Origin: Gemmatirosa kalamazoonensis
GTDB lineage: Bacteria; Gemmatimonadota; Gemmatimonadetes; Gemmatimonadales; Gemmatimonadaceae
Reading direction: 5' to 3'
Length of the DNA stretch: 64,000 nt
Assembly (NCBI RefSeq): GCF_000522985.1
Contig: NZ_CP007128.1
Location: forward strand, 806,001-870,000
Shown here: positions 1 through 64,000 of the stretch, one piece after another
Layout of the letters: the number at the start of each line of letters is the position of its first letter
Numbering within the stretch: the first letter of the stretch is position 1
Translations under genes and position numbers: made by a program
Notes under the pieces: model-generated
Seen by the model: only the letters and a program-made list of their open reading frames with translations
The model's database searches: none
Told to the model about the DNA's origin: nothing

Positions 1-1
1 G

Positions 2-121
2 TTCGAGTTCCGGACGCGCGGCGACGCATTCATGCTGCGGGTGCGCGAGGCGCCGCCGAGGTACAGCGGCTGCGAGTACTCGTCGCGGACGCAGCGGTGG
101 TACTGCAGCGGGTACTTCTAG
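2..121 (+). CDS. C-terminal end of an unidentified protein (5' truncated by window edge)
   Basis: Reading from base 2, the frame is open to a TAG at 119-121 and gives 39 residues that end in an aromatic and cysteine-containing tail (...RTQRWYCSGYF). The composition looks like a real protein C-terminus, but there is too little to assign a family. It lies 13 bp upstream of the next start codon on the same strand, so the two may be co-transcribed. Confidence 0.45.
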   Translation, partial: FEFRTRGDAFMLRVREAPPRYSGCEYSSRTQRWYCSGYF

Positions 122-134
122 CAGATTGCGTCCC

Positions 135-1049
135 ATGACCCACGTCCCGGTCTTCGGCACGACGCTCGACGGTGTCCACTACGTCGAGCGCCCGAGCGCC
201 TACGTCCTCGTGCGCGACGATGCCGGCGACCTCGCCGTCGTGCGCACGCCGAAGGGACACTTCCTTCCCGGCGGCGGCATCGAGGCCGGCGAGAGCGCGG
301 AGACGGCCGCGGCGCGCGAGGCGCGCGAGGAGACGGGGCTCGTCGTCGACATCATCGGCACCGTGTGCCGCGCCGTGGAGTTCACGCGCGCGCTCGACGA
401 GGACGCGTGGTACCGGAAGGTGAGCGCGTTCCTCGCCGCCCGCGTCGCCGAGCGCGCCGCCGCGGTCGAGCACGACCACGAGCTGCTCTGGCTCCCCGTC
501 GCGCGCGCGCTCGACGCGCTCACGCCGCCGAGCCACCGGTGGGCCGTGGAGCGGTTCGCCGAGCCGCCGTACGCGGCCCGTCTGCGCGAGGTCGTCGATG
601 CCGCAACGCGCGCGCTCGGCGCGATCGACGACGCGGCGAGCGCGCGCCGTCCCGCACCCGACAAGTGGTCGCCGCGCGAGATCGTCGGCCATCTCGTCGA
701 CTCGGCGGCGAACAACCACGGCCGCTTCGTGCGCGCGCAGGCGCAGGACGACCTCGCATTCCCCGGCTACGCGCAGGAGGCGTGGGTGGACGCGCAGGGC
801 TACCGGAGCGCGCCGTGGACGGATCTCGTCGCGCTGTGGGCCGCGTACAACCGTCACCTCGCGCGCGTCATGACGCTCGCCCCCGAGGCGGCACGCATGC
901 GACCGCGGGCCCGCCACAACCTGGACGAGATCGGGTGGCGCGCCGTCCCCGCCGACGTGCCGGCGACGCTCGACCACCTCATGGCCGACTACGTCGACCA
1001 CCTCGAGCACCACCTGCGGCAGGTGCTCGGCCCCGACTGGAGCCGTTAG
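135..1049 (+). CDS. Nudix hydrolase fused to a DinB-like domain
   Basis: This 304-residue protein has two domains. Residues about 20-145 are a Nudix hydrolase with a complete Nudix box at about 47-69 (GX5EX7REUXEEXGU, ending REAREETG), implying Mg-dependent cleavage of a nucleoside-diphosphate-linked substrate. Residues about 155-304 look like a DinB/YfiT four-helix domain: it has the W-S-P-R-E-I-V-G-H-L start, and histidines in GHLVDS and HLEHHLRQ would form the usual metal triad. I chose the ATG at 135; an in-frame TTG at 126 is also open. The TAG stop lies inside a CGTTAGGC octamer. The P-loop gene follows after 7 bp. Substrate unknown; the fusion may couple nucleotide sanitation to a thiol-dependent or metal-dependent transferase. 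Confidence 0.85.
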   Translation: MTHVPVFGTTLDGVHYVERPSAYVLVRDDAGDLAVVRTPKGHFLPGGGIEAGESAETAAAREAREETGLVVDIIGTVCRAVEFTRALDEDAWYRKVSAFLAARVAERAAAVEHDHELLWLPVARALDALTPPSHRWAVERFAEPPYAARLREVVDAATRALGAIDDAASARRPAPDKWSPREIVGHLVDSAANNHGRFVRAQAQDDLAFPGYAQEAWVDAQGYRSAPWTDLVALWAAYNRHLARVMTLAPEAARMRPRARHNLDEIGWRAVPADVPATLDHLMADYVDHLEHHLRQVLGPDWSR

Positions 1050-1056
1050 GCGCGTC

Positions 1057-1569
1057 GTGCGCCGCGTGCTCGTCATCGGATCCGGCGGCGCCGGCAAGTC
1101 GACGTTCGCGACGCGGCTCGGCGCGGCGACGGGGCTGCCGGTGGTGCATCTCGACGCGTGCTACTGGCGCGCGGGATGGGATCCCACACCGGCCGACGAG
1201 TGGACGCGGACGGTCGACGCGCTCGCGGCGGGCGACGCGTGGATCATGGACGGCAACTACGGCGGCACGCTCGACCGCCGCCTCGCCCTGTGCGACACCG
1301 TCGTGTTCCTCGACCTGCCGCGCCTGCTCTGCGTGTGGCGCGCGGTGCGGCGCGCGGCGCGCTACGCCGGCCGCACGCGTCCCGACATGGCGCCCGGATG
1401 CCCGGAGCGCCTAACGTGGGAGTTCCTGCGGTGGATCTGGGACTACCCGCGCACGCGCCGCCCGGGCGTCCTGCGCAAGCTCGCCGCCGTCGCCGCCGAG
1501 AAGCGCGTCGTCATCCTTCGTTCGCGGCGCGACGTCGAGCGGTTCCTGCGCGACGCCGCGACCGGCTGA
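1057..1569 (+). CDS. P-loop nucleotide kinase-like protein (FlaR/topology-modulation type)
   Basis: A cytoplasmic protein of 170 residues with a Walker A motif GSGGAGKST at residues 8-16 and the pattern of the small adenylate-kinase-like family annotated as 'DNA topology modulation protein FlaR'. That pattern includes HLD after the first helix, W-x-R-x-GW, MDGNY and a late ILRSRRDVERFL. The true substrate of this family is poorly known, so a kinase acting on a small molecule is only inferred. The start is a GTG 7 bp after the preceding stop, suggesting an operon with the Nudix-DinB gene. An in-gene GCCTAACG octamer sits at 1409-1416. Confidence 0.75.
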   Translation: MRRVLVIGSGGAGKSTFATRLGAATGLPVVHLDACYWRAGWDPTPADEWTRTVDALAAGDAWIMDGNYGGTLDRRLALCDTVVFLDLPRLLCVWRAVRRAARYAGRTRPDMAPGCPERLTWEFLRWIWDYPRTRRPGVLRKLAAVAAEKRVVILRSRRDVERFLRDAATG

Positions 1570-1622
1570 CTCGCCCGGAGCACCCTGGCGCGCGTGACGA
1601 GCGGCGAGCATCGTCCGCCCTC

Positions 1623-2588
1623 GTGGCACCGCCCCGCTTTCTCCTCCGGCGCGCACGCGCCGCGTGTGCGGTCGCGTCGTTGGTCGCGGCCGGCTGCCGC
1701 CCCGAGCGGGCGCCGTCACCGCCCGCCGCGCCGGAGGGGATGGTCTACGTCCCGGGCGGCGTGGTGCACGTCGGCTCGACGCGGGGCGGGCCCGACGAGC
1801 GACCCGTGTTCGCGGCGCGGGTGCGCCCGTTCTTCCTCGACCGGCGCCTCGTCGCCGTCGCGCAGTTCCGCCGCTTCGTCGAGTCGACCCACTACGTGAC
1901 CGACGCCGAGCGATTCGGCGACGCGGGCGTGATGGATCCGGACACCGGCGAGTGGGTGCTCGTGTCCGGCGCCACGTGGCACCACCCGTTAGGCCCCGGC
2001 ACGCCGCCCGCGCCCGACGACCACCCGGTGACGCAGGTGTCATGGCGCGACGCCGCCGCGTACGCGCGGTGGGCGGGGCGCCGGCTGCCTACCGAGGTCG
2101 AGTGGGAGCACGCCGCGCGCGGCGCCGTCGACAGCCGCGCGCCGTACGCGTGGGGCGATCGGCTCGTCGTCGCCGGACGGTACATGGCCAACACCGGGGA
2201 GCTCGCCGCCACGCGCGACACCGTGCACATGGGCGAGCCGGATCCCGCACGCCGCGCCGCGCGCCAGCACCCTTCGGCGGATGACGGCCACCTGATGACC
2301 TCACCCGTCGGGGCGTACGGCGAGACGCGGCTCCGCCTCTCCGACATGGGCGGCAACGTGTGGGAGTGGACCGACAGCTGGTACCGCCCGTACGCCGACC
2401 GCGACGCGCCCTACGTGCCGACGCCGGCGAGCGAGCGCGTTCAACGCGGCGGCTCCTTCCTCTGCAGCACGGACTTCTGCCACGGCTACCGCGTCTCGGC
2501 ACGGTCGCACGCCACGCCCGAGACGGCGTCCTTCCACGTGGGCTTCCGCACTGCGGCGGACGTCCCCGAGCCCGGTGACCACCGATGA
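1623..2588 (+). CDS. Formylglycine-generating enzyme (sulfatase-modifying factor), lipoprotein
   Basis: The SUMF1/EgtB-type fold converts a cysteine in sulfatases to C-alpha-formylglycine. The C-terminal stretch RGGSFLC....C..YR..AR, followed by T-P-E-T-A-S-F-H-V-GFR, matches genuine FGEs, including both copper/active-site cysteines (about C281 and C286 of 321). DMGGNVWEWT and RLPTEVEWEHAARG are also typical. The N-terminus ends in a lipobox-like LVAAGC, so the enzyme is probably exported and membrane-anchored. The GTG at 1623 is chosen because it precedes this signal directly. The stop overlaps the sulfatase start (ATGA, 2585-2588), so the two are translationally coupled enzyme and substrate. 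Confidence 0.9.
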   Translation: MAPPRFLLRRARAACAVASLVAAGCRPERAPSPPAAPEGMVYVPGGVVHVGSTRGGPDERPVFAARVRPFFLDRRLVAVAQFRRFVESTHYVTDAERFGDAGVMDPDTGEWVLVSGATWHHPLGPGTPPAPDDHPVTQVSWRDAAAYARWAGRRLPTEVEWEHAARGAVDSRAPYAWGDRLVVAGRYMANTGELAATRDTVHMGEPDPARRAARQHPSADDGHLMTSPVGAYGETRLRLSDMGGNVWEWTDSWYRPYADRDAPYVPTPASERVQRGGSFLCSTDFCHGYRVSARSHATPETASFHVGFRTAADVPEPGDHR

Positions 2589-4279
2589 CGAGCTGGCGCC
2601 GCCTAACGATCTGCGTCGTGTGCCTGAGGGCCGGCGCGCTCGCCGCGCAGACGCCCGCGCGCCCGAACATCCTGTGGATCTCCACGGAGGACCTGAGCCT
2701 CCGCGTCGGCGCGTACGGCGACCGGGTCGCGCGCACGCCGAACCTCGACCGGTTCGCCCGCGAGGGGCTGCGCTTCACCCGCGCGTTCACGACCGCGCCG
2801 GTGTGCGCGCCGAGCCGCGCCGCGATCATCACCGGGATGTACCAGAACGCGATCGGCGCGCAGCACATGCGCACCGGCGAGAACACGATCGAGGACCTCC
2901 CGGGCCCGTACGAGGCGGTACCGCCGTTCTACGTGAAGGCCTTTCCCGAGTACCTGCGCGCGGCCGGCTACTACACGACGAACAACGTGAAGACGGACTA
3001 TCAGTTCGGGACCCCGTTCACGATCTGGGACGACGTGAGCGACAAGGCGCACTGGCGCAACCGCCCCGACAAGCGCCAGCCGTTCTTCTCCGTCTTCAAC
3101 CTGATGACGACGCACGAGTCGATGGTGTTCCCCGCCGTGCTGCGGGGGCGGCGTCCGGTGACCGACCCGTCGCAGGTGCAGGTGCCGCCGTACTACCCCG
3201 ACACGCCGAAGGTGCGCGAGGCGCTCGCGCAGTGGTACGACAACATCGCCGCGATGGACACGCAGGTGGGCGCGCTGCTGCGGCAGCTCGAGGAGGACGG
3301 GCTCGCGGACAATACCATCGTCTTCTTCTGGAGCGACCACGGCGACGGCCTGCCCCGCGCGAAGCGGTCGCTCTACGACTCGGGGCTGCGGTCGATCCTG
3401 ATGGTCCGGTGGCCCAAGCCACTCCACCCGCCGTTCGCCCCGGGCGCGGTGAGCGACCGTCTGGTGAGCTTCATCGACCTCGCGCCGACGGTGCTCGCGC
3501 TCGCGGGCGTGCCCGTCCCGGCGCACATGCAGGGAGGCGTGCTGTTCGGCCTGGGGGCCGCGCCCGCCCCTCGTTACGTGTTCGCGGCGCGCGACCGCAT
3601 GGACGTCGAGTACGACATGATGCGCTCGGCGCGGGACGCCCGGTATCTGTACATCCGGAACTTCCAGCCCGAGCTCCCCTACGTCGGGTTCATCCCGTTC
3701 CGGAACCAGAGCCCGATCATGCAGGAGCTGCTGCGGATGCACGCCGAGGGCACGCTCGCCGGGCCGGCGGCGCTCTGGCTGCGGAACTCGCGCCCGCCGG
3801 AGGAGCTCTACGACGCCGAGGCGGACCCGCACCAGATCCGCGACCTGTCGCGCGACCCGGCGCACCGGGCGACGCTCGCGCGCATGCGGGACGCGGTGAC
3901 GCACTGGATGCGGCTCATCGACGACCAGGGGCTCGTCAACGAACCGGAGATGATCCAGCGGATGTGGCCCGGCGGCGCACAGCCGGCGACCGCCGCCCCG
4001 TTCATCCTCGTCCGCGGCTCGCAGAACTGGGAGCACCCGACGCGTGACACCGCGCTGACATTCAGCCGCCCGGCCGAGGTCGAGATCTACGACCCTACGC
4101 AGGGGGCGTCGATCGCGTACACGACGGACAGCGGCCCGAGCCCGCGGTGGAAGCTGTATGCGGGCCCCTTCCGGCTCGACGGGCCGCTGACCGTGCGCGC
4201 GAAGGCGATCCGGTATGGCTACAAGCCGAGTCCGGAGACGCGCACGGTGCTCGTGCCCGCGGGACCGCCGAACCGTTAG
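2585..4279 (+). CDS. Exported type I sulfatase with C-terminal CHB_HEX_C-like domain
   Basis: A 564-residue sulfatase of the alkaline-phosphatase superfamily. It has a signal peptide (cleavage near ALAAQ), the N-terminal metal ligands in STED, and the modification motif C74-A-P-S-R-A-A-I-I-T-G, where C74 would become formylglycine. It also has WSDHGDG for the second metal site. Residues about 475-560 resemble the small beta-sandwich CHB_HEX_C domain (A-Y-T-T-D-S-G...L-Y-x-G-P-F), common at the end of carbohydrate-active enzymes, so sulfated polysaccharide is a reasonable substrate guess. It is coupled to the upstream FGE by a 4-bp overlap. The TAG stop is part of a CGTTAGGC octamer, and the gene converges on the permease with a 4-bp gap. 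Confidence 0.92.
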   Translation: MTSWRRLTICVVCLRAGALAAQTPARPNILWISTEDLSLRVGAYGDRVARTPNLDRFAREGLRFTRAFTTAPVCAPSRAAIITGMYQNAIGAQHMRTGENTIEDLPGPYEAVPPFYVKAFPEYLRAAGYYTTNNVKTDYQFGTPFTIWDDVSDKAHWRNRPDKRQPFFSVFNLMTTHESMVFPAVLRGRRPVTDPSQVQVPPYYPDTPKVREALAQWYDNIAAMDTQVGALLRQLEEDGLADNTIVFFWSDHGDGLPRAKRSLYDSGLRSILMVRWPKPLHPPFAPGAVSDRLVSFIDLAPTVLALAGVPVPAHMQGGVLFGLGAAPAPRYVFAARDRMDVEYDMMRSARDARYLYIRNFQPELPYVGFIPFRNQSPIMQELLRMHAEGTLAGPAALWLRNSRPPEELYDAEADPHQIRDLSRDPAHRATLARMRDAVTHWMRLIDDQGLVNEPEMIQRMWPGGAQPATAAPFILVRGSQNWEHPTRDTALTFSRPAEVEIYDPTQGASIAYTTDSGPSPRWKLYAGPFRLDGPLTVRAKAIRYGYKPSPETRTVLVPAGPPNR

Positions 4280-4283
4280 GCGG

Positions 4284-6788
4284 CTACTCGTACCGCAGCG
4301 CGCGGATCGGCTCGACCTTCGACGCGCGCAGCGCCGGCACCCAGCCCGCGCCGCGCGCGACGCCCGCGAGCACGAGCGCCGCGAGTCCGATGGCGACCGG
4401 GTCCCAGCCCGCGAGGCCGAACAGCAGCGACTTCGCCGCCTGGCCGAGCCCGATCGCCGCGGCCACGCCGACCGCGCCGCCGAGGACCGTCATCCACGCG
4501 ACCTGGCGCAGCACCATGGCGCGCACCTGGCGGCCGTCGGCGCCTAACGCCATGCGGACGCCGATCTCGCGCGTGCGCTGCGCGACCGTGTACGCGAGCA
4601 CGCCGTAGAGGCCCACCGCGGCGAGCAGCGTCGCGACGACGGCGAACGACACGGCGAGGATGCTGATCATGCGGTCCATGAACGTGTTCTCCTTCACCTG
4701 CTGCGGCAGCGTCTTCAGATCCTCCAGCGGCAGGTTCGGGTCGAGGCGCTTCACGACCGCCGGGATCGTGCGCAGCAGCTGATCCGGCGCGAGCGACGTG
4801 CGCACGTAGAAGTTCATGAAGCCCACCGTGCTGTCCTGCTTGTACGGCAGGAAGAACAGCGGCGGGATGTCGTCCTTCACGGAGCTGTACTTCGCGTCGT
4901 GCATCAGGCCGACGATCTCGATCTCCATCTTCGACTGGTCGTCGCGCCCGCCGGTGCCCATGTGCCGGCCCACCGCCTGGCGGCCGAGCCCGAACTTCTT
5001 CGCGAAGGCCTCGTTCACGATCGCCACCTTCGGCGCGCCGACGATGTCGGCCTGCGTGAACTCGCGCCCCGCGAGCAGCGGCACGCCCAGCGTGCGGAAG
5101 TAGCCCGGGCCCACCTGGTTGAAGCGTGCGTTCGCGTCGGTGTCGGGTCCCTTCTTGAAGCCCTCGACCGAGACGTCGTTCCCCCAGTTGTCGCCGGCGA
5201 TGAGCGGCACCATCGCGCCCGTCACGCCGTTGACGCCGGGGATCGACGAGAGCTCCTGCTCGAGCCGCTCGAACAGCGCCGCCGAGCGCGCGTTGGAGTA
5301 GCCATTGAGCTCCGGCGAGATGCCGAACTGCACGACGCGCTCGGTCTTGATGCCGAGATCCACGCGGCTCACGTTCACGAGGCTGCGGATGAACAGCCCC
5401 GCGCAGATGAGCAGCGTCATCGACAGCGCGATCTGCGCCGTGACGAGCGACGTGCGGAAGCGCGACGCCGAGCGCGCGCCGCCGGCCACCTGCCCCGCGC
5501 TCGACCGGATGGTGCCGATGAGCCCCGGCCGCGTGCTGTGGAGCGCGGGGAACATGCCGAACAGCACGCCGGTCACGATCGACACGCCGCCGGCGAACAG
5601 GATCACCGCCGGATCGAGCGTCGCGTGCACCGTCTGCAGCGCGTCGGGCGGCAGCAGCCCCATGATGCCGACGAGCGTGAAGCGCGCGACGACGAGGCTC
5701 ACCACGCCGCCCACGATGCCCAGCAGCATCGACTCCACGAGCAGCTGTCCCATGAGCTGCGCGCGCCCCGCGCCTAACGACAGCTTCACCGCCATCTCGC
5801 CGGCGCGGTTCGCGCCGCGCGCGAGCAGCAGGTTCGCGATGTTCGCGCACGCGATCAGCAGCACGATGCCGGTGATCGCGAACAGGAGCATGAGCGGCGT
5901 GCTCGCCTCACGATGGATCGAGCTCTGCCCGCGCTCTCCCGGCTCGACGCCGACCTGCTTCGCGCGGAACTGCTTCATCGTCGGCTCGCTCATCCCCTTC
6001 TGGAGCGGCGCCTCGACCTCGTTGATGACGGGCCGGTAGGCCGCGTTCAGCCCGCGCTTCGCCTGCGCCAGCGACACGCCCGGCTTCAGGCGCCCGAACA
6101 GGTACGCCCAGTAGCTCTGCCGGTTGTCGAGCCCCTTCCAGCCCGGCACGATCTGCTCGCGCATCGAGATCGGCACGTAGACGTTCGGCTCGATGCCTAA
6201 CGTCGTGCCCGAGAAGCCCTGCGGCGCGACGCCGACGATCGTCATCGGCCGGCCGTTGATCACGATCGCCTGGTTCAACACTCCGGGGTCGTGGCCGAGC
6301 TTCGTGTCCCAGTACTGGTAGCTCAGCACCGTGACGAAGTTCGCGCCCACCGCCTGGTCGTCGCCCGGCCCGAGCAGCCGCCCGAGCGCGGGGGAGAGGC
6401 CGAGCACCGGGAAGTACGATCCCGACACGAGCATGCCGCGCGTGTTCAGCGTCTGCCCCTTGTACGCGAGGTTCGCCCCGAAGCGCACGTGCGCGGCGAG
6501 CGAGACGCCGGTCTGCGCCTTCTCGAGGTCGCGGAACATCGCGTAGCTGAACACCGCGTCGCAGTCGCCGGCCTGCCCGCACGACTGCGACCCCGGCTTC
6601 GGGCCGGGCGCGGTGAGGTTCACGAGCTGCTCGGGGTGCGGCACCGGGAGCGGCCGGAGGAGGATCTGGTCGAACAGCGAGAAGATCGCCGCGTTCGCGC
6701 CGATGCCGAGGGCGAGCGAGAGGACGGCGACGGCCGTCACGAACGGGGTCTTCAGAAGGGTACGCGTGGCGTACTTGAGGCTGACCAT
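4284..6788 (-). CDS. MacB/FtsX-type orphan ABC permease (ADOP family)
   Basis: A membrane protein of 834 residues. It has a transmembrane helix near residues 15-40 (A-L-G-I-G-A-N-A-A-I-F), a MacB-type periplasmic core domain at about 45-270, and an FtsX domain at about 295-420 (LLIACANIANLLLARG). A second periplasmic domain follows, then a C-terminal FtsX domain with GLYGVLAY and REIGVRMALGA. This duplicated layout is the acidobacterial duplicated orphan permease family, often encoded without a neighbouring ATPase; none is seen here. The role is probably MacB-like mechanotransmission or export of an unknown compound. The start ATG is followed by the usual MVSLKYATRTLLKTPF opening. Three GCCTAACG octamers lie inside. 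Confidence 0.9.
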   Translation of the reverse strand: MVSLKYATRTLLKTPFVTAVAVLSLALGIGANAAIFSLFDQILLRPLPVPHPEQLVNLTAPGPKPGSQSCGQAGDCDAVFSYAMFRDLEKAQTGVSLAAHVRFGANLAYKGQTLNTRGMLVSGSYFPVLGLSPALGRLLGPGDDQAVGANFVTVLSYQYWDTKLGHDPGVLNQAIVINGRPMTIVGVAPQGFSGTTLGIEPNVYVPISMREQIVPGWKGLDNRQSYWAYLFGRLKPGVSLAQAKRGLNAAYRPVINEVEAPLQKGMSEPTMKQFRAKQVGVEPGERGQSSIHREASTPLMLLFAITGIVLLIACANIANLLLARGANRAGEMAVKLSLGAGRAQLMGQLLVESMLLGIVGGVVSLVVARFTLVGIMGLLPPDALQTVHATLDPAVILFAGGVSIVTGVLFGMFPALHSTRPGLIGTIRSSAGQVAGGARSASRFRTSLVTAQIALSMTLLICAGLFIRSLVNVSRVDLGIKTERVVQFGISPELNGYSNARSAALFERLEQELSSIPGVNGVTGAMVPLIAGDNWGNDVSVEGFKKGPDTDANARFNQVGPGYFRTLGVPLLAGREFTQADIVGAPKVAIVNEAFAKKFGLGRQAVGRHMGTGGRDDQSKMEIEIVGLMHDAKYSSVKDDIPPLFFLPYKQDSTVGFMNFYVRTSLAPDQLLRTIPAVVKRLDPNLPLEDLKTLPQQVKENTFMDRMISILAVSFAVVATLLAAVGLYGVLAYTVAQRTREIGVRMALGADGRQVRAMVLRQVAWMTVLGGAVGVAAAIGLGQAAKSLLFGLAGWDPVAIGLAALVLAGVARGAGWVPALRASKVEPIRALRYE

Positions 6789-6977
6789 GGCTCGTCCGGG
6801 GGTGTGGCAGGAGCGTACAGGGAGGGGGCCTGGTGCTGTCGCTACGGCTGGCGCGCGGGACGGGTTTCGCTCTTGGACAGATGGCGCGGCCGGCGGGTTG
6901 CCCCCCGCGCGCGACCGCCTAGACTACGGCCGATCGCCCTTCCGGGCGTCCGAGCCGCTCCAGCGACGGAGGATCCG

Positions 6978-7322
6978 ATGCGCACCCCTGCCGCCCAGGG
7001 CACGTACCACGTCGTCCACTTCGCCGACGGCGTCGAGGCGGCCGGCTTCGTGGCCGCGCTGTCGCGGTTCCTCGACTCGCCCCGCTGGCACCGCCCACCG
7101 AGCCACCTCGACGTCGAGGTCTGGTCCGACGCGAGCCCCACCGCCGGCGGCGTGGCCCTCTACCTGAGCGACGGCGCGCTCGCCGCCACCGCGGCCGGGT
7201 TCGACGCCCCGGCGGTCACCCGGAGCTGCCGCGGGGCGTCGATCCCGGAGGAGTGCGCGCTGCTGGTCGACAGCGAGGTGCCGATTCCGCTGTCGATCGA
7301 GGACGGCCGGCGCGGGGACTGA
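6978..7322 (+). CDS. Hypothetical protein, 114 residues
   Basis: A small soluble protein without recognised motifs. A clear Shine-Dalgarno GGAGG (6968-6972) precedes the ATG at 6978, which makes the start reliable although the frame is open much further upstream. The sequence has alternating hydrophobic segments (VVHFADG, VALYLSD, CALLVDSEVP) that suggest a compact alpha/beta fold. It is followed directly by the composite inverted-repeat locus. Confidence 0.7.
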   Translation: MRTPAAQGTYHVVHFADGVEAAGFVAALSRFLDSPRWHRPPSHLDVEVWSDASPTAGGVALYLSDGALAATAAGFDAPAVTRSCRGASIPEECALLVDSEVPIPLSIEDGRRGD

Positions 7323-7334
7323 GACGGGGGGCGG

Positions 7335-7639
7335 GGCGGGACGGCGGGACGATCGACCGCGGGACGAGACGATCAACGGCGGGACGATCGACTGCGGGAC
7401 GATCGACTGCGGGACGATCGACTGCGGGACGTCCAACGGCGGGCGCGGGTACCTAGGTCCCAGGGGGGGCTCCCCCCCTTCGCCCAAGGTGCTATGCGCC
7501 GAACGAGTCGCGGCACCAATCCGACGCGCACCGGATCCCACTGAACGCATCCCGATCCCGCCGTAGACGTCCCGCCGTAGTTCGTCCCGCCGTTCGACGT
7601 CCCGCCGTAGTTCGTCCCGCCCTAGTTCTTCCCGCCGTT
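7335..7639. repeat. Composite inverted-array locus 1 around a G6-CT-C6 element
   Basis: The whole 317-bp gap between two genes is repetitive. The left arm (about 7335-7445) has tandem 15-bp units of the type GGGACGATCGACTGC mixed with CGGCGGGAC. The core (7452-7530) is a copy of the dispersed CCTAGGTCCCAGG/GGGGGGCTCCCCCC element. The right arm (about 7558-7639) carries inverted units of the type GTCCCGCCGTAG. The arms can pair into a long imperfect hairpin. A second composite of the same plan lies at 13706-14066, with arm subtypes swapped. No coding sequence is supported here. Confidence 0.85.
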
Positions 7640-8575
7640 TCAGTTTTCCGCCAACCACCCCTCCACGAGCCGCCGCGCGATCGAATCGCGCCGCGGCAGC
7701 TTCAGATCCGCCCCCTCGTCCCCCCACTCCCCCGCGCCGCGCAGCTCGGCGGCGGTGAACCACCGCGCCTCCGTCAGCTCGTCGGGGTCGATCACGAGGT
7801 CGAACGTCGTCGCCACGGCGCGGAAGCCGATCATGAGCGACGCCGGGAACGGCCACGGCTGCGACGCGACGTAGCGCACCGCGCCCACCTGCACGCCGGT
7901 CTCCTCGAGCACCTCGCGGGCGACCGCCTCCTCCAGGCTCTCGCCGGGCTCCACGAAGCCGGCCAGCGTGGAGAACATCCCCGCCGCCAGCCGGCCGTGG
8001 TGCGCGAGCAGGCACGTCGCCGGCTCGCCGGGCACCCGGCGCTCGACGAGCATGATGACCGCCGGGTCGGTGCGCGGATACGTCTCCGCGCCGCACGCCG
8101 AGCACACGCGCACGTGCCCGGCCTGTCGGCTCTCGGTCGGGGCGCCGCACACGCCGCAGTGCCGGTGGCGGCGGTGCCAGATCAGCATGCCGCGCGCGTA
8201 CGCCAGCATCGCCGCCTCGGCCGGCGCGAGCGTCGACGCGACGCGGCGCAGCTCCACGATCTCGGTGCCCGGCACCGCCGCCGCGATCGCCGCCGCGGCG
8301 GGCTCCTCCACCTCCGCCGCGAACACCGGCATGTCGTCGTCGAGGCCGAGCAGCGTCCAGTCCGACGGCGGCGACGCGACCGCGGCGCGGGCGAGCGCCG
8401 GAGTGAGCAGCACCGGCGCCGGAGCATCGTCGCCGTTCCGGCGCACGAACGTCCGGTCGCGCCACGACGGCACCACGCGCAGATCCGGGCGTCCGCACAG
8501 CGCGGTCACCCACGCCTCGTCCTTCCGCCGGGCCCCCGCGCGGTCGAGCCGCCCACCCGTGTAGGTCAGGTCCAT
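7640..8575 (-). CDS. nudC: NAD(+)/NADH pyrophosphatase NudC (RNA de-NADding family)
   Basis: A Nudix hydrolase of 311 residues. It has an N-terminal NUDIX-like domain, a zinc ribbon at about residues 143-165 (C-G-V-C...C-S-A-C), a Nudix box (GFVEPGESLEEAVAREVLEE), and the NudC-specific SQPWPFPASLM signature that selects NAD(H)-type substrates. The family hydrolyses NADH/NAD to NMN(H) plus AMP and removes NAD caps from RNA. Length and domain order are normal. The start ATG lies next to a GCCTAACG octamer (8592-8599), and the 3' end abuts the composite repeat. Confidence 0.95.
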   Translation of the reverse strand: MDLTYTGGRLDRAGARRKDEAWVTALCGRPDLRVVPSWRDRTFVRRNGDDAPAPVLLTPALARAAVASPPSDWTLLGLDDDMPVFAAEVEEPAAAAIAAAVPGTEIVELRRVASTLAPAEAAMLAYARGMLIWHRRHRHCGVCGAPTESRQAGHVRVCSACGAETYPRTDPAVIMLVERRVPGEPATCLLAHHGRLAAGMFSTLAGFVEPGESLEEAVAREVLEETGVQVGAVRYVASQPWPFPASLMIGFRAVATTFDLVIDPDELTEARWFTAAELRGAGEWGDEGADLKLPRRDSIARRLVEGWLAEN

Positions 8576-8676
8576 GCCGGAAGATAGACGCGCCTAACGC
8601 CGGTGGTGACCCCGGGCGGGGGTCGCCTGGTATTCACGGGGAGAGCGCGTCGTCCCTCACCGGCCGGAGTCGTCGA

Positions 8677-9210
8677 GTGCCCTGGTCGCTTCCCATCACC
8701 CGCGTGACCGCGCTCCTGCTCGGCGCGTGCACGCTCGACCTCACCGACCCGGCGCGGACCGGGCTGGCGACCGATCGCGCGTCGTACGTCGCGCGCTACG
8801 AGTCCGGCCAGGGCCCGTACCGGCAGTTCGCGTTCACGGTCGTCGCCCGGTTCACGAACCACACGGCGGGGACGCTCTACCTCGGCCGCTGCTACCCGGA
8901 TTCGCCGCACCCGATCTACGGTGTGGAGCTCGTCGACGCGTCGCGCAGCTCGTGGGGGTCGGCGTTCGGGCCCGCGTGGGCATGCGTCGGCCACGACGAG
9001 CAGATCGCCGTCGCCGCGGGCGAGACGCGCGTCGACACGCTGCTCCTGCGCGGCCCGAACGGGTGGGACGGGCGCACCGGCGAGGTGTTCGGCGCGATGG
9101 ACGGTGCGATGCGGCTCGTCTACCACGTGCAGGAGTGCCGCGGCGACGGCGCGTGCCCGAGCGCGCGGCTCGACGGTCGATCGAACGCGTTCACGGTCCG
9201 CGTGGACTGA
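8677..9210 (+). CDS. Hypothetical lipoprotein, 177 residues
   Basis: An N-terminal hydrophobic segment ends in LLLGAC, a lipobox, so the mature protein is probably membrane-anchored in the periplasm or outer membrane. The remainder looks like a beta-sandwich domain with several cysteines (CYPDS, WACVG, QECRGDGAC). I recognise no family. The start is a GTG at 8677; no other in-frame start retains the whole signal. Confidence 0.7.
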   Translation: MPWSLPITRVTALLLGACTLDLTDPARTGLATDRASYVARYESGQGPYRQFAFTVVARFTNHTAGTLYLGRCYPDSPHPIYGVELVDASRSSWGSAFGPAWACVGHDEQIAVAAGETRVDTLLLRGPNGWDGRTGEVFGAMDGAMRLVYHVQECRGDGACPSARLDGRSNAFTVRVD

Positions 9211-9297
9211 GGCGGCGCGGGGAGAGGTGACGACTGGTGGGCGGCGTGGCACGACGCCACCTTCCGCGCACTCTCCTCCCCACCCCGATCCACGGAC

Positions 9298-10539
9298 ATG
9301 TCGACGACGCTTCCCTCGGCGACGGCACGAGCGCCCTACACGGCCCCCGCGACGCCCGGCGGCCAGGGGCACGGCGCCGCGGTGCTGGCCAGCTTCCTCG
9401 GCTGGACGCTCGACGCGTTCGACTTCTTTCTCGTGGGGATGTCGCTCACGGCGATCGCGCGCGAGTTCGGCAAGAGCGACGCGGCGATCGCCCTGTCGAT
9501 CACGCTCACGCTCGCATTCCGCCCGGTCGGCGCGCTGATCTTCGGGCTCATGGCCGACCGCTACGGCCGCCGGCTGCCGCTGATGATCAACCTCGTGTTC
9601 TTCTCGGTGATCGAGGTGCTCTCCGGCCTCGCGCCGACGTACGCGAGCTTCCTCGTGCTGCGCGCGCTGTTCGGCATCGGGATGGGCGGCGAGTGGGGCG
9701 TCGGCGCGTCGCTCGCGATGGAGAAGGTGCCGCCACGGCTGCGCGGGCTGTTCTCCGGACTGCTGCAGGAGGGGTACGCGACCGGCTATCTCCTCGCCGC
9801 GATCGTGTACTTCTTCGTCTTCCCGCGCTGGGGATGGCGGCCGCTGTTCTTCATCGGCGGGCTCCCCGCGCTGCTGGCGATCTTCGTGCGCATGCGCGTG
9901 CAGGAGTCGGAGGTGTGGCAGCGCACGAAGCACGACTCCTGGTCGAGCCTCGGTCGCGGCATCGCGGCGCAGTGGAAGCTGTTCCTGTACCTCGTGGTGC
10001 TGATGACGATGATGAACTTCGTCTCGCACGGCACCCAGGACATGTACCCGACGTTCCTGCAGCGCGACTGGGGCTTCGCGCCGAAGGAGCGCTCGGCGCT
10101 CACCGCGCTGTCGATGGTGGGCGCGATCCTCGGTGGGCTCGCGTTCGGGCGACTCTCCGACCGCTTCGGCCGTCGGCGCACGATCGTGACCGCGCTCGTG
10201 CTCGCGATCCTCTGCATCCCGCTGTGGGCGTACGCGCCGACGGTGCCGCTGCTCGCGCTCGGCGCGTTCCTGCTCCAGTTCATGGTGCAGGGCGCGTGGG
10301 GGATCATCCCCGCGCACATCACGGAGCTCTCGCCCGACTCGGTGCGCGGGTTCCTTCCCGGCTTCGCGTACCAGGTCGGCGTGATGCTCGCCAGCGGCGT
10401 CGCGTACATCGAGGCGATCTTCGGCGGCCGCACGACGTACGCGAACGCGATGGCGCTCACCGCCGTGACGGTGTTCTCGTTAGGCGCGATCGTGGCGGCG
10501 CTCGGCAAGGAGCGGCGCGGCGCGACGTTCGGGACTTGA
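9298..10539 (+). CDS. MFS transporter, carboxylate/lactate (SHS/JEN-like) family
   Basis: A 413-residue permease with twelve predicted membrane helices. The opening GWTLDAFDFFLVG, the loop-2 motif GLMADRYGRR, GIGMGGEWGVG in helix 4 and GRLSDRFGRR in the central loop match the sialate:H+/lactate symporter branch of the major facilitator superfamily. A monocarboxylate or related organic acid is the likely substrate, taken up with protons; the exact compound cannot be read from sequence. It is a single gene flanked by a lipoprotein gene and a repeat locus. One CGTTAGGC octamer lies inside (10478-10485). Confidence 0.88.
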   Translation: MSTTLPSATARAPYTAPATPGGQGHGAAVLASFLGWTLDAFDFFLVGMSLTAIAREFGKSDAAIALSITLTLAFRPVGALIFGLMADRYGRRLPLMINLVFFSVIEVLSGLAPTYASFLVLRALFGIGMGGEWGVGASLAMEKVPPRLRGLFSGLLQEGYATGYLLAAIVYFFVFPRWGWRPLFFIGGLPALLAIFVRMRVQESEVWQRTKHDSWSSLGRGIAAQWKLFLYLVVLMTMMNFVSHGTQDMYPTFLQRDWGFAPKERSALTALSMVGAILGGLAFGRLSDRFGRRRTIVTALVLAILCIPLWAYAPTVPLLALGAFLLQFMVQGAWGIIPAHITELSPDSVRGFLPGFAYQVGVMLASGVAYIEAIFGGRTTYANAMALTAVTVFSLGAIVAALGKERRGATFGT

Positions 10540-10548
10540 CCCAAGACC

Positions 10549-10665
10549 GCGGCGCCGAAGCGTCGGCGCTGATGCTACGGCTCTGATGCTTCGGCGCTGG
10601 TAACGCGTGGTACCAGCGCCGCAGTTCCAGCGCCGAGGCATCAGCGCCGCCGTATCAGCGCCGCC
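10549..10665. repeat. GGCGCTGAT-type inverted array, copy 1
   Basis: The left half has units GGCGCTGATGC and GGCGCTGGTA. The centre is close to the palindrome ACGCGT, and the right half has the reverse complements CAGCGCCG-(C)A(G)T. It fills the gap between the MFS and LURP-one genes. Copies of the same family sit at 11173-11289 and 21767-21884. Confidence 0.85.
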
Positions 10666-10677
10666 TCACCAGAACTC

Positions 10678-11172
10678 ATGCGCTACGTCCTCCGACAGAA
10701 GCTCTTGAGCTGGGGCGACGACTTCACCGTCCGCGACGAGGCGGGGAACGACGTCTTCCTCGTCGACGGCAAGGCGTTCAGCTTCGGCGACCAGCTCGCG
10801 TTCCGCGACATGGCGGGCAACGAGCTCGCGTTCATCAAGCAGAAGGTCTTCAACTGGAGCCCGACGTACGAGATCTGGCGCGACGGCCGCCTCGCCGCGG
10901 TCGTCAAGCGGGAGCTGTTCTCGTTCTTCCACCACCGCTTCACCGTCGACGTCCCCGGCCCGGACGACCTCGAGGCCGAGGGAGACCTCGTCGACCACGA
11001 GTACGAGCTGCGCCGCGGCGAACGCGTCGCGGCCGTCGTCTCCAAGCGGTGGTTCACGTGGGCCGACACGTACGGCATCGACGTCGCCGATGGCGAGGAC
11101 GACGTGCTGGTCCTCGCGAGCGCCGTCGTGATCGATCTCGCGTGTCACCCCGACGACGGGAAACGGCATTGA
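10678..11172 (+). CDS. LURP-one-related (LOR/YxjI family) protein
   Basis: A 164-residue protein with the repeating beta-strand pattern of the LOR/Tubby-like fold (MRYVLRQKLLSWGDDFTVRDEAGNDVF..VDGK at the start, then AFSFGDQLAFRD and IKQKVFNW). Members are small beta-barrel proteins of unknown biochemical role, some thought to bind membrane lipids or act as scramblase-like proteins. Length is normal and the start ATG is unambiguous. It stands between two copies of the same inverted repeat, as if boxed by them. Confidence 0.85.
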   Translation: MRYVLRQKLLSWGDDFTVRDEAGNDVFLVDGKAFSFGDQLAFRDMAGNELAFIKQKVFNWSPTYEIWRDGRLAAVVKRELFSFFHHRFTVDVPGPDDLEAEGDLVDHEYELRRGERVAAVVSKRWFTWADTYGIDVADGEDDVLVLASAVVIDLACHPDDGKRH

Positions 11173-11289
11173 GGCGGCGCTGATACGTCGGCGCTGGTGA
11201 GGCGGCTCTGTACTGCGGCGCTGATACCACGCAGTACCAGCGCCGAAGTATCGGAGCCGCAGTACCAGCGCCGCAGTACCAGCGCCGCC
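11173..11289. repeat. GGCGCTGAT-type inverted array, copy 2
   Basis: Same architecture as the locus at 10549. Units GGCGCTGATAC and GGCGCTGGTGA occur on the left, a centre CTGATACCACGCAGTACCAG follows, and CAGCGCCGMAGTA units lie on the right. It starts at the stop codon of the LURP-one gene and ends 10 bp before the DUF72 gene. Confidence 0.85.
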
Positions 11290-11299
11290 CCACCGAGAC

Positions 11300-12025
11300 A
11301 TGATCCACGTCGGCACCTCCGGATGGTCGTACGCCCACTGGACGAACGTGCTGTATCCGGAGGGGCTCCTCCCGCGGCAGCGGCTCGACGTCTACGCGCG
11401 CCACTTCGCCACGGTCGAGCTGAACGCGAGCTACTACCGGTGGCCGCGGGCGAGCGCGTTCGCGTCGTGGCGACGGCGGCTGCCGGCGGGGTTCTCGATG
11501 AGCGTGAAGGCGCCCGGACTACTCACGCACGTTAGGCGGCTGTACGGTCCCGAGCGGTGGACGGCGCGCATCGCGCGCGACCTCGCGCGGCTCGGCGACC
11601 GCGTCGGGCCGCTGCTCGTGCAGCTCTCGCCGCACCAGCCGATCGACGAGCCGCGCCTCGCGTACTTCCTCGCCGGCCTGCCCGCCGGACTCCGCGTCGC
11701 CGTCGAGCTCCGGCACCCGAGCTGGCACACCGGGCGCGTGCTCGACCTGCTCGAGCGCCACGACGCCGCGTACTGCGTCATGAGCGGGGCGCACCTGCCG
11801 TGCGTGCTGCGCGCCACGGCGCGGTTCGTGTACGTGCGGCTGCACGGTCCCGACCGCGAGCACCTCTACGCGGGCTCGTACTCCGACGACGACCTGCGGT
11901 GGTGGGCGGACCGCGTCCGCGAATGGGACGCGCAGGGGCGCGACGTGTTCGCCTACTTCAACAACGACGGATTCGGCCACGCCGTGCGCAACGCCGCCAC
12001 GCTCCGCCACCTGCTCCGCGCCTGA
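11300..12025 (+). CDS. DUF72 (YecE-like) protein A
   Basis: A TIM-barrel-like DUF72 protein of 241 residues. It shows the family signatures GTSGWSYAHW at the N-terminus, the conserved NASYYRWP, LVQLSPH, VELRHPSW and YVRLHG, and a C-terminal Y-F-N-N-D-x-x-G-H-A. The fold resembles phosphate-binding or endonuclease-IV-like barrels, but no activity is established. It is followed after 3 bp by a second DUF72 gene and then an aldo/keto reductase, forming a three-gene operon. Confidence 0.9.
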   Translation: MIHVGTSGWSYAHWTNVLYPEGLLPRQRLDVYARHFATVELNASYYRWPRASAFASWRRRLPAGFSMSVKAPGLLTHVRRLYGPERWTARIARDLARLGDRVGPLLVQLSPHQPIDEPRLAYFLAGLPAGLRVAVELRHPSWHTGRVLDLLERHDAAYCVMSGAHLPCVLRATARFVYVRLHGPDREHLYAGSYSDDDLRWWADRVREWDAQGRDVFAYFNNDGFGHAVRNAATLRHLLRA

Positions 12026-12028
12026 CGG

Positions 12029-12763
12029 GTGCCTAACACCACGCGGTATCTCGTCGGCACCGCGGGATGGTCGCTGCCGAAGGAGGAGCAGCCGCACTTC
12101 CCGCCGCCGGAGGCCGGCACGCACCTCACGCGCTACGCGGCGGTGCTCCCCGCGGTCGAGATCAACTCGTCGTTCTACCGGCCGCACCGCCCGTCGAGCT
12201 ACGCGCGGTGGGCGGCGAGCGTGCCGGCATCGTTCCGCTTCGCGGTGAAGATCCCACGCACGATCACGCACGAGCGCAAGCTCGCCGACGCGGCCGACCT
12301 CCTCGACGCGTTCCTCCCGGGCCCCGCCGCGCTCGGCGAGACGCTCGGATGCCTGCTCGTGCAGCTCCCGCCGAGCCTCGCGCTCGACCCCCGAGTCGCG
12401 ACGCGGTTCCTCGCCGATCTGCGCGCGCGCCACGACGGCCCCGTCGCGATCGAGCCGCGACACGCCACCTGGTTCACCCCCGCGGCCGAGTCGATGCTGC
12501 GCGACGCGCGGATCGCGCGCGTCGCCGCCGATCCGCCACGGGCGGCGGGCGACGGCGAACCGGGCGGGTTCGACGGGTTCGCGTACTATCGGCTGCACGG
12601 CGCGCCGCGGATCTACTACTCGAACTACGACGACGCGTACCTCGATGCGCTCGCCGCGCGGCTGCGCGCGCATGCCGGCGACGCGTGGTGCATCTTCGAC
12701 AACACCGCGCTCGGCGCCGCGTGGACGAACGCGCGCACGCTGCTCCACCGACTCCGCACATGA
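12029..12763 (+). CDS. DUF72 (YecE-like) protein B
   Basis: A second, divergent DUF72 paralogue of 244 residues: GTAGWSLP, EINSSFYRPH, VKIPRTITH, LLVQLPPS, IEPRHATWF, YYRLHGAPR and a C-terminal IFDNTALGAAW. The start is a GTG whose next two codons form the octamer variant GCCTAACA. The stop overlaps the reductase start by ATGA (12760-12763), so it is translationally coupled. Having two paralogues side by side suggests either a heteromer or related substrates; this is inference. Confidence 0.9.
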   Translation: MPNTTRYLVGTAGWSLPKEEQPHFPPPEAGTHLTRYAAVLPAVEINSSFYRPHRPSSYARWAASVPASFRFAVKIPRTITHERKLADAADLLDAFLPGPAALGETLGCLLVQLPPSLALDPRVATRFLADLRARHDGPVAIEPRHATWFTPAAESMLRDARIARVAADPPRAAGDGEPGGFDGFAYYRLHGAPRIYYSNYDDAYLDALAARLRAHAGDAWCIFDNTALGAAWTNARTLLHRLRT

Positions 12764-13701
12764 CCACCCCTCGCTTCTCTCCCCGCCGCCCTCTCGGCCG
12801 CACCGGCTTCCGCGCCACCGCGCTCGGCATCGGCGACGTCGCCGATCCCAACGTGCCGCTCGATGCGTGCGTCGCCACCGCGCGCCGCGCGCTCGACGCG
12901 GGGCTCAACGTGATCGACACCGCACCGAACTACGAGGACGGCTACTCCGAGCAGATCGTCGGCCTCGCGCTGCGCGACGAGCGGTACGCGCGCGCGGACG
13001 TGTTCGTCATCGACAAGATCGACGAGCTCGATGCACCCGTCGGCCCGCAGGTGGACGCGTCGCTCGCGCGGCTCGGACTCCCGTTCGCCGACGCGTTCGT
13101 GTTCCACAACCTGTCGTCGATGGCGACGTTCGACCGGCTCGCCGCGCCCGGCGGCGGGTTCGACCAGCTCGCGGAGTGCATCGCCGCGGGGAAGACCCGC
13201 TTCCGCGGGATTTCGTCGCACAGCCCCGACGTGCTGCGCGCCGCGCTCGACGCGGACCTGTGCGACGTCGCGATGTTCCCCGTCGGGCCGTTCGTCGACC
13301 CGCGCTACGTGGAGGAGATCCTCCCGCTCGCCCGCGCGCGCGACGTCGGCACGGTGTGCTTCAAGACGTTCGGCGCGGGCAAGCTGCTCGGCGACTCCGT
13401 AGGGTACAACCAGCCGCTGTCCGAGCGCCCGCGGGGCAAGCTCTCCTCCGGCGGCGCCGACGCCGGCGTCGCGACGCTCCCGCGGCTCGGCGTCGCCGAA
13501 TGCCTGCACTACACGCTCACGCTCGACCCCGACGTCGCGCTGCTGGGCATGAGCTTCACGAACGAGCAGGACGCCGCGTTCGCCGCCGCGCGCTCGTTCC
13601 GCCCGCTCTCGCCCGACGAGATGGACGACGTGCGCCGCCGGGCGATCGACGCGCGGCGCGACAAGGGGCCGTGCTGGTGGAATCCCGACCCGGAGGCGTG
13701 A
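12760..13701 (+). CDS. Aldo/keto reductase family oxidoreductase
   Basis: A 313-residue NADPH-type aldo/keto reductase. The opening PLGRTGFRATALGIG, the tetrad candidates Asp/Tyr in IDTAPNYEDGYSE, Lys in VIDKIDE and His in VFHNLSS, and the late GMSFTNEQDAAF (cofactor-loop analogue) are visible. It would reduce an aldehyde or ketone to an alcohol. It is coupled to the upstream DUF72 gene by a 4-bp overlap. Its 3' end abuts the second composite repeat. Substrate unknown. Confidence 0.88.
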   Translation: MTTPRFSPRRPLGRTGFRATALGIGDVADPNVPLDACVATARRALDAGLNVIDTAPNYEDGYSEQIVGLALRDERYARADVFVIDKIDELDAPVGPQVDASLARLGLPFADAFVFHNLSSMATFDRLAAPGGGFDQLAECIAAGKTRFRGISSHSPDVLRAALDADLCDVAMFPVGPFVDPRYVEEILPLARARDVGTVCFKTFGAGKLLGDSVGYNQPLSERPRGKLSSGGADAGVATLPRLGVAECLHYTLTLDPDVALLGMSFTNEQDAAFAAARSFRPLSPDEMDDVRRRAIDARRDKGPCWWNPDPEA

Positions 13702-13705
13702 GGAA

Positions 13706-14066
13706 ATTCGACGGCGGGACGATTGACGGCGGGACGACGAACGGCGGGACGACGAACGGCGGGATGTCTACGGCGGGATGTCTACGGCGGGATGTCTACG
13801 GCGGGAGCGCGCGCGGGATCGTAGTTACCAGGGGGGCTCCCCCCCCTTCGCCCAAGGTGCTATGCGCTGAACGCGCACCGGTACCAAACCGGCGCGCCAC
13901 GGATCTCGTACAACGCGTCGGCGCCCGCAGTCGATCGTCCCGCAGTCGATCGTCCCGCAGTCGATCGTCCCGCAGTCGATCGTCCCGCAGTCGGTCGTCC
14001 CGCAGTCGATCGTCCCGCCGTCAGGCGTCCCGCCGTCAGCCGTCAGCTCGCCCCGCCGTAAGCCCC
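13706..14066. repeat. Composite inverted-array locus 2 around a G6-CT-C6 element
   Basis: This fills a 367-bp gap. The left arm (about 13708-13805) has units CGGCGGGACGA and then CGGCGGGATGTCTA repeated. The core (13821-13895) is the dispersed element in its GTAGTTACCAGG variant. The right arm (about 13927-14060) contains six GTCGATCGTCCCGCA-type units, then GTCCCGCCGTCA. The right-arm units are the reverse complement of the left-arm units of the locus at 7335, and the left-arm units match the right arm there. No gene is supported. Confidence 0.85.
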
Positions 14067-14068
14067 CG

Positions 14069-15067
14069 ATGCGCATCCCATACGACACGCTCCGCGACAC
14101 GCTCGCCACGCTCCTAACGTCGTTAGGCTTCCCCGCCGACGACGCGGCCGAGTGCGCGCGCGTGTTCGCGGACGCGAGCCGCGACGGCGTCGCGTCGCAC
14201 GGGCTCGACCGGGTCCCGCGGTTCGTCGGCATGGTGCGCGACGGCGTCGTCGATCCCGCGGCGCGACCGGTCACCCTGGCCACGCACGGCGCGCTGGAGC
14301 GGTGGGACGGTCGGCGCGGCGCCGGGCCGCTGAACGCGGGCCGCGCGATGGACCGCGCGATCGCGCTCGCCCGCGCGCACGGCGTCGGCTGCGTCGCGCT
14401 CGGCAACACGAACCACTGGATGCGCGGCGGCACCTACGGCTGGCAGGCCGCGGACGCCGGCGTGGTCGGGCTCTGCTGGACGAACACGCTCCCCAACATG
14501 CCGCCCTGGGGCTCGGCCGTGCCGAGGCTCGGCAACAACCCGCTCGTCGTCGCCGTGCCGCGCGCGGACGGACACGTGGTGCTCGACATGGCCATGTCGC
14601 AGTTCTCCTACGGCGCGCTCGCCTCGCACCGCCGGCGCGGCGAGCCGCTCCCCGTGCCGGGCGGCTTCGACGAGGCCGGCGCGCTCACCACCGACCCTGC
14701 GGGCATCGAGCGGTCGGGGCGCGTCCTGCCGATCGGCTACTGGAAGGGGAGCGGGCTGTCGCTCGTGCTCGACCTCGTCGCCGCGCTGCTCGCCGGCGGG
14801 CGGGCGACCCACGAGATCCCCACCGACCCGGCGCGCGAGAGCGGGCTCTCCCAGCTCTTCCTCGCGATCGACCCCGCGCTCGGCGACGGACCCGGCTCGA
14901 CGATCGTGGACGCGGTCGTCGACGACCTGCACCACGCGACCGGCGCGCGCTATCCCGGCGAGCGGGCGCTCCGCACGCGCGAGGTCAGTCTGCGCGACGG
15001 CGTGGCGGTCGACGACGAGGTGTGGACGCTCGTCCGGAGTTGGGTCGAGAAGGGAAGCATTTCGTGA
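14069..15067 (+). CDS. dlgD: Ldh_2-family oxidoreductase, likely 3-dehydro-L-gulonate 2-dehydrogenase
   Basis: A 332-residue NAD(P)H-dependent 2-oxoacid reductase of the malate/L-lactate (Ldh_2) family. Residues SHG(L)-R near 45, GNTNHWMRGGTYGWQAA, CWTNTLPNMPPWG, MSQFSYGAL and PIGYWKGSGLSLVLD match the YiaK/DlgD branch, which reduces 2,3-diketo-L-gulonate (3-dehydro-L-gulonate) in sugar-acid catabolism. No other genes of that pathway are nearby, so the physiological substrate stays open. Two inverted octamers sit near the N-terminus (14113-14128). The following small gene is on the same strand. Confidence 0.85.
   Translation: MRIPYDTLRDTLATLLTSLGFPADDAAECARVFADASRDGVASHGLDRVPRFVGMVRDGVVDPAARPVTLATHGALERWDGRRGAGPLNAGRAMDRAIALARAHGVGCVALGNTNHWMRGGTYGWQAADAGVVGLCWTNTLPNMPPWGSAVPRLGNNPLVVAVPRADGHVVLDMAMSQFSYGALASHRRRGEPLPVPGGFDEAGALTTDPAGIERSGRVLPIGYWKGSGLSLVLDLVAALLAGGRATHEIPTDPARESGLSQLFLAIDPALGDGPGSTIVDAVVDDLHHATGARYPGERALRTREVSLRDGVAVDDEVWTLVRSWVEKGSIS
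14113..14128. repeat. Inverted pair of the CGTTAGGC octamer
   Basis: CCTAACG at 14113-14119 is followed by CGTTAGGC at 14121-14128, forming a short hairpin-capable pair inside the dlgD coding region (about codons 15-20). Confidence 0.8.
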
Positions 15068-15160
15068 GTGCCGTCACGCTGGCCCGGGGCTTTCATGAGC
15101 GCCACGTCTCGAACGGCGCTGATTTACACCGACTCCCTCTCCAGACCGACCGGCGACGCG

Positions 15161-15538
15161 ATGTCCGTCCGCGAGTTCCGAGCACCCGATGGCCGACAGT
15201 GGCGCGTGTGGGACGTGCGCCCGAACGAGGAGGCCGCCGAGCGGCGGCGGTCCGATCGCCGGGTGACGCCCATCGAGTCGCTCGACGACCCGCCCGTGCT
15301 CGAGCGGCGGCATAGCGCCGACCGCCGCACGCCGGGCGGCACCCGGCCGCGCATGCGCCCCGGCGACCTGCTCCCCGATCGGTGGCGCGACGGGTGGCTC
15401 GTCTACGAGGACGTCAGCGGCACCGGACACGAGACGCGGCGGCTCGCACCCATCCCGCCGCAGTGGGAGTCGCTCAGCGAGGCGGAGCTCGCGGCGCGGC
15501 TCGATCAGGCGGTCGTGAGCAAGCGCCTGCTGAGCTGA
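15161..15538 (+). CDS. Small arginine-rich hypothetical protein, 125 residues
   Basis: A hydrophilic protein opening MSVREFRAPDGRQWRVWDVRP, then repeated acidic/basic stretches (RRRSDRR, ERRHSADRRT) and an aromatic segment DRWRDGWLVYED. No family is recognised. In-frame GTG (15068) and ATG (15095) starts upstream are possible; the ATG at 15161 gives the most natural N-terminus. It converges on the histidine kinase with a 3-bp gap. Confidence 0.65.
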   Translation: MSVREFRAPDGRQWRVWDVRPNEEAAERRRSDRRVTPIESLDDPPVLERRHSADRRTPGGTRPRMRPGDLLPDRWRDGWLVYEDVSGTGHETRRLAPIPPQWESLSEAELAARLDQAVVSKRLLS

Positions 15539-15541
15539 GCG

Positions 15542-17215
15542 TCAGCGGACGGGCCCCTCGCTGCTCGCCTGCGCCAGCGCCCGCAGGCTCCACCGCTCGG
15601 CGTCCTCGAGCAACCGGCCGAGCACCACCGTCGCCTCGAAGACGCGCTCGTCGTCGTCGCGCGGAAAGCAGCGGCGGCAGGCGCGCAGCAGCTCCTCGCG
15701 CAGCACCACGTACTCGCGCCGCAGCTCGTCCTCGGTCCACCCGAGCCGCGCGCGCTGCTGCCCATGGCGCTCCGCCACGAGCCGGCGAATGTCGGCCCCA
15801 TCGTCGAGGATCGACGACGGCTGGCCGGCCGAGTCCTCGAGCACCATCAGCGCGCCGGCGATGTCGGCGACGAGCGTGGCGGCGTGGTCGGCGAGCTGCG
15901 AGAAGCGGAGGTCGCGCGCCGCGTCCGCCACCGGCTCCACGCGCAACCGCTCCACGAACGTGTCGACGATCGTCTCGACCTCGCGGAGCAGCGCGTCGCC
16001 CACCTCGCCCATGCCGCGCACCACCGGATCGCGTCCGCTGAGCGACGCGAGCCGCCCGGGCGCGGGCGGCGCGTCGGCCGCGGGCAGCCACACCGTGAAC
16101 GTCGACCCCTCCCCGAGGGTGCTGCGCGCCGTCACGTCGCCGCTCATGAGCCGCGCCAGCCGCCGGCTGATCGCGAGCCCGAGCCCCGAGCCGTCGCGCC
16201 CGCGCGTGAGCCCGTGGTCCCCCTGCACGAACGGCGCGAAGACCCGCTCGAGCTGATCGGGCGCGATGCCCTTCCCCGTGTCCTGCACGCGCAGCGCGAT
16301 CCACGGCCGAGCGCCGTGCAGCTTCGCCTCCGCGTCCGGCCGCGCCGTCGTCTCCACGACCACCGTCACCGACCCGCCGGCCGGCGTGAACTTCACCGCG
16401 TTCGACAGGAGGTTCACGAGGATCTGCCGCACGCGGTGCTCGTCGGCGAGCACCACGAGCCGCGCGTCGCGGTCCACCCGCGCGGAGAGCGTGAGGCCGT
16501 GCGCCTCCGCCATCGGCTGCACGAGCACGAGCGCCGCGTCCACCGCCGGGATGACGGCGATCGGCACGCGCGTCACCGTGAGCCGTCCCGCCTCGACGCG
16601 CGCGAGATCGAGGATCTCGTTCACGAGCTCCAGCAGGTGCCGGCCGCTCGCCACGATGCGCTCGAGCTGCTGCCGCTGGGCGTCGGTGAGCGGCCCGCCG
16701 ATGCCGAGCGACAGCAGGTCCGCGTAGCCGAGCACCGCGTTCAGCGGCGTGCGCAGCTCGTGGCTCATCATCGTGAGGAACTGGCTCTTCGCCTGGCTCG
16801 CCGCCTCCGCCTGCAGGCGAGCCGAGCGCTCCTCGCCGAGCAGCCGCTCGCGCTCCTCGGCCAGCTTGCGGTCGGTGACGTCGCGCAGCGAGACGAGCGA
16901 CGCCTGCACGCCGTCCCACACGATGTCGACGGCGCGCAGCTCCGCCGTCACGACGTCCCCGCGGCGCACGACCTCGATCTCCGTCGTCCCGCCGGCGACG
17001 AGCGGGAAGCCGAACGGCGCGCCGGCGAGCGTGTCCGCCGACCGCTGGAACAGCGCCTCCGCCGCCGGGTTCACGAACCGGATCGTCCCCGCGCGGTCGA
17101 CGACGACGATGCCGTCGGCGAGATGCTCCACGATCCCGCGCAGCACGTCCTGCGCGGGCGGCTGCGGTGCGGCGCCGTCCGACGGCGGCGACTCGGGGCG
17201 CATGACGCCGCTCAC
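15542..17215 (-). CDS. PAS-containing sensor histidine kinase of the kai operon with C-terminal RsbRD_N-like domain
   Basis: A soluble kinase of 557 residues (GTG start) or 553 (ATG at 17203). It has a PAS domain at about 25-135 (ADGIVVVDRAGTIRFVNPAA), a short coiled coil, HisKA with the phospho-acceptor His in MMSHELRTPLNAVLGY, and HATPase_c with N (NLLSNAVKF), G1 (DTGKGI) and G2 (GSGLGLAI) boxes. The last ~150 residues form a helical domain (ERHGQQRARLGWTEDELRREY) resembling the globin-like RsbRD_N domain. There is no receiver or membrane segment. The GTG overlaps the kaiC stop (GTGA), so it is coupled to kaiC and is a candidate output partner of the Kai proteins. Confidence 0.88.
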   Translation of the reverse strand: MSGVMRPESPPSDGAAPQPPAQDVLRGIVEHLADGIVVVDRAGTIRFVNPAAEALFQRSADTLAGAPFGFPLVAGGTTEIEVVRRGDVVTAELRAVDIVWDGVQASLVSLRDVTDRKLAEERERLLGEERSARLQAEAASQAKSQFLTMMSHELRTPLNAVLGYADLLSLGIGGPLTDAQRQQLERIVASGRHLLELVNEILDLARVEAGRLTVTRVPIAVIPAVDAALVLVQPMAEAHGLTLSARVDRDARLVVLADEHRVRQILVNLLSNAVKFTPAGGSVTVVVETTARPDAEAKLHGARPWIALRVQDTGKGIAPDQLERVFAPFVQGDHGLTRGRDGSGLGLAISRRLARLMSGDVTARSTLGEGSTFTVWLPAADAPPAPGRLASLSGRDPVVRGMGEVGDALLREVETIVDTFVERLRVEPVADAARDLRFSQLADHAATLVADIAGALMVLEDSAGQPSSILDDGADIRRLVAERHGQQRARLGWTEDELRREYVVLREELLRACRRCFPRDDDERVFEATVVLGRLLEDAERWSLRALAQASSEGPVR

Positions 17216-18732
17216 GTTCCCGCGTCCGCCCCCTCGTTCGCCGCGGCGTCGGCCATCGGCGTGTGCATGCCGGAGAGGATGCCGTGCACGCCGCGGAACT
17301 GCGACCGGATGTGCATCCCCGTGCCGTCGATCTCGTACTCGCGGATGTCGTGGTCGTGCAGCGAGCCGCGCATCTTCAGCATCGCGATGCTGCGCCGCAG
17401 CTGACCGTCGAGCTCCACGTAGCGCAGCAGGATGATCGAGTCGGTGAGCGTGGAGATGTGCTTCTCGGTCACGCTGCCGCCGCCGAGCAGGTTCGGTGTC
17501 GTGGAGGTCAGCAGCCCCGCCGTCTCCTTCTGCTTCAGGAACGACGTGAAGCTGATGACGAACTCGCGGAACGAGCGCAGCGTGAACACGCGCTCGAGCG
17601 CCGACAGCGAGTCGACCGCGACGCGGCTCGGCCGGAACTCGTCGACGAGGCGCCGCATGCGGACGAGGTGGTCCTCCATCGGCATCGCGTGCGGGTACGT
17701 GTTCTCCACCCGCAGCAGCCCGTCGCGTTCCGCGCTCTGGAAGTCCATTCCCCACGCCTCGGCGTTGCGATAGAGCTGGTCCCGGCTCTCCTCGAACGCG
17801 AATAGCAGGCATCGTTCCCCACGCGCGAAGCCGCCGGCGAGGAACTGCGTGACGAGGAGCGTCTTGCCGGTGCCCGTGGCGCCCGAGCAGAGGATGATCG
17901 AGTCGCGGAAGAATCCCCCGCCGCACATCGCGTCGAGCTCCGGGATGCCCGAGCTGATGCGCGTGGTGCTCGACGTCTGCGTGAGCTCCTGCGCCGTGAG
18001 CGGGATGACGACGATGCCCTCGTCCTGGATCGTGAACGGCACCTCGCCGCGCTCGTGGTGCGCGCCGCGGAACTTCAGGATCTCCATCGTGCGACGGCGC
18101 CGCTCGTCGGCGAGCACGTTGCGCAGGATGACGACGTTATCGGCGACGAACTCCTCGATGCCGAAGCGCGTGATCTCGCCGTAGTCCGCGGTGCGCTCGC
18201 CGGTAAACACGAGCGTCACGCCGAGCTGCTTGAGCCCCGTGGTGAGGCGCAGCAGCTCGGAGCGGAGCATCGCGCGGTCGGGGTGCTGGAGGAACAGCGC
18301 GTTCAGCGAGTCGAGCACGACGCGCGTCGCCTGCGTGCGCTTCACCGCGTGCTCGATGCGCGCGACGAGCGCGCCGAGGTCGTAGGCGCCGACGACGGTG
18401 AGCGGCTCGCTCGGGTCCGGCGTGGCGTCGATGAACGTCCACTTCCCCGCGCGCTCCCACGCCGGGATGTCCCAGCCGAAGCTGACGACGTTGCGGCGCA
18501 CGTCCTCGGGGGCGTCCTCGAACGTCACGAACACCCCGGCCTCGCCGGCGGTGGTGATCCCGCCGGCGAGGAAGTGCGTCGCGAAGATGGTCTTCGCGCT
18601 CCCCGCGGTGCCGGCGACGAGCGTCGCGCGCTGCCGCGGGAGGCCGCCGCCGGCGATGATGTCGAAGCCGGGGATGCCGGTCGGGAGACGCGTCACCTCC
18701 CCGGAGCGATTCGTGGGGGACGATGACGTCAT
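17212..18732 (-). CDS. kaiC: KaiC, double-domain RecA-like ATPase/autokinase
   Basis: A full-length two-domain KaiC of 506 residues. The CI Walker A is GTAGSAKT (41-48) and CII is GATGTGKT (284-291). The catalytic acidic pair is E72-D73 in CI (normally EE) and E314-E315 in CII. The phosphorylation loop HISTLTD is intact, with S427 and T428 equivalent to S431/T432 of the cyanobacterial protein, and T422 equivalent to T426. The C-terminal KaiA-binding A-loop tail of the cyanobacterial protein is missing: after HGILSGMHTP only a short Ala/Gly-rich end remains. kaiB lies upstream with an ATGA overlap and the kinase downstream with GTGA. The protein may work as a KaiA-independent timer or stress regulator. 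Confidence 0.95.
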   Translation of the reverse strand: MTSSSPTNRSGEVTRLPTGIPGFDIIAGGGLPRQRATLVAGTAGSAKTIFATHFLAGGITTAGEAGVFVTFEDAPEDVRRNVVSFGWDIPAWERAGKWTFIDATPDPSEPLTVVGAYDLGALVARIEHAVKRTQATRVVLDSLNALFLQHPDRAMLRSELLRLTTGLKQLGVTLVFTGERTADYGEITRFGIEEFVADNVVILRNVLADERRRRTMEILKFRGAHHERGEVPFTIQDEGIVVIPLTAQELTQTSSTTRISSGIPELDAMCGGGFFRDSIILCSGATGTGKTLLVTQFLAGGFARGERCLLFAFEESRDQLYRNAEAWGMDFQSAERDGLLRVENTYPHAMPMEDHLVRMRRLVDEFRPSRVAVDSLSALERVFTLRSFREFVISFTSFLKQKETAGLLTSTTPNLLGGGSVTEKHISTLTDSIILLRYVELDGQLRRSIAMLKMRGSLHDHDIREYEIDGTGMHIRSQFRGVHGILSGMHTPMADAAANEGADAGT

Positions 18733-19022
18733 GCGAGCTCGCTGGTCGGTCCTTCGATGAGGTCGAGCGCGTACAGCACCCGCTCGGCGTCGGAGAGGTC
18801 GCCGGTCGCTCGGCGCATCGGGCCGGGAGCCTCCTTCACGACGGTGGGCGTGGTGAGGACGCGCGCCGCCTCCGCGCTCTCCGGGTCCACCAGCACGTCC
18901 ACCACGACGAGCTCGTAGCGTCCCTGCAGCCGCTCCTCGCCGATGCGGCGCAGGTTCGCGATCGCCTGGAGCGACCGCGACGAGCGGCCGGCGACGAAGA
19001 GCCTGAAGAGGTAGCGGACCAT
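18729..19022 (-). CDS. kaiB: KaiB, fold-switching clock protein
   Basis: A 97-residue thioredoxin-like KaiB. The N-terminal strand Y-L-F-R-L-F-V-A-G, the helix with LQAIANLRRI, VVVDVLVDPE, T-T-P-T-V-V-K and the hallmark GDLSDAERVLYALDL all match the family. KaiB binds the CI ring of KaiC. An ATG with a strong GGAGG about 9 bp upstream (reverse strand) sets the start at 19022; the longer open frame upstream is not needed. It is the first gene of the kaiB-kaiC-HK operon; its stop overlaps the kaiC start. No kaiA is present in the window. Confidence 0.95.
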   Translation of the reverse strand: MVRYLFRLFVAGRSSRSLQAIANLRRIGEERLQGRYELVVVDVLVDPESAEAARVLTTPTVVKEAPGPMRRATGDLSDAERVLYALDLIEGPTSELA

Positions 19023-19207
19023 GGGCCTCCGGTGAGGACCGCCCCGCCGGGGGCACGGAGACGGGATGCGAGAAAGTATCTCTGGTGCTCTCGTTGCGCG
19101 ACTGAGGCGCTCGCCTAACGGGATGAAACCCCCGCGCGCCGGCGTGGCGTAGTGGCGCGGGGCAGTATCTTTACTCCCGCACTGCCCACGACCCCGGAGA
19201 CGCGCCG

Positions 19208-19864
19208 ATGCAGGAACCCGTACCGCCCACGCCACCGACGCCGCCGACCCCGCCCACGCCGCCCGTCCCCACCGTCACGGTGCAGGGCGGCCGCATCACC
19301 GTGGAAGGGGCCGCCGGGAGCCCGACCGCGGTGTACGAGGCGCTGAAGGCGCGCGGACGCGAGCTCGCGAACCAGCTCGAGGGGCTGCAGGACCGCCGCG
19401 GCGAGCTCGCCCAGCGGCTGCAGCAGCAGGAGGGGGCGCCACTCGACGATGCGGACCGCGCCGGGCTGCGCTCGCAGCTCGCCGACGTGGATCAGCGCAT
19501 CGCGTCGGTGAACAAGCAGATCGCGTCGACGGACGAGGCGATCGCGCAGGCGGCGGGGATCCCGGGGGCGATCCAGCCGGAGAGGCCGCCGGTGCGCAAC
19601 GGCCCGCCCGACGAGGTGTTCATCATCCCGATCGTCTTCACGATCTTCGTGCTGTTCCCGCTCGCCATCGCGTGGGCGCGGCGGCTGTGGAAGAAGCCCG
19701 TCGCGCTCCCGGCGCCCATCCCGCCCGAGTTGCTCGACCGGATGTCGCGCATCGAGCAGGCGGTGGAGTCGGTGGCGGTGGAGGTGGAGCGCATCGGCGA
19801 GGGACAGCGCTTCGTGACCAAGCTGTTCGCCGAGGGCCCGCGGCCGCTCGAGCTGCCGAAGTGA
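19208..19864 (+). CDS. Coiled-coil membrane protein with proline-rich N-terminus
   Basis: A 218-residue protein. The first 25 residues are a PPTPPTPP-type repeat, followed by a predicted coiled coil at about 40-115 (ELANQLEGLQDRRGELAQRL and VNKQIASTDEAI). A single transmembrane helix lies at about 138-158 (FIIPIVFTIFVLFPLAIAW), then a second short coiled region. The topology suggests an inner-membrane anchor with helices on both sides. No family is recognised. It is divergent from kaiB with a 185-bp intergenic region in which I see no clear operator. Confidence 0.75.
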   Translation: MQEPVPPTPPTPPTPPTPPVPTVTVQGGRITVEGAAGSPTAVYEALKARGRELANQLEGLQDRRGELAQRLQQQEGAPLDDADRAGLRSQLADVDQRIASVNKQIASTDEAIAQAAGIPGAIQPERPPVRNGPPDEVFIIPIVFTIFVLFPLAIAWARRLWKKPVALPAPIPPELLDRMSRIEQAVESVAVEVERIGEGQRFVTKLFAEGPRPLELPK

Positions 19865-19915
19865 CCCGGTGACTCTCGTCACGGCCCGCGGGAACCCCGT
19901 CGCGGACGGTTGGGT

Positions 19916-20389
19916 ATGCCCGGCGTGCCGTTCTCGACTTCCCTGATCCGTCGTCTCGCAACCTCCGCGGCGGCGACGAGCCTCGTGCTCGTCGCCGCCT
20001 GCCACAACGGTCCGTCCCGTTCCTCGCGCGTCGTGCCGGTCGCCGGCTTCTGCGGCGCGCGGCCGAGCGTCGCCGTCTACCGCGGCCAGGCGCCGCGCCG
20101 ACCCGCCACCCGCACCGGCGCGCTCGTCGTGCGCGTGCTGCCGGCCGACGAGAAGCTGACGCCGCCCGAGGGACCGGTGCGCGTGGGCCGGTCCTCCGGC
20201 GCGGCGACCGCGCTGGCGATGGCGCACCAGGAAGCGCGCACCGGACAGCTCCCCGCGGGCCGCTACGTCGTCGAGGCGACGGGCACCGGCTACCAGCCGC
20301 GCCGGTTCACGGTCGCCGTGCGCCCCGGCGTGACCGACACGCTGCGCATCCGTCTCGCCGCGATGTGCGTGCGCCGGGCGAGCCGCTGA
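19916..20389 (+). CDS. Hypothetical lipoprotein, 157 residues
   Basis: A signal peptide ends in the lipobox LVLVAAC. The mature part contains a segment P-A-G-R-Y-V-V-E-A-T-G-x-G-Y-x-P-R-R...V-R-P-G-V-T-D-T-L-R-I-R-L, a beta-sandwich pattern like carboxypeptidase-regulatory or PEGA-type modules found in cell-surface proteins. The ATG at 19916 is preferred over TTG at 19910. Function unknown. Confidence 0.7.
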   Translation: MPGVPFSTSLIRRLATSAAATSLVLVAACHNGPSRSSRVVPVAGFCGARPSVAVYRGQAPRRPATRTGALVVRVLPADEKLTPPEGPVRVGRSSGAATALAMAHQEARTGQLPAGRYVVEATGTGYQPRRFTVAVRPGVTDTLRIRLAAMCVRRASR

Positions 20390-20476
20390 CGATCCCGTGA
20401 CGCCGATCGTCCTTGTCCGGACGCGCGCGACGGTCGCACCTTTCGTCACTCCCCCACCCCCACGCCCCCGACTCCG

Positions 20477-20665
20477 ATGAAGGACAACCAGCTCGCGAAG
20501 CTCATCAAGAAGAACGTCGCGAAGGTCGAGAAGGCGCAGACGAAGAAGGCGAAGGTGTACGACCCCACGCTGAAGGCGACGCAGCGCCCGGACGCGGCAG
20601 CGAGCGACGAGCAGGACATCGAGCGCGCGGCGTTCTTCAAGGAGATGAAGCGCCGCGAGTTCTGA
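20477..20665 (+). CDS. Small lysine-rich protein, 62 residues
   Basis: A highly basic N-terminal half (KLIKKNVAKVEKAQTKKAK) is followed by an acidic/helical C-terminus (ERAAFFKEMKRREF). Composition differs sharply from neighbouring antisense frames and has the alternation of a real helical protein. No family recognised; nucleic-acid binding is conceivable. Converges on the next small gene with a 5-bp gap. Confidence 0.6.
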   Translation: MKDNQLAKLIKKNVAKVEKAQTKKAKVYDPTLKATQRPDAAASDEQDIERAAFFKEMKRREF

Positions 20666-20670
20666 CGGCG

Positions 20671-20862
20671 CTACCCTTTCTCTCCTTTCTTCGGCGCCTT
20701 CTTCGCGGCGCCGGTCTTCACGGCGGGGCGCTTGCCGCCCGACTGCTGCCCCGTCGCGTGTCCGTGCGGGTCGCGCGCGCCGAGTGACGCGCCGGCTCCG
20801 GCGCCGGCGGGCCCGTCGCGCCGCGGCGCGTGCTCGTCGCCCCTGCCCCGTGCTCGTGCCAT
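20671..20862 (-). CDS. Small basic Gly/Ala-rich protein, 63 residues
   Basis: An ATG preceded by a good Shine-Dalgarno (GGAGGAG on the reverse strand, ending about 5 bp before the start). The protein is disordered-looking, with a basic tail KTGAAKKAPKKGEKG. It may be a nucleoid- or RNA-associated tail-like protein; this is a guess from composition only. Confidence 0.55.
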   Translation of the reverse strand: MARARGRGDEHAPRRDGPAGAGAGASLGARDPHGHATGQQSGGKRPAVKTGAAKKAPKKGEKG

Positions 20863-20987
20863 GTGCTCCTCCGCTGCGAGAGACGGAGGGCCGCATCGCA
20901 GGCGGCGTTCCCACGCGCGGGTGAGTCGGCGGAATTGCCCGCCGCGCGGGCCGAGGTCACCTTTCGGCCGCCTCTCACCCCGGGCCC

Positions 20988-21764
20988 ATGCCTAACGAGA
21001 CCTCCCGCCGCGAGTTCCTCCGCCTCTCCGCGCTCGCGACCGCCGCGTCGGTCGTCGGCGCGTGCACGTCCGCGTCGCAGACCGTGCCGGGCGGCACGTC
21101 GCGCGTCGCCAGCCGGGCCGCCGGCGGCCGCGTGACGCCGGGCACGGTGCTCTTCCAGGGCGACTCGATCACCGACGTCGGGCGCAACAAGACGAACGCC
21201 GCGGCGAACGCGACGCCCGCGTTAGGCGGCGGCTACCCGCTGCTCGTCGCCGCCGGCGTGCTGCGCGACGTGCCCGACCCGGCGTGGCGCTTCTTCAACC
21301 GCGGCATCAGCGGCAACCGCGTGCCCGACCTGCAGGCGCGGTGGGACGCCGACACGATCGCGCTGAAGCCGGACGTGCTGAGCATCCTGATCGGCGTGAA
21401 CGACTACTGGCACATGCGCAACGGCCGGTACAACGGCACGCTCGCCGACTACGAGTCGCAGTACGCCGCGCTGCTCGCCGCGACGCGCACCGCGCTGCCG
21501 TCGACGCGGCTCGTGATCATGGAGCCGTTCGTGCTCGTCACCGGCTCGGTCGACGCGTCGTGGCACCCGGACTTCGACGCCCGCCGCGCGGCGGCGCGAC
21601 GCGTCGCGGACCGCGCCGGCGCGACGTGGGTCGCGCTGCAGGAGCCGCTCGACGCCGCGGCCGCGCGCACGGGCCCCGCGTACTGGCTCGGCGACGGCGT
21701 GCACCCGACGCCGGCGGGGCATGCGCTGATCGCGGAGCTGTGGCGGAAGGCGGTGGGAATCTGA
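20988..21764 (+). CDS. Tat-exported SGNH/GDSL hydrolase
   Basis: A 258-residue exported esterase-type protein. The N-terminus carries the twin-arginine pattern SRREFLRL followed by a hydrophobic stretch and VVGAC, which may act as a lipobox. Block I is FQGDSITDVG (catalytic Ser). The oxyanion Gly is in NRGISGNR, Asn in GVNDYWHM, and the catalytic Asp/His are in DGVHPTPAGH. These give the complete SGNH set. Likely a carbohydrate or lipid esterase/acetylxylan-type deacetylase. Codons 2-3 are CCT-AAC, part of a GCCTAACG octamer at 20990-20997. Confidence 0.9.
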   Translation: MPNETSRREFLRLSALATAASVVGACTSASQTVPGGTSRVASRAAGGRVTPGTVLFQGDSITDVGRNKTNAAANATPALGGGYPLLVAAGVLRDVPDPAWRFFNRGISGNRVPDLQARWDADTIALKPDVLSILIGVNDYWHMRNGRYNGTLADYESQYAALLAATRTALPSTRLVIMEPFVLVTGSVDASWHPDFDARRAAARRVADRAGATWVALQEPLDAAAARTGPAYWLGDGVHPTPAGHALIAELWRKAVGI

Positions 21765-21766
21765 TG

Positions 21767-21884
21767 AGGCGGCGCTGAAGCCTCGGCACTGATGAATCGG
21801 CGCTGGAACGGCGGGCCTGATACCACGCGTTTTCAGCGCCGCAGTATCAGCGCCGCAGCATCAGCGCCGACGTACCAGCGCCGC
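21767..21884. repeat. GGCGCTGAT-type inverted array, copy 3
   Basis: Left units GGCGCTGAAGC and GGCACTGATGA lead to a centre GATACCACGCGTTTTCAGCG; right units are CAGCGCCGCAGTAT and CAGCGCCGCAGCAT. It lies between the SGNH and ybaK genes, both on the + strand. The centre shares GATACCACGC with the copy at 11173. Confidence 0.85.
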
Positions 21885-21895
21885 TGTTCCAAGAC

Positions 21896-22360
21896 ATGAC
21901 TCCTGCAGTCGACGCCGCGCGAAAGGCGGGCATCCCGTTCGAGCTCCTGAGCTACGCGCACGACCCCGCCGCCGAGTCGTACGGGCTCGAGGCGGCGGAG
22001 GCGTTGGGCGTGGAGCCGGCGTCGGTGTACAAGACGCTCGTCGCGTCCGTCGACGGCGCGCTCGCGGTGGCGCTCGTGCCGGTGGACCGCTCGCTCGACC
22101 TCAAGGCGCTCGCCGCGGCGCTCGGCGGCAAGCGGGCCGAGATGGCGGCGGCCGACGCGGCGCAGCGCGCGACGGGCTACGTGCTCGGCGGCATCAGCCC
22201 ACTCGGCCAGCGGCGTCGGCTGCCGACGGTGGTGCACGCCGACGCGCTCGCGCTGCCGACGATCCACGTGAGCGCGGGGCGGCGCGGCCTGGAGCTCGCG
22301 CTCGATCCGGCGGACCTCGTGCGGCTCACGGCGGCGCGCACCGCGCCGATCGCGCGCTAG
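21896..22360 (+). CDS. ybaK: YbaK-type Cys-tRNA(Pro)/Cys-tRNA(Cys) deacylase
   Basis: A 154-residue trans-editing enzyme of the YbaK/ProX superfamily. It has the opening TPAVDAARKAGIPFELLSYAHDP, YKTLV with the essential Lys, LVPVDRSLDLKALA, the GYVLGGISPLGQRRRLPT loop and a late VSAGRRGLELALDPADL. The family hydrolyses cysteine mis-attached to tRNA(Pro). Length is normal and the gene is monocistronic between a repeat and a convergent gene. Confidence 0.93.
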   Translation: MTPAVDAARKAGIPFELLSYAHDPAAESYGLEAAEALGVEPASVYKTLVASVDGALAVALVPVDRSLDLKALAAALGGKRAEMAAADAAQRATGYVLGGISPLGQRRRLPTVVHADALALPTIHVSAGRRGLELALDPADLVRLTAARTAPIAR

Positions 22361-22378
22361 CGCGCCCCCTAGCGCGCG
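22349..22378. terminator. Hairpin between convergent ybaK and zinc-ribbon genes
   Basis: The inverted repeat GCGCGCTAG ... CTAGCGCGC spans the ybaK stop codon and the 28-bp convergent gap. It has no U-tract on either side, so a terminator role is only inferred from position. Confidence 0.4.
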
Positions 22379-22388
22379 CGCTCGATCG

Positions 22389-23012
22389 TTAGGCCTTCGC
22401 GCCGCACTCCGGGCAGAACTTCGACGAGCCCGGGATCTCCGCGCTGCATGCGCCGCACGAGCGCTTGAGCGACACCGCGGTGCCGCACTCGGGGCAGAAC
22501 TTCGCGCGTCCCACCGCGGCCTGACAGTTCGGGCAGCTCACGACGCGCGCCTGCAGGTCGTCGTTCGACACCGTCGCCGACTCGTACGCGCGCTCGCGGG
22601 CCTTCTGCAGCTTCGCCTCGCGCGCGATGTGCGCCAGCTCGGCGTCGAGCCGCGGCACGCAGCCGATGCACGTCCCTTCGTCACCGTTCCAGCAGTCGTC
22701 GCAGAAGTGGTTGGAGCAGCGCGGGCAGCGGTGGAAGTGCGCCTGCGCCTGCCCGACGGCGCGCTTGAACGCCTCGTCGCGCGCCGACTGCCAACCGGCG
22801 CTCTTCACGCGATCCACGGCGCCCCGCGCCGAGCCGAACACGCCGCCGAACAGCCCCTCGGCCATGCCGAGCACGTTGCCGAGCGTGCCCGCGGCGTAGC
22901 GGTCGAACGGCGAGCGCCAGCCCTCGTAGCACCGCTCGCAGCGGAACTCGAACTGGAACCCGTTGTCGGTCGAATGGTCCTGGTAGTTGTCGGAGAAACG
23001 GATCTCGCTCAT
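22389..23012 (-). CDS. Multi-zinc-ribbon protein with glycine-rich middle
   Basis: A 207-residue cytoplasmic protein. An N-terminal C-E-R-C-Y-E-G-W knuckle is followed by a glycine-rich amphipathic region (GTLGNVLGMAEGLFGGVFG), then a cysteine-rich block HRCPRCSNHFCDDCW....C-I-G-C, a helical linker, and two C-terminal zinc ribbons (CPNC..CPEC and CGAC..CPEC). The start ATG has AGGAG about 10 bp upstream on the reverse strand. The TAA stop is part of a CGTTAGGC octamer. Function unknown; ribbons of this type are common in bacterial scaffold or virion-like proteins. Confidence 0.8.
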   Translation of the reverse strand: MSEIRFSDNYQDHSTDNGFQFEFRCERCYEGWRSPFDRYAAGTLGNVLGMAEGLFGGVFGSARGAVDRVKSAGWQSARDEAFKRAVGQAQAHFHRCPRCSNHFCDDCWNGDEGTCIGCVPRLDAELAHIAREAKLQKARERAYESATVSNDDLQARVVSCPNCQAAVGRAKFCPECGTAVSLKRSCGACSAEIPGSSKFCPECGAKA

Positions 23013-23098
23013 CGCTTCGGCTCCTGCCGGCTTGAAGGTCGTGGGGGGCTCCACAACCTACGAGCAGCGCCAAACGGGGCAAGACCGCGGCGGCGCGC

Positions 23099-23611
23099 CT
23101 AACGCCGCACGCCCGGCCGCACCAGCAGCGCGATCGGCGGCCCGACCACCACGAGGTGGCCCGCGAGCACGATCCACCAGATGCGCGTGCCGAACGGCGT
23201 CGCGGCGTTGCGCGTCATGGGCACGACGACGAAGTCCATGACGCACCACACGACGGCGCCGAGCGCGACGCCGGCGAGCACCGCGCCGGCGGGGCGCGCG
23301 CCGAGTCGCGCGAGCGCGTCCCACCGCGACACGAGCGCGCCGTAGAGCGCCGCCCAGGTGAGCGCGACCGCGAAGTGCATCGCGAGGCCGAGGAGGAACG
23401 TCGCCACGCCACCGTCGAACGTCGCCGGCCGCCCCACGAGCGCGCCGGCGACGCCCTGCCACGTGCGCATCACCGTGCACGTCGGGCTCACCGAGAGGCA
23501 CAGGCCGGTCGCGAACAGGCCGTCGAGCACCCACACCGCCGCCGCGGCGGCGAGCACGCGGCGGGCGCCGAGTCGTGCGGTGGGCGAGAGCGGGAGAACG
23601 GTCGTGGTCAT
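23099..23611 (-). CDS. Four-helix membrane protein, unknown function
   Basis: A 170-residue protein with four hydrophobic segments: VLAAAAAVWVLDGLFATG, FLLGLAMHFAVALTWAALYG, AVLAGVALGAVVWCVMDFVVV and WIVLAGHLVVVGPPIALL. The pattern resembles the YagU/DUF1440-like small membrane proteins, but I cannot place it firmly. The TAG stop lies inside a GCCTAACG octamer (23097-23104). Downstream on the same strand is the zinc-ribbon gene. Confidence 0.7.
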   Translation of the reverse strand: MTTTVLPLSPTARLGARRVLAAAAAVWVLDGLFATGLCLSVSPTCTVMRTWQGVAGALVGRPATFDGGVATFLLGLAMHFAVALTWAALYGALVSRWDALARLGARPAGAVLAGVALGAVVWCVMDFVVVPMTRNAATPFGTRIWWIVLAGHLVVVGPPIALLVRPGVRR

Positions 23612-23635
23612 GGACGTGTGGGTGGCCGTTTCGGG

Positions 23636-23852
23636 TCACGCGGAGGCGCGGAGAGCGCGGAGCACTGCCTCTTCACAGGATTGCCTCTTCGAACAGCGAA
23701 GACCTGGGGATGAAAGGATCCTGAGGATCTCGAGATCCGTTCATCCTTTCATCCCCACATCTTTGCTGTTGATGTTCTGTGCGGCCCTCTGCGTCCTCCG
23801 GCTCATTCACCGAGCCAAAGCCGTTCTCCGCGTGCTCCGCGTCTCCGCGTGA
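23636..23852. repeat. CGCGGAG-type nested inverted repeat with an inner GGATGAAAGGATC hairpin
   Basis: The outer arms are TCACGCGGAGGCGCGGAGAG and its near-complement ending CCGCGTCTCCGCGTGA. Inside, about 23706-23757, a second hairpin pairs TGGGGATGAAAGGATC with ATCCTTTCATCCCCA around a GGATCTCGAGATCC palindrome. A third element GCGGCCCTCTGCGTCCTC of the CAGAGG subtype follows. It lies between two minus-strand genes. Confidence 0.85.
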
Positions 23853-23872
23853 GATCCGCCGAGCACCGATGC

Positions 23873-24577
23873 CTAACGTCGCAGCGCGCCCAGCGCGTGC
23901 CGGAACGTACGGCTCACGCGCAGCCGCAGCCCGGTGTCGAGCAGCGCCTCGTACTGGCCACTCCCCGCGGGGCGCAGCCGCACGACGCGGGCGCCGTTCA
24001 CGATCGCGGTGCGGTGGATGCGCACGAAGCCGTGCGGCGCGAGCTGCTCGGCGATCCCCTCCATCGTCGCGCGGTGGATGAAGCGCGCGGCCGTGGTATG
24101 GAGGCGCGCGTAGTTGCCGAAGCTCTCCACCCACAGGATGTCGGCGATCGGCACGAAGTGCGCACGGCGTCCGTCGCGCACGGCGAACCGCGGGCCCGGA
24201 TCGGGGCGCGCCGAGCGGCGCGCGTGCTCCACCGCGTCGCGCATCCGCTCGCGGTCCACCGGCTTCAGCACGTAGTCGGCGGCGTGGACGCGGAACGCGG
24301 CGAGCGCGTGCTCGTCGTACGCGGTGACGAACACCACGACCGGCCGCGCATCCGGGGTGCCTAACCGACGCGCGACGTCGAGCCCGTCGAGGCCCGGCAT
24401 CGCGATGTCGAGGAACACGACGTCGGGACGCCGCGCGGCCGCCGCGGCGAGCGCCTCGCGCCCGGACCCGCACTCCGCAACCACCGCGACGTCGGTCATC
24501 TCGCCGAGCAGCCGCACGATGCGCTGCCGCGCCGTCGGCTCGTCGTCCACCACCATCACGCGCAGCGGCGCGATCAC
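23873..24577 (-). CDS. LytTR-family response regulator
   Basis: A 234-residue LytR/AlgR-type regulator. The receiver domain (about 5-120) has the acidic pair VVDDE, the phospho-acceptor Asp in VFLDIAMPG, Thr in FVTAYDEHA and Lys in YVLKPV. A C-terminal LytTR DNA-binding domain (about 140-234) has FVPIADILWVESFGNY and FVRIHRTAIVN. The GTG start overlaps the sensor kinase stop (GTGA, 24574-24577), so the two are translationally coupled. The TAG stop is within a GCCTAACG octamer. Target promoters are not evident. Confidence 0.92.
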   Translation of the reverse strand: MIAPLRVMVVDDEPTARQRIVRLLGEMTDVAVVAECGSGREALAAAAARRPDVVFLDIAMPGLDGLDVARRLGTPDARPVVVFVTAYDEHALAAFRVHAADYVLKPVDRERMRDAVEHARRSARPDPGPRFAVRDGRRAHFVPIADILWVESFGNYARLHTTAARFIHRATMEGIAEQLAPHGFVRIHRTAIVNGARVVRLRPAGSGQYEALLDTGLRLRVSRTFRHALGALRR

Positions 24578-25773
24578 GGCCTCACCTCCGCGAGCTCGCG
24601 GGTCGCGGGGATCGTCGGGAGGTCGGCCGGGGCGGTCGTCGGTACGCGCAGCACGGCCGTCGTCTCGCCGACGTCGTGGTCGAGCGTGAGCGACGCCGCG
24701 CCACCGTACAGCGCGCGCAGCCGCTCGCGCGTGTTGCGCAGCCCCACGCCGTCGCCGCCGTCGCTCGGCGCGCGTCGTCGACGCGGCGGCGTCTCCCAGC
24801 GTCCGGCCCCGGTGGCACGGTCGGTCACGCGCAGCACGAGCGCGCCGTCGCGCACCGTCCCCGCGATCTCCACCGCCGTGCGCGACTCGCGCCGCTCCAC
24901 GCCATGCCGGAACGCGTTCTCGACGAGCGGCTGCAGGGCGAACGCGGGCACCGGCACCGCGTGCAGCGCGTCGGGAACGTCGACCGTGAGCGCGACGCGG
25001 TCGCGGTAGCGGCGCGCCAGGATCTCGGCGTACGCGCGCACGAACGCGAGCTCGTCGCCTAACGGTACGACGTGCGCGCTCGCCCGGTACGACCGCCGCA
25101 GCAGCAGGCCGAGTCGGGTGAGCATCGCGTCGGCCGCGTCGGGCTCCGCGTGCACGAGCTCCGCCACGAGGTTCAGCGTGTTGTACAGGAAGTGCGGCCG
25201 GAGCTGCGCCTCGAGCGCGTGCAGCCGCGCCTCGTCGAGCCGCTCCTGCAGCTCCGCCGCGGTGCGCGCGAGCGACGCGGCCTCGCGATCGCGCTCGCGG
25301 TACGCCGCCGCGAACGTCGCGGCCTCGGTGAGGAACACGACGGCCGCGTACGAGGTCGTGTCCATGAGGATCGAGTACGCGAACACCGTCGTCCAGCCGG
25401 ACACGACGCCGTCGATGAGCGGCCGGATCCACGCCCACGCGGTCGTGCCGACGACCATGAGCGTGCCGGCGAGCGCGACGTGGCCCGCGACGCACGCCGC
25501 CCACCCCGCGGGCCCGCGCGCGCGGAGCCGCCGCAGCCGGCGCGTCGCGGCGACGACGATCGGCGTGTACAGCGCCCAGAACCACGCCCCGCCGAGCGGC
25601 GGCGCGAGCACGGAGACGAGCGGACGCGTCTCGCCGCGCAGCCGGAGCTGGAGCGACGTCTGCTCGGCGATGAGCAGCCCGAACAGCGTCCAGACGCCGA
25701 ACACCGCGGCGGCCCGCAACGCCCGGCGACGGAGCACGAAGCGGGAGGCAGGAAGGGGCGGCACGCCATACAA
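24574..25773 (-). CDS. LytS/YehU-type membrane sensor histidine kinase
   Basis: A 399-residue kinase. The N-terminal half has four likely membrane helices (ALRAAAVFGVWTLFGLLIAEQ, GGAWFWALYTPIVVAA, WAACVAGHVALAGTLMVVGT, SYAAVVFLTEAATFAAAY). A coiled segment leads to the His_kinase domain with the acceptor His in AQLRPHFLYNTLN. The ATPase has QPLVENAFRHG (N box) and GDGVGLRNTRERL. The first codon is TTG (25773); GTG at 25764 is an equally plausible start. It forms a two-component pair with the downstream LytTR regulator. Confidence 0.9.
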   Translation of the reverse strand: MYGVPPLPASRFVLRRRALRAAAVFGVWTLFGLLIAEQTSLQLRLRGETRPLVSVLAPPLGGAWFWALYTPIVVAATRRLRRLRARGPAGWAACVAGHVALAGTLMVVGTTAWAWIRPLIDGVVSGWTTVFAYSILMDTTSYAAVVFLTEAATFAAAYRERDREAASLARTAAELQERLDEARLHALEAQLRPHFLYNTLNLVAELVHAEPDAADAMLTRLGLLLRRSYRASAHVVPLGDELAFVRAYAEILARRYRDRVALTVDVPDALHAVPVPAFALQPLVENAFRHGVERRESRTAVEIAGTVRDGALVLRVTDRATGAGRWETPPRRRRAPSDGGDGVGLRNTRERLRALYGGAASLTLDHDVGETTAVLRVPTTAPADLPTIPATRELAEVRP

Positions 25774-25868
25774 TAGCGCGGACCGTGCGCCCCGGGCGTA
25801 GCGCGCTCGTCACGCGCGCGTGCGTGTCGTCACACGCCCTCCTCGTCCTCCCGCCACGCCACGCCGCC

Positions 25869-26723
25869 ATGTCGACGATCGAGCACGTCTCGGATACTGC
25901 CCGCTGGGTGGCCGTCTACCGTGCGATGGAGACCGCACGCCCCGACGCCATCTTCCGCGACCCGTATGCGGAGCGGCTCGCCGGAGCGCGGGGCGCGGCG
26001 ATCGTCGACCGGATGCACCGCGGGCGGCAGATGGCGTGGGCGATGATCGTGCGCACCGCGGTGTTCGACGAGATCGTCCTCGATCGGGTGCGGGAGCACG
26101 GCGTGGACCGCGTCGTCAACCTGGCGGCGGGGCTCGACACGCGGCCGTGGCGACTGCCGCTCCCGCCGACGCTCGCGTGGATCGACGTCGACCTGCCGGA
26201 GATCACGGCGTACAAGCGCGACGCGATGCGCGGCGAGCGGCCGGCGTGCCGCTACGAGGCGGTGGTCGCCGACCTCGCCGACGACGCCGTGCGTCGCGGG
26301 CTGTTCGAGCGTCTGCGCGACCCGTCGACGACCACGCTGGTCGTCTCCGAAGGGCTGCTGATCTACCTCACCGCGGACGCTGCCGCGGCGCTCGCGCGCG
26401 ACCTCCACGACGTGCTCGGCGCGCGGTGGTGGCTGTTCGACATCGCGAGCCCCGAGCTGCTGCGGATGATGAAGCGCCAGTGGGAGCGCTCGGTGCAGCC
26501 CGGCGCCGCGTCGTTCCAGTTCGCACCGGCGGAGGGGACGGCGTTCTTCGCGCCGCACGGATGGCGGGAGGCCGAGTTCCGGTCGACGGTGGAGGAGGCA
26601 CGTCGGCGGCGGCGCGAGATGCGGATGATGTGGTTCTGGCGGCTGTTAGGCACGTTCGCCTCGGCGGAGAAGCGCGAGCGGTGGCGGCGGTTCTCCGGGT
26701 ACGCGCTGCTGGAGCGGACGTGA
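25869..26723 (+). CDS. SAM-dependent methyltransferase of the leucine-carboxymethyltransferase-like family
   Basis: A 284-residue class I methyltransferase. The opening V-S-D-T-A-R-W-V-A-V-Y-R-A-M-E-T, FRDPYAERLAG, VNLAAGLDTRPWRL (SAM-binding glycine loop), WIDVDLPEI and VVSEGLLIYL match the LCM/PPM family of bacterial putative O-methyltransferases. The substrate is unknown; secondary metabolites and small carboxylates are known targets. The ATG at 25869 fits the family start; an earlier in-frame ATG at 25785 only adds a poorly conserved extension. Divergent from the sensor kinase. Confidence 0.87.
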   Translation: MSTIEHVSDTARWVAVYRAMETARPDAIFRDPYAERLAGARGAAIVDRMHRGRQMAWAMIVRTAVFDEIVLDRVREHGVDRVVNLAAGLDTRPWRLPLPPTLAWIDVDLPEITAYKRDAMRGERPACRYEAVVADLADDAVRRGLFERLRDPSTTTLVVSEGLLIYLTADAAAALARDLHDVLGARWWLFDIASPELLRMMKRQWERSVQPGAASFQFAPAEGTAFFAPHGWREAEFRSTVEEARRRRREMRMMWFWRLLGTFASAEKRERWRRFSGYALLERT

Positions 26724-26812
26724 CCCGACTCGTCGCGCGACTCGATCGCCGCGGCGTCCTCGGGTACGCTTGTTGATCCTCCGGCCCTTCCACAGCGACG
26801 AGGAGGATCGCG

Positions 26813-27100
26813 ATGGCTCAGCAGCGCCGCATGGAAGGGAGCGAGGAGCAGAAGCAGGCCGCCGCGCGGGAGGCGCGCGAGCAGGGGAAGCGGCCGAGCG
26901 AGACGAGCGCGACGACGGGCGCGAGCAAGCAGCGCAAGGAGGCGCCGGCGAGCGCGTCCCACCAGGAGAAGATGGACCTCAAGCACGAGGGCAAGGCCGG
27001 CGGCTCCAAGGCCACGAAGCGCAACGAGCGCGCGCGCCCCGGCCCGAACAGCCGCGACCGCGACCCCGGCCGCGACGACCGGGAAGCGCCGTTCCGGTAA
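26813..27100 (+). CDS. Small highly hydrophilic disordered protein, 95 residues
   Basis: A strong Shine-Dalgarno (GAGGAGG, 26798-26804) precedes ATG 26813. The protein has no hydrophobic core and is rich in K, E, Q, R and S (SEEQKQAAAREAREQGKRPS), like stress-related hydrophilins or nucleoid-binding tails. No family is recognised. It ends next to the GGCAGGAG array. Confidence 0.65.
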   Translation: MAQQRRMEGSEEQKQAAAREAREQGKRPSETSATTGASKQRKEAPASASHQEKMDLKHEGKAGGSKATKRNERARPGPNSRDRDPGRDDREAPFR

Positions 27101-27103
27101 GTC

Positions 27104-27220
27104 CAGGGCAGGAGGGCAGGAGGGCAGGAGGGCAGGAGGGCGAGAGAGGGATAGATCCTGCCCTCCTGCCCTCCTGCCCTCCTGCCCTCCTGCCCTCCTG
27201 CCCTCCTGCCCTCCTGCCCT
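27104..27220. repeat. GGGCAGGA direct array with longer inverted array
   Basis: About four copies of GGGCAGGA (27106-27141), a 15-bp centre, then about eight copies of the reverse complement TCCTGCCC (27157-27220). The arms are unequal in copy number, so expansion is arm-specific. The last right-arm unit runs into the CDF transporter stop codon (27219-27221). Confidence 0.9.
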
Positions 27221-28193
27221 AGGTCTTCGGCGGCGGATGCGCCTCGAGATGTCGCACGGGCACGACGGTGAGCTCGTGCAGTCGCCAGTCGAGGCGCTGG
27301 AGGTCGAGGGCGGCGTCGCTCAGTGCGCCCACGAGGTCGGGCGTGTCGTCGCGCGGCACGACGAACACCTCGCCCGTCAGCACGCGGCCGTGCTCGCGCA
27401 GCCGCACCATCGCGCGCGTCACCCACGGCATCCGCTCGGCCGCGTCGCGTAGGCGGGCCGGGAGATCCTCGAGCTCGTGGCCGCCCATCTGCGTGGGCGT
27501 CTCGTCCATGAGGTCCGCGATCACCTGCCGCATGTTGTGCCAGCCGTCGCGGACGATGCCGATGGAGATGAGCAGCGCGGCGAGCGCGTCGCCCCACCAC
27601 TTGCCGAACGCGACGAGCAGCAGCCCGACGATCGCCACACCCTCCGACATCCACTCGTCGCGATTCATCTGCGACTCGGCCTCGAGCTCCTTGTCGTGCA
27701 GCGCCTTCGACACGGGCTGCTTGAGGAGGCCGATGAGCATCCCCGCACCGAGGCTGAACGCGAGCACGGCGACCATCGGCCAGCCGGCCCACAGGTCGTA
27801 CTGGTGGCCGAACAGCGCGAACGTGCCGATCGGCGGGCGCTCCTGCTTCAGGAGCTTCATCGCCGAGTCGAAGAAGAGCGACAGGCCGATGAGCGACAGC
27901 ATGGTCGCCGTGATCAGGAAGACGACGGCGATCGCGCGATAGTAGCCGTACGGGAAGCGCACGCTCGGCGGCCGCAGCTCGAAGCGCATGGCGACGAGCA
28001 GCGACGCGGGCGGGATCATCGCCAGCACCTCGCTCACCCACGCGGTCTTCATCGCCTCCGACTGTCCGAGCGTGATCGCGAGGAGGACCGTGCCGACGGA
28101 GAGCAGCACGATGCTGAGCCAGGCGAGCTTCCTCGCCTTCTCGCGCTGCCCCGCCTGCGCGGGCGGGTACTCGAAGACGTGACCGATCCTCAC
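27219..28193 (-). CDS. Cation diffusion facilitator (CDF) family transporter
   Basis: A 324-residue protein with about six membrane helices at about 24-225 and a C-terminal cytoplasmic domain. The loop FPYGYYRAIAV and the late DALAALLISIGIVRDGWHNMRQVIADLMDETP are typical of CDF efflux proteins, as is the C-terminal alpha/beta ferredoxin-like fold. The usual HxxxD/DxxxD metal pair is not evident in helices 2 and 5; both instead show a W-x-S-E motif (WVSEVLA, WMSEGVA), so metal specificity is unclear. The start is a GTG overlapping the upstream SBP stop. Confidence 0.85.
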   Translation of the reverse strand: MRIGHVFEYPPAQAGQREKARKLAWLSIVLLSVGTVLLAITLGQSEAMKTAWVSEVLAMIPPASLLVAMRFELRPPSVRFPYGYYRAIAVVFLITATMLSLIGLSLFFDSAMKLLKQERPPIGTFALFGHQYDLWAGWPMVAVLAFSLGAGMLIGLLKQPVSKALHDKELEAESQMNRDEWMSEGVAIVGLLLVAFGKWWGDALAALLISIGIVRDGWHNMRQVIADLMDETPTQMGGHELEDLPARLRDAAERMPWVTRAMVRLREHGRVLTGEVFVVPRDDTPDLVGALSDAALDLQRLDWRLHELTVVPVRHLEAHPPPKT

Positions 28194-28708
28194 GACCCCG
28201 CGCTCCGCATCTCCGCGGGGATCGTCGGCCGGCGCGCGCGCAGGAACCGCTCGACGTGCACGAGCCACGCGTTCTCGCCCTTCGCCACGGCGAGCACGTG
28301 CTGCCGCACGACGGTCCGTGTGACGGCGCCCGGCATGACGCCGACGCCGACGGTGTCGACGTGGTACGGGTGCGTGAACGCCACCTGCTTCGCCCACGGC
28401 TCGGCCGCCGTTAGGCCGCCGACCACGAGGTCGAGCTCGCGCTCGTGCAGCGCCTCCATCAGCTCCGCCTCGGGCTTCCGGATCCACGTCACGCGTGCGC
28501 CGAGTCCGCGCGCGAGGTCGGTGACGAGCCGCACCTCGACCCCATCGAGCGTCCCGAGCGTGTCGATCACCCACGGCGGATTCGCGAACGCGCCGACGCG
28601 CAGGGTGCCGTGCCGCGCGCGGTCGAGCGTGCCGTCGGCGTCGCGCGGCAGGCTGCACGCGAGGGCGCCGCAGGCGAGCAGCGCGCGGGCGAATGCCTTG
28701 GAGTCCAT
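28190..28708 (-). CDS. Shortened solute-binding lipoprotein (SBP_bac_3 type)
   Basis: A 172-residue protein with a lipobox-like signal (LLACGALACSL). It shows the start of a periplasmic binding protein (TLRVGAFANPPWVIDT...LVTDLARGLGARVTWI), DLVVGGLTAAEPWAKQVAFTHPYH and then a short tail. The domain is usually about 220-230 residues, so much of lobe 2 is missing. It ends with a GTGA overlap into a CDF transporter, an odd pairing, since SBP_bac_3 proteins normally feed ABC importers or sense ligands. It may be a reduced sensor or a decayed gene. Confidence 0.7.
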   Translation of the reverse strand: MDSKAFARALLACGALACSLPRDADGTLDRARHGTLRVGAFANPPWVIDTLGTLDGVEVRLVTDLARGLGARVTWIRKPEAELMEALHERELDLVVGGLTAAEPWAKQVAFTHPYHVDTVGVGVMPGAVTRTVVRQHVLAVAKGENAWLVHVERFLRARRPTIPAEMRSAGS

Positions 28709-28744
28709 GCGCCGGCCGCGGGCAAGGGGCGGGCCCGCGTTCGC

Positions 28745-28834
28745 CGAGTGCGGTCGTGCGTCGATTCGGTACCGCAGCGTCTCGAGCGCGTAGCACCTTG
28801 GGCGAAGGGGGGGGAGCCCCCCTGGGACCTAGGG
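28745..28834 (-). repeat. G6-CT-C6 element, copy carrying the MscS stop codon
   Basis: Reading on the minus strand: GGTCCCTAGGTCCCAGGGGG, then the C-run, TTCGCCCAAGGTGC and about 45 further bases similar to the 7.5-kb copy. The TAG within CCTAGG is the stop codon of the MscS gene (28829-28831). Confidence 0.85.
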
Positions 28835-29806
28835 ACCGCGCGTGTCGCGCGCCTCGTCGAGCTGCACGCGCAGCGGCGGCATGCCGACGATCTCGTACGT
28901 CCCCGACGCGAGCCCCAGCCCCGCCGCGTCGAACTCGGCGATGATGTCTCGGCTCATGCGGTCCTTCACGCCGCGCGCGCCCCGCTCGCGTGTCGTGAAG
29001 CGGACCGACATGTCGATCCAGTTGTCGGTGAGCCGCCAGTAGACCGCGGGCCCCAGCGACACCTCGTCGGGGAGGAAGTAGCGCTCGCGCAGCCGCTCGA
29101 GCGCACCCTTCGCATCGCGCGCGATGTCGTCCGTGTGCCGGCGGGCCACGTCGAGCAGGATCGACTCGGCCCGCGCGCGGTCGGCGTCGTAGCGGATCGG
29201 GATGTGGATCTCCTCGAACAGGAACGGGAACTCGCGCGTGTAGTTGTAGACCGGCGTGTCGAAGATCTTGTCGTTGGTCACGCGGACGATCCGCCCCGTG
29301 TACTGGCGCGCGCTCACCCACACCGACGGCGGATCTCCCTGCTCGCCCGGCGGCTCGCCCATCTCCATGACGGCCGTCTGCATGAAGCCCAGCTGCACGA
29401 CGTCGCCGCGAACGCCGCCCATCGTGATGCGGTCGCCGACCGTGAAGACGCGGCCCCGCAGGATGATGAAGTACGCGGCGAACGACGTGATGACGCGCTG
29501 CAGCGCGACCGCGATCCCCGCCGTCACGAGCCCCGCCGCCGTCGCCAGCCGCCCGGGCTCATCGAACCAGATCGACACGACGCCGAACAGCAGCAGCGCG
29601 ACCGTCGCGAGGCTGACGACCTGCCGCGTCCAGAAGCGCGTGCGCTCGGTGTGCTCGTTCGTTCGCCGGCGATGCCCCGCCCATCCGACCGCCCAGCCGA
29701 TCACCGTGCGCAGCACGAACAGCGCGACGATGAGCGCGACCGTCAGCAGCAGCTTGCGGCCGGTGTCGGCGCCGAGGCCGAGCAGGCGGACTCCGAAGAC
29801 GTTCAT
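28829..29806 (-). CDS. MscS-family mechanosensitive ion channel
   Basis: A 325-residue small-conductance mechanosensitive channel. It has N-terminal helices (LLLTVALIVALFVLRTVIGWAV; VSLATVALLLFGVVSIWF), and the pore-lining helix region LVTAGIAVALQRVITSFAAYFIILRG. The beta domain follows (FTVGDRITMGGVRGDVVQLGF), then a C-terminal cytoplasmic cage. It would release osmolytes on membrane tension. The ATG at 29806 is unambiguous. The C-terminal TAG is supplied by the G6-CT-C6 repeat. Confidence 0.9.
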   Translation of the reverse strand: MNVFGVRLLGLGADTGRKLLLTVALIVALFVLRTVIGWAVGWAGHRRRTNEHTERTRFWTRQVVSLATVALLLFGVVSIWFDEPGRLATAAGLVTAGIAVALQRVITSFAAYFIILRGRVFTVGDRITMGGVRGDVVQLGFMQTAVMEMGEPPGEQGDPPSVWVSARQYTGRIVRVTNDKIFDTPVYNYTREFPFLFEEIHIPIRYDADRARAESILLDVARRHTDDIARDAKGALERLRERYFLPDEVSLGPAVYWRLTDNWIDMSVRFTTRERGARGVKDRMSRDIIAEFDAAGLGLASGTYEIVGMPPLRVQLDEARDTRGP

Positions 29807-29882
29807 GCGATCCCTCGGGTGGTCGAACGCCCCGAGGGCGTAGCAGACCGCAGGCCGTCGCGCGGCGAGTCGGGGTTTGGAC

Positions 29883-29929
29883 GGCTCCACGTACGAGTGC
29901 GCGTGGGACTGAAGCACGTACGTGGAGCC
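29883..29929. repeat. Short copy of the GGCTCCACGTACG hairpin
   Basis: A left end GGCTCCACGTACG, one internal GGGACTGAAG unit, and a right end CGTACGTGGAGCC. It lies in the divergent region between MscS and the HAD phosphatase. Longer copies with multiplied internal units are at 50632 and 63397, so this looks like the minimal form. Confidence 0.85.
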
Positions 29930-29972
29930 CTGCCCGGCGCGACCCAGCGCGGTGCGCGGTTACGTTTCGCCC

Positions 29973-30632
29973 ATGCTCACCTGCCGCGCGATCCTGTTCG
30001 ACCTCGACGGCGTGCTCGCCGATTCCATCGCCGCCGTGGAACGCGCGTGGCGCGCATTCGCCGACCGCCACGCGCTCGACGGCGACGACATCGTCACGCG
30101 CGTGCACGGCCGCCGCGCCGTCGACAGCGTGCGGGCGATCGCGCCGCACGCCGACGTCGATGCGGAGATCGCGTGGCTCGAGGCGATGGAGGCCGGCGAC
30201 ACGAGCGACGTCGTCGCGCTTCCGGGCGCGGCGGAGGTGCTCCACGTGCTGCCCCCCGATCGGTGGACGGTCGTGACGTCGGGCACGCGGCCGGTGGCGG
30301 AGGCGCGGCTGCGCGCCGCGGGGCTGCCGATCCCGCGGCACATGGTGGCCGCGGGCGAGATCACGCGCGGCAAGCCGGACCCCGAGGGCTACCTGCGTGG
30401 GGCCGATCGGCTCGGCGTGGCTCCCACCGACTGCGTCGTGGTGGAGGACGCGCCGCCGGGGGCCGCGGCGGCGCGCGCGGCGGGGATGGGGCTCCTCGCA
30501 CTCACGACGACGCACGACGCGGCGGCGATGGCGGGCGCGGATCTCGTCGTGCCGAACCTCGCCGCGGTCGAGGTGACGGTGCACGGCGATCGGATCGTGA
30601 TCGCGTCGCGGGGGCGCGGTCGTGCGTCGTGA
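29973..30632 (+). CDS. HAD-superfamily phosphatase (subfamily IA, sugar-phosphatase-like)
   Basis: A 219-residue HAD hydrolase with motif I ILFDLDGVLADS, a four-helix cap with HGRRAVDS, motif II VVTSGTR, motif III Lys in ITRGKPDPEGYL and motif IV VVVEDAPPGAAAARAAGM. This set resembles phosphoglycolate or hexitol/sugar phosphate phosphatases. ATG 29973 gives the standard start just before motif I; the open frame further upstream is not needed. Another G6-CT-C6 element lies between it and the next convergent gene. Confidence 0.9.
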   Translation: MLTCRAILFDLDGVLADSIAAVERAWRAFADRHALDGDDIVTRVHGRRAVDSVRAIAPHADVDAEIAWLEAMEAGDTSDVVALPGAAEVLHVLPPDRWTVVTSGTRPVAEARLRAAGLPIPRHMVAAGEITRGKPDPEGYLRGADRLGVAPTDCVVVEDAPPGAAAARAAGMGLLALTTTHDAAAMAGADLVVPNLAAVEVTVHGDRIVIASRGRGRAS

Positions 30633-30660
30633 GGGTTACGTCGGCAGGTTCGGCGTGCGC

Positions 30661-30702
30661 GATCCTGGGCGAAGGGGGGGAGCCCCCCCTGGTGACTACG
30701 AT
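30661..30702 (-). repeat. G6-CT-C6 element, copy carrying an outer-membrane-type gene stop codon
   Basis: On the minus strand GGATCGTAGTCACCAGGGGG, then the C-run and TTCGCCCAGGATC. The TAG is the stop codon of the beta-barrel-like gene. It is a variant of the element, sharing GTAGT(C/T)ACCAGG with the 13.8-kb copy. Confidence 0.85.
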
Positions 30703-31208
30703 CCGCCGAGCGACGCGCTGAGGCCGAGGGAGTACGTGATCGAGTGCTCCTGCGTGCGCACGTAGCCGGGGCGTACCTCGAGGCGCAGCGCGAGCGGTCC
30801 CTTCGACTCCGGCTTGATCTGCGCGCCGACGACGTACTGCAGTCCGAGCTTCGCCCCACTCGGCGCACCCCCGCCGGACAGCCAGTTCTCGCTCACGGAG
30901 CCGCCCGCGTACGGGGTGACCGCGCCGCCGCCGCCCGGCTGCAGGGTGACGTCGAGCGAGCCGCTCGTCTGGCTCGGTCCCCCGTTCTCCTGCTTCTGGT
31001 AGTCGGCGGCGAGCGACGTCCCGAGCTGCACGGGGTCCGTCTTCTGTCCCCAGGTGAGCTGGAACTGCGCCCCGCCGCCCCACGAGTTCTGGTGCGTCTC
31101 CGTCGTGCGGGCCCAGTTGGCGTGCCCCTCGATGGCCTTCTGCTGCGCGCCGAGCGTGCCCGCCGCGACCGCGACGGCGACGCAGACGGTGAGCGTGCGG
31201 TGATGCAT
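30696..31208 (-). CDS. Exported beta-barrel-like protein, 170 residues
   Basis: A signal peptide (VCVAVAVAAGTLGAQQ) is followed by alternating strands with polar glycine-rich turns (GGAQFQLTWGQ, AKLGLQYVVGAQIK, LALRLEVRPGYVR) and a final HSITYSLGLSASLGG. This resembles a small outer-membrane beta-barrel with an aromatic-to-small C-terminal strand. The start has GGAG upstream. The stop codon lies in a dispersed repeat. No family is recognised. Confidence 0.7.
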   Translation of the reverse strand: MHHRTLTVCVAVAVAAGTLGAQQKAIEGHANWARTTETHQNSWGGGAQFQLTWGQKTDPVQLGTSLAADYQKQENGGPSQTSGSLDVTLQPGGGGAVTPYAGGSVSENWLSGGGAPSGAKLGLQYVVGAQIKPESKGPLALRLEVRPGYVRTQEHSITYSLGLSASLGGS

Positions 31209-31382
31209 GGGATCTCCGGTGAAACGGTGGTGTCCCATGTATAGGCAGGCGGCGCGCCACGGCGGCTGCCGGCGCCGCGCGACTCGCGTCGCTCGGCCAC
31301 GCATCGGCCCCGGCGGCTCGCCGGCCGACGCCTCCGCGGCTAGCGTGGTCGGAGGTCCACCCCTTCCCCGGGCCCTACCGCC

Positions 31383-32126
31383 ATGCGCCGCCTCGCCGCC
31401 CCGCTCGCGATCGCCGCCGCCCTCGCCGGCCCTGCCGCCGCGCAGGGGACGTTCCCGCCGCAGCGGCTCGAGAACCTGAAGGTGCTGCCGAAGGACATCC
31501 CGGTGCGCGCGCTCATCGATACGATGGCCGGCTTCACCCGCGCGCTCGGCGTCCGCTGCACGTACTGCCACGTCGGCAAGGAGGGCGAGCCGCTCGCGAG
31601 CTACGACTTCAAGGCAGACGAGAAGCCGGAGAAGGAGAAGGCGCGCGTGATGCTGCGCATGGTCGCGGGGATCAACGGCGACCATCTCACGAAGCTCGCG
31701 ACGCGGCGCGAGCCGGCGGTGGGTGTGGCGTGCGCGACGTGCCACCGCGGCGTCACGGTGCCGCGCACGCTCCAGCAGATGCTGCTCAGCGCCTACGACG
31801 CCGGCGGCGCGGACTCGGCGGAGTCGACGTACAACGCGCTGCGCGAGCGGTACTACGCACGCGCGGCGTACGACTTCGGCGAGGTGGCGCTGGCCGACGT
31901 CGGCGCCGCGCTGCGGGCGCGCGGGAATCTGCCGGACGCTCTCCGCTTCTATCTGCTGAACACGCGGATGGTGCCCACGTCCGGCTTCGCGTTCCGCATG
32001 GCCGCCGACGCGCAGCTCGCCGCGGGCGACACCACGGCCGCACGCGCGAGCCTCGAGCGGGCGCTGGAGATCGCGCCTAACGATCCGCAGGCAGGGCGCA
32101 TCCTTGACACGCTGAGGAAACCATAG
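31383..32126 (+). CDS. Dihaem c-type cytochrome related to reaction-centre cytochrome (CytoC_RC), with TPR-like tail
   Basis: An exported 247-residue protein with a signal peptide and two haem-binding motifs, C-T-Y-C-H in ALGVRCTYCHVG and C-A-T-C-H. The segment ENLKVLPKDIPVRALIDTMAGFTRAL is characteristic of the photosynthetic reaction-centre cytochrome domain, which also occurs in non-phototrophs as a shortened two-haem module. The C-terminal 100 residues look like TPR repeats (LPDALRFYLLNTRMVP, ASLERALEIAPNDPQ). Likely a periplasmic electron carrier. No photosynthesis genes are present in the window. Confidence 0.87.
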   Translation: MRRLAAPLAIAAALAGPAAAQGTFPPQRLENLKVLPKDIPVRALIDTMAGFTRALGVRCTYCHVGKEGEPLASYDFKADEKPEKEKARVMLRMVAGINGDHLTKLATRREPAVGVACATCHRGVTVPRTLQQMLLSAYDAGGADSAESTYNALRERYYARAAYDFGEVALADVGAALRARGNLPDALRFYLLNTRMVPTSGFAFRMAADAQLAAGDTTAARASLERALEIAPNDPQAGRILDTLRKP

Positions 32127-32130
32127 CCGC

Positions 32131-32210
32131 CGCACGCGGAGACGCGGAGAACGCGGAGAACCGCACCCATGATGGGGCAGTCCTCCACGTTCTCCGCGTC
32201 TCCGCGTGCG
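32131..32210. repeat. CGCGGAG-type inverted repeat
   Basis: Left arm CGCACGCGGAGACGCGGAGA (continuing to 32160), a short centre with an inner ACCCATGATGGGG hairpin, and a right arm TTCTCCGCGTCTCCGCGTGC. It lies between the convergent cytochrome and amidohydrolase genes and may serve as a bidirectional terminator. Confidence 0.88.
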
Positions 32211-32219
32211 ATGACGAGC

Positions 32220-33566
32220 CTACGGGCGGTCCTTGAACTGCTTGTAGAGCTCCGAGTGCTTCGTGTCGAGCGGCACCGGGCGGCCGTCGATGAAGAGGTA
32301 CTTCGTGTCGGTCCGCGCCTCGAGGATGTCGCCCGTCGTGACGACGACGTTCGCGATCTTGCCCGGCTCCAGGCTGCCTAACCGATCGCCGACGCCGAGG
32401 ATCTGCGCCGGCCAGAGGGTCACGGACTTCAGCGCGTTGTCCTTCGAGAGGCCGAACGCGGCCGCCATGCCGGCCGTGTACGGGAGGTTGCGCACCTCCG
32501 AGCCGAGGTCGCCCGACGTGATCGCGAAGCGCACGCCGGCCGCGGCGAGCTTCGCGGGCGCGGCGTAGTTCACGTCGTACGGGTCGTCCTCGCGCGACGG
32601 CAGGTCCATCACGCCGCCGAGCAGCACCGGCACGTCGTGCTGCTTGAGGAACGCCGCCACCTGCACCGCGTCGCGGCCGCCGAGGATCACCGGCTTGAGC
32701 TTGTTCTCCTCGGCGAACGCCACCGCCTCGCGGATGTCGTTCGCGCGGTCGGCGACGAACAGCACCGACATCTGGCCGCGCACCGCGGGCACGAGCGACG
32801 CCAGCACGACGTCCTGCTTCGGGCGCGGGATCGACTTGTCCTTCGCGTACGCGTCCTGCACGTCGCCGTACGCGGCGGCGTCCTTCAGCATCGACTTCAG
32901 CGAGTCGAGCTGGAGCTGGCGCGTGCGGGCGACTTCCTGCTGGTTCTGCGCGCCGGCGAACGCCGCGAAGCCGCCTCGGCGGCCGCCGCCGAAGCCGGCG
33001 CGCGGCAGCTCGATCACCATCGCCGCGCGCGGCTCGACGGCCATCTGCGGCACGGTGGAGCCGGCGAGGTTGATGAGCGCCGCCTGGCCGGAGATCACGC
33101 CGCCCGTCGGGTGCGACAGCACGTGCGTGATGCCGACGACGCGCGCCACGCCGACGTGCGCGCTGTGCGGGTTGATGCCGAAGAACGCCTGCGCGTTCGG
33201 GTTGAAGTTGCCCGTCTCGGCGATGTCGACGGTCGACGCGGCGCCCTGCGGGATCTCCTGCAGACCGATCGACGTGCCGGCGTCCATCATGCCGGGATAG
33301 ACCGAGAGGCCGGTCGCGTCGATGACCTGGGCGCCGTTAGGCACGGCGACGTTCGCGCCGACCGCCTGGATCTTGCCGCCGCTGATGACGACGGTGCCGT
33401 TCGGGATCTCGGCGCCCGACACGGGGACGATGCGGGCGTGCGTGATCGCGAACGTGCCCTGCGGGCCCGGCGGCGGGTTGTAGCTGCCCAACTGGGCCCG
33501 CGCCGCGACGGGCGCGAGAGCGGGTGCGAGCGCGGCCACGACGGCCGCGAGTGCGAAGCGGTTCAT
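32220..33566 (-). CDS. Exported amidohydrolase-like protein 1 (no HxH metal motif)
   Basis: A signal peptide ([22 protein letters not shown]) and 448 residues of the imidazolonepropionase/amidohydrolase type: composite beta-sandwich start [28 protein letters not shown] and end [22 protein letters not shown]. Where active members have D-x-H-x-H after the PG(x)(I/M)D turn, this protein has [12 protein letters not shown], so the first metal ligands are absent. Third in a three-gene cluster. It may be a non-catalytic partner of the middle protein or use another metal site. Confidence 0.82.
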
Positions 33567-33570
33567 GGCC

Positions 33571-34959
33571 TCAGGGGATGAAGGGCGGACGGCGGCCGGC
33601 GTTCGGCGCCTGGTTCTCGGGCGCCTTCTCGAGATCGGCGCGCTCCTTCGCCAGCCGGTCGCGGTCGGCGAGATCCTTCTGACGGTCGAAGAACACCTCG
33701 CCGTCGATGATCGTCTTGTCGACGCTCGCGTATACGGACAGCGGGTGGGCGGTGAAGATCGCGAGGTCCGCGTCCTTGCCGACCTCGATCGAGCCGACCT
33801 TGTCCTGCACGCCGAGCTGCACGGCGCCGTTGTACGTGATCGTCTTCAGCGCCTCGTCCTCCGTCAGCCCGCCGTAACGCATCAGCTTCGCGGCGTCGAT
33901 GTTGAGCCGCCGCATGCGCTCGTCGGAGTCGGAGTTGATCGTCGTCGTGACGCCGTGGCGCGTGAGGATCGCGACGTTGTACGGGATCGCGTCGTACGCC
34001 TCGATCTTGTACGACCACTCGTCGGCGAAGCTCGACAGCCCGGTGCCCGCCTGCGCGATCTCGGAGGCGATCTTGTACCCCTCGAGGCCGTGCTGCAGCG
34101 TCTTCACCGTGAAGCCGAACTCCTTCGCGACGTTGAGCAGCATGAGCAGCTCGTCGGCGCGATAGCCGTGCGAGTGCACGAAGCGCTTGCCCTCGAGCAC
34201 CTCGACCAGCGGCTCGAGCTCGAGGTCGCGGCGCGGGGCGAGCGCGGTCTTGTCGCCCTTCGCGACGCGCGCGCGGTAGTCGTCCCACTGCGCCTTGTAG
34301 TCGCGCGCGCGGGTGAACGCGTCGCGGATCACCTCCTCCTGCCCCATGCGCGTCGTCGGGTAGCGCACCGGACGCGCGGTGGTGAGGCCCGGGATGCTGA
34401 TCTGCTGGCTGTTCTTGCGCGTGACGTTCTCGCCCAACGCGAACTTGATCCCCGGCGTGGCGCCCGGGAACATCATCTGGTCGACGTCGCGCCCCCACTT
34501 GAGCTTCACGACGGCGTTCTGGCCGCCGATCGTGTTCGCCGAGCCGTGGAGCACGTTGATCGTCGTCACGCCGCCGGCGAGCGCGCGGTAGATCGCGACG
34601 TCGGTCGGGTTCAGCACGTCGGCGATGCGCACCATCGACGTGACCGAGAGCGAGCCCTCGTTCGTCGCGTCGCTCATCGCGTGCGAGTGCGGGTCGATGA
34701 TGCCGGGCATGACGTACTTGCCGGTCGCGTCGACGACCTGCGCACCGGCGGGCGCCGTGAGGTTCGGGCCGATCTGCGCGATCTTGCCGTTGCGGACGAG
34801 GATGTCCGTGTTCTGGAGCGTGCCCTTCGTGACGGTGAGGACCGTCGCGTTCTTGATGAGCATGTTGCCCGCGGCCGTCTGCGCCGTCTGCGCCTGCGCG
34901 AACGCGAGCGACGGGAGCAGCGAGGCAAGGATGCCGAGTCGCTTCATGGTGTTAGGCAT
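33571..34959 (-). CDS. Exported amidohydrolase 2 (metal motif intact)
   Basis: A 462-residue exported amidohydrolase. The signal peptide is in MKRLGILASLLPSLAFAQAQ; MLIKNATVLTVTKG, IIDPHSH (HxH metal ligands), a histidine in FVHSHGY, another in LQHGLEG, and NSDSDERMRRLN, then VGSIEVGKDADLAIFTAHPL complete the family pattern. Likely a periplasmic metal-dependent imidase, cyclic dipeptidase or similar. Codons 1-4 (ATG-CCT-AAC-ACC) carry an octamer variant; an in-frame ATG at 34947 is an alternative start. Spaced 4 and 6 bp from its two paralogues, so co-transcribed. Confidence 0.88.
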   Translation of the reverse strand: MPNTMKRLGILASLLPSLAFAQAQTAQTAAGNMLIKNATVLTVTKGTLQNTDILVRNGKIAQIGPNLTAPAGAQVVDATGKYVMPGIIDPHSHAMSDATNEGSLSVTSMVRIADVLNPTDVAIYRALAGGVTTINVLHGSANTIGGQNAVVKLKWGRDVDQMMFPGATPGIKFALGENVTRKNSQQISIPGLTTARPVRYPTTRMGQEEVIRDAFTRARDYKAQWDDYRARVAKGDKTALAPRRDLELEPLVEVLEGKRFVHSHGYRADELLMLLNVAKEFGFTVKTLQHGLEGYKIASEIAQAGTGLSSFADEWSYKIEAYDAIPYNVAILTRHGVTTTINSDSDERMRRLNIDAAKLMRYGGLTEDEALKTITYNGAVQLGVQDKVGSIEVGKDADLAIFTAHPLSVYASVDKTIIDGEVFFDRQKDLADRDRLAKERADLEKAPENQAPNAGRRPPFIP

Positions 34960-34965
34960 GGGAGG

Positions 34966-36702
34966 TCACTCCTGCGGCGTGCGCTGCGGACGGCCCGTTC
35001 CCCGCTCGGGGCGCGTGCCGGAGAAGTTCCCGGGGTTGTTGCCGACGACCTGCACGCGGCCGCGGATCGCGTTCCCCTCGAGGTTCCCGACGAACGTCGC
35101 CTCCTCGGTGCCGCCCTTGTACGTCACCGTCGCGGTGAAGCGGAACGCGCCGTCGGCGCCGATCGAGCCGTTCGAGATCTCGCCCGAGCCGAGGTCGCCC
35201 TGCAGCGACCCGCCGAGCTTCTCGCCGTCCTGGCGCAGCGACAGCGTCACCGCGTACTGCGTCCCCTCGAGCGAGACCGACGTCGTCCACGCGCCGCTCG
35301 CCGTCACCGCCGTCGCCGCGTCCGCGGCCGGCGCACGCGGCGTCACCGGCTTGCCGTCGACGAACAGCTGCGTCACGCGCGCGCCGCGCGCCGTGAGGTC
35401 GCCGCGCACGATCGTGAGGTTCGCGATCTTCCCCGCGTCGAGCGAGCCGACGCGGTCGGCGACGCCGAGGATCTCGGCCGGGCCCAACGTGAGCGCGCGC
35501 AGCGCCTGGTCGGCGGGGAGCCCCGCCTCGACGGCCTTCTGCGCGTTGCCGAGGAAGTCGGTCCACGCCGTGATGCCGCCCGACTCGAACGCGAACTTGA
35601 CGCCCGCCTTCGCGAGCTGCGCCGCCGTCTTCGGCGCCTGCACGCGCTCCTTCAGCACGCGGATCGGATCCGGATCGGCGTCGGCCGACGGCGCCGCGGT
35701 GCGATGCGGGAAGTTGAGCGACAGCAGCACCGGCACGTCGGCCGCCTTCAGCTGGTCGGCCACGAGATACGCCTCGCTGCCGCCGGCGACGATCGCCTTC
35801 AGCTTGAACTCCTTCGCGAGGCCGAGCGCGCGCTCGATCTCGCGCTGCGTCGACGCCTGCATGATCACCGGCTGGCGTCCCTCGATCACCGGCACGAGCG
35901 CCTCGAGCGACGGATCGGCCTCGGGACGGCGCATGCCGCGCGCGTTGCGCGCGTAGGCCGCCTGCTCGTCGCGGTAGTGCTGCGTGTCGAGCAGCATCTG
36001 CCGCAGCGAGGAGAACACGCCGAGCAGCGAGTTCGGGTAGCCGCCGGTGCGGAGCGGCGTGAAGCCGACGTTCTGCGTCACCGGCGTCTTCACGACGAGC
36101 GACACGGCGTCGCCGGTGCCTAACGTGATGAACGCGCTCTGCCCCTGGAAGATCCCGCTCCCCGGCGCGGTGAGCGCGGCGGTGATCCCCGCCGACTGCG
36201 GGCCGGCGAACGCTTCGGCGTCGGGCTTCAGCAGCTCGACGGCGGTCACTTCGGGGCGCAGGCCGAGCGGGTGCGGCGAGATGCTCGGCCCCGCGCTCTG
36301 TGCGCTCTGCGCCTGCTGGTTCGCGGCGAACGCGGCGACGCCGGCCCCGCCCCGTCCACCGGTCGCGCCGCCGGTCGACTGGGCGGGGAGCCCGATCGAG
36401 CTGTAAGCGTCGATCAGGCCGGGGTAGACGGTGAGGCCGGTGCCGTCGATGACGCGGGCGTCGGCGGGCGGCTTCACGGCGGCGCCGACGGCGGCGATCA
36501 GCCCGTCGCGGACGACGATGGTCCCCTTCTCGATCACCGGACCGGAGACGGGGACGAGCCGGGCGTTCGTGATGGCGTACGTGGAGGGAACGGCGCGCTG
36601 GCTGGCGGGTTGGGCGGCGAGCGGCACGGCGAGCAGCGCGAGGGCGCTGCACGTGCCGCCGGCCGCCCCGACCACGCGGGCGAGGCGGGGGACTGACACC
36701 AT
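34966..36702 (-). CDS. Exported amidohydrolase-like protein 3 with C-terminal beta domain (no HxH motif)
   Basis: First gene of the three amidohydrolases, 578 residues. A signal peptide ends near PLAAQPASQ. The core shows AITNARLVPVSGPVIEKGTIVVRDGLIAAVG and VADRVGSLDAGKIANLTIVRGDL. The expected DxHxH is replaced by YPGLIDAYSSIG. After about residue 450 there is an extra beta-rich domain (GAWTTSVSLEGTQYAVTLSL...GNLEGNAIRGRV) of the kind found in proteins that act on or bind exported substrates. A GGAG lies about 12 bp upstream on the reverse strand. Confidence 0.82.
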   Translation of the reverse strand: MVSVPRLARVVGAAGGTCSALALLAVPLAAQPASQRAVPSTYAITNARLVPVSGPVIEKGTIVVRDGLIAAVGAAVKPPADARVIDGTGLTVYPGLIDAYSSIGLPAQSTGGATGGRGGAGVAAFAANQQAQSAQSAGPSISPHPLGLRPEVTAVELLKPDAEAFAGPQSAGITAALTAPGSGIFQGQSAFITLGTGDAVSLVVKTPVTQNVGFTPLRTGGYPNSLLGVFSSLRQMLLDTQHYRDEQAAYARNARGMRRPEADPSLEALVPVIEGRQPVIMQASTQREIERALGLAKEFKLKAIVAGGSEAYLVADQLKAADVPVLLSLNFPHRTAAPSADADPDPIRVLKERVQAPKTAAQLAKAGVKFAFESGGITAWTDFLGNAQKAVEAGLPADQALRALTLGPAEILGVADRVGSLDAGKIANLTIVRGDLTARGARVTQLFVDGKPVTPRAPAADAATAVTASGAWTTSVSLEGTQYAVTLSLRQDGEKLGGSLQGDLGSGEISNGSIGADGAFRFTATVTYKGGTEEATFVGNLEGNAIRGRVQVVGNNPGNFSGTRPERGTGRPQRTPQE

Positions 36703-36840
36703 GGGGGTGGATCTCCGGGTGGACGACGGGGCGCGGCGGGAACGGTGGCCCGCCGGCCGGGGCGGGACTGCGCCGTCCTGAGTACGACGGGCGCCGGGGT
36801 TCCGTTGGCCGCGGCGGTCAATGGGTCGGGGAACTGCACC

Positions 36841-36987
36841 CTCACGCGGAGACGCGGAGAACGCGGAGGACTGCCCTGGCTGTGCGAGTTGACCGCAGAG
36901 GACGCAGAGGGCCGCAGAGGAAACCAACTCTCGTCGTTGGTGGTCCTCTGCGGCCCTCTGCGTCCTCTGAGGTTCAATTCGAGAACC
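36841..36987. repeat. CGCGGAG/CAGAGG nested inverted repeat
   Basis: The outer left arm ACGCGGAGACGCGGAGAAC precedes an inner pair GACCGCAGAGGACGCAGAGG / CCTCTGCGTCCTCTGAGGTT around a centre CTCGTCGTTGGT. A GGTTCAATTC end motif follows, seen again at two other loci of the family. It fills most of the 290-bp region upstream of the amidohydrolase cluster; the rest (36703-36840) has no gene that I can support. Confidence 0.85.
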
Positions 36988-36993
36988 GCAACG

Positions 36994-38136
36994 TTAGCCG
37001 CCGGGCCGCAGCCGCAGCAGCTTCCCGTCCTCCTCGTCGGTCACGACGTACAGCAGCCCGTCCGCCCCCTGCGCCACGTCGCGGATGCGCTCCCCCACCT
37101 CGCCGAGGTAGCGCTCCTCGCGCACCACCGCGCCGTTCTGCAGCACCAGCCGCACGAGCGCCTTCGACGCGAGGCCGCCGACGAGCAGGCTGCCCTTCCA
37201 GCCGGGGAACGCATCGCCCGTGTAGAACGTCATCCCCGACGGCGCGATGATGGGATCCCAGTAGTAGACCGGCTGCTCCATCCCCGCCTTCACGGCCCCC
37301 TCGCCGATGCGGCTGCCGTTGTAGTCGCGGCCGTAGGTGATCACCGGCCAGCCGTAGTTCTTCCCCGCCTCGGGGTGATTCAGCTCATCGCCGCCGCGCG
37401 CGCCGTGCTCCGCGGTCCACAACTGCCCCGTCGCCGGGTCGAGCGCCGCCGCCTGCACGTTGCGGTGGCCGTACGACCAGATCTCCGGACGCGCGTCGGT
37501 GCGGCCGAGGAACGGGTTGCCCGGCGCCGGCGCACCGTCGGTGGTGATGTGGACGATCTTGCCGAGGTCCGAGCCGAGGTCCTGGGCCTGCGCGCGGAAC
37601 GCGAAGCGCTCCCCCTGCGTGACGAACAGCGTGCCGTCGCGCGCGAAGACGATGCGCGAGCCGAAGTGCGCGTCGCTGAACACCTTCGGATCCTGACGGT
37701 AGATGACCTCGACGTACGTGAGCGCCGTGTCGGAGAGCTGCGCCCGCGCGACCGCGGTCCCCGCGCTGCCGTCCGGCGCGGGCTCGGCGAACGAGAGATA
37801 GATGCGGCGGTTGCGCGCGAACGCGGGATCGAGCGCGACGTCGAGCAGCCCGCCCTGGCCGCGCGCGTGCACCTCGGGGACGTTCGCGATCGGGCGCGAC
37901 AGGGTGCCGTCGCGGGCCACGATGCGCAGCCGCCCCGGGCGCTCCGTCACGAGCCAGCGGCCATCGGGGAACTCGGCGAGCGCCCACGGGTGCGCGAGGC
38001 CGCGCGCGACCGTCTCGACGCGCAGCGCGCCGCGGGCCGGGTCGGGGTTCGGCGAGCGCGGCGCGGGACCCTGCGGCGTCGAGACGCCGCACGCCGTCAC
38101 CAGGAGGGCGGCCGTACACCTGCGGAGGAGAGGCAT
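36994..38136 (-). CDS. PQQ-dependent soluble aldose sugar dehydrogenase (GSDH/YliI family)
   Basis: A 380-residue exported six-bladed propeller. The lipoprotein signal ends TACG. Signature segments include GLAHPWALAEFPDGRWLVTERPGRL, GQGGLLDVALDP, RIVFARDGTLFVTQGER, IWSYGHRNVQAAALDP and HGARGGDELNHPEAGKNYGWPV with the PQQ/Ca ligands, and IAPSGMTFYTGD. It oxidises aldoses in the periplasm to lactones, passing electrons to the respiratory chain, and needs PQQ supplied from elsewhere. The TAA stop is within a near-octamer CGTTAGCC. Confidence 0.92.
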   Translation of the reverse strand: MPLLRRCTAALLVTACGVSTPQGPAPRSPNPDPARGALRVETVARGLAHPWALAEFPDGRWLVTERPGRLRIVARDGTLSRPIANVPEVHARGQGGLLDVALDPAFARNRRIYLSFAEPAPDGSAGTAVARAQLSDTALTYVEVIYRQDPKVFSDAHFGSRIVFARDGTLFVTQGERFAFRAQAQDLGSDLGKIVHITTDGAPAPGNPFLGRTDARPEIWSYGHRNVQAAALDPATGQLWTAEHGARGGDELNHPEAGKNYGWPVITYGRDYNGSRIGEGAVKAGMEQPVYYWDPIIAPSGMTFYTGDAFPGWKGSLLVGGLASKALVRLVLQNGAVVREERYLGEVGERIRDVAQGADGLLYVVTDEEDGKLLRLRPGG

Positions 38137-38170
38137 GGCGCTCTTGTACGGCCGGGCGCCGCGAGGGTCA

Positions 38171-38340
38171 AGGCGCGGAGACGCCGGGAGCTGCCTTGCT
38201 GTATGAATGAACCGCGGAGGACGCGGAGGGCCGCAGAGGAAACCAACAGCAATGGGTTCTCCTCTGCGGCCCTCTGCGTCCTCTGCGGTTCGATCGCACC
38301 GCAAAGACGGCTCTCCGCGCGCTCCGCGGCTCCGCGTGAG
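38171..38340. repeat. CGCGGAG/CAGAGG nested inverted repeat
   Basis: Outer arms GGCGCGGAGACGCCGGGAG and GCTCCGCGGCTCCGCGTGAG surround an inner pair AACCGCGGAGGACGCGGAGG / CCCTCTGCGTCCTCTGCGGTT with the centre ACAGCAATGGGT. The central part is closely similar to the 36841 locus and shares GAAACCAAC. Confidence 0.85.
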
Positions 38341-38352
38341 CGCCGCCCCGCG

Positions 38353-38769
38353 TTAGGCAGCCTTCGCATGCGCCCGCCGAGCGGGCAGCGGCGTGACGGC
38401 CGTCGGAATACGCCACCGACCGCGGGCGACGTAGAGCGAGAGCGCGCCGACGACGAACGGGACCGCCGCGCCCGCGCCACCGCCGATCGCGAGCGTCGTC
38501 GCGACCGCGCCCACCATGATGATCACGAGCCCCGCCGCGGCGAGCGGGGTGAGCCACCGAGCGACGCGGGTCGCCCACGGCAGCACGAGGCCGGCCGCGC
38601 CGAGGATCTCGCAGACGCCGATGAAGTGGATGAACGACACGGAGAACGGGCTCTGCGCGGCGAGCGCGGCGTCGGGCATCACGAACTTCATCGTGCCGGC
38701 GAACAGGAACAGCGCGGCGAGCAGGACCTGCACGGTCCACAGCGTCACGTTCCGGGTCGTGGTGCGCAT
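38353..38769 (-). CDS. DoxX-family membrane protein
   Basis: A 138-residue protein with four membrane helices and the DoxX pattern: LAALFLFAGTMKFV, HFIGVCEILGAAGLVLP, LAAAGLVIIMVGAVATTL and VVGALSLYVARGRW. Members are quinol-oxidase-related or thiosulfate-oxidation-related subunits, but most are of unknown role. The TAA stop is in the CGTTAGGC octamer at 38351-38358. Divergent from the GNAT gene. Confidence 0.88.
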   Translation of the reverse strand: MRTTTRNVTLWTVQVLLAALFLFAGTMKFVMPDAALAAQSPFSVSFIHFIGVCEILGAAGLVLPWATRVARWLTPLAAAGLVIIMVGAVATTLAIGGGAGAAVPFVVGALSLYVARGRWRIPTAVTPLPARRAHAKAA

Positions 38770-38865
38770 CGTCGGGGCTCCGTCGGTGTTGGGGGTCACG
38801 TCGGTCTCCACATCCGCGACGAACGACGCCCCCGGGAATCGACACGCCCGACCAACTTTCCTCGC

Positions 38866-39444
38866 GTGCCCGACGGATCCTTCCTGCCCCCACCCTCCCG
38901 CGTCGACACGCCGCGGCTCGTGCTGCGATCGTGGACGGCGGACGACGCGCCGGCCCTGCAGCGCGTCGTGCTCGACAACATCGACCACCTCGGCGCGTGG
39001 ATGCCGTGGGCGACGGCCGAGGCACACGAGCACCTGGACGAGGTCGCGGCGCGGCTCGCGGGCTTCGGCGAGGAGTTCGCCGCCGGGCGCGAGTGGATGT
39101 ACGTCATGACCGACCGCGACGCCGGCTTCCTCGTCGGCGGGCTCGGCGTGCACGCCCGCGGCGGGCCGGACACGCTCGAGCTGGGCTACTGGATCCGCCG
39201 CGACCTCACGGGGCTCGGCTACGTCACCGAGGCCGTGCGGGCGATGGTCGATGCGGTGTTCGCGGCGTGCGACGTGGCGCGCATCGAGATCCGCTGCGAT
39301 CCGCGCAACGCGAGGAGCGCGGCGGTGGCGCGCCGCGCGGGGTTCCGGCACGTCGCGACGCTGACCGGCGACGCCGAGCCGACGGGCGAGCCGCGCGAGA
39401 CGATGGTGTGGGAGCGACGCCGCAACGGCGCGCGCGGTCCCTAG
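38866..39444 (+). CDS. GNAT-family N-acetyltransferase (RimJ/RimL type)
   Basis: A 192-residue acetyltransferase. TPRLVLRSWTADDAPALQ, GAWMPWA, ELGYWIRRDLTGLGYVTEAVRAMVDAVF (acetyl-CoA-binding motif A region) and IRCDPRNARSAAVARRAGF match the ribosomal-protein/aminoglycoside acetyltransferase-like branch. The target is unknown. The start is GTG 38866. The stop codon TAG lies within CCTAGG of the dispersed G6-CT-C6 element, and the last four residues (GARGP) are encoded by its leading edge. Confidence 0.85.
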   Translation: MPDGSFLPPPSRVDTPRLVLRSWTADDAPALQRVVLDNIDHLGAWMPWATAEAHEHLDEVAARLAGFGEEFAAGREWMYVMTDRDAGFLVGGLGVHARGGPDTLELGYWIRRDLTGLGYVTEAVRAMVDAVFAACDVARIEIRCDPRNARSAAVARRAGFRHVATLTGDAEPTGEPRETMVWERRRNGARGP

Positions 39445-39520
39445 GTCCCAGGGGGGCTCCCCCCCTTCGCCCAAGGTTCCACGCCGCCGATCGCGTCGCG
39501 GTACCATTCCAACGCGTCCG
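39438..39520 (+). repeat. G6-CT-C6 element, copy carrying the GNAT stop codon
   Basis: Plus-strand copy starting GGTCCCTAGGTCCCAGG, then G6-CT-C7, TTCGCCCAAGGTTCC and further bases similar to the 7.5-kb copy (including GCGTCGCGGTACCATTCC). The leading TAG is the acetyltransferase stop. A CGTTAGGC octamer follows at 39555. Confidence 0.85.
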
Positions 39521-39586
39521 GTGCGCGCCGGACGCATCGACCGCTCCCGCACGCCGTTAGGCACCGTTTCCGCCCGCTCCACCGCC

Positions 39587-40285
39587 ATGCCCCGCTTCGA
39601 CGTCGTCGCGCTGGACGCCGACGACACGCTGTGGCACAACGAGACGCTGTTCACCGCGACGCAGACGCAGTTCCGCGCCCTGCTCGCGCGGCACCAGGAT
39701 GCCGCGGTGATCGACCAGCGGCTGTACGAGACCGAGACGCGCAACCTTCGCCACTTCGGCTACGGCGTGAAGGGCTTCACGCTCTCGATGATCGAGACGG
39801 CGATCGAGCTCACGGAGGGGCGCATCGCCGGCGCCGAGGTGCAGCGCCTCATCGACCTCGGACGCGAGATGCTGCAGGCACCGGTGGAGCTGCTCGACGG
39901 GGTCGCCGAGACCGTGGAGATGCTCGCCGCCGACCACCGGCTGGTGCTGCTCACGAAGGGCGACCTGTTCGACCAGGAGTCGAAGCTCGCGCGCTCGCGA
40001 CTGGGGGAATCGTTCTCGGCCGTGGAGATCGTCTCCGAGAAGGACGCGCGCACGTACGCCGCGGTGATGGCGCGGCAGCGCGTCGACCCGCCGCGCTTCG
40101 TGATGGTCGGCAACTCGCTCCGCTCCGACGTGCTCCCCGTGCTCGAGGCGGGAGGCGCCGCGGTGCACATCCCGTATCACGTGACGTGGGCGCACGAGCG
40201 CGTGCCAGACGATGCGCTCGTCGGCAAGGAGTTCGCGCGGCTCGCGAGCATCCGCGAGCTGCCGGCGTGGCTCGCGGGTGCCTAA
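39587..40285 (+). CDS. HAD-superfamily hydrolase (subfamily IA)
   Basis: A 232-residue phosphatase: motif I VALDADDTLWHNE (nucleophile Asp), motif II LVLLTKGD, motif III lysine in VSEKDARTY and motif IV VGNSLRSDVLPVLEAGG. The cap is helical and FGYGVKGFTLS is typical of a haloacid-dehalogenase-like group with GNS in motif IV. The TAA stop lies in a GCCTAACG octamer, followed by a second near-octamer GTCTAACG. An inverted repeat with perfect arms follows. Confidence 0.88.
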   Translation: MPRFDVVALDADDTLWHNETLFTATQTQFRALLARHQDAAVIDQRLYETETRNLRHFGYGVKGFTLSMIETAIELTEGRIAGAEVQRLIDLGREMLQAPVELLDGVAETVEMLAADHRLVLLTKGDLFDQESKLARSRLGESFSAVEIVSEKDARTYAAVMARQRVDPPRFVMVGNSLRSDVLPVLEAGGAAVHIPYHVTWAHERVPDDALVGKEFARLASIRELPAWLAGA

Positions 40286-40306
40286 CGGGTGTCTAACGGA
40301 CGGCTG

Positions 40307-40382
40307 ACGCGGAGCCGCGGAGGACGCGGAGAACACCGGCGCTCAGTCGGTGGTGTTCTCCGCGTCCTCCGCGGCTCCGCGT
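40307..40382. repeat. CGCGGAG-type inverted repeat with perfect 31-bp arms
   Basis: The left arm (40307-40337) reads ACGCGGAGCCGCGGAGGACG and continues to GAACACC. The right arm (40352-40382) is its exact reverse complement, with a 14-nt spacer. Perfect arms in an otherwise imperfect family suggest recent formation or correction. Confidence 0.9.
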
Positions 40383-40476
40383 GAGAACACGAGCCGGCAG
40401 GGCAGTTTTTCGCGGCGCGCCGTCCCCACGGTCCGATCCCTGCACGGGTGGCGCGCCCCACGCCCCGAAGCCGCTC

Positions 40477-42024
40477 ATGCGTGTTCTCGTGCCCCGCGTC
40501 ACCGTTCTGGCGGCGATCGCCGCCGCTGCCCTCGCGTGCAGCCGGAGCAAGGCGCCGTCGGGTGACGACTCGACCGGCGTCCTACAGCCCACGCCGGGGC
40601 TCGCCCGCACCGATGCCGCACATGCCGGCGAGGTCGCGGGCCACGACCTGCCGGAGATCAAGTGGCGCGACACGCTCACGGTGCTCATGCCCTACAACTC
40701 GACCACGTACTTCCTGTACAAGGGCGAGCCGATGGGATACGAGTACGAGCTGCTGAAGGCGTTCGCGCAGGCGCATCACGTGGTGCTGAAGGTCGTCGCG
40801 ATCCAGAAGCGCGACTCGCTCATGAGGTTCCTGCTCGCCGGGCGCGGCGATCTCGTGGCGGCGCGGCTGATCCCGATGGAGGAGGACACGGGACGCGTCG
40901 CGTTCACGCGCCCGCTGTACCACACGGAGCCCGTGCTCGTGCAGCGCGGCGCGCCGCCCGCCGTCGCCGAGCGCGCGCTGCCGAAGTCCGTCGACACGGC
41001 GCTGAAGGCCGGTCCCGCGGAGCCGCCGACGCCGACGATCAACGTGCGCGCGCGGCTCGTGCAGCGGCCGTCGGAGCTCGCGGGCCAGCGCGTCACCGTG
41101 CAGAAGAAGGCGCCGTACGTGCCGACGCTCATCGAGCTCGCCGACAGCCTCACCGGCGACCTGCAGGTCGTGGAGGTGGACTCGTCGGCCGAGGCGCTCA
41201 TCCGCGGCGTGGCGCGCGGCGCGATCCAGTACACGGTGGCCGAGGGGAACGTCGCCGAGCTGCAGGGCTCCGTGTACAAGAACCTCGTGATCCGCCCCGT
41301 GATCGGCGCGTCGAAGCCGGTGGCGTGGGCCGTTAGGCGCGAGGCGCGGCAGCTCCGCGACTCGTTGAACCGGTGGATCGGCGACGAGAAGACGCGCGGG
41401 GTGCTCGACCGGCTGTACAAGAAGTACTTCATCGACGCGCGGGGCTTCCAGACGCGGCTCGAGAGCCGCTACCTCACCTCCACGACCGGCACGCTGTCGC
41501 CGTACGACGAGCTGCTCCGCCGCTACGCGCCGCAGATCGGGTGGGACTGGCGGCTGTTAGGCTCGCAGGCGTACCAGGAGTCGCGGTTCAACCCGCGCGC
41601 GCGGTCGTGGGCCGGCGCGACGGGGCTGCTGCAGCTCATGCCGTCCACCGCGCGATCGCTCGGCGTGCGCGTGCTCACCGACCCGGAGCAGAACGTGCGC
41701 GGCGCGGTGAAGTACCTGCAGGACCTCGAGCGGCACTGGGCGAAGAACGTCGCCGACTCCACGGAGCGGCTCAAGTTCGTGCTCGCGTCGTTCAACGCCG
41801 GCACGGGACACGTGGAGGACGCGCAGCGCCTCGCCGAGAAGCACGGCGACGACCCGCTGAAGTGGGCGCAGGTGTCGTACTGGCTGCTGCAGCTCTCGAA
41901 GACCGAGTACTACGACGACCCGGTCGTGAAGTACGGCTTCTGCCGCGGCATGGAGCCGGTCGCGTACGTCACCGTGATCCTCGACCGGTTCGACCACTAC
42001 CGGCAGTTCGTGACTACGGCGTGA
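40477..42024 (+). CDS. MltF-like membrane-bound lytic murein transglycosylase
   Basis: A 515-residue lipoprotein (lipobox ALACS) with an N-terminal solute-binding-like domain (about 60-345: DTLTVLMPYNSTTYFLYKGEPMGYEYELLKAFA) and a C-terminal SLT domain. The SLT domain has the catalytic Glu in SQAYQESRFNP, ATGLLQLMPSTA, and LASFNAGTGHVEDAQRL. It cleaves peptidoglycan to anhydromuropeptides in the periplasm. Domain order equals MltF. Two internal octamers, one encoding V-R-R and one L-G. It converges on the next gene with an 11-bp overlap. Confidence 0.92.
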   Translation: MRVLVPRVTVLAAIAAAALACSRSKAPSGDDSTGVLQPTPGLARTDAAHAGEVAGHDLPEIKWRDTLTVLMPYNSTTYFLYKGEPMGYEYELLKAFAQAHHVVLKVVAIQKRDSLMRFLLAGRGDLVAARLIPMEEDTGRVAFTRPLYHTEPVLVQRGAPPAVAERALPKSVDTALKAGPAEPPTPTINVRARLVQRPSELAGQRVTVQKKAPYVPTLIELADSLTGDLQVVEVDSSAEALIRGVARGAIQYTVAEGNVAELQGSVYKNLVIRPVIGASKPVAWAVRREARQLRDSLNRWIGDEKTRGVLDRLYKKYFIDARGFQTRLESRYLTSTTGTLSPYDELLRRYAPQIGWDWRLLGSQAYQESRFNPRARSWAGATGLLQLMPSTARSLGVRVLTDPEQNVRGAVKYLQDLERHWAKNVADSTERLKFVLASFNAGTGHVEDAQRLAEKHGDDPLKWAQVSYWLLQLSKTEYYDDPVVKYGFCRGMEPVAYVTVILDRFDHYRQFVTTA

Positions 42025-42637
42025 TCGCCCGCTGCGACACGATGCGCCACCCGCCACCGCCGGCGCGCGCCATCGTGAACACCATCTCGAACGTCGGCTG
42101 GCCGCGCGCCGGCAGGGGGCCCTCGGCGCCCGCGCGACGCGCCGGCCACCAGCGCACGAACGTGCGCGCACCGTCGCCGGCAGCGTAGGGATGCGAGAAG
42201 CGCAGCACGCCCCCCTCGCGCCCCGCACACGCCTCGTCGGCGTCGGCGTCGTACACGCACACGCGCGGGTGCCCCGTCGCGGCGCGTAGCGCGTCGGCCC
42301 ACGCGTCGTCGGGGTCGATGCGCGCGTCGGCGACCGAGTCGCGCACATCGCCCAACGGACGCGGGTCGATCCATCGCGCCTGGCCGCCGGACGGCCGGAA
42401 GAAGCGCGTCACGATCACCGCGTCGATCGCCAGCTCGTCGTCGCGCGTGAGCGCCGCGCGCGCCGCCGCGTCGCCGCGTGCCGGCGCGTCGCGCTCCGGC
42501 GGCGCGTCCTCGACGATGCCGCGCGCGGTCCGGCAGCCCAACGATAGAGCGCAGAGCGCCGAGCGCAGAACGCGGAGTCGCTGCCGCCCTCTCTGCGCTC
42601 CGCGCTCGGCGCTCTGCGCTACACGGCCACCGCGCAT
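42014..42637 (-). CDS. Hypothetical protein, N-terminus within a repeat
   Basis: The conserved-looking part begins at about 42520 (TRDDELAIDAVIVTRFFRPSGGQARWIDPRPLG) and continues with TFEMVFTMARAGGGGWRIVSQRAITP, a nuclear-transport-factor-like or lipoprotein-domain type ending. Upstream, the frame runs through the inverted repeat at 42548-42620 and gives a hydrophobic stretch LRSALCALSLGC that resembles a lipoprotein signal, with ATG at 42637. Its start overlaps the oxidoreductase stop by 19 bp. The exact start is uncertain. Confidence 0.5.
   Translation of the reverse strand: MRGGRVAQSAERGAQRGRQRLRVLRSALCALSLGCRTARGIVEDAPPERDAPARGDAAARAALTRDDELAIDAVIVTRFFRPSGGQARWIDPRPLGDVRDSVADARIDPDDAWADALRAATGHPRVCVYDADADEACAGREGGVLRFSHPYAAGDGARTFVRWWPARRAGAEGPLPARGQPTFEMVFTMARAGGGGWRIVSQRAITP
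42548..42620. repeat. GCGCAGAGCGC-type inverted repeat overlapping a gene start
   Basis: Left arm AGCGCAGAGCGCCGAGCG and its perfect 18-bp complement, surrounding GCAGAACGCGGAG and a centre. Related in composition to the CGCGGAG family. It lies between the oxidoreductase stop codon and the mature part of the hypothetical protein. Confidence 0.85.
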
Positions 42638-43677
42638 CCCGTCTCCGCGGACCGCACCGCGGCGTCGAGGATCGCGAGCCCGGCGATCGCGTCCTCCGGC
42701 GACACCGGCGGCGGCGCGCCGTCGCGCAGCGTGGCGGCGACGCCGGCGTAGTAGGCGGCGTAGTTCCCCGGCTCGGTGCGGACCGGCCGGCGGTCGTCGG
42801 CGACGCCGAGCGTGCCCCAGCGCGCCTCCGGCTCCTCGCCCCACCCCGGGCCGCCCGGCGGGCCACCGCCCGCGTTCAGCGCCGCCTCCTGCGGGTCGAG
42901 GCCGAACTTCATGTAGCCGGCCTTCGAGCCGTACACGGCGAACCGCGGCCCCGACTGCGCGGCGATCGCGCTCGCGATGAGGTGCGAGCGCACGCCCGAC
43001 GCGTGCGTGAGGAGGATCGTGAAGTCGTCCTCGGTCGTCACGCCCGGATAGCGGCGGTCGGTCTCCGCGTACACCCGCGACGCGGGGCCGAACAGCAGCA
43101 GCGCCTGGTCGACGAGGTGCGTGCCGATGTCCATCAACATCCCCTCGCCATTCGCGCGCGCCTCCGCCTCCGGCGCCTGCCATCGCGGCTTCGGCGTCCC
43201 ACGCCACCGCTCGAACCGCGACTCGAACCGGAACACGTCGCCGAGCGCGCCCTCGGCGATCAGCCGCCGCACGGTGAGCAGGTCGCCGTCCCAGCGGCGG
43301 TTGTGGAACGGGATCACGTGCTTCCCGCGCCGCCGCGCTTCGTCGAGCACGCGCCGCCCCTCCGCCGCGTTAGGCGCGAACGGCTTGTCGACGACGACGT
43401 GTAGACCCGCCTCGAGCGCGGCCAGCGCGAGCGGCACGTGCGTCCCGTTCGGCGCGCCGATCACCACGAGGTCGAACGCGTCGGCCTGCGCCCACAGCTG
43501 CTCGGCGCGGTCGATCAAGCGCGCGTGCGGGTAGCGCGCGCGGGCCTGCGCTTGCCGCTCGCGATCGCTCGTCACGATCGCGTCGAGCCGCAACCCCGGC
43601 GTGACGGAGATGTGCGGCGCGTGGAAGACGCGGCCGGCGAGGCCGTAGCCGATGAGGGCGACACGCATGGGTTCCAT
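42619..43677 (-). CDS. Gfo/Idh/MocA-family oxidoreductase
   Basis: A 352-residue NAD(P)-dependent sugar/cyclitol-type dehydrogenase. The N-terminal Rossmann fold is MRVALIGYGLAGRVFHAPHI; APNGTHVPLALAALEAGLHVVVDKPFAPN contains the EKP-type motif as DKP. The C-terminal domain has NGEGMLMDIGTHLVDQALLLFG (usual GGG-LxDxGxHxxD). The YdgJ-like branch with FHAPHI fits. The start may be ATG 43677 or 43668. The substrate is unknown. The stop is inside the neighbouring repeat. Confidence 0.9.
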   Translation of the reverse strand: MEPMRVALIGYGLAGRVFHAPHISVTPGLRLDAIVTSDRERQAQARARYPHARLIDRAEQLWAQADAFDLVVIGAPNGTHVPLALAALEAGLHVVVDKPFAPNAAEGRRVLDEARRRGKHVIPFHNRRWDGDLLTVRRLIAEGALGDVFRFESRFERWRGTPKPRWQAPEAEARANGEGMLMDIGTHLVDQALLLFGPASRVYAETDRRYPGVTTEDDFTILLTHASGVRSHLIASAIAAQSGPRFAVYGSKAGYMKFGLDPQEAALNAGGGPPGGPGWGEEPEARWGTLGVADDRRPVRTEPGNYAAYYAGVAATLRDGAPPPVSPEDAIAGLAILDAAVRSAETGCAVAV

Positions 43678-43758
43678 GGGGCCAAGCTAACGGCGCTCAC
43701 GGCGCCGCGCACGGCGGCTGCGGTACGGCGCGGACGCTGGGGCGCTATGCTGCGCAAA

Positions 43759-43824
43759 CGACGCTCGCACCGCTGAACCGCGCGGTACGGCGCTGTGCCG
43801 CGCAGTCGCGCGGTGTGAGCGTCG
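43759..43824. repeat. Intergenic hairpin
   Basis: CGACGCTCGCACCGC (43759-43773) pairs with GCGGTGTGAGCGTCG (43810-43824), one mismatch. It lies in the roughly 200-bp region between the ICMT and Gfo/Idh/MocA genes. No coding sequence is supported in this gap. Confidence 0.7.
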
Positions 43825-43880
43825 CTCGCGCTTCATCGCGCCGTCTCGTCCGCGCAGTATCGCCCGCGCCATAGTCGTTC

Positions 43881-44375
43881 CTATCGGAGTCTCGGAATCC
43901 AGCGCGGCACCCGCCGCCGATACTCGCGGTACGGCTCCCCGAACCGCTCCTCCAGCCCCGGCTCCTCGATCGCCAGGAAGAAGAGGTGGTTCAGCACGAG
44001 GAACGTCGCGAACCACAACCCGAGCACGCGCGACCCGACGAGCAGCGCCTGCCCGGCGAGCATCGTGCACACGCTCGTGATCATCGGGTTGCGCACGTAG
44101 CGGTACGGACCCACCGCGACGAGCCGCGTCGTCGGGTCCCACGGCGCGAGCGTTCCCTTGCCGACGCGCGCGAACAGCGTCACGCACCAGGCGAACAGCG
44201 CGAATCCGGCGACGAGCAGCAGCGCGCCGAGCACGCGCCCGCCGACACCGAGGGCGCCGGGGGGCCAGCGCGTGTCGACCTCCCGGTTCGCGCGCAGCAG
44301 CCATTGCGGCACCAGGCCCGCCATCATCACGGGCAGCAGCACGATCGACAGGAGGTGGCGGATCAGCATGAGCAT
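43881..44375 (-). CDS. Isoprenylcysteine/phosphatidylethanolamine methyltransferase-family membrane protein
   Basis: A 164-residue integral membrane protein with the ICMT/PEMT pattern: four helices, then VGPYRYVRNPMITSVCTMLAGQALL, and the late acid-rich IEEPGLEERFGEPYREYRRRVPRWIPR. These motifs bind SAM and a lipid-like substrate. Many bacterial members are of unknown specificity. Start MLMLIRHLL. Confidence 0.88.
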   Translation of the reverse strand: MLMLIRHLLSIVLLPVMMAGLVPQWLLRANREVDTRWPPGALGVGGRVLGALLLVAGFALFAWCVTLFARVGKGTLAPWDPTTRLVAVGPYRYVRNPMITSVCTMLAGQALLVGSRVLGLWFATFLVLNHLFFLAIEEPGLEERFGEPYREYRRRVPRWIPRLR

Positions 44376-44496
44376 GCGCCTCGTCCGGTGAAGGTTCCGA
44401 CGGCCCGACGACGGTCCTTACGGCGGCGCGCTCAGGGGAGTGCCAGCAGCCGCTCCGACCGCACCGTCCATCCGCGGCGCGGGAAGCCGGGCGCGT

Positions 44497-46545
44497 TCAC
44501 GTTAGGCCCCCCGCCCACCCCGCCGCCATCAGCGCCGTCGCCCACAGCACGCCGCCGTTGCCCGGCAAGTAGATGGTGAGACCGGGACGCTGGTAGTTGT
44601 GGCCGTTGGGCAGGTAGCGGTTCTTCGGCGTGTCCATGAGCAGCGCGTCGACCGCCGCCTCCGGCTCGCCGAGTCGCGCCGCGGTCATCGCGACGAGCGG
44701 GTAGTCCCACCCCCACGTCTCCGGCCACTGCCACGTGTCGAGCACGCGGCGCAGCGTGCGGCGCATCGTCTCGCGGTCGGCGCGGCGCGACGCGGGCACG
44801 AAGCCCAACGCGCCGAGCAGCGACGGGTGGTCCCGACGCTGGTCCGCGTCGGTGAACGTCGTCGGCGCCGACTCCGCGTTCACGTACAGCCCATCGCGCG
44901 TCGGGAGCGGCGAGAGCGCGCCGAGCACCCGGTCCCACGTCGGCTCGCGGCGCAGGCCGAGCCGCGCGCGCCACCGCTGCGCCGTCTCGAGCGCGAACGC
45001 CCAGTACGCGAGCTCGAACGTCGGGTTGAACGTCGTGCGCGGCGGGTGGCTCTCCTGCGCCGGGATGAGCGGCGGGCCCAAGACGTAGCGACGCCCGTCG
45101 AAGAACGGGTACGACGCCATGAACTCCGCCGTCGCGAACACCACGTCGCGGTGCGCGTCGAGCACGCGGCGCGCGTCGTCGGGCCGCGCGCGGTACACCA
45201 GCTCCGCGAGCAGGATCGGGTGCGGCTGCTGCCAGACCAGGAACGGCCCGATGCTCGACGGGCTCTCGCGGCCGTCGGGCCCCACCATCTTCGGCCACCG
45301 CGCGCCGCCATACCCCTGCCGGCGCGCCGTGGCGCGCGCGTTAGGCAGGATGCGGCCGTACCACGGGAGGCTCCGCTCCAGCAGCGCGACGCGGTTCCAC
45401 AGCGCGAAGTGCGCCGCGTGCCACGGGTGCATCTCGAGGTGGAACTTGCCGTACCAGGAGTCGAACGTCTCGCCCGTCTCCTGCGGCGGCAGCGTGCCCG
45501 CGCACTGGATCGCGGTGAGGTACTCCGAGAGCACGATGCGCCGCTCGAGCTCCGGCGCGCGCGGGTCCGCGCTGCCGGAGAGGTCCACGGCCGCGCCGTC
45601 GGTCCAGAAGCGCGCCCAGTGCTCGGCGCTCGCGCGGCGCACGGCCGCGGGGTCGGGGAGCGGCGACGGCGAGTCGTCGGGGGCGAACGCGAGCACGACG
45701 TCGAGCGCCGCCGCGCCGTCGTCCGGCGTCACGCGCCACGCGTGCGGGCCGTCGTCGCCTAACGATCCGCCCGACCACGCCGCGCGCGCCCAGTAGCCGT
45801 CGGCGTCGAGCGTGTGGCGCCACGTCGCGGCGGCACGGTCGCGCCGAGAAAGGTCGGTGCGGTGCCGCTCGGGGTGCGTCCAGTCCGCGGGGTCGCCGGT
45901 GTGCACCGCCGACGCGTACGGGAACGCGATGCGCACCGCGAGCCGCGCCACGTTCCCCTCGACGCGCACGGCGATCAGGTCGCGCTCGGGGTGCGCGGCC
46001 GTCAGCACCCGCACCGGCGCGCCGTCCACGGTGAAGCGACTCTCGATCGTTCCCGTCCACAGGTCCAGCCGCTGCACGACGTCGCGCACGTCGTCGGGGC
46101 GCAGCGCGCGGTCGCGGAGCGCGAGGGCGACGCGGGCGAGCGACAGCCGGTGCGGGTTCGCGCGCAGCCACGTGCCGGCGTCGCCGTTCTGCGCGCTCGC
46201 GTACGGCACGGGGCGCCCGTGGGCGTCGTACGACACGAGCGCGGCGTCGAGCGTGTAGCCGTTCGGGTTCGCGAACGTGTGCCACGCCCACTCGGCCTGC
46301 GTGGCGAGCGGGATCTCGCGGTACGCGTCGGTCAGCGACTGGACGCCCGTCACGTCGACCGTGAACGCGAAGCGGCCGTTCCCCACGCTGAGCGGCGCGA
46401 GCGGATCGATGCCGCGAACCACCGGCGCGTGCCGGTCGACGCGGGCGCGGCGGTCGATCGCGTCGCTCGACGCGCGCGGGCCCGAGGCGATCGTGCCTAA
46501 CGCGACCTGCGCGGCGAGCGATTCGAGGAAGTGGCGGCGGTCCAT
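44497..46545 (-). CDS. Exported six-hairpin (alpha/alpha)6 glycosidase
   Basis: A 682-residue protein. The N-terminus MDRRHFLESLAAQVALGTIA is a twin-arginine-like signal. The N-terminal beta-sandwich starts HAPVVRGIDPLAPLSVGNGRFAFTVDVTGVQSL. The helical toroid has FDSWYGKFHLEMHPWHAAHFALWNR, typical of the GH65/GH95-like six-hairpin superfamily, with general-acid candidates in FHLEMHPWH. The activity is probably alpha-glucosidase, phosphorylase or fucosidase-like; the exact family is not certain. Three octamers occur in or near the gene, one adjoining the stop. Confidence 0.85.
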   Translation of the reverse strand: MDRRHFLESLAAQVALGTIASGPRASSDAIDRRARVDRHAPVVRGIDPLAPLSVGNGRFAFTVDVTGVQSLTDAYREIPLATQAEWAWHTFANPNGYTLDAALVSYDAHGRPVPYASAQNGDAGTWLRANPHRLSLARVALALRDRALRPDDVRDVVQRLDLWTGTIESRFTVDGAPVRVLTAAHPERDLIAVRVEGNVARLAVRIAFPYASAVHTGDPADWTHPERHRTDLSRRDRAAATWRHTLDADGYWARAAWSGGSLGDDGPHAWRVTPDDGAAALDVVLAFAPDDSPSPLPDPAAVRRASAEHWARFWTDGAAVDLSGSADPRAPELERRIVLSEYLTAIQCAGTLPPQETGETFDSWYGKFHLEMHPWHAAHFALWNRVALLERSLPWYGRILPNARATARRQGYGGARWPKMVGPDGRESPSSIGPFLVWQQPHPILLAELVYRARPDDARRVLDAHRDVVFATAEFMASYPFFDGRRYVLGPPLIPAQESHPPRTTFNPTFELAYWAFALETAQRWRARLGLRREPTWDRVLGALSPLPTRDGLYVNAESAPTTFTDADQRRDHPSLLGALGFVPASRRADRETMRRTLRRVLDTWQWPETWGWDYPLVAMTAARLGEPEAAVDALLMDTPKNRYLPNGHNYQRPGLTIYLPGNGGVLWATALMAAGWAGGLT

Positions 46546-46593
46546 GTCGATCGCGTCGGCTCGATAGGTCGTAGGGTCCAGACGAGTACAGAC

Positions 46594-46687
46594 GGGGATC
46601 CAAGAGCGATCGTCGGGATCTTCGGATGGGCTCACGTCTGCAGGCTCGAGCCTATCCGAAGATCCATTCGATCGCCGTTGGATCCCC
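46594..46687. repeat. GGGGATCC-ended nested hairpin
   Basis: GGGGATCCAAGAGCGATCG and GATCTTCGGATGGGCTC on the left pair with GAGCCTATCCGAAGATC and CGATCGCCGTTGGATCCCC on the right around GTCTGCAG. It lies in the 280-bp divergent region between the glycosidase and the prolyl oligopeptidase. Similar in style to the inner hairpin at 23706-23757. Confidence 0.8.
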
Positions 46688-46737
46688 AGGAGTACTCGCC
46701 TCACACCTTAGCCCTCATCGCCTCTCGCCGCGTCCTG

Positions 46738-46763
46738 CCCGCCGGCTATACTAGACCGGCGGG
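46738..46763 (+). promoter_or_regulatory. Candidate -10 box inside a perfect inverted repeat
   Basis: CCCGCCGG (46738-46745) and CCGGCGGG (46756-46763) flank a 10-bp AT-rich centre containing TATACT, a good -10 match. It lies about 75 bp upstream of the prolyl oligopeptidase start. I see no matching -35, so this is a candidate promoter/operator only. Confidence 0.35.
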
Positions 46764-46825
46764 TCGGTGTCACGACAGGCACCGCCGCGCGCCGTCCTCG
46801 AACGCGGTACCCATCGCGGACTCCC

Positions 46826-49039
<2,214 letters not shown>

Positions 49040-49069
49040 CCGCGTGCGAAGTCGCGGGGAACACGTTTG

Positions 49070-49292
49070 AGCCGCAGAGGGCCGCAGAGGGCCGCAGAGG
49101 ACTGCCGCTTCGTATTGAACCACAGAGGACACGGAGGACACAGAGGAGAACCCTTCAAAGAGAGTTGGTTTCCTCCGTGTCCTCTGTGTCCTCCGTGGTA
49201 AAAAGCCGTTGAAGTAGTTGCCGTTCTCTGCGGCCCTCTGCGGTTCAATTCGAGGAGCCGCTCTCCGCGTCCTCCGCGCCTCCGCGTGAGAT
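49070..49292. repeat. CAGAGG/CGCGGAG nested inverted repeat, large copy
   Basis: Units GAGCCGCAGAGGGCCGCAGA on the left and CTCTGCGGCCCTCTGCGGTT on the right. A central pair AACCACAGAGGACACGGAGG / CCTCTGTGTCCTCCGTGG surrounds AAGAGAGTTGG. It ends with GGTTCAATTC and a CTCCGCGTCCTCCGCGCC tail. This fills most of the 288-bp gap between the peptidase genes. Confidence 0.85.
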
Positions 49293-49327
49293 TGCAGTTC
49301 GCCGAGCCGCCGTGTTTCGTGTAGGGC

Positions 49328-50614
49328 ATGCGAACCCTGCTCCCCCTCGCCCTGCTCGCCGCGCCGCTCGCCGCGCAGCCCGTGAAGAAGGACGCGCCGA
49401 CCGCGCCGTCGGATCCCGCGCGCCTCGCCACCCTGCCCGCCGTTAGGCGCGCGCTCGACACGCTCCGCGCGACGAACGCGTGGACGCTCGCCCAGCAGAC
49501 CGCCGTGTGCGAGATCCCCGCGCCGCCGTTCAAGGAGGCGGCGCGCGGCGCGGAGCTGAAGCGGCGCTTCGAGGCGATGGGGCTCCGCAACGTGCGCGTC
49601 GACGCCGAGGGGAACGTGATCGGCGAGCGGCCGGGGAGCGGCGCCGGCCCGACCGTGCTGCTCTCCGCGCACCTCGACACCGTGTTCCCCGACGGCACCG
49701 ACGTGCACGTGAAGCGCGACTCGAGCGCGGCGACCGGCGTGAAGCTCACCGGGCCCGGCATCGGCGACGACTGCCGCGGGCTCGCCGTCATCCTCGCCGT
49801 CGGCCGCGCGCTCGACGCCGCGCGCGTGCAGACCGCGGGGCGCATCCTGTTCGTCGCCACCGTCGGCGAGGAGGGCCCCGGCAACCTGCGCGGCGTGCGA
49901 CGGATCTTCGCGTCGCCGCTGAAGGACTCCATCGACTACTTCATCTCCGTCGACGGCGGCGGCAACACGCTCACGAGCCGCGCGGTGGGGAGCGTGCGCT
50001 ACCGGGTCGCGTTCAAGGGACCGGGTGGCCACAGCTACGGCGCGTTCGGCATGCCGAACCCCGCGCACGCCATGGGACGCGCGATGGCGCGCATCGCCGA
50101 CTTCCCGGTGCCCACGAAGCCGAAGGCGACGTTCAACGTCGGGATCGTGAGCGGCGGCCAGACGGTGAACTCCATCCCCGCCGAGGTGTCGATGGAGGTG
50201 GATCTGCGGAGCGAGTCGCCGCAGGAGCTGTCGCGCCTCGACCGGATGCTGCACGCGGCGGTGGACTCCGCGGTCGCCGCGGAGAAGGCGCGCTGGCCGC
50301 GCTCCACCGTGCCGCTCGCGGCGACGTTCACCGACCTCGGGCTCCGTCCGGCGTCGGCGCAGGGGGACGACGCGCCGATCGTGCGGGCCGCGCTCGCCGC
50401 CGGCCGCACCGTGGGCTTCACGCCGGAGCTCGACGCGTCGAGCACCGACGCGAACATCGCCATGTCACTGGGCGGGCCTGCCGTGACGCTCGACGGCGGC
50501 GGGCGGGGGCTCGGCTCGCACTCGCTCGGCGAGTCGTACGAGGACGGCCCCAGCGGGTGGCTCGGGCCGCAGTGGGCGGCGCTGCTCGTGCTGTCGCTCG
50601 CCGGCGTGCGTTAG
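49328..50614 (+). CDS. Exported M20-family metallopeptidase
   Basis: A 428-residue exported zinc peptidase of the PepT/ArgE/CPG2 type. The signal peptide ends LAAQP. LLSAHLDTVFPDGT (first zinc His/Asp), GIGDDCRGLAVILAVGRAL (bridging Asp), and ATVGEEGPGNLRG (catalytic Glu pair) are present. The dimerisation lid starts VAFKGPGGHSYGAFGMPNPAHAMGR. The final His is in GGRGLGSHSLGESY. Likely di- or tripeptidase. The TAG stop is in a CGTTAGGC octamer and a hairpin follows. Confidence 0.92.
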   Translation: MRTLLPLALLAAPLAAQPVKKDAPTAPSDPARLATLPAVRRALDTLRATNAWTLAQQTAVCEIPAPPFKEAARGAELKRRFEAMGLRNVRVDAEGNVIGERPGSGAGPTVLLSAHLDTVFPDGTDVHVKRDSSAATGVKLTGPGIGDDCRGLAVILAVGRALDAARVQTAGRILFVATVGEEGPGNLRGVRRIFASPLKDSIDYFISVDGGGNTLTSRAVGSVRYRVAFKGPGGHSYGAFGMPNPAHAMGRAMARIADFPVPTKPKATFNVGIVSGGQTVNSIPAEVSMEVDLRSESPQELSRLDRMLHAAVDSAVAAEKARWPRSTVPLAATFTDLGLRPASAQGDDAPIVRAALAAGRTVGFTPELDASSTDANIAMSLGGPAVTLDGGGRGLGSHSLGESYEDGPSGWLGPQWAALLVLSLAGVR

Positions 50615-50631
50615 GCGGTGCGCCCTTCAGG

Positions 50632-50772
50632 ACTCCACGTACGTGCTTCTCCAGGACTGAAGAAGGACTGAAGGGAGACTGAAGAAGGACCAACCACAAC
50701 GTCTTTGTTGTTGGTCCTTCTTCAGTCCTCCTTCAGTCCCTCTTCAGTCCCACACGAACTCGTACGTGGAGC
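50632..50772. repeat. GGCTCCACGTACG-type hairpin with GGACTGAAG arrays
   Basis: Outer GACTCCACGTACGTG and CGTACGTGGAGC ends; left internal units GGACTGAAG, GGACTGAAG, AGACTGAAG; right inverted CTTCAGTCC units; central stem GGACCAACCACAAC / GTTGTTGGTCC. The right half encodes the end of the minus-strand membrane protein. Other copies: 29883 (short) and 63397. Confidence 0.9.
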
Positions 50773-51273
50773 TTCGAGGGGGCGCACCACCGCCACGAAG
50801 CGATCCGGCTCCGCGACGGCGACGCCGACGCGCGTCACGGTCCTCGTGATGCCTAACGCGAGGCGCACGGCCGTCGGCCGGCGGAGCGTGACGAGCACGT
50901 TGGGCTCCCCGGGCTTCGCCGTGTTCAGGTAGTCGCCCGTCGGCGGCGGTAGCGTGCGCCACGTGAGGCGCTCCACCGATGCGACGTCGGCGGCGAGATC
51001 GAGCCGCGCGTGCAGGCGGCTCCCCGCGCGCAGCACGAGCGTGCGCCCGTCCACCACGATCGGCCGCCGCGCGACCGCGCGCCGCTCGGCCGCGACCCAC
51101 ACCACCGAGAGCACCGTGAGCGCGACGAGCACCCACGCCGCCACGGGGTGCCGCGGCGCGAGCCAGAGGTGCAGGCCGACCGTCTCCACCGCCGCCGCGA
51201 TCGCGAGCCCCCACACGAGCGACGCGGGGAACGTGTCGACGAGCGCGAACGTGTCGCTTTCGGCGTGGGACAC
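50722..51273 (-). CDS. Small membrane protein with repeat-encoded tail, 183 residues
   Basis: Two to three hydrophobic segments (SLVWGLAIAAAVETVGLHLWLA, VAAWVLVALTVLSVVWVA) followed by a beta-rich soluble domain (LVLRAGSRLHARLDLAADVASVERLTW, LALGITRTVTRVGVAVAEPDRFVAV) resembling PH-like or DUF-type bacterial membrane proteins. The last 17 residues (APRTSSCGTEEGLKED) are translated from the right arm of the GGACTGAAG hairpin; the stop is inside it. Confidence 0.75.
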   Translation of the reverse strand: MSHAESDTFALVDTFPASLVWGLAIAAAVETVGLHLWLAPRHPVAAWVLVALTVLSVVWVAAERRAVARRPIVVDGRTLVLRAGSRLHARLDLAADVASVERLTWRTLPPPTGDYLNTAKPGEPNVLVTLRRPTAVRLALGITRTVTRVGVAVAEPDRFVAVVRPLEAPRTSSCGTEEGLKED

Positions 51274-51424
51274 GAGGCAGGATGCGGGTGGACGCCGCTA
51301 CGCTAACGTCGACGGCCAGGGCACGGCCAGCGTCTCGGCCCGCGCGACGACGCCTCGTCCCCGCCGGCTCGCCATCGCCGCGCCCTCGACGCTACGCTCG
51401 GCGTCCCGAACCGGAGGTGCCCCG

Positions 51425-52573
51425 ATGAGACGGATCCTGGCCACGCTCGTCGTCGCCTGCACGCTCGCGTCGCGCGGCGGCGCACAGGAGCGCAGCGAGC
51501 TCGCGACGCCGCCGAACGGCGACAACCAGCGCGCCGAAGTGTCGCAGTGGATCGGGCTCGTGAAGGTCACCATCGCCTACCACAGCCCGCGCGTGCACTT
51601 CCAGGGGCGCGAGCGCACGGGACACATCTGGGGAGAGCTGATCCCGTATGGGCTGTACGACGAGGGGTTCGGCCCGTCGCGCGCCGCGCCGTGGCGCGCC
51701 GGAGCGAACGAGAGCACGACGCTCACCGTGTCGCACGACGTCACCGTCGGCGACCACGTGCTGAAGGCGGGGACGTACGCGCTGTTCCTCGAGCTCGCGC
51801 GGACCGGCCCGTGGACGTGGATCGTCTCGAGCGCGCCGGGCTGGGGCGCGTTCCAGTACGACTCGAGCGACGTCGTGCTCCGCGTCCCCGCGCCGCCGCA
51901 GGACGCGCCGTTCACCGAGTTCCTCACCTACGGGTTCGACGACCGGCTGCCTAACGCCGCGACGGCGTACCTGCAGTGGGAGACCAAGCGCGTCCCGCTC
52001 CGCATCGACGTGCCGAACGTGAACGAGCTGTACGCCGCGCAGATGGGGCGCGACCTGCGCGGGTGGCCGGGCTTCGACTACCGCAGCTGGCAGGCGGCCG
52101 CGCAGTTCGCCGCCGACCACCGGGTGCACCTCGACGAGGCGCTCGTGTGGGCCAACCGCGCGATCGCCGAGCCGTTCCGCAACGCGGCGGCCGGCCGCGC
52201 GGACTTCTCGACGCTGCAGACGAAGGCGGCGGTGCTCACCGCGATGGGGCGCATCGCGGACGCCGACACGCTGATGGATCGCGCGATCCGCCTCCCCGAC
52301 ACGGACGTGCGCGCGGTGCACCAGTACGGCATGCGCACGCTCGCCGCCGGCCGCACCGATCGGGCGATGGCCGTCTTCCTCGCGAACCGGCAGCTCCACC
52401 CCGACGAGCGGTTCTGGACCTACGCCGGGCTCGCGCGGGGCTACGCCGCGTTAGGCGACCGGAAGCGCGCGATCGCGAGCTGGGAGACCGCGCTGCGCAA
52501 CGTGCCGCCCGACCAGCGCGCGAACCAGCCGAACCTGGAGCGCGCGCTCGACGCGCTGAAGCGGGGGTCGTGA
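51425..52573 (+). CDS. Exported DUF2911-domain protein with TPR-like C-terminus
   Basis: A 382-residue protein with a signal peptide (LATLVVACTLASRGGAQ). The DUF2911 region includes IAYHSPRVHFQGRERTGHIWG, WRAGANESTTLTVSHDVTVGDHVLKAGTYALF and VVLRVPAPPQDAPFTEFLTYGF. The C-terminus has helical TPR-like segments (ALVWANRAIAEPF, ADTLMDRAIRLP, AIASWETALRNVP). Family function is unknown; it is common in exported proteins. Two octamers encode L-P-N-A and A-L-G. Confidence 0.88.
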   Translation: MRRILATLVVACTLASRGGAQERSELATPPNGDNQRAEVSQWIGLVKVTIAYHSPRVHFQGRERTGHIWGELIPYGLYDEGFGPSRAAPWRAGANESTTLTVSHDVTVGDHVLKAGTYALFLELARTGPWTWIVSSAPGWGAFQYDSSDVVLRVPAPPQDAPFTEFLTYGFDDRLPNAATAYLQWETKRVPLRIDVPNVNELYAAQMGRDLRGWPGFDYRSWQAAAQFAADHRVHLDEALVWANRAIAEPFRNAAAGRADFSTLQTKAAVLTAMGRIADADTLMDRAIRLPDTDVRAVHQYGMRTLAAGRTDRAMAVFLANRQLHPDERFWTYAGLARGYAALGDRKRAIASWETALRNVPPDQRANQPNLERALDALKRGS

Positions 52574-52600
52574 CCGGCGGGGGGCTGGGTATCATTCGGC

Positions 52601-53230
52601 ATGGAACTCGGCCCCCTGCTGGAGATCGTCCGCGCCCGCGCGCTGGAGATCGTCGCCACGCTGTTCGGCATCGTCAGCGTGTGGCTCAGCACGCGCGAGA
52701 ACATCTGGAGCTGGCCGACCGCGCTCGTGAACGTGCTCCTCTCGGTGCCCGTCTACTTCGCGGCGCGGCTGTACTCCGACATGGGGCTGCAGGTCGTCTA
52801 CGCCGCGCTGTCGGTCTACGGGTGGTACGAGTGGCTGCACGGCGGCGAGAACCGCACCGAGCTGCCGGTCTCGCGCACGCCGCGGCAGCAGGTGCCGCTG
52901 CTCGTCCTCGTCGGTGTGGTGACCGCGGCGATCCTCGGCACCATCGCCGCGCGGCTGACGAACGCGAGCTGGCCCTATCTCGATGCATCGCTCACCGCGG
53001 CGAGCCTCGTCGCGCAGTGGATGATGACGCGCAAGCTGCTCGAGAACTGGGCCGTGTGGATCGCCGTGGACATCGTCTACGTGCCGCTGCTCGCGTACAA
53101 GCATCTCTACGAGTTCGCCGTGCTGTACGTGATCTTCCTCGGCCTCGCGATTGCGGGCCACGTGGAGTGGCGCCGATCGCTGCGCGAGCACCGCGGCGCG
53201 CTGACGCTCGCCCCCGCCTCACCCGATTGA
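52601..53230 (+). CDS. pnuC: PnuC-type nicotinamide riboside transporter
   Basis: A seven-helix SWEET-like transporter of 209 residues. The pattern VSVWLSTRENIWSWPTALVNVLLSVPVYF, MGLQVVYAALSVYGWYEW, and the late LENWAVWIAVDIVYVPLLAYK, including the WxxxN and the substrate-binding Asn/Trp of helix 6, matches PnuC. It facilitates uptake of nicotinamide riboside or a related B vitamin precursor. Only 27 bp separate it from the DUF2911 gene, and no riboswitch fits in that space. Confidence 0.92.
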   Translation: MELGPLLEIVRARALEIVATLFGIVSVWLSTRENIWSWPTALVNVLLSVPVYFAARLYSDMGLQVVYAALSVYGWYEWLHGGENRTELPVSRTPRQQVPLLVLVGVVTAAILGTIAARLTNASWPYLDASLTAASLVAQWMMTRKLLENWAVWIAVDIVYVPLLAYKHLYEFAVLYVIFLGLAIAGHVEWRRSLREHRGALTLAPASPD

Positions 53231-53238
53231 CGAACCCG

Positions 53239-54222
53239 ATGTCCCGCTCCGTCCTCCTCGCCACGGTCGTCTCGGTGCTCGGCGCGTCGGCCGCGCACGC
53301 CCAGGTCCGCGTCACGAAGGATCCCGTGCCGGCGCCGAAGCCGGCCGGTGGTGCCACGCGTCGTCCCGTGCCGTCGACCGCCGCGGCACCACGCCCCACG
53401 ACCGCCGTCGCCGCCGTGCGCGCGCTCGCCGACGCCGACGTCGCGTTCGCGCGGCTCGGCCACGACCGCGGGTGGAAGGACGCGCTGCTCGCCACGCTCG
53501 CCGACGACGCGATCCTGTTCCGCCCGCGCCCGGTCGGCGCCCGCGCGTGGGTCGCCGCGTCGACGTTCCCGCCGGGGGAGTTCACCTGGGCACCGGCGTG
53601 GGGCGCCGTCTCCGCCGACGGCAGCCTGGGCGTGACGACGGGACCGATCGCGTTCCACTCCACGGGGCCCGACTCCTCGGCCACCGGGCAGTACGTCACC
53701 GTGTGGACGCGCACCGCGGCGACGGCGCCGTGGAGGATGCTGCTCCAGCTCACCGTCCCCGGGCCGCAGGCGCCGGAGGTGACGTTCGCCCCGCACCAGC
53801 CGACCGGCGACGGCCGGCCGCGCGGCGGCCCCGGCGCGGTGGACGCGAGCCGAGCGACGCTGTTCATCGCGGACCGCGGGCTGGCGGCGGCCGCCCGCGC
53901 CGACGGACAGGCCGCGGCGGTGGCGAGAGTGGCGCTGCCCGACATACATCTCCTGCGCACCGGCGCGCTGCCGTTCGTCGGCGTGGACTCGGTGCGCACC
54001 GTGCTGGCGGCGCGCGACGCGGACGCCCGCTTCGCGTCGCAGATCACCGACCTGCGGATGGCGCGGTCGGGGGACTTCGGGGTGGCGTACGGGGCGTACG
54101 AGCGGCGGACGGCGGCCGGCGCGCTCACCGAGGAGGGGAACTACGTGCGCGTGTGGGAGCGGCAGCCCGACGGCGGCTGGCGCATCCTGCTCGACGCGAC
54201 CGCGCCGCTGACGATGCGCTGA
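53239..54222 (+). CDS. Exported protein with two NTF2-like (DUF4440/SnoaL-type) domains
   Basis: A 327-residue exported protein (signal peptide to AAHAQV) with two similar halves. About 55-190 contains ALADADVAFARLGHDRGWKDALLATLADDAI and GQYVTVWTRTATAPWRM; about 205-327 contains DRGLAAAARADGQAAAVARVALPDIHLL and EEGNYVRVWERQPDGGWRILLD. This is the pattern of DUF4440-like cone folds. It has a proline/threonine-rich linker after the signal. Function unknown. Confidence 0.78.
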   Translation: MSRSVLLATVVSVLGASAAHAQVRVTKDPVPAPKPAGGATRRPVPSTAAAPRPTTAVAAVRALADADVAFARLGHDRGWKDALLATLADDAILFRPRPVGARAWVAASTFPPGEFTWAPAWGAVSADGSLGVTTGPIAFHSTGPDSSATGQYVTVWTRTAATAPWRMLLQLTVPGPQAPEVTFAPHQPTGDGRPRGGPGAVDASRATLFIADRGLAAAARADGQAAAVARVALPDIHLLRTGALPFVGVDSVRTVLAARDADARFASQITDLRMARSGDFGVAYGAYERRTAAGALTEEGNYVRVWERQPDGGWRILLDATAPLTMR

Positions 54223-54368
54223 CGGCGCCCGCGGCGGGCGTCGTCGTGACGTTCTCCCCGGTACGGCGTCCTCGGTGGATCCTCTCCCTCAAGTAGCGGC
54301 ACCCAGCGGTCGAGACTCACTGGTGTGCGGGCCGCACGTCGTCGGCGCGCGGCTCCGTCCCCACCAGC

Positions 54369-55508
54369 ATGCGCCTCTCCCGCCTCCTTCCGCTCCCCGT
54401 GCTGCTCGCGATCGCCGTGGTCCCCCCGGCGATCCTCGGCGCGCAGTCGAGCCGGTCGAGCCGCAGCGGCGGCGCGAAGAAGAGCGCCTCGAACGCCTCG
54501 AACGCGTCGAGCACCGCGGTCGTGCAGGCGTCGGCGCAGAGCGCCGTGGCCGCCGCATCGGTGACGACCCCGACGACCCCGACGACCCCGACGGCGACGG
54601 CCCCGACGGCGTCGATCCCGACGGCGACGACCGGTACGGCGAGCGCGACCAGCGCTCCCACGACGGTCGGCACGACGACGGGCGGTGTCATCGCGACCAT
54701 CCCGACGACGATCGTCACGCCGGGGGCGGTGGCACTGACGCGCACCTGGGACGCGTGCGGCGGGCCGACCGCGACGACCCTCATGTGCGCGAGCATCCAG
54801 GTCGAGGTCATTGGTACGAGCACCGTCGTCCGGGTGCGCAACGTGTCGGGCGATCCGTCGCTCGCCCACGACGGCACCGCGAGCGCTGGCTCGTGGGTGC
54901 TGACGACGGTCGGCTTCGACGGCATCGCCGCGGCGGCGGGGACGTTCACCCGGACGACGGGCGCGACGACGGGCTCGTGGTGGCAGCCGAGCGCTACCAG
55001 CGTCGCGCCAGCGTCGTGGCAGCGCTTCGATGACAGGCAGAACGGCGGCGGGGTCGACGTCGATTTCGGCGTCGACAACGGCAGGGGCATCTCGGGCGGC
55101 ATCGCCAGCAGCTGCGCGCGGATCGGCACCCTGCCCGGCGGCAGCAACCGCCTCTGGATGACCCCCGTCGACGGCTGCGACGGGTACGCGATCACCGACC
55201 GCGCGGCGAACGACGGGTGGTTCGAGACGAGCTTCACGACGGTCGAGACCTGGGACCCGCGCGGCGACGACGTCGCGGTGTTCTTCAAGGGACGGAACGG
55301 TCCGGGCGGCGCGAGCTACGAGTGCCTCGTCGGCGGCACCGCATCGCGCGGCGACTGCGAGCAGCTCGCGCTCGTCGCCGACGGGCCGCCGCCGGGCGCC
55401 GTGGTGCCCGAGCCGCGCACGCTGGTGCTCGTGGCGACGGGACTCGGCGGCGTGCTCATCCCGGGGGTGCGGCGGAGGATTCTCGGGCGGCTACGGCCTC
55501 CGACCTGA
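54369..55508 (+). CDS. PEP-CTERM-anchored surface protein with Thr/Ala-rich region
   Basis: A 379-residue exported protein. After the signal peptide (PAILGAQS) comes a low-complexity Ser/Ala/Thr/Pro region (TTPTTPTTPTATAPTAS, about 65-115), then a beta-rich domain with SYECLVGGTASRGDC. The C-terminus has the PEP-CTERM sorting signal VVPEPRTLVLVATGLGGVL followed by a basic tail GVRRRI. The protein would be processed by an exosortase and possibly glycosylated on the Thr-rich part. No exosortase gene is in the window. Confidence 0.88.
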   Translation: MRLSRLLPLPVLLAIAVVPPAILGAQSSRSSRSGGAKKSASNASNASSTAVVQASAQSAVAAASVTTPTTPTTPTATAPTASIPTATTGTASATSAPTTVGTTTGGVIATIPTTIVTPGAVALTRTWDACGGPTATTLMCASIQVEVIGTSTVVRVRNVSGDPSLAHDGTASAGSWVLTTVGFDGIAAAAGTFTRTTGATTGSWWQPSATSVAPASWQRFDDRQNGGGVDVDFGVDNGRGISGGIASSCARIGTLPGGSNRLWMTPVDGCDGYAITDRAANDGWFETSFTTVETWDPRGDDVAVFFKGRNGPGGASYECLVGGTASRGDCEQLALVADGPPPGAVVPEPRTLVLVATGLGGVLIPGVRRRILGRLRPPT

Positions 55509-55539
55509 TCCCGCCGGTCCGATCGGGCGGTTTCGATAG

Positions 55540-55693
55540 GGTGGTTCCTCACCGCCGGTTCCGGTGCGGGGCGGACACCGCGCGATCGATACAGCGACCG
55601 GCCCGCCGGTGCGGCCCCGCAGCACCCACCCCGCCGCACCGCCCCGAACTATCGGCCCCTCCCGTGGTATCGGAACCGCCGGTGAGGAACCGC
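55540..55693. repeat. Long inverted repeat upstream of the Ser/Thr kinase
   Basis: GTGGTTCCTCACCGCCGGTT (about 55540) pairs with GAACCGCCGGTGAGGAACCG (about 55672-55691), and inner GGTGCGGGGCGG pairs with CCGCCGCACC. It occupies half of the 322-bp gap between the PEP-CTERM gene and the kinase; in the rest I see only a possible TACTAT -10-like box near 55791. Confidence 0.75.
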
Positions 55694-55830
55694 CGTGCTG
55701 GAGCGCCGCCGTGCGGGAAGCCCTGCAACGCTCCCCTCCCGCCCGGTGTCGAACGGCCATGCCGCCGCTACCCCGCCCTGCGCGGACCGTGTACTATCGT
55801 CCCCATGCCCCCCCTCGCCGGACCGCCGAC

Positions 55831-57975
55831 GTGACCGATTCCGGTGACGCGCTGAGCGCGCCCTCCGGCGGCGCGCCCGGCGCCGACGACAGCTTCCGCG
55901 ACGCCCTCGCCGCCGCCCTCGCGCCGGCCTACGTCCTCGGACGGGAGCTCCATGGCGGCGGCATGAGCCGCGTGTTCGTGGCCGAGGAGCCCGCCCTCGG
56001 CCGCACCGTCGTCGTGAAGGTGCTGCCGCTCGAGTGGGCCGCCGGCATGAACCGCGACCGGTTCCTCCGCGAGATCCAGCTCGCCGCGCGGCTCCAGCAT
56101 CCGCACATCGTCCCGCTGCTCGCCGCCGGCGAGGTCGCCGGGTCGATGTACTACACGATGCCGTTCATCGAGGGCGAGTCGGTGCGCGCCGCCCTTGCCC
56201 GGGGGCGCCGCTTCACCGTGCGCGAGGTCGTGCGCATCCTGCACGACGTCGTCGAGGCGCTCGCCCACGCCCACGCGCGCGGCGTCATCCACCGCGACGT
56301 GAAGCCGGGCAACGTCCTCATGCTCGGCAACCACGCCCTCGTCACCGACTTCGGCGTGGCGAAGGCGCTCAGCGCGGCGCGCCAGAGCACCGGCGGGGTG
56401 TTCGCCGCCGGCACCACGTCCACCGGGCTCGCGATCGGCACGCCGGCCTACATGGCCCCCGAGCAGCTCGCCGCCGACCCCGCGGCCGATCATCGGGTGG
56501 ACCTGTACGCCGCCGGGCTGCTCGCCTACGAGCTGCTCGTCGGCCAGTCGCCGTTCACCGCCGACTCGCCGCAGGCGACGCTCGCCGCGCAGCTCACGCG
56601 CGTGCCGACCGCGCTCCACACGCTGCGCCCCGACGTGCCGGCCGCGCTCTCCGCGGTCATCGAGCGGTGCCTCGCGAAGGAGCCTGCGCAGCGCCCCGCG
56701 TCGGCGGAGGATCTGCTCGGCGCGCTCGAGGCGGCGGCGTACCACGTCACGCCGGGCGGCGGCACGCCGGCCGACGCGGTGCTCGGCGGCATCACGCCGC
56801 CGGAGACCGCGCCCGTCACCGCACCGTTAGGCACCGTGCCTAACGTGCTCACGGCGCCCCTGCCGGCCGGTGCCGCCGAGGCGACGACGACCCGACTTCC
56901 GGCGCCTTCGGCGTCGCACCGCCGCCCCACCGCGGTCCTCGGCGGCGCGCTGCTCGGCATGGCGCTCGTCCTCCTCGGCGGATGGGCGGTCGTGCGCGGC
57001 CTCGGCGACCGCGGCGCCGCGACGCCGAAGGTGCCTAACGCGCCGGCCGCACCCGCCGGGGTGGTCGCGCCCGCCGTATCCGCGCCCGCGGTGCCCGCGC
57101 CCGCCGTGCCCGTCGTCACGCCGCGCCTCACCCGCGACGACTCGCTCGCGATCGCCGCCGCCGTCGAGCGCCGGCTCGCCGGCGAGGAGCGGGCGCGCCG
57201 CGCGAAGGACGCGAAGCCCATGGCCCCGCAGCAGGCCGAGTCGCTGCGCGCCGTGTCGTGGCAGCACTTCGCCGACTCGCTCCGCGATGCGGCCATGGGG
57301 CTCGCGCGCGGCCATGGCCCGGGGCCGGGTCGCGTCATCGTCGGCATGCCCGACCTGCGGCGCATGGTCCCCGACTCCGCCACCATGTCCGCGCTCGCCC
57401 GGGCGGGTGCCTCGGGCGCCGCGGGCGCGGTGGCCGGCGTCGGTTCCCGCTTCGAGATGCGCGTCGACCCGCGCGTGGCGCGCGAGGACGCGCTGCGCAG
57501 CGAGGCCGCGGCGTGGATCGCGAAGCTCGGCGAGCGGCTCCCGCCGCCGAAGCCGGGCGTGCGCCGCGTGCTCGTGCTCGACCTCGGCGACGGCACCGGG
57601 CGCCCGGACCTGCGCGGCCTCGCCGGCGCGGTGACGGCCGCGACCCGACGCGCGATCTCCCAGCGCGACGGCTACGAGGCGATCGACCCGTCGACGGTGA
57701 AGGACGTGCAGCGCATGGGGCTCCCCGAGGGCGCGCTCGCCGCCGTCACGCACAGCGGCGCGGTCCTCGGCGGCCTCGTCACCGTGCAGCGCGACTCCAC
57801 CGTCGGCGTCGTCGCCGTCATCCACGACGCCGCGCGCGGCTTCCCGTTCAGCGTCCGCACCGCGCGCACGCCGGCGAGCACGTCGCCCGACTCGATGGCC
57901 GCCGACGTCGGCGCCGCGCTCGTCAAGGCGCTCGACCGCGTGAAGTGGCCGCCGCGTCCGGACGAGCGCCCCTGA
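55831..57975 (+). CDS. Membrane Ser/Thr protein kinase with periplasmic C-terminal domain
   Basis: A 714-residue Hanks-type kinase. The kinase domain (about 35-305) has a Gly loop GGGMSRVFVA, Lys63 in VVVKVL, HRDVKPGN, DFG and MAPEQ. After a linker a transmembrane helix (about 375-395, GGALLGMALVLLGGWAVV) leads to a proline/alanine-rich stalk and a C-terminal alpha/beta domain (RRVLVLDLGDGTGRPDLRGLA...AVLGGLVTVQRDSTVGVVAVIHD) resembling the FlgO/TolB-N-type exported domain seen in other membrane kinases. The GTG at 55831 precedes the kinase start; the frame is open further upstream through the repeat. Two inverted octamers (56825-56845) lie in the linker. Confidence 0.9.
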   Translation: MTDSGDALSAPSGGAPGADDSFRDALAAALAPAYVLGRELHGGGMSRVFVAEEPALGRTVVVKVLPLEWAAGMNRDRFLREIQLAARLQHPHIVPLLAAGEVAGSMYYTMPFIEGESVRAALARGRRFTVREVVRILHDVVEALAHAHARGVIHRDVKPGNVLMLGNHALVTDFGVAKALSAARQSTGGVFAAGTTSTGLAIGTPAYMAPEQLAADPAADHRVDLYAAGLLAYELLVGQSPFTADSPQATLAAQLTRVPTALHTLRPDVPAALSAVIERCLAKEPAQRPASAEDLLGALEAAAYHVTPGGGTPADAVLGGITPPETAPVTAPLGTVPNVLTAPLPAGAAEATTTRLPAPSASHRRPTAVLGGALLGMALVLLGGWAVVRGLGDRGAATPKVPNAPAAPAGVVAPAVSAPAVPAPAVPVVTPRLTRDDSLAIAAAVERRLAGEERARRAKDAKPMAPQQAESLRAVSWQHFADSLRDAAMGLARGHGPGPGRVIVGMPDLRRMVPDSATMSALARAGASGAAGAVAGVGSRFEMRVDPRVAREDALRSEAAAWIAKLGERLPPPKPGVRRVLVLDLGDGTGRPDLRGLAGAVTAATRRAISQRDGYEAIDPSTVKDVQRMGLPEGALAAVTHSGAVLGGLVTVQRDSTVGVVAVIHDAARGFPFSVRTARTPASTSPDSMAADVGAALVKALDRVKWPPRPDERP
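56825..56845. repeat. Perfect palindrome of two octamers
   Basis: CGTTAGGCAC at 56825-56834, one central base and GTGCCTAACG at 56836-56845 form a near-perfect 21-bp inverted pair inside the kinase linker, encoding P-L-G-T-V-P-N-V. Confidence 0.85.
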
Positions 57976-59776
57976 GCGACGGCAGCCCGGGCGCCGTGAG
58001 AGCCGCCCGGCGACGCAGCCGCACCCGCAGCCCCACCGGGTGCATCGTGAACGCGAACGCCTCGCGCACGTCGCTCGCCCCGTCCGCGCGCTCCACGTCG
58101 AACGCCGAGTAGAGCGTCGCGAGCACGAGCCGCATCTCGAGCAGCGCGAGCGACCGCCCCGGGCAGATCCGCGGCCCCGACCCGAACGGCAGGAACACCG
58201 ACGGATCGTGCGCCAGCGGTCCTCCGTTAGGCAGCGAGCCGTTAGGCAGCTGCCCGTTAGGCAGCCACCGCTCCGGCCGGAACGCGGCCGGGTCGCCGAA
58301 GTGCCGCGCGTCCACCGCTGGCGGCCGCGTGAGCAGCGCCACCCACGTTCCCTTCGGCACGGCGACGTCGCCGATCACCACGTCGCGCGTCGCCGCGAGC
58401 AGCACCACGGGCGCGACCGGACGCAGGCGCATCGTCTCGTTCGCCACCGCGCCCGCGTACGCGAGCCGATCCGCCGCCTCGATGTCCGGCGGCGCTGCGC
58501 CCGACCCGATGCCCGCCGCGTCGGCCTCGGCGCGCAGCCGCTCCACCACGTCGGGCGCGTCGCACAGCTGGTGCACGGCCCACGCGAGCGTGTACGCCGT
58601 CGTGTCCTCGCCGGCGAGCAGCATCGTCATCGCGTTGCCGAAGATCACCTCGTCGGGGAACGGGTTCCCGTCCGCGTCGCGCGCCGCGAGCATCGACTCG
58701 AGGAAGTTCTGCGGCGCCTCGGCGCGCGACGGCTCGGCGGCGAGCCGCGCGCGCGTCTCCGCCACCAGGTCGCGCAGCCACACGCGCAGCTCCGCGACGG
58801 CGCGGTCCACGCGTCGGTCCGCCGGCAGGCGCACCCACCGCCACGTCGGGAGCAGCGCGAACAGCCGCCGGTTGAACGCCGGGAACACCTGCCCGAGGTG
58901 CCGCTGGATCGCGTCGTCGTCGCGGCCGATCGTGTCGACGTCGCGCCCGAACACGAGCATGCTCGTGACGTCGACGGTGAACCGCTTCATCTCCTCCGCG
59001 ACGTCGAGCGTGGCGCCGGCGTCGGCCTTCGCCTCCCAGCGGCGCCGCAGCCGCGCCGTCACGTCGGCGAGCGTCGCGTAGAAGCCGCGCAGGTTGCGGT
59101 GCGACAGCGCCTGCATCGCGAGCCGTCGCTGCGGGCGCCATGCGTCGCCTTCGGCCGAGAACAGGCCCGCCACGCCGAGCTCGCGGAACACCGGCGCGAT
59201 GTTCGGCGAGCGCCGGAACGTCTCCGGCCGGTCGCGCAGGATCGGCTCGATCAGCTCGGGGCGCGACACGGTGAGGATGCGGTTCGGCCCCACGCGGTAG
59301 AGGAACAGCGGGCCGTACTCCGCCGCCCACCGCTCCACCGTCTCGTGCACGCGCGAGATGTCGATCTGGTGCAGGTTGCCGACGATCGGCAGCGGTCGAG
59401 GTCCCGGCAGGTCTTCGAGCCGGCGATGCGCGCGCGCCGGAGCGGCGCTCGCCGCCGTCTCGCGCAGCGCCGACGTGTCGGCCCACAGCTCGTCCCCGCG
59501 CCGCGCCAGCGGGCATCGCGCGAGGCACTCCGGCCCGCCCTGCCGCGCCCCCGTCGCCGCGTCGAATCGCCACCGGTGGTTGCGGCACACCAGCGCGTCG
59601 CCGTCGAGCTCTCCCTCGCCGAGCAGCGCGCCCTGGTGCGGGCACCGGCCGGCGTACGCGTGGTGCTCGCCGCGCACGCGTACGACCACGAGATCCACGC
59701 CGTCCGCCGACAGCGCGAACGGTCCGTCGCCCGGCAGATCGGCGAGATGCGCGATGCGGTTCCACGACTCGGACAT
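57923..59776 (-). CDS. Rieske [2Fe-2S]-cytochrome P450 fusion
   Basis: A 617-residue single polypeptide. An N-terminal Rieske domain (about 5-105) has C45-P-H47 and C64-x2-H67 ligands. A short linker (RRLEDLPGPRPLPIVGN) leads into a complete P450 with the I-helix AGEDTTAYTLAW, ExxR in NETMRLRP, PERW, and the haem-thiolate loop FGSGPRICPG (Cys538). Rieske components can deliver electrons, so the fusion may be self-sufficient apart from a reductase. The loop after PERW contains LPNGQLPNGSLPNGG, encoded by three tandem octamers. The 3' end overlaps the kinase gene by 53 bp in antisense. Confidence 0.9.
   Translation of the reverse strand: MSESWNRIAHLADLPGDGPFALSADGVDLVVVRVRGEHHAYAGRCPHQGALLGEGELDGDALVCRNHRWRFDAATGARQGGPECLARCPLARRGDELWADTSALRETAASAAPARAHRRLEDLPGPRPLPIVGNLHQIDISRVHETVERWAAEYGPLFLYRVGPNRILTVSRPELIEPILRDRPETFRRSPNIAPVFRELGVAGLFSAEGDAWRPQRRLAMQALSHRNLRGFYATLADVTARLRRRWEAKADAGATLDVAEEMKRFTVDVTSMLVFGRDVDTIGRDDDAIQRHLGQVFPAFNRRLFALLPTWRWVRLPADRRVDRAVAELRVWLRDLVAETRARLAAEPSRAEAPQNFLESMLAARDADGNPFPDEVIFGNAMTMLLAGEDTTAYTLAWAVHQLCDAPDVVERLRAEADAAGIGSGAAPPDIEAADRLAYAGAVANETMRLRPVAPVVLLAATRDVVIGDVAVPKGTWVALLTRPPAVDARHFGDPAAFRPERWLPNGQLPNGSLPNGGPLAHDPSVFLPFGSGPRICPGRSLALLEMRLVLATLYSAFDVERADGASDVREAFAFTMHPVGLRVRLRRRAALTAPGLPSLRGARPDAAATSRGRAP
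58225..58262. repeat. Triple tandem CGTTAGGC octamers inside the P450
   Basis: Exact copies at 58225-58232, 58240-58247 and 58255-58262, spaced 15 bp apart. In the coding direction each reads CTGCCTAACGG and encodes L-P-N-G, giving a fifteen-residue surface-loop repeat. Confidence 0.9.
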
Positions 59777-59799
59777 GGTCGGCTCCGGGCTCTTCGAGT

Positions 59800-60025
59800 T
59801 CGAACCGCAGAGGGCGCAGAGGGCCGCAGAGCACCCCAAAACCTTGAACCACGGAGGGCACAGAGGACACAGAGGAGAACCACTTCGATTGGCTTCCTCC
59901 GTGTCCTCCGTGTCCTCCGTGGTTCAATTCAAAAGGGCAGACCTCTGCGGCCCGCTGCGTCCTCTGCGGTCAACACACCCAGCGAAGGTGTTTCTCCGCG
60001 TCCCCGCGTCCCCGCGTGAGATTGC
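59800..60025. repeat. CAGAGG/CGCGGAG nested inverted repeat, large copy
   Basis: Left units GAACCGCAGAGGGCGCAGAG; central pair GAACCACGGAGGGCACAGAG / CTCCGTGTCCTCCGTGGTTC around ACTTCGATTGGC, followed by CTGCGTCCTCTGCGGTC and a tail TCCGCGTCCCCGCGTGAGATT. It fills much of the 397-bp divergent gap between the P450 and gnd; the remainder (60026-60173) presumably contains the gnd promoter but shows no clear box. Confidence 0.85.
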
Positions 60026-60173
60026 ACCGCCTCTCGCCGTCCGACCAGAGCCCCGGGGCTCGAGTCCGCCTCGCAACGTCTACCGCCCGGCCTCCGCCGC
60101 ACGCAGAATCCACGAGGCGCGGGCATCGGTTCCGAATCAGTGCTCCCGCGCGGCAAGTCATCCCGGAGAACAC

Positions 60174-61088
60174 ATGCAGATCGCGATGGTGGGACTCGGC
60201 CGCATGGGCGCCAACATGGCGACGCGGCTGGCGCGGGGTGGACACCAGGTGGCGGCGTGGGACCGCTCGCCCGAGGCCACGCAGAAGACCGCGGCCGGCC
60301 AGTCCGGGATCACCGGCGCCGAGTCGCTCGAGGCGCTGGTCCGATCGCTCGACGCGCCGCGCGCCGTGTGGATCATGATCCCCGCCGGCGACCCCACCGA
60401 GCAGATGGTCGACACGCTGCTCGGCATGCTGCAGCAGGGCGACGCCATCATCGACGGCGGCAACAGCAACTACAAGGACTCCATGCGACGCGGCGCGAAG
60501 TGCGCCGAGCGCGGCGTGAGTTTCATCGACTGCGGCACGAGCGGCGGCGTGTGGGGGCTCGCCAACGGCTACAGCCTCATGGTCGGCGGCGACGACGCGG
60601 CCGTCGGGCGGCTGCGCCCCCTCTTCGAGACGCTCGCGCCGGGGCCTAACACCGGCTGGGGCCACGTCGGTCCCGTCGGCAGCGGCCACTTCACGAAGAT
60701 GGTGCACAACGGCATCGAGTACGGCATGATGCAGGCGTTCGCCGAAGGGTTCAGCATCATGCAGCACAAGAAGGAGTTCGCTCTCGACCTCGCGCAGGTC
60801 GCCGAGATCTGGCGCGAGGGCAGCGTGGTGCGCTCGTGGCTCCTCGATCTCACCGCGCGCGCGCTGGCCGAGAACCCGACGATGGACGGCATCGCGCCGT
60901 ACGTCAGCGACTCCGGCGAGGGACGCTGGACGGTGGCCGAGGCGATCGATCTCGACGTGCCGGCGCCGGTCATCACGCACTCGCTCATCGCCCGCCTGCG
61001 CTCGCGCGACGCCGAGTCGTTCACCGACAAGCTGCTGGCCGCGATGCGCAACCAGTTCGGCGGTCACGCCATCAAGCGCGAGGGCTGA
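60174..61088 (+). CDS. gnd: 6-phosphogluconate dehydrogenase, short (decarboxylating, GndA-like) form
   Basis: A 304-residue enzyme: MQIAMVGLGRMGANMATRLARGG (dinucleotide fold), AIIDGGNSNYKDS, the catalytic Lys in HFTKMVHNGIEYGMMQAFAEG, and a truncated C-terminal helical domain. The short form (about 300 residues, versus 470 in E. coli) usually prefers NAD. It converts 6-phosphogluconate to ribulose-5-phosphate plus CO2. GGAG lies 5-8 bp before the ATG. First gene of the gnd-zwf-pgl operon. Confidence 0.93.
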   Translation: MQIAMVGLGRMGANMATRLARGGHQVAAWDRSPEATQKTAAGQSGITGAESLEALVRSLDAPRAVWIMIPAGDPTEQMVDTLLGMLQQGDAIIDGGNSNYKDSMRRGAKCAERGVSFIDCGTSGGVWGLANGYSLMVGGDDAAVGRLRPLFETLAPGPNTGWGHVGPVGSGHFTKMVHNGIEYGMMQAFAEGFSIMQHKKEFALDLAQVAEIWREGSVVRSWLLDLTARALAENPTMDGIAPYVSDSGEGRWTVAEAIDLDVPAPVITHSLIARLRSRDAESFTDKLLAAMRNQFGGHAIKREG

Positions 61089-61091
61089 GCG

Positions 61092-62623
<1,532 letters not shown>

Positions 62624-62627
<4 letters not shown>

Positions 62628-63373
62628 CGGCGCCTAACGACCTTGCGGGCGCCGCGCCGGTCGTGCGCGTGGTGGCCGACGCCGACGCGCTCACGCAGGC
62701 CGCCGAGGCGCTCGTCGGCGACGCGGTGCTGCATGCGGTCGAGCGGCACGGCCGCTGCGCCGTCGCGCTCGCGGGCGGCAGCACGCCGCGCGCGCTCTAC
62801 GCGCGCCTCGCCGCCTCCGACGCGGCGCGACTGCCGTGGAACCTCGTCGACGTGTGGTTCGGCGACGAGCGGTGCGTGCCGCCCGACGACGCGGCGAGCA
62901 ACTACCGCATGGCGCACGACGCGCTGCTCTCGCGCGTGCCGATCCCGCCCGAGAACGTGCGCCGCATCCCCGGAGAGCTCGGCGCCGCCGCCGCGGCCGA
63001 GGCGTACGACGCGATGCTGCGCGACGCGTTCGGCGCGTTGGGCACGGGCGGCGAGGGCTTCGACCTCGTGCTGCTCGGCGTCGGCACGGAGGGGCACACG
63101 GCGTCGCTCTTCCCCGGACACCCCGCGCTCGACGTGACCGACCGGTGGGCCGTGCCCGTGGACCCCGCGCCGCCGACCGCGAAGCCGCTCGTCCCGCGCG
63201 TGACGCTCACCTTCCCCGCGCTCACCGGCGCCACGGAGATCCTCGTCCTCGCCACCGGCGCGGAGAAGAAGTACATCGTCGACGCGGTGCGCGCGGGAGA
63301 CACCGAGCTGCCGGCGGCGCGCGTGCGCGGGCGGGAGCGCACGATGTGGATCGTCGACAACGCCGCCGGGTGA
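62624..63373 (+). CDS. pgl: 6-phosphogluconolactonase (DevB/Pgl family)
   Basis: A 249-residue lactonase of the NagB-like fold: GRCAVALAGGSTPRALYARLA, WFGDERCVPPDDAASNYRMA, LVLLGVGTEGHTASLFPG and the late VTLTFPAL match DevB-type Pgl. It hydrolyses 6-phosphogluconolactone from the preceding enzyme. The ATG overlaps the zwf stop. Codons 4-5 lie in a GCCTAACG octamer. A GGACTGAAG hairpin follows. Confidence 0.95.
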
Positions 63374-63396
63374 CGCGTGGCTCGGCGCGCCTCCTG

Positions 63397-63526
63397 GGCT
63401 CCACGTACGTGTTTCCGTGGGACTGAAGAAGGACTGAAGGAGGACTGAAGAAGGAACCTTTCAAGTGTCCTGCTTCAGTCCTCCTTCAGTCCTTCTTCAG
63501 TCCTACAGAGTTTCGTACGTGGAGCC
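63397..63526. repeat. GGCTCCACGTACG-type hairpin with GGACTGAAG arrays
   Basis: Exact 13-bp ends GGCTCCACGTACG and CGTACGTGGAGCC; left units GGGACTGAAGAA, GGACTGAAGG, AGGACTGAAGAA; right CTTCAGTCCTCC, CTTCAGTCCTTC, CTTCAGTCC; centre AACCTTTCAAGTGTCC. It lies between pgl and the following exported gene on the same strand. Confidence 0.92.
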
Positions 63527-63538
63527 AACCCGCGAGAG

Positions 63539-64000
63539 ATGAGAACCTTCGCGACTCTGGTGATCGTGACGACGGCGACCGCGTGGACGGCTGCCGCGCA
63601 GACGCCGCGTCCCACGCCGCCGACGCGCGACCCGCACGCGCCGGGCTACGTGCCGTCGACCGACCTCCCCGACGGCGCGCTGCCACCGGTCGATCGCGAT
63701 GGCAACTTCGTGCTCGGCCCCACACACGCGCCGGCGCCGGAGACGCTCGCGCGCGACGGCGTGCCGCGCGGCACGGTGCACACCTTCACCATGCGCTCCG
63801 AGGAGAGCCGCCTCTTCCCCGGCGTCGCGCGCGACTCGGGCACGTTCGGCACGCCCGACCCGAACGATCCGGCGTCGCTCGTCGTCACGACGAGCCGCGC
63901 CGCGCCGTGGACGCGTCGCGTCGACGTCTACGTGCCCGCGCAGTACGTCCCCGGCAGCGCCGCGCCGCTCCTCGTCGGCGCCGACGGCCCCGACCCGCTG
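63539..64000 (+). CDS. Exported esterase-like protein (3' end beyond window)
   Basis: ATG 63539 opens a signal peptide (MRTFATLVIVTTATAWTAAAQ), then GVPRGTVHTFTMRSEESRLFPGVAR, TFGTPDPNDPASLVVTTS and RRVDVYVPAQYVPGSAAPLLVGADG. This pattern is typical of the N-terminus of the enterochelin-esterase/putative-esterase (alpha/beta hydrolase) family of exported proteins. The catalytic part is beyond the window. The first 12 bp abut the upstream hairpin. Confidence 0.8.
   Translation, partial: MRTFATLVIVTTATAWTAAAQTPRPTPPTRDPHAPGYVPSTDLPDGALPPVDRDGNFVLGPTHAPAPETLARDGVPRGTVHTFTMRSEESRLFPGVARDSGTFGTPDPNDPASLVVTTSRAAPWTRRVDVYVPAQYVPGSAAPLLVGADGPDPL

Follow-up and report, generated by a model that had tools for sequence, protein, structure and literature searches.

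We find that three genes in a 64-kb stretch of Gemmatirosa DNA (the window) form an operon of kaiB, kaiC and a PAS histidine kinase, which we interpret, with a probability of about 0.6, as a KaiC3-type KaiBC signalling module that needs no KaiA and would act as an hourglass-like or energy-state switch.

The operon and its gene products

The three genes lie on the minus strand in the order kaiB, kaiC and histidine kinase, exactly where the preliminary description of this DNA had placed them (Table 1), and the four-base overlaps it reported between them (ATGA and GTGA) are real. The operon contains no response regulator, and an Rfam scan of the 64-kb window gave zero matches. A search of one literature library returned nothing relevant on KaiC in Gemmatimonadota.

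Table 1 Features of the kai operon, with positions counted along the window.
Feature	Position	Strand	Remarks
kaiB	18729..19022	-	97 aa; Pfam match, alignment to S. elongatus KaiB
kaiC	17212..18732	-	506 aa; two RecA-like domains (CI, CII), KaiC3-type
CI catalytic pair E72-D73	18514..18519	-	E-E in relatives outside the clade
Phospho-loop T422, S427, T428	17449..17469	-	Invariant in 17 KaiC3-type proteins of alignment A1
A-loop region GILSGMHTPM	17254..17283	-	Retained in KaiC (alignment)
KaiC C-terminal tail MADAAANEGADAGT	17215..17256	-	Unconserved; occupies the place of the KaiA-binding peptide
Histidine kinase	15542..17215	-	Soluble PAS-HisKA-HATPase, 557 aa; GTG start overlaps kaiC stop; phospho-acceptor His152
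Kinase PAS domain	16871..17143	-	Conserved portion among kai-linked kinases from other phyla
Kinase C-terminal all-helical domain	15545..16045	-	Predicted globin-like fold; weak RsbRD_N similarity

KaiC passes the cut-offs of two NCBIfam models (NF006799, 677 bits against 408; TIGR02655, 586 bits against 546) and retains two tandem ATPase domains. CII has its full set of phospho-sites and catalytic residues (T422, S427, T428, E314, E315, K453 and R455), the first three being the phospho-loop named in the preliminary description. That description also listed two Walker A motifs; both ATPase domains are indeed kept, but the CI P-loop reads GTAGSAKT, with Ala replacing the usual Gly ahead of the Lys, as is common among KaiC3-type proteins. 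The E-D pair it gave for CI in place of E-E is seen in the sequence and is, in our alignment, a signature of the Gemmatimonadota clade to which this KaiC belongs. D73 and the P-loop Ala could alter the CI ATPase, a point that weighs against our main reading.

A KaiC phylogeny, proposed earlier as a check, groups the protein with the KaiC3 type, apart from KaiC1 and from the long-tailed KaiC2 of Rhodobacter; this is a quick tree with support of 89 for the KaiC3-type branch and 100 for KaiC1, in which the deep KaiC3 branches are unsettled. Synechocystis KaiC3 was left out of the tree set, and the KaiC3 type was assigned via KaiA3 neighbours and identity, which reaches 60–64% with cyanobacterial KaiC3-type proteins. 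The phospho-sites are S-T, as in the KaiC3 subgroup, and not S-S as in KaiC2.

KaiB is intact, as had been stated: it matches the Pfam KaiB domain PF07689 with 72.3 bits (cut-off 27, E 2.8e-20) and retains all three fold-switch prolines, P59, P66 and P68. By alignment, R54/A85/D87 correspond to K57/G88/D90 of S. elongatus KaiB, positions whose significance we take from the literature (PMC5520375, PMC11551320). Its match scores to the two cyanobacterial KaiB models of NCBIfam fall under their cut-offs. The AlphaFold2 model presents the thioredoxin-like state, which by itself does not discriminate for or against fold switching.

The preliminary description had further remarked that the operon interval is the longest gap between copies of an octamer. 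We identify the octamer as CGTTAGGC/GCCTAACG; it occurs at 44 sites where about 0.95 are expected from dinucleotides. The gap (4992 bases) is confirmed as the longest, but its reading as a hint of later acquisition is abandoned, since placing 44 sites at random gives a gap of at least 4988 bases about 77% of the time (P about 0.77) and the G+C content of the operon (72.5%) is ordinary beside that of the window (72.8%). An origin of the octamer in integron attC sites was also rejected, the paired arrangement being absent as far as the spacing shows. It is highly improbable that the cluster is a decaying or recently acquired one devoid of function: its distribution is patchy, with a match in 29 of the 395 genomes of the phylum, but its frames are open, its catalytic residues intact, its composition and octamer gap unexceptional, and it is conserved clade-wide across at least two families.

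Absence of KaiA and loss of the KaiC tail

The preliminary description had merely assumed that kaiA is missing. The Pfam model PF07688 finds no KaiA in the complete 7.48-Mb genome of the organism, nor in the 395 genomes of the phylum, while the S. elongatus control is positive. This model misses the RR-KaiA3 proteins of Roseiflexus even with the threshold relaxed to E 1, and we therefore built a wider KaiA/KaiA3 profile, which recovers genes of the KaiA3 type from Roseiflexus, Chloroheliaceae and Crocosphaera. The profile likewise detects no KaiA in the organism's own genome (best E 0.71 among all 50 candidates scored) and none across the phylum (0/395 genomes).

KaiC had been described as lacking the A-loop tail. 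The A-loop itself is present (VHGILSGMHTP, against YERIISGSPTR in cyanobacterial KaiC1); what is missing behind it in the alignment is the conserved KaiA-binding C-terminal peptide, a loss that is a group-wide trait. This peptide and the kaiA gene, both features of the KaiABC oscillator, are missing. From position 477 onwards KaiC has 30 residues, compared with 104 in R. sphaeroides counted from the same alignment column, and it does not have the C-terminal extension of about 50 residues that marks the long-tailed KaiC2 hourglass of Rhodobacter type.

Across relatives, tail loss tracks the absence of KaiA. The C-terminal motif R-x3-[LM]F is present in 38 of the 39 KaiC proteins with KaiA adjoining kaiB, and absent in 37/42 without it; all five motif-bearing exceptions have a KaiA3-type gene elsewhere in the genome, and no such gene was found in the eight motif-less proteobacterial genomes searched. 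One Microcystis genome combines the motif with canonical KaiA only. This link between motif and KaiA is phylogenetically non-independent, with 4 pairs on starred branches only and a sign test that is not significant. A KaiA-domain gene lies directly upstream of kaiB in many KaiC3-type relatives from other phyla, and the order kaiA-kaiB-kaiC is present in both the KaiC1 and the KaiC3 branches. Together with the behaviour of the motif, these relatives point to a probable joint loss of KaiA and the tail in this lineage rather than to a primitive KaiBC system, loss as opposed to gain being read from gene order on the quick tree.

The histidine kinase

The kinase comprises PAS, HisKA and HATPase_c domains (Pfam/NCBIfam). 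In each of the 34 Gemmatimonadota KaiC3-type loci examined, a PAS kinase sits no more than 800 bases from kaiBC, with two different arrangements among them. This linkage supports the earlier proposal of a cognate kinase and makes the co-transcribed PAS kinase the likely partner of KaiBC. It lacks the KaiB-like sensor domain of SasA: its N-terminus is a PAS domain, and the whole genome holds a single KaiB-domain gene.

The C-terminal domain scores 15.1 bits with the RsbRD_N model, under the cut-off of 24.3, and a PDB sequence search gave no credible match. Its AlphaFold2 model (pLDDT 88) may have a globin-like fold; the best Z, 14.4 over 135 residues, is to the DosC globin domain, at a Foldseek E of just 0.015. 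The same kind of domain recurs on further kinases encoded in this genome; none was seen on the family f6 kinases linked to kai, as far as their loci extend. One might suppose that this domain, or another protein, substitutes for KaiA by binding the A-loop and stimulating KaiC, as the A-loop is retained and the C-terminal domain of KaiA is likewise helical. We consider this quite improbable, given the distribution of the domain, the missing binding peptide in KaiC, and a comparison by hhalign with KaiA/KaiA3 that gave a probability of 0.1 and no profile similarity, on which the domain was rejected as a hidden KaiA.

Discussion

Among the closest known systems is the KaiC3/KaiB3 (KaiA3B3C3) system of Synechocystis and its relatives (PMC6989803, PMC11372060), whose KaiC falls in the same branch, has S-T phospho-sites and is expected to be active as a kinase independently of canonical KaiA. 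In contrast, the window has no KaiA3-type gene, its KaiC has lost the tail motif and carries the E-D pair in CI, and its kinase is co-transcribed with kaiBC, whereas cyanobacterial KaiC3 loci have no PAS kinase. The KaiBC hourglass of Rhodobacter (Cereibacter) sphaeroides KD131 (PMC10076222) also combines kaiB, kaiC and a histidine kinase without KaiA. Its KaiC, 39% identical to ours, is however a KaiC2-type protein whose long coiled-coil tail stands in for KaiA (PMC10076222); the kinase is of the HWE type, the gene order differs and the organism is a phototroph. The Synechococcus elongatus KaiABC oscillator shares the architecture of KaiB and KaiC, the phospho-sites and the A-loop, but it is of the KaiC1 type, with an adjacent KaiA, a conserved KaiA-binding tail and output through SasA, which has the KaiB-like domain that our kinase lacks. 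Finally, planctomycete and Chloroflexota loci (e.g. Aquisphaera giovannonii) adjoin the same three kinds of genes in another order, and many of those in Chloroflexota add a KaiA-type gene.

KaiC3 proteins autophosphorylate without the need of S. elongatus KaiA, and their A-loop is devoid of the residues that keep it buried (PMC5520375). We infer that the KaiC hexamer would phosphorylate itself on S427/T428, constitutively and without an activator, because its A-loop would no longer depend on KaiA. The partner KaiB would change fold, bind the CI ring and push KaiC toward dephosphorylation. The state of the pair may be set by the nucleotide balance and the time since the last shift. The PAS kinase would contact KaiC/KaiB and read this state, adding the signals of its own PAS and putatively globin-like C-terminal domains, and hand its phosphate to some response regulator, with an hourglass-like or energy-state switch as the net outcome.

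The module may instead involve no timer: in a plain stress or metabolic response, KaiC would be a scaffold that responds to ATP/ADP and gates the kinase, without behaviour on the scale of hours. The organism is a soil heterotroph in whose genome a photosynthetic reaction centre was not found, the kinase carries its own sensor domains, and Legionella KaiC2 and Synechocystis KaiC3 have been connected with stress responses and with growth in darkness (PMC5520375, PMC6989803). We nevertheless regard this as rather unlikely, since the fold-switch prolines of KaiB and all KaiC phospho-sites, features tied to slow switching, are kept. The missing reaction centre makes a light-driven hourglass in Gemmatirosa doubtful, and the cue for the KaiBC switch would therefore have to differ from the photosynthesis-driven ATP/ADP swing reported in Rhodobacter.

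We tentatively offer, as a possibility at less than even odds, a fuller account in which KaiA-domain proteins, occurring in many non-cyanobacterial phyla, are ancestral to the KaiC1 and KaiC3 branches, and a KaiC3-type system secondarily shed KaiA along with the tail that binds it, kept its autokinase without KaiA or a Rhodobacter-type coiled coil, and acts as a timer in a non-phototrophic soil bacterium via a dedicated PAS/globin-fold kinase. A loss of KaiA here would mean that not every KaiBC-only system is primordial, which bears on the origin of the cyanobacterial clock. The R-x3-[LM]F tail motif would provide a simple sequence rule for predicting whether a KaiC works with KaiA. The presence of the module in a cultured, apparently non-phototrophic soil organism offers a route to asking whether Kai systems time anything besides energy swings driven by light.

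The kai operon and the type of its KaiC

The kaiB-kaiC-kinase operon recognized in the preliminary description is in place, its three genes overlapping at ATGA and GTGA junctions that we read directly from the sequence. KaiB matches PF07689 (E 2.8e-20), and KaiC scores above the cut-offs of two NCBIfam KaiC models. The complete genome holding the window (bases 806001-870000 of its contig 2) comprises 7,479,215 bases in four contigs, with a completeness rating of 100%. The octamer CGTTAGGC/GCCTAACG occurs 44 times in the window versus about 0.95 expected, spread across it in both orientations (e.g. 14121 and 19113), with three copies at 15-base spacing (58225-58262).

Genes of the kai operon and matched domains of the kinase
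Feature	Position	Strand	Remarks
kaiB	19022-18729	minus	97 aa
kaiC	18732-17212	minus	506 aa
histidine kinase	17215-15542	minus	557 aa, GTG start
PAS of kinase	residues 25-69 matched		
HisKA of kinase	residues 142-210		
HATPase_c of kinase	residues 258-380		

A KaiC match at E <= 1e-100 was found in 29 of 395 phylum genomes, one of which (G044) is of KaiC2 type. Gemmatimonadota KaiCs form two distinct KaiC3-type clades, A (~70% identical), where kaiB, kaiC and kinase share one strand, and B (~60%), where the kinase is mostly divergent, upstream of kaiB. The window KaiC falls within clade A (support 99) in a quick tree with several deep forks open. Where a cyanobacterium has two KaiCs, identity to the window protein is 51-53% for the one adjoining canonical KaiA and 60-64% for the other, which is accompanied by a response-regulator-KaiA3 gene either upstream of kaiB or at another site. 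Because it is closer to the KaiA3-accompanied form, the window KaiC is, on sequence identity, of the KaiC3 type, and the system is a variant of an already known kind.

The window KaiC contains T422, S427 and T428, E314-E315, K453 and R455 in CII, and K220 and R222 in CI. Its CI pair is E72-D73; in our comparison set E-D is confined to one Gemmatimonadota clade (13 of 14 thinned members, the exception being L023), the remaining listed proteins having E-E. The CI P-loop, GTAGSAKT, carries Ala where most P-loops have Gly, as is usual among KaiC3-type proteins. The A-loop region is preserved (HGILSGMHTP), and behind it 14 unconserved residues replace the KaiA-binding peptide. KaiB has the prolines linked to fold switching (P59, P66, P68; PMC11551320) and Ala at the G88 position; its AlphaFold2 model shows the thioredoxin-like, KaiC-binding topology, which does not indicate the preferred state of the free protein.

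Search for KaiA

The Pfam KaiA model matched nothing in this genome or the 395 phylum genomes, with a positive S. elongatus control. Since KaiA3-type proteins escape this model, it is insufficient as sole test, and we therefore built a wider profile from KaiA3-type C-domains encoded upstream of kaiB. Profile-profile comparison matches canonical KaiA to the non-cyanobacterial domains (E 8.8e-6, probability 83), and the profile recovers KaiA3-type genes in three control genomes. It gave no match in the window's own genome, where each of the 50 candidates was scored (best E 0.71), or among the part of the candidates scored from the 395 phylum genomes. Both searches thus agree with the proposal of a KaiA-independent hourglass or stress switch insofar as neither finds a kaiA elsewhere in the genome; the observations behind it stand, the interpretation in part only.

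The neighbouring kinase

All 34 Gemmatimonadota KaiC3-type loci (about 29 distinct, some of six named loci being the same species as phylum-search loci) have a kinase with a window-like PAS no more than 800 bases from kaiBC, in two arrangements. Since linkage is kept despite rearrangement, it supports the kinase as the cognate partner of KaiBC, as had been suggested, although linkage is no proof of contact. Outside Gemmatimonadota, 31 loci carry such a kinase, codirectional with kaiC and downstream of it, but none of the cyanobacterial loci does; at L013, where the nearest-hit listing misleads, the PAS is downstream. No second kinase of this genome matches well across the PAS part.

The kinase His152 sits in a HELRTP box, and the ATP-binding motifs are intact. 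The C-terminal domain (167 residues) is predicted to be all-helical (pLDDT 88), and in structure comparison it most resembles globin-coupled sensor domains (Z 14.4, 135 residues, rmsd 2.5), with weak Foldseek E-values (best 0.015) and an RsbRD_N match below the model cut-off. Two His, at domain positions 54 and 94, are invariant in the alignment. The domain recurs in other kinases of this organism and so is not confined to kai. Elsewhere in the genome, at L151 (C2:1183500-1190500), lies another, distant KaiC-like ATPase (~27% identical); the histidine kinase that follows it shares 49% identity in its core with the kai-linked kinase, making this an independent KaiC-like/kinase pair.

Proposed mechanism and cue

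KaiB is intact, KaiC is intact without KaiA and docking peptide, and the neighbouring kinase is conserved. Autophosphorylation of KaiC3 proteins does not depend on S. elongatus KaiA (PMC5520375), and KaiB reduces KaiC3 ATPase (PMC6989803); by analogy, the window KaiC would be expected to autophosphorylate without KaiA, with KaiB lowering its ATPase. The operon may encode a KaiA-free KaiBC switch whose state would be read by the kinase. Unlike Rhodobacter KaiC, with its long coiled-coil tail (PMC10076222), the window protein has no such tail. A light-driven ATP/ADP cue is unlikely, because we looked for a photosynthetic reaction centre and found none; temperature, feeding or oxygen are candidates.

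KaiC tails and the spread of KaiA-domain genes

The motif R-x3-[LM]F is present in the terminal peptide of 38 of 39 KaiCs whose kaiB adjoins a KaiA-domain gene. Where no such gene adjoins kaiB (42 KaiCs), 37 lack the motif; three of these (L032, L034, L035) belong outside the KaiC3-type branch. The association (Fisher p 2e-16) ignores kinship: the rows are non-independent, with only four independent pairs on the starred branches and an uninformative sign test. Genome-wide searches found a KaiA3-type gene elsewhere in all five exceptions and in none of eight motif-less proteobacterial genomes; one motif-bearing Microcystis genome has canonical KaiA only. Motif and KaiA are jointly absent in well separated lineages, including clade A and a proteobacterial group. 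Clade B lacks KaiA, yet retains a diverged peptide, DLERIWSQF. Its KaiCs (L016-L022, L024-L031, L033) share a conserved diverged tail, SPxDLERxWxxFD, which may serve some other binding partner, since KaiA is absent.

KaiA has been regarded as cyanobacterial only (PMC5520375), and KaiA3 orthologs are known from five non-cyanobacterial genera (PMC11372060). In our loci, kaiB is preceded by a KaiA-domain gene in members of Chloroflexota, Nitrospirota, Acidobacteriota, Myxococcota, Bacteroidota, Ignavibacteriota, Planctomycetota and Pseudomonadota. In many non-cyanobacterial phyla, KaiA-type C-terminal domains directly upstream of kaiB are fused to response-regulator or PAS domains (e.g. L044:3752-4600, L105:3736-4671, L102:3275-4465, L095:3278-4669) and missed by the Pfam model. 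A Nitrospirota genome (L088:754-6434) has two tandem kai clusters, one in which a divergent KaiC is accompanied by a KaiA-type gene and a kaiB of its own, the other with kaiA-kaiB-kaiC; in Betaproteobacteria L050 and L071, KaiC3-type and long-tailed KaiC2-type clusters lie ~5 kb or less apart. Because KaiC1 and KaiC3 loci have the order kaiA-kaiB-kaiC in common, it seems more probable that Gemmatimonadota lost KaiA than that they never possessed it. The tail-KaiA rule, together with the spread of KaiA-domain genes, is the most interesting by-product of this analysis.

Follow-up and report, generated by a model that had tools for sequence, protein, structure and literature searches.

A conserved fusion of an N-terminal Rieske domain to a cytochrome P450 in Gemmatirosa kalamazoonensis, with a probable role as electron donor in cis

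The window analysed here, a 64,000-nucleotide stretch of contig NZ_CP007128.1 of the soil bacterium Gemmatirosa kalamazoonensis, encodes on its minus strand a protein of 617 amino acids in which a Rieske [2Fe-2S] domain is joined to the N-terminus of a cytochrome P450, a fusion that is no isolated case but one member of a family conserved across several phyla. The Rieske domain probably serves as an electron donor in cis, in a chain running from NAD(P)H through a separate reductase and the fused cluster to the P450 heme. Each part is of a known kind, and it is the combination that has not been found described: no account of a P450 carrying a Rieske domain at its N-terminus was recovered from 5.39 million open papers, and domain databases may list the arrangement. 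The gene is a single open reading frame free of internal stops, with the following features.

59783-59786, minus strand: GGAG, ribosome-binding-like, 6 bases 5' of the ATG, read from the sequence
57923-59776, minus strand: Rieske-P450 fusion gene, 617 codons, ATG (59776) to stop
59528-59767, minus strand: Rieske [2Fe-2S] domain, residues 4-83, from Pfam PF00355 and the model of the isolated domain
59576-59644, minus strand: cluster ligands C45-P-H47 ... C64-R-N-H67, invariant in 11 fusions and in the fragments L019-L021
59420-59470, minus strand: variable inter-domain linker, residues about 103-119, mean column conservation 0.386
58028-59407, minus strand: cytochrome P450 domain, residues 124-583, from Pfam PF00067 and the fold match to the BM3 heme domain
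58601-58615, minus strand: I-helix oxygen-activation motif AGEDT, residues 388-392, with T392 invariant in the fusions
58427-58438, minus strand: ExxR motif, residues 447-450, from the alignment, the pair invariant in 11 full-length fusions
58224-58269, minus strand: 15-base tandem repeat WLPNGQLPNGSLPNGG, three copies, inside the P450 and before the heme loop, encoding PNGQLPNGSLPNGG
58157-58186, minus strand: heme-binding FGSGPRICPG with ligand C538, from the alignment

Pfam assigns residues 4-83 to PF00355 (E 6.7e-16; score 58.4 bits, cut-off 20.3) and residues 124-583 to PF00067 (p450; E 7.3e-80; score 269.4 bits, cut-off 22.8), and the heme-loop cysteine of the FxxGxRxCxG pattern, the ExxR pair and the I-helix motif place the second domain in the P450 superfamily. 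Across 11 aligned full-length fusions the ligands C45, H47, C64, H67 and C538 are invariant, and the I-helix motif departs from AGEDT in one member that reads GGEDT and another that reads AGEET. The initial annotation, which had read both modules with all their ligands at this locus without naming the strand (minus), is thus borne out by Pfam and by the invariance of the ligands. In the full-length model (pLDDT 79.3, pTM 0.77) residues 1-593 are accounted for, followed by a short low-confidence tail. The Pfam search returned no domain besides Rieske and p450, and no flavin domain; the mononuclear-iron catalytic domain of Rieske non-heme iron oxygenases is absent, the P450 following the Rieske domain instead. 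Self-sufficient P450s such as CYP102 and CYP116B carry a flavin/NAD(P)H reductase domain in the same chain, and because this chain has no flavin domain it does not belong with them; in anatomy, and in anatomy only, it is a reductase-less fusion of a P450 with a redox partner, of the XplA and CYP51-ferredoxin type.

Scanning one genome per species recovered 12 clear relatives, a thirteenth match covering only 27 residues. Eight of them, found in Myxococcota, Hyphomicrobiales (Pseudomonadota) and Acidobacteriota, carry the whole fusion intact at 51-60% identity, the remainder being contig-end fragments or copies from metagenome-assembled genomes (MAGs) with a broken frame; more distant full fusions are carried by the Methylorubrum extorquens AM1 megaplasmid (40% identity) and a Persicobacter plasmid (29% identity). 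The Rieske-P450 order in one frame was found at L011-L017 and L022 (MAGs), L024 and L028 (plasmid records), L031 and L040. A sequencing or assembly error joining two adjacent genes, which the initial annotation had named as a finding that would overturn its reading, retains next to no probability and is refuted by recurrence of the identical order across numerous independent assemblies that span several phyla, by a single reading frame across both domains, and by even GC3 over the gene (0.921 in the Rieske part, 0.942 in the P450 part).

When nine fusions are compared, column conservation averages 0.735 in the Rieske domain and 0.686 in the P450, against 0.386 in the linker: selection holds both domains, and not the tether. 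The inter-domain segment spans 20-37 residues across the family, and the linker in G. kalamazoonensis has about 20. These values bear on the very improbable alternative in which the P450 would work as a peroxygenase or be in decay, with the Rieske domain as a remnant. This alternative would accord with the repeated presence and absence of the Rieske domain in the wider P450 clade, and with the small tandem PNGQLPNGSLPNGG insertion near the heme loop, which is particular to the G. kalamazoonensis protein and lacking from its relatives in the alignment; it is opposed by the invariance of the ligands, by a Rieske conservation that equals that of the P450 across phyla, and by retention of the acid-alcohol pair of O2-dependent P450s. 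With the AGxDT motif kept, the heme domain looks O2-dependent.

By sequence, T4moC is the closest solved relative of the Rieske part (E 1.2e-13 with phmmer and 9.7e-16 with a profile). Because a fold search with the whole model returned P450s throughout, the Rieske part was folded alone (pLDDT 94.3), and T4moC (1vm9) again came first (Z 17.3, 1.4 A, 102 residues), tied within 1 Z with the ferredoxins of naphthalene dioxygenase (2qpz, Z 17.2) and 3-nitrotoluene dioxygenase. BphF/T4moC-type Rieske proteins are defined by CxH...CxxH ligands on a Rieske fold, both present here, and by a reduction potential around -150 mV. Rieske proteins of the bc1 type carry a second cysteine pair in their cluster loops, and the potentials of oxygenase Rieske ferredoxins lie near that of a P450 heme with substrate bound. 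The loops of the fusion, CPHQGALL and CRNHRWRF, are without the second (disulfide) cysteine pair, and Phe71, which follows the second pair of ligands and replaces Tyr there, is invariant in the fusions, both being marks of the low-potential class; Phe is found in low-potential Rieske ferredoxins where high-potential Rieske proteins have Tyr (PMC1847435), and the oxygenase ferredoxins have negative potentials (PMC6006211). From the missing cysteines and Phe71, the cluster is predicted to be of low potential and able to reduce the P450 heme, and the domain can be named T4moC/BphF-like. This kinship weighs against a quite unlikely reading in which the cluster is a redox or oxygen sensor gating a P450 supplied by ordinary ferredoxins, as the proteins most closely related to the domain serve oxygenases as dedicated electron donors and Pfam detects no sensor or DNA-binding part in the chain; in its favour, sister P450s that stand alone do exist and must use outside donors.

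The best PDB match of the P450 part by phmmer is P450 LUT5/CYP97A3 (6j94; E 9.3e-43), with CYP102 heme domains next, and the best structural match of that part is the P450 BM3 heme domain (Z 40.2, 2.5 A, 440 residues). On the strength of these two relatives a hydrophobic substrate is guessed at, the CYP97A3 relationship providing a weak hint. A further lead comes from M. extorquens AM1, where the homologue (L024 7890-9713) lies just downstream of a polyketide-synthase cluster (L066 5464-29885) with acyltransferase, ACP, FMO, AMP-ligase and thioesterase genes, which may well be the toblerol cluster. This organism makes toblerol from tobACDEFGHIJKL (PMC8969499), and if the two clusters are the same, a testable substrate class could perhaps be assigned to this branch of the fusions.

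Within the proposed chain, a separate NAD(P)H-dependent flavin reductase would reduce the N-terminal low-potential Rieske cluster, which, tethered by a flexible linker of ~20 residues, would hand single electrons to a P450 heme in the same chain or in the partner chain of a dimer; the reduced heme would then activate O2 and oxidise a probably hydrophobic substrate. The fusion would thus act as a two-centre monooxygenase component, following the logic of class I three-component P450 systems with the ferredoxin fixed in cis. The cluster potential, the direction of electron flow, the reductase and the substrate are the elements of this chain that we infer. Electron transfer from T4moC to its diiron monooxygenase crosses about 12 A (PMC4200526), and the step from Rieske cluster to heme has a published parallel in trans, the stand-alone Rieske protein SpFdx4 driving the P450 DoxA with the putidaredoxin-type reductase SpFdR3 (PMC12979805). 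Direct delivery of electrons with only a reductase needed, as first proposed from the DNA, stands as the likely role, although close stand-alone P450 relatives work without a Rieske domain and a reductase gene is neither adjacent nor conserved nearby.

Among the reductases of the genome, the BphA4 type (PF14759) gave one match (L042 1387-3015, C2:949.5-951.2 kb). This protein joins a Rieske domain to a BphA4-type FAD reductase; its gene lies some 84-85 kb away from that of the Rieske-P450, and it is a candidate partner only. PF00970 likewise marks one protein, a short FNR-like reductase (L065) that is probably unrelated, as its frame stands after a molybdopterin oxidoreductase-like one (assigned by eye). 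That the sole PF14759 reductase found carries its own N-terminal Rieske domain could be read as a sign that the Rieske domain of the P450 serves chiefly to dock, or to take in electrons from, a Rieske-bearing reductase, with the heme reduced in trans by a dimer partner or a soluble ferredoxin, and the variable linker length would accommodate this. Such an arrangement is nevertheless unlikely, given that L042 has no genetic link to the P450, that Rieske-FAD reductase proteins are generally common, and that PF14759 was found in 5 of the 12 genomes with relatives (several of these genomes being incomplete MAGs) and not in the other 7, a count that also tells against the chain proposed above.

Across about 25 neighbourhoods, of which some were short, no conserved neighbour, operon partner or adjacent reductase turned up. 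A convergent protein kinase gene lies on one side of the fusion gene, and at 60174-63373 frames resembling gnd, zwf and pgl, named by eye from their translations, run divergently from it; these are NADPH-producing enzymes of the pentose phosphate pathway, an adjacency noted by eye with no significance shown. In the Hyphomicrobiales side branch, both members have a DUF3047 protein gene ahead of the fusion (L024 6531-7715, L040 287-1426), and an MscS-type mechanosensitive channel gene lies directly upstream on the same strand in a myxococcotal locus (L031 3275-4357). The window also holds long intergenic palindromes at 59850-59921 and 49121-49197, in which copies of a 9-base repeat (CACAGAGGA / TCCTCCGTG) face each other in inverted orientation; the repeat gave 8 matches against 0 expected by shuffling and is possibly a dispersed intergenic repeat of the G. 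kalamazoonensis genome.

An N-terminal Rieske protein on a P450 had been called uncommon in the initial annotation, and the counts agree: the fusion occurs in 1 of 298 Gemmatimonadota genomes (G. kalamazoonensis only) and in a few of the roughly 400 genomes sampled from each of three other groups, namely 2 of 397 in the Hyphomicrobiales sample, 1 of 396 Acidobacteriota, and Myxococcota, where the P450 clade is present in 10 of 377 genomes, four with the Rieske part (one cut at a contig end) and six without. So patchy a distribution suggests horizontal spread. In the P450 tree, fusions fall in three places amid stand-alone P450s, and branches with good support require the fusion label to change at least three times; the Rieske tree, short and weakly supported, is compatible with repeated gain or with one gain followed by losses. 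Within 6-8 kb of the stand-alone sister P450s L025, L026 and L027, the three cases with wide flanks, no fitting Rieske ligand motif was found. A wider reading, put forward tentatively and at slightly less than even probability, is that P450s have taken up a T4moC-type Rieske domain, perhaps on more than one occasion, as their obligatory donor in cis, giving a widespread and overlooked class of P450s and making the Rieske module an interchangeable part shared by P450s, Rieske oxygenases and diiron monooxygenases. Fused and stand-alone relatives within one P450 clade offer a natural experiment on the gain or loss of a redox partner.

The P450 fusions that have been reviewed carry flavodoxin, reductases of the CPR and phthalate-dioxygenase types, or ferredoxins with 4-Cys or cubane clusters, and a cis-acting Rieske donor would extend this list by a further class and provide a natural template for engineering the electron supply of P450s. 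The fusion also allows tests of how a Rieske cluster, a cofactor normally tuned to non-heme iron, is matched to a heme-thiolate acceptor.

Of the known systems, T4moC (1vm9, 4p1b/4p1c) shares the CPHQ...CRxHxW motif and likewise feeds a monooxygenase, yet it is free-standing, serves a diiron enzyme and is about 30% identical. XplA and the Methylococcus CYP51-ferredoxin protein are, as the Rieske-P450 would be, natural P450-carrier fusions that still need a reductase; the carrier of XplA is similarly N-terminal but is a flavodoxin, and that of CYP51fx is a C-terminal ferredoxin. BurK of the malleicyprol system was set aside as an unrelated heme protein. CYP102 (P450 BM3) is 23-24% identical and differs in its C-terminal CPR-type reductase, whereas P450 LUT5/CYP97A3 (6j94) is a plant plastid carotenoid hydroxylase without a fused carrier. 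CYP116B also holds a [2Fe-2S] domain and a P450 in one chain (PMC7260179), but with a plant-type 4-Cys cluster and an FMN reductase, both C-terminal, in contrast to the N-terminal 2Cys-2His Rieske cluster and lack of a flavin domain described here. In SpFdx4-SpFdR3-DoxA of Streptomyces peucetius (PMC12979805) a Rieske-type ferredoxin feeds a P450, with the differences that the three components are separate proteins, that SpFdx4 is of the BphA3/TDO-F sort, and that the P450 is of another type.
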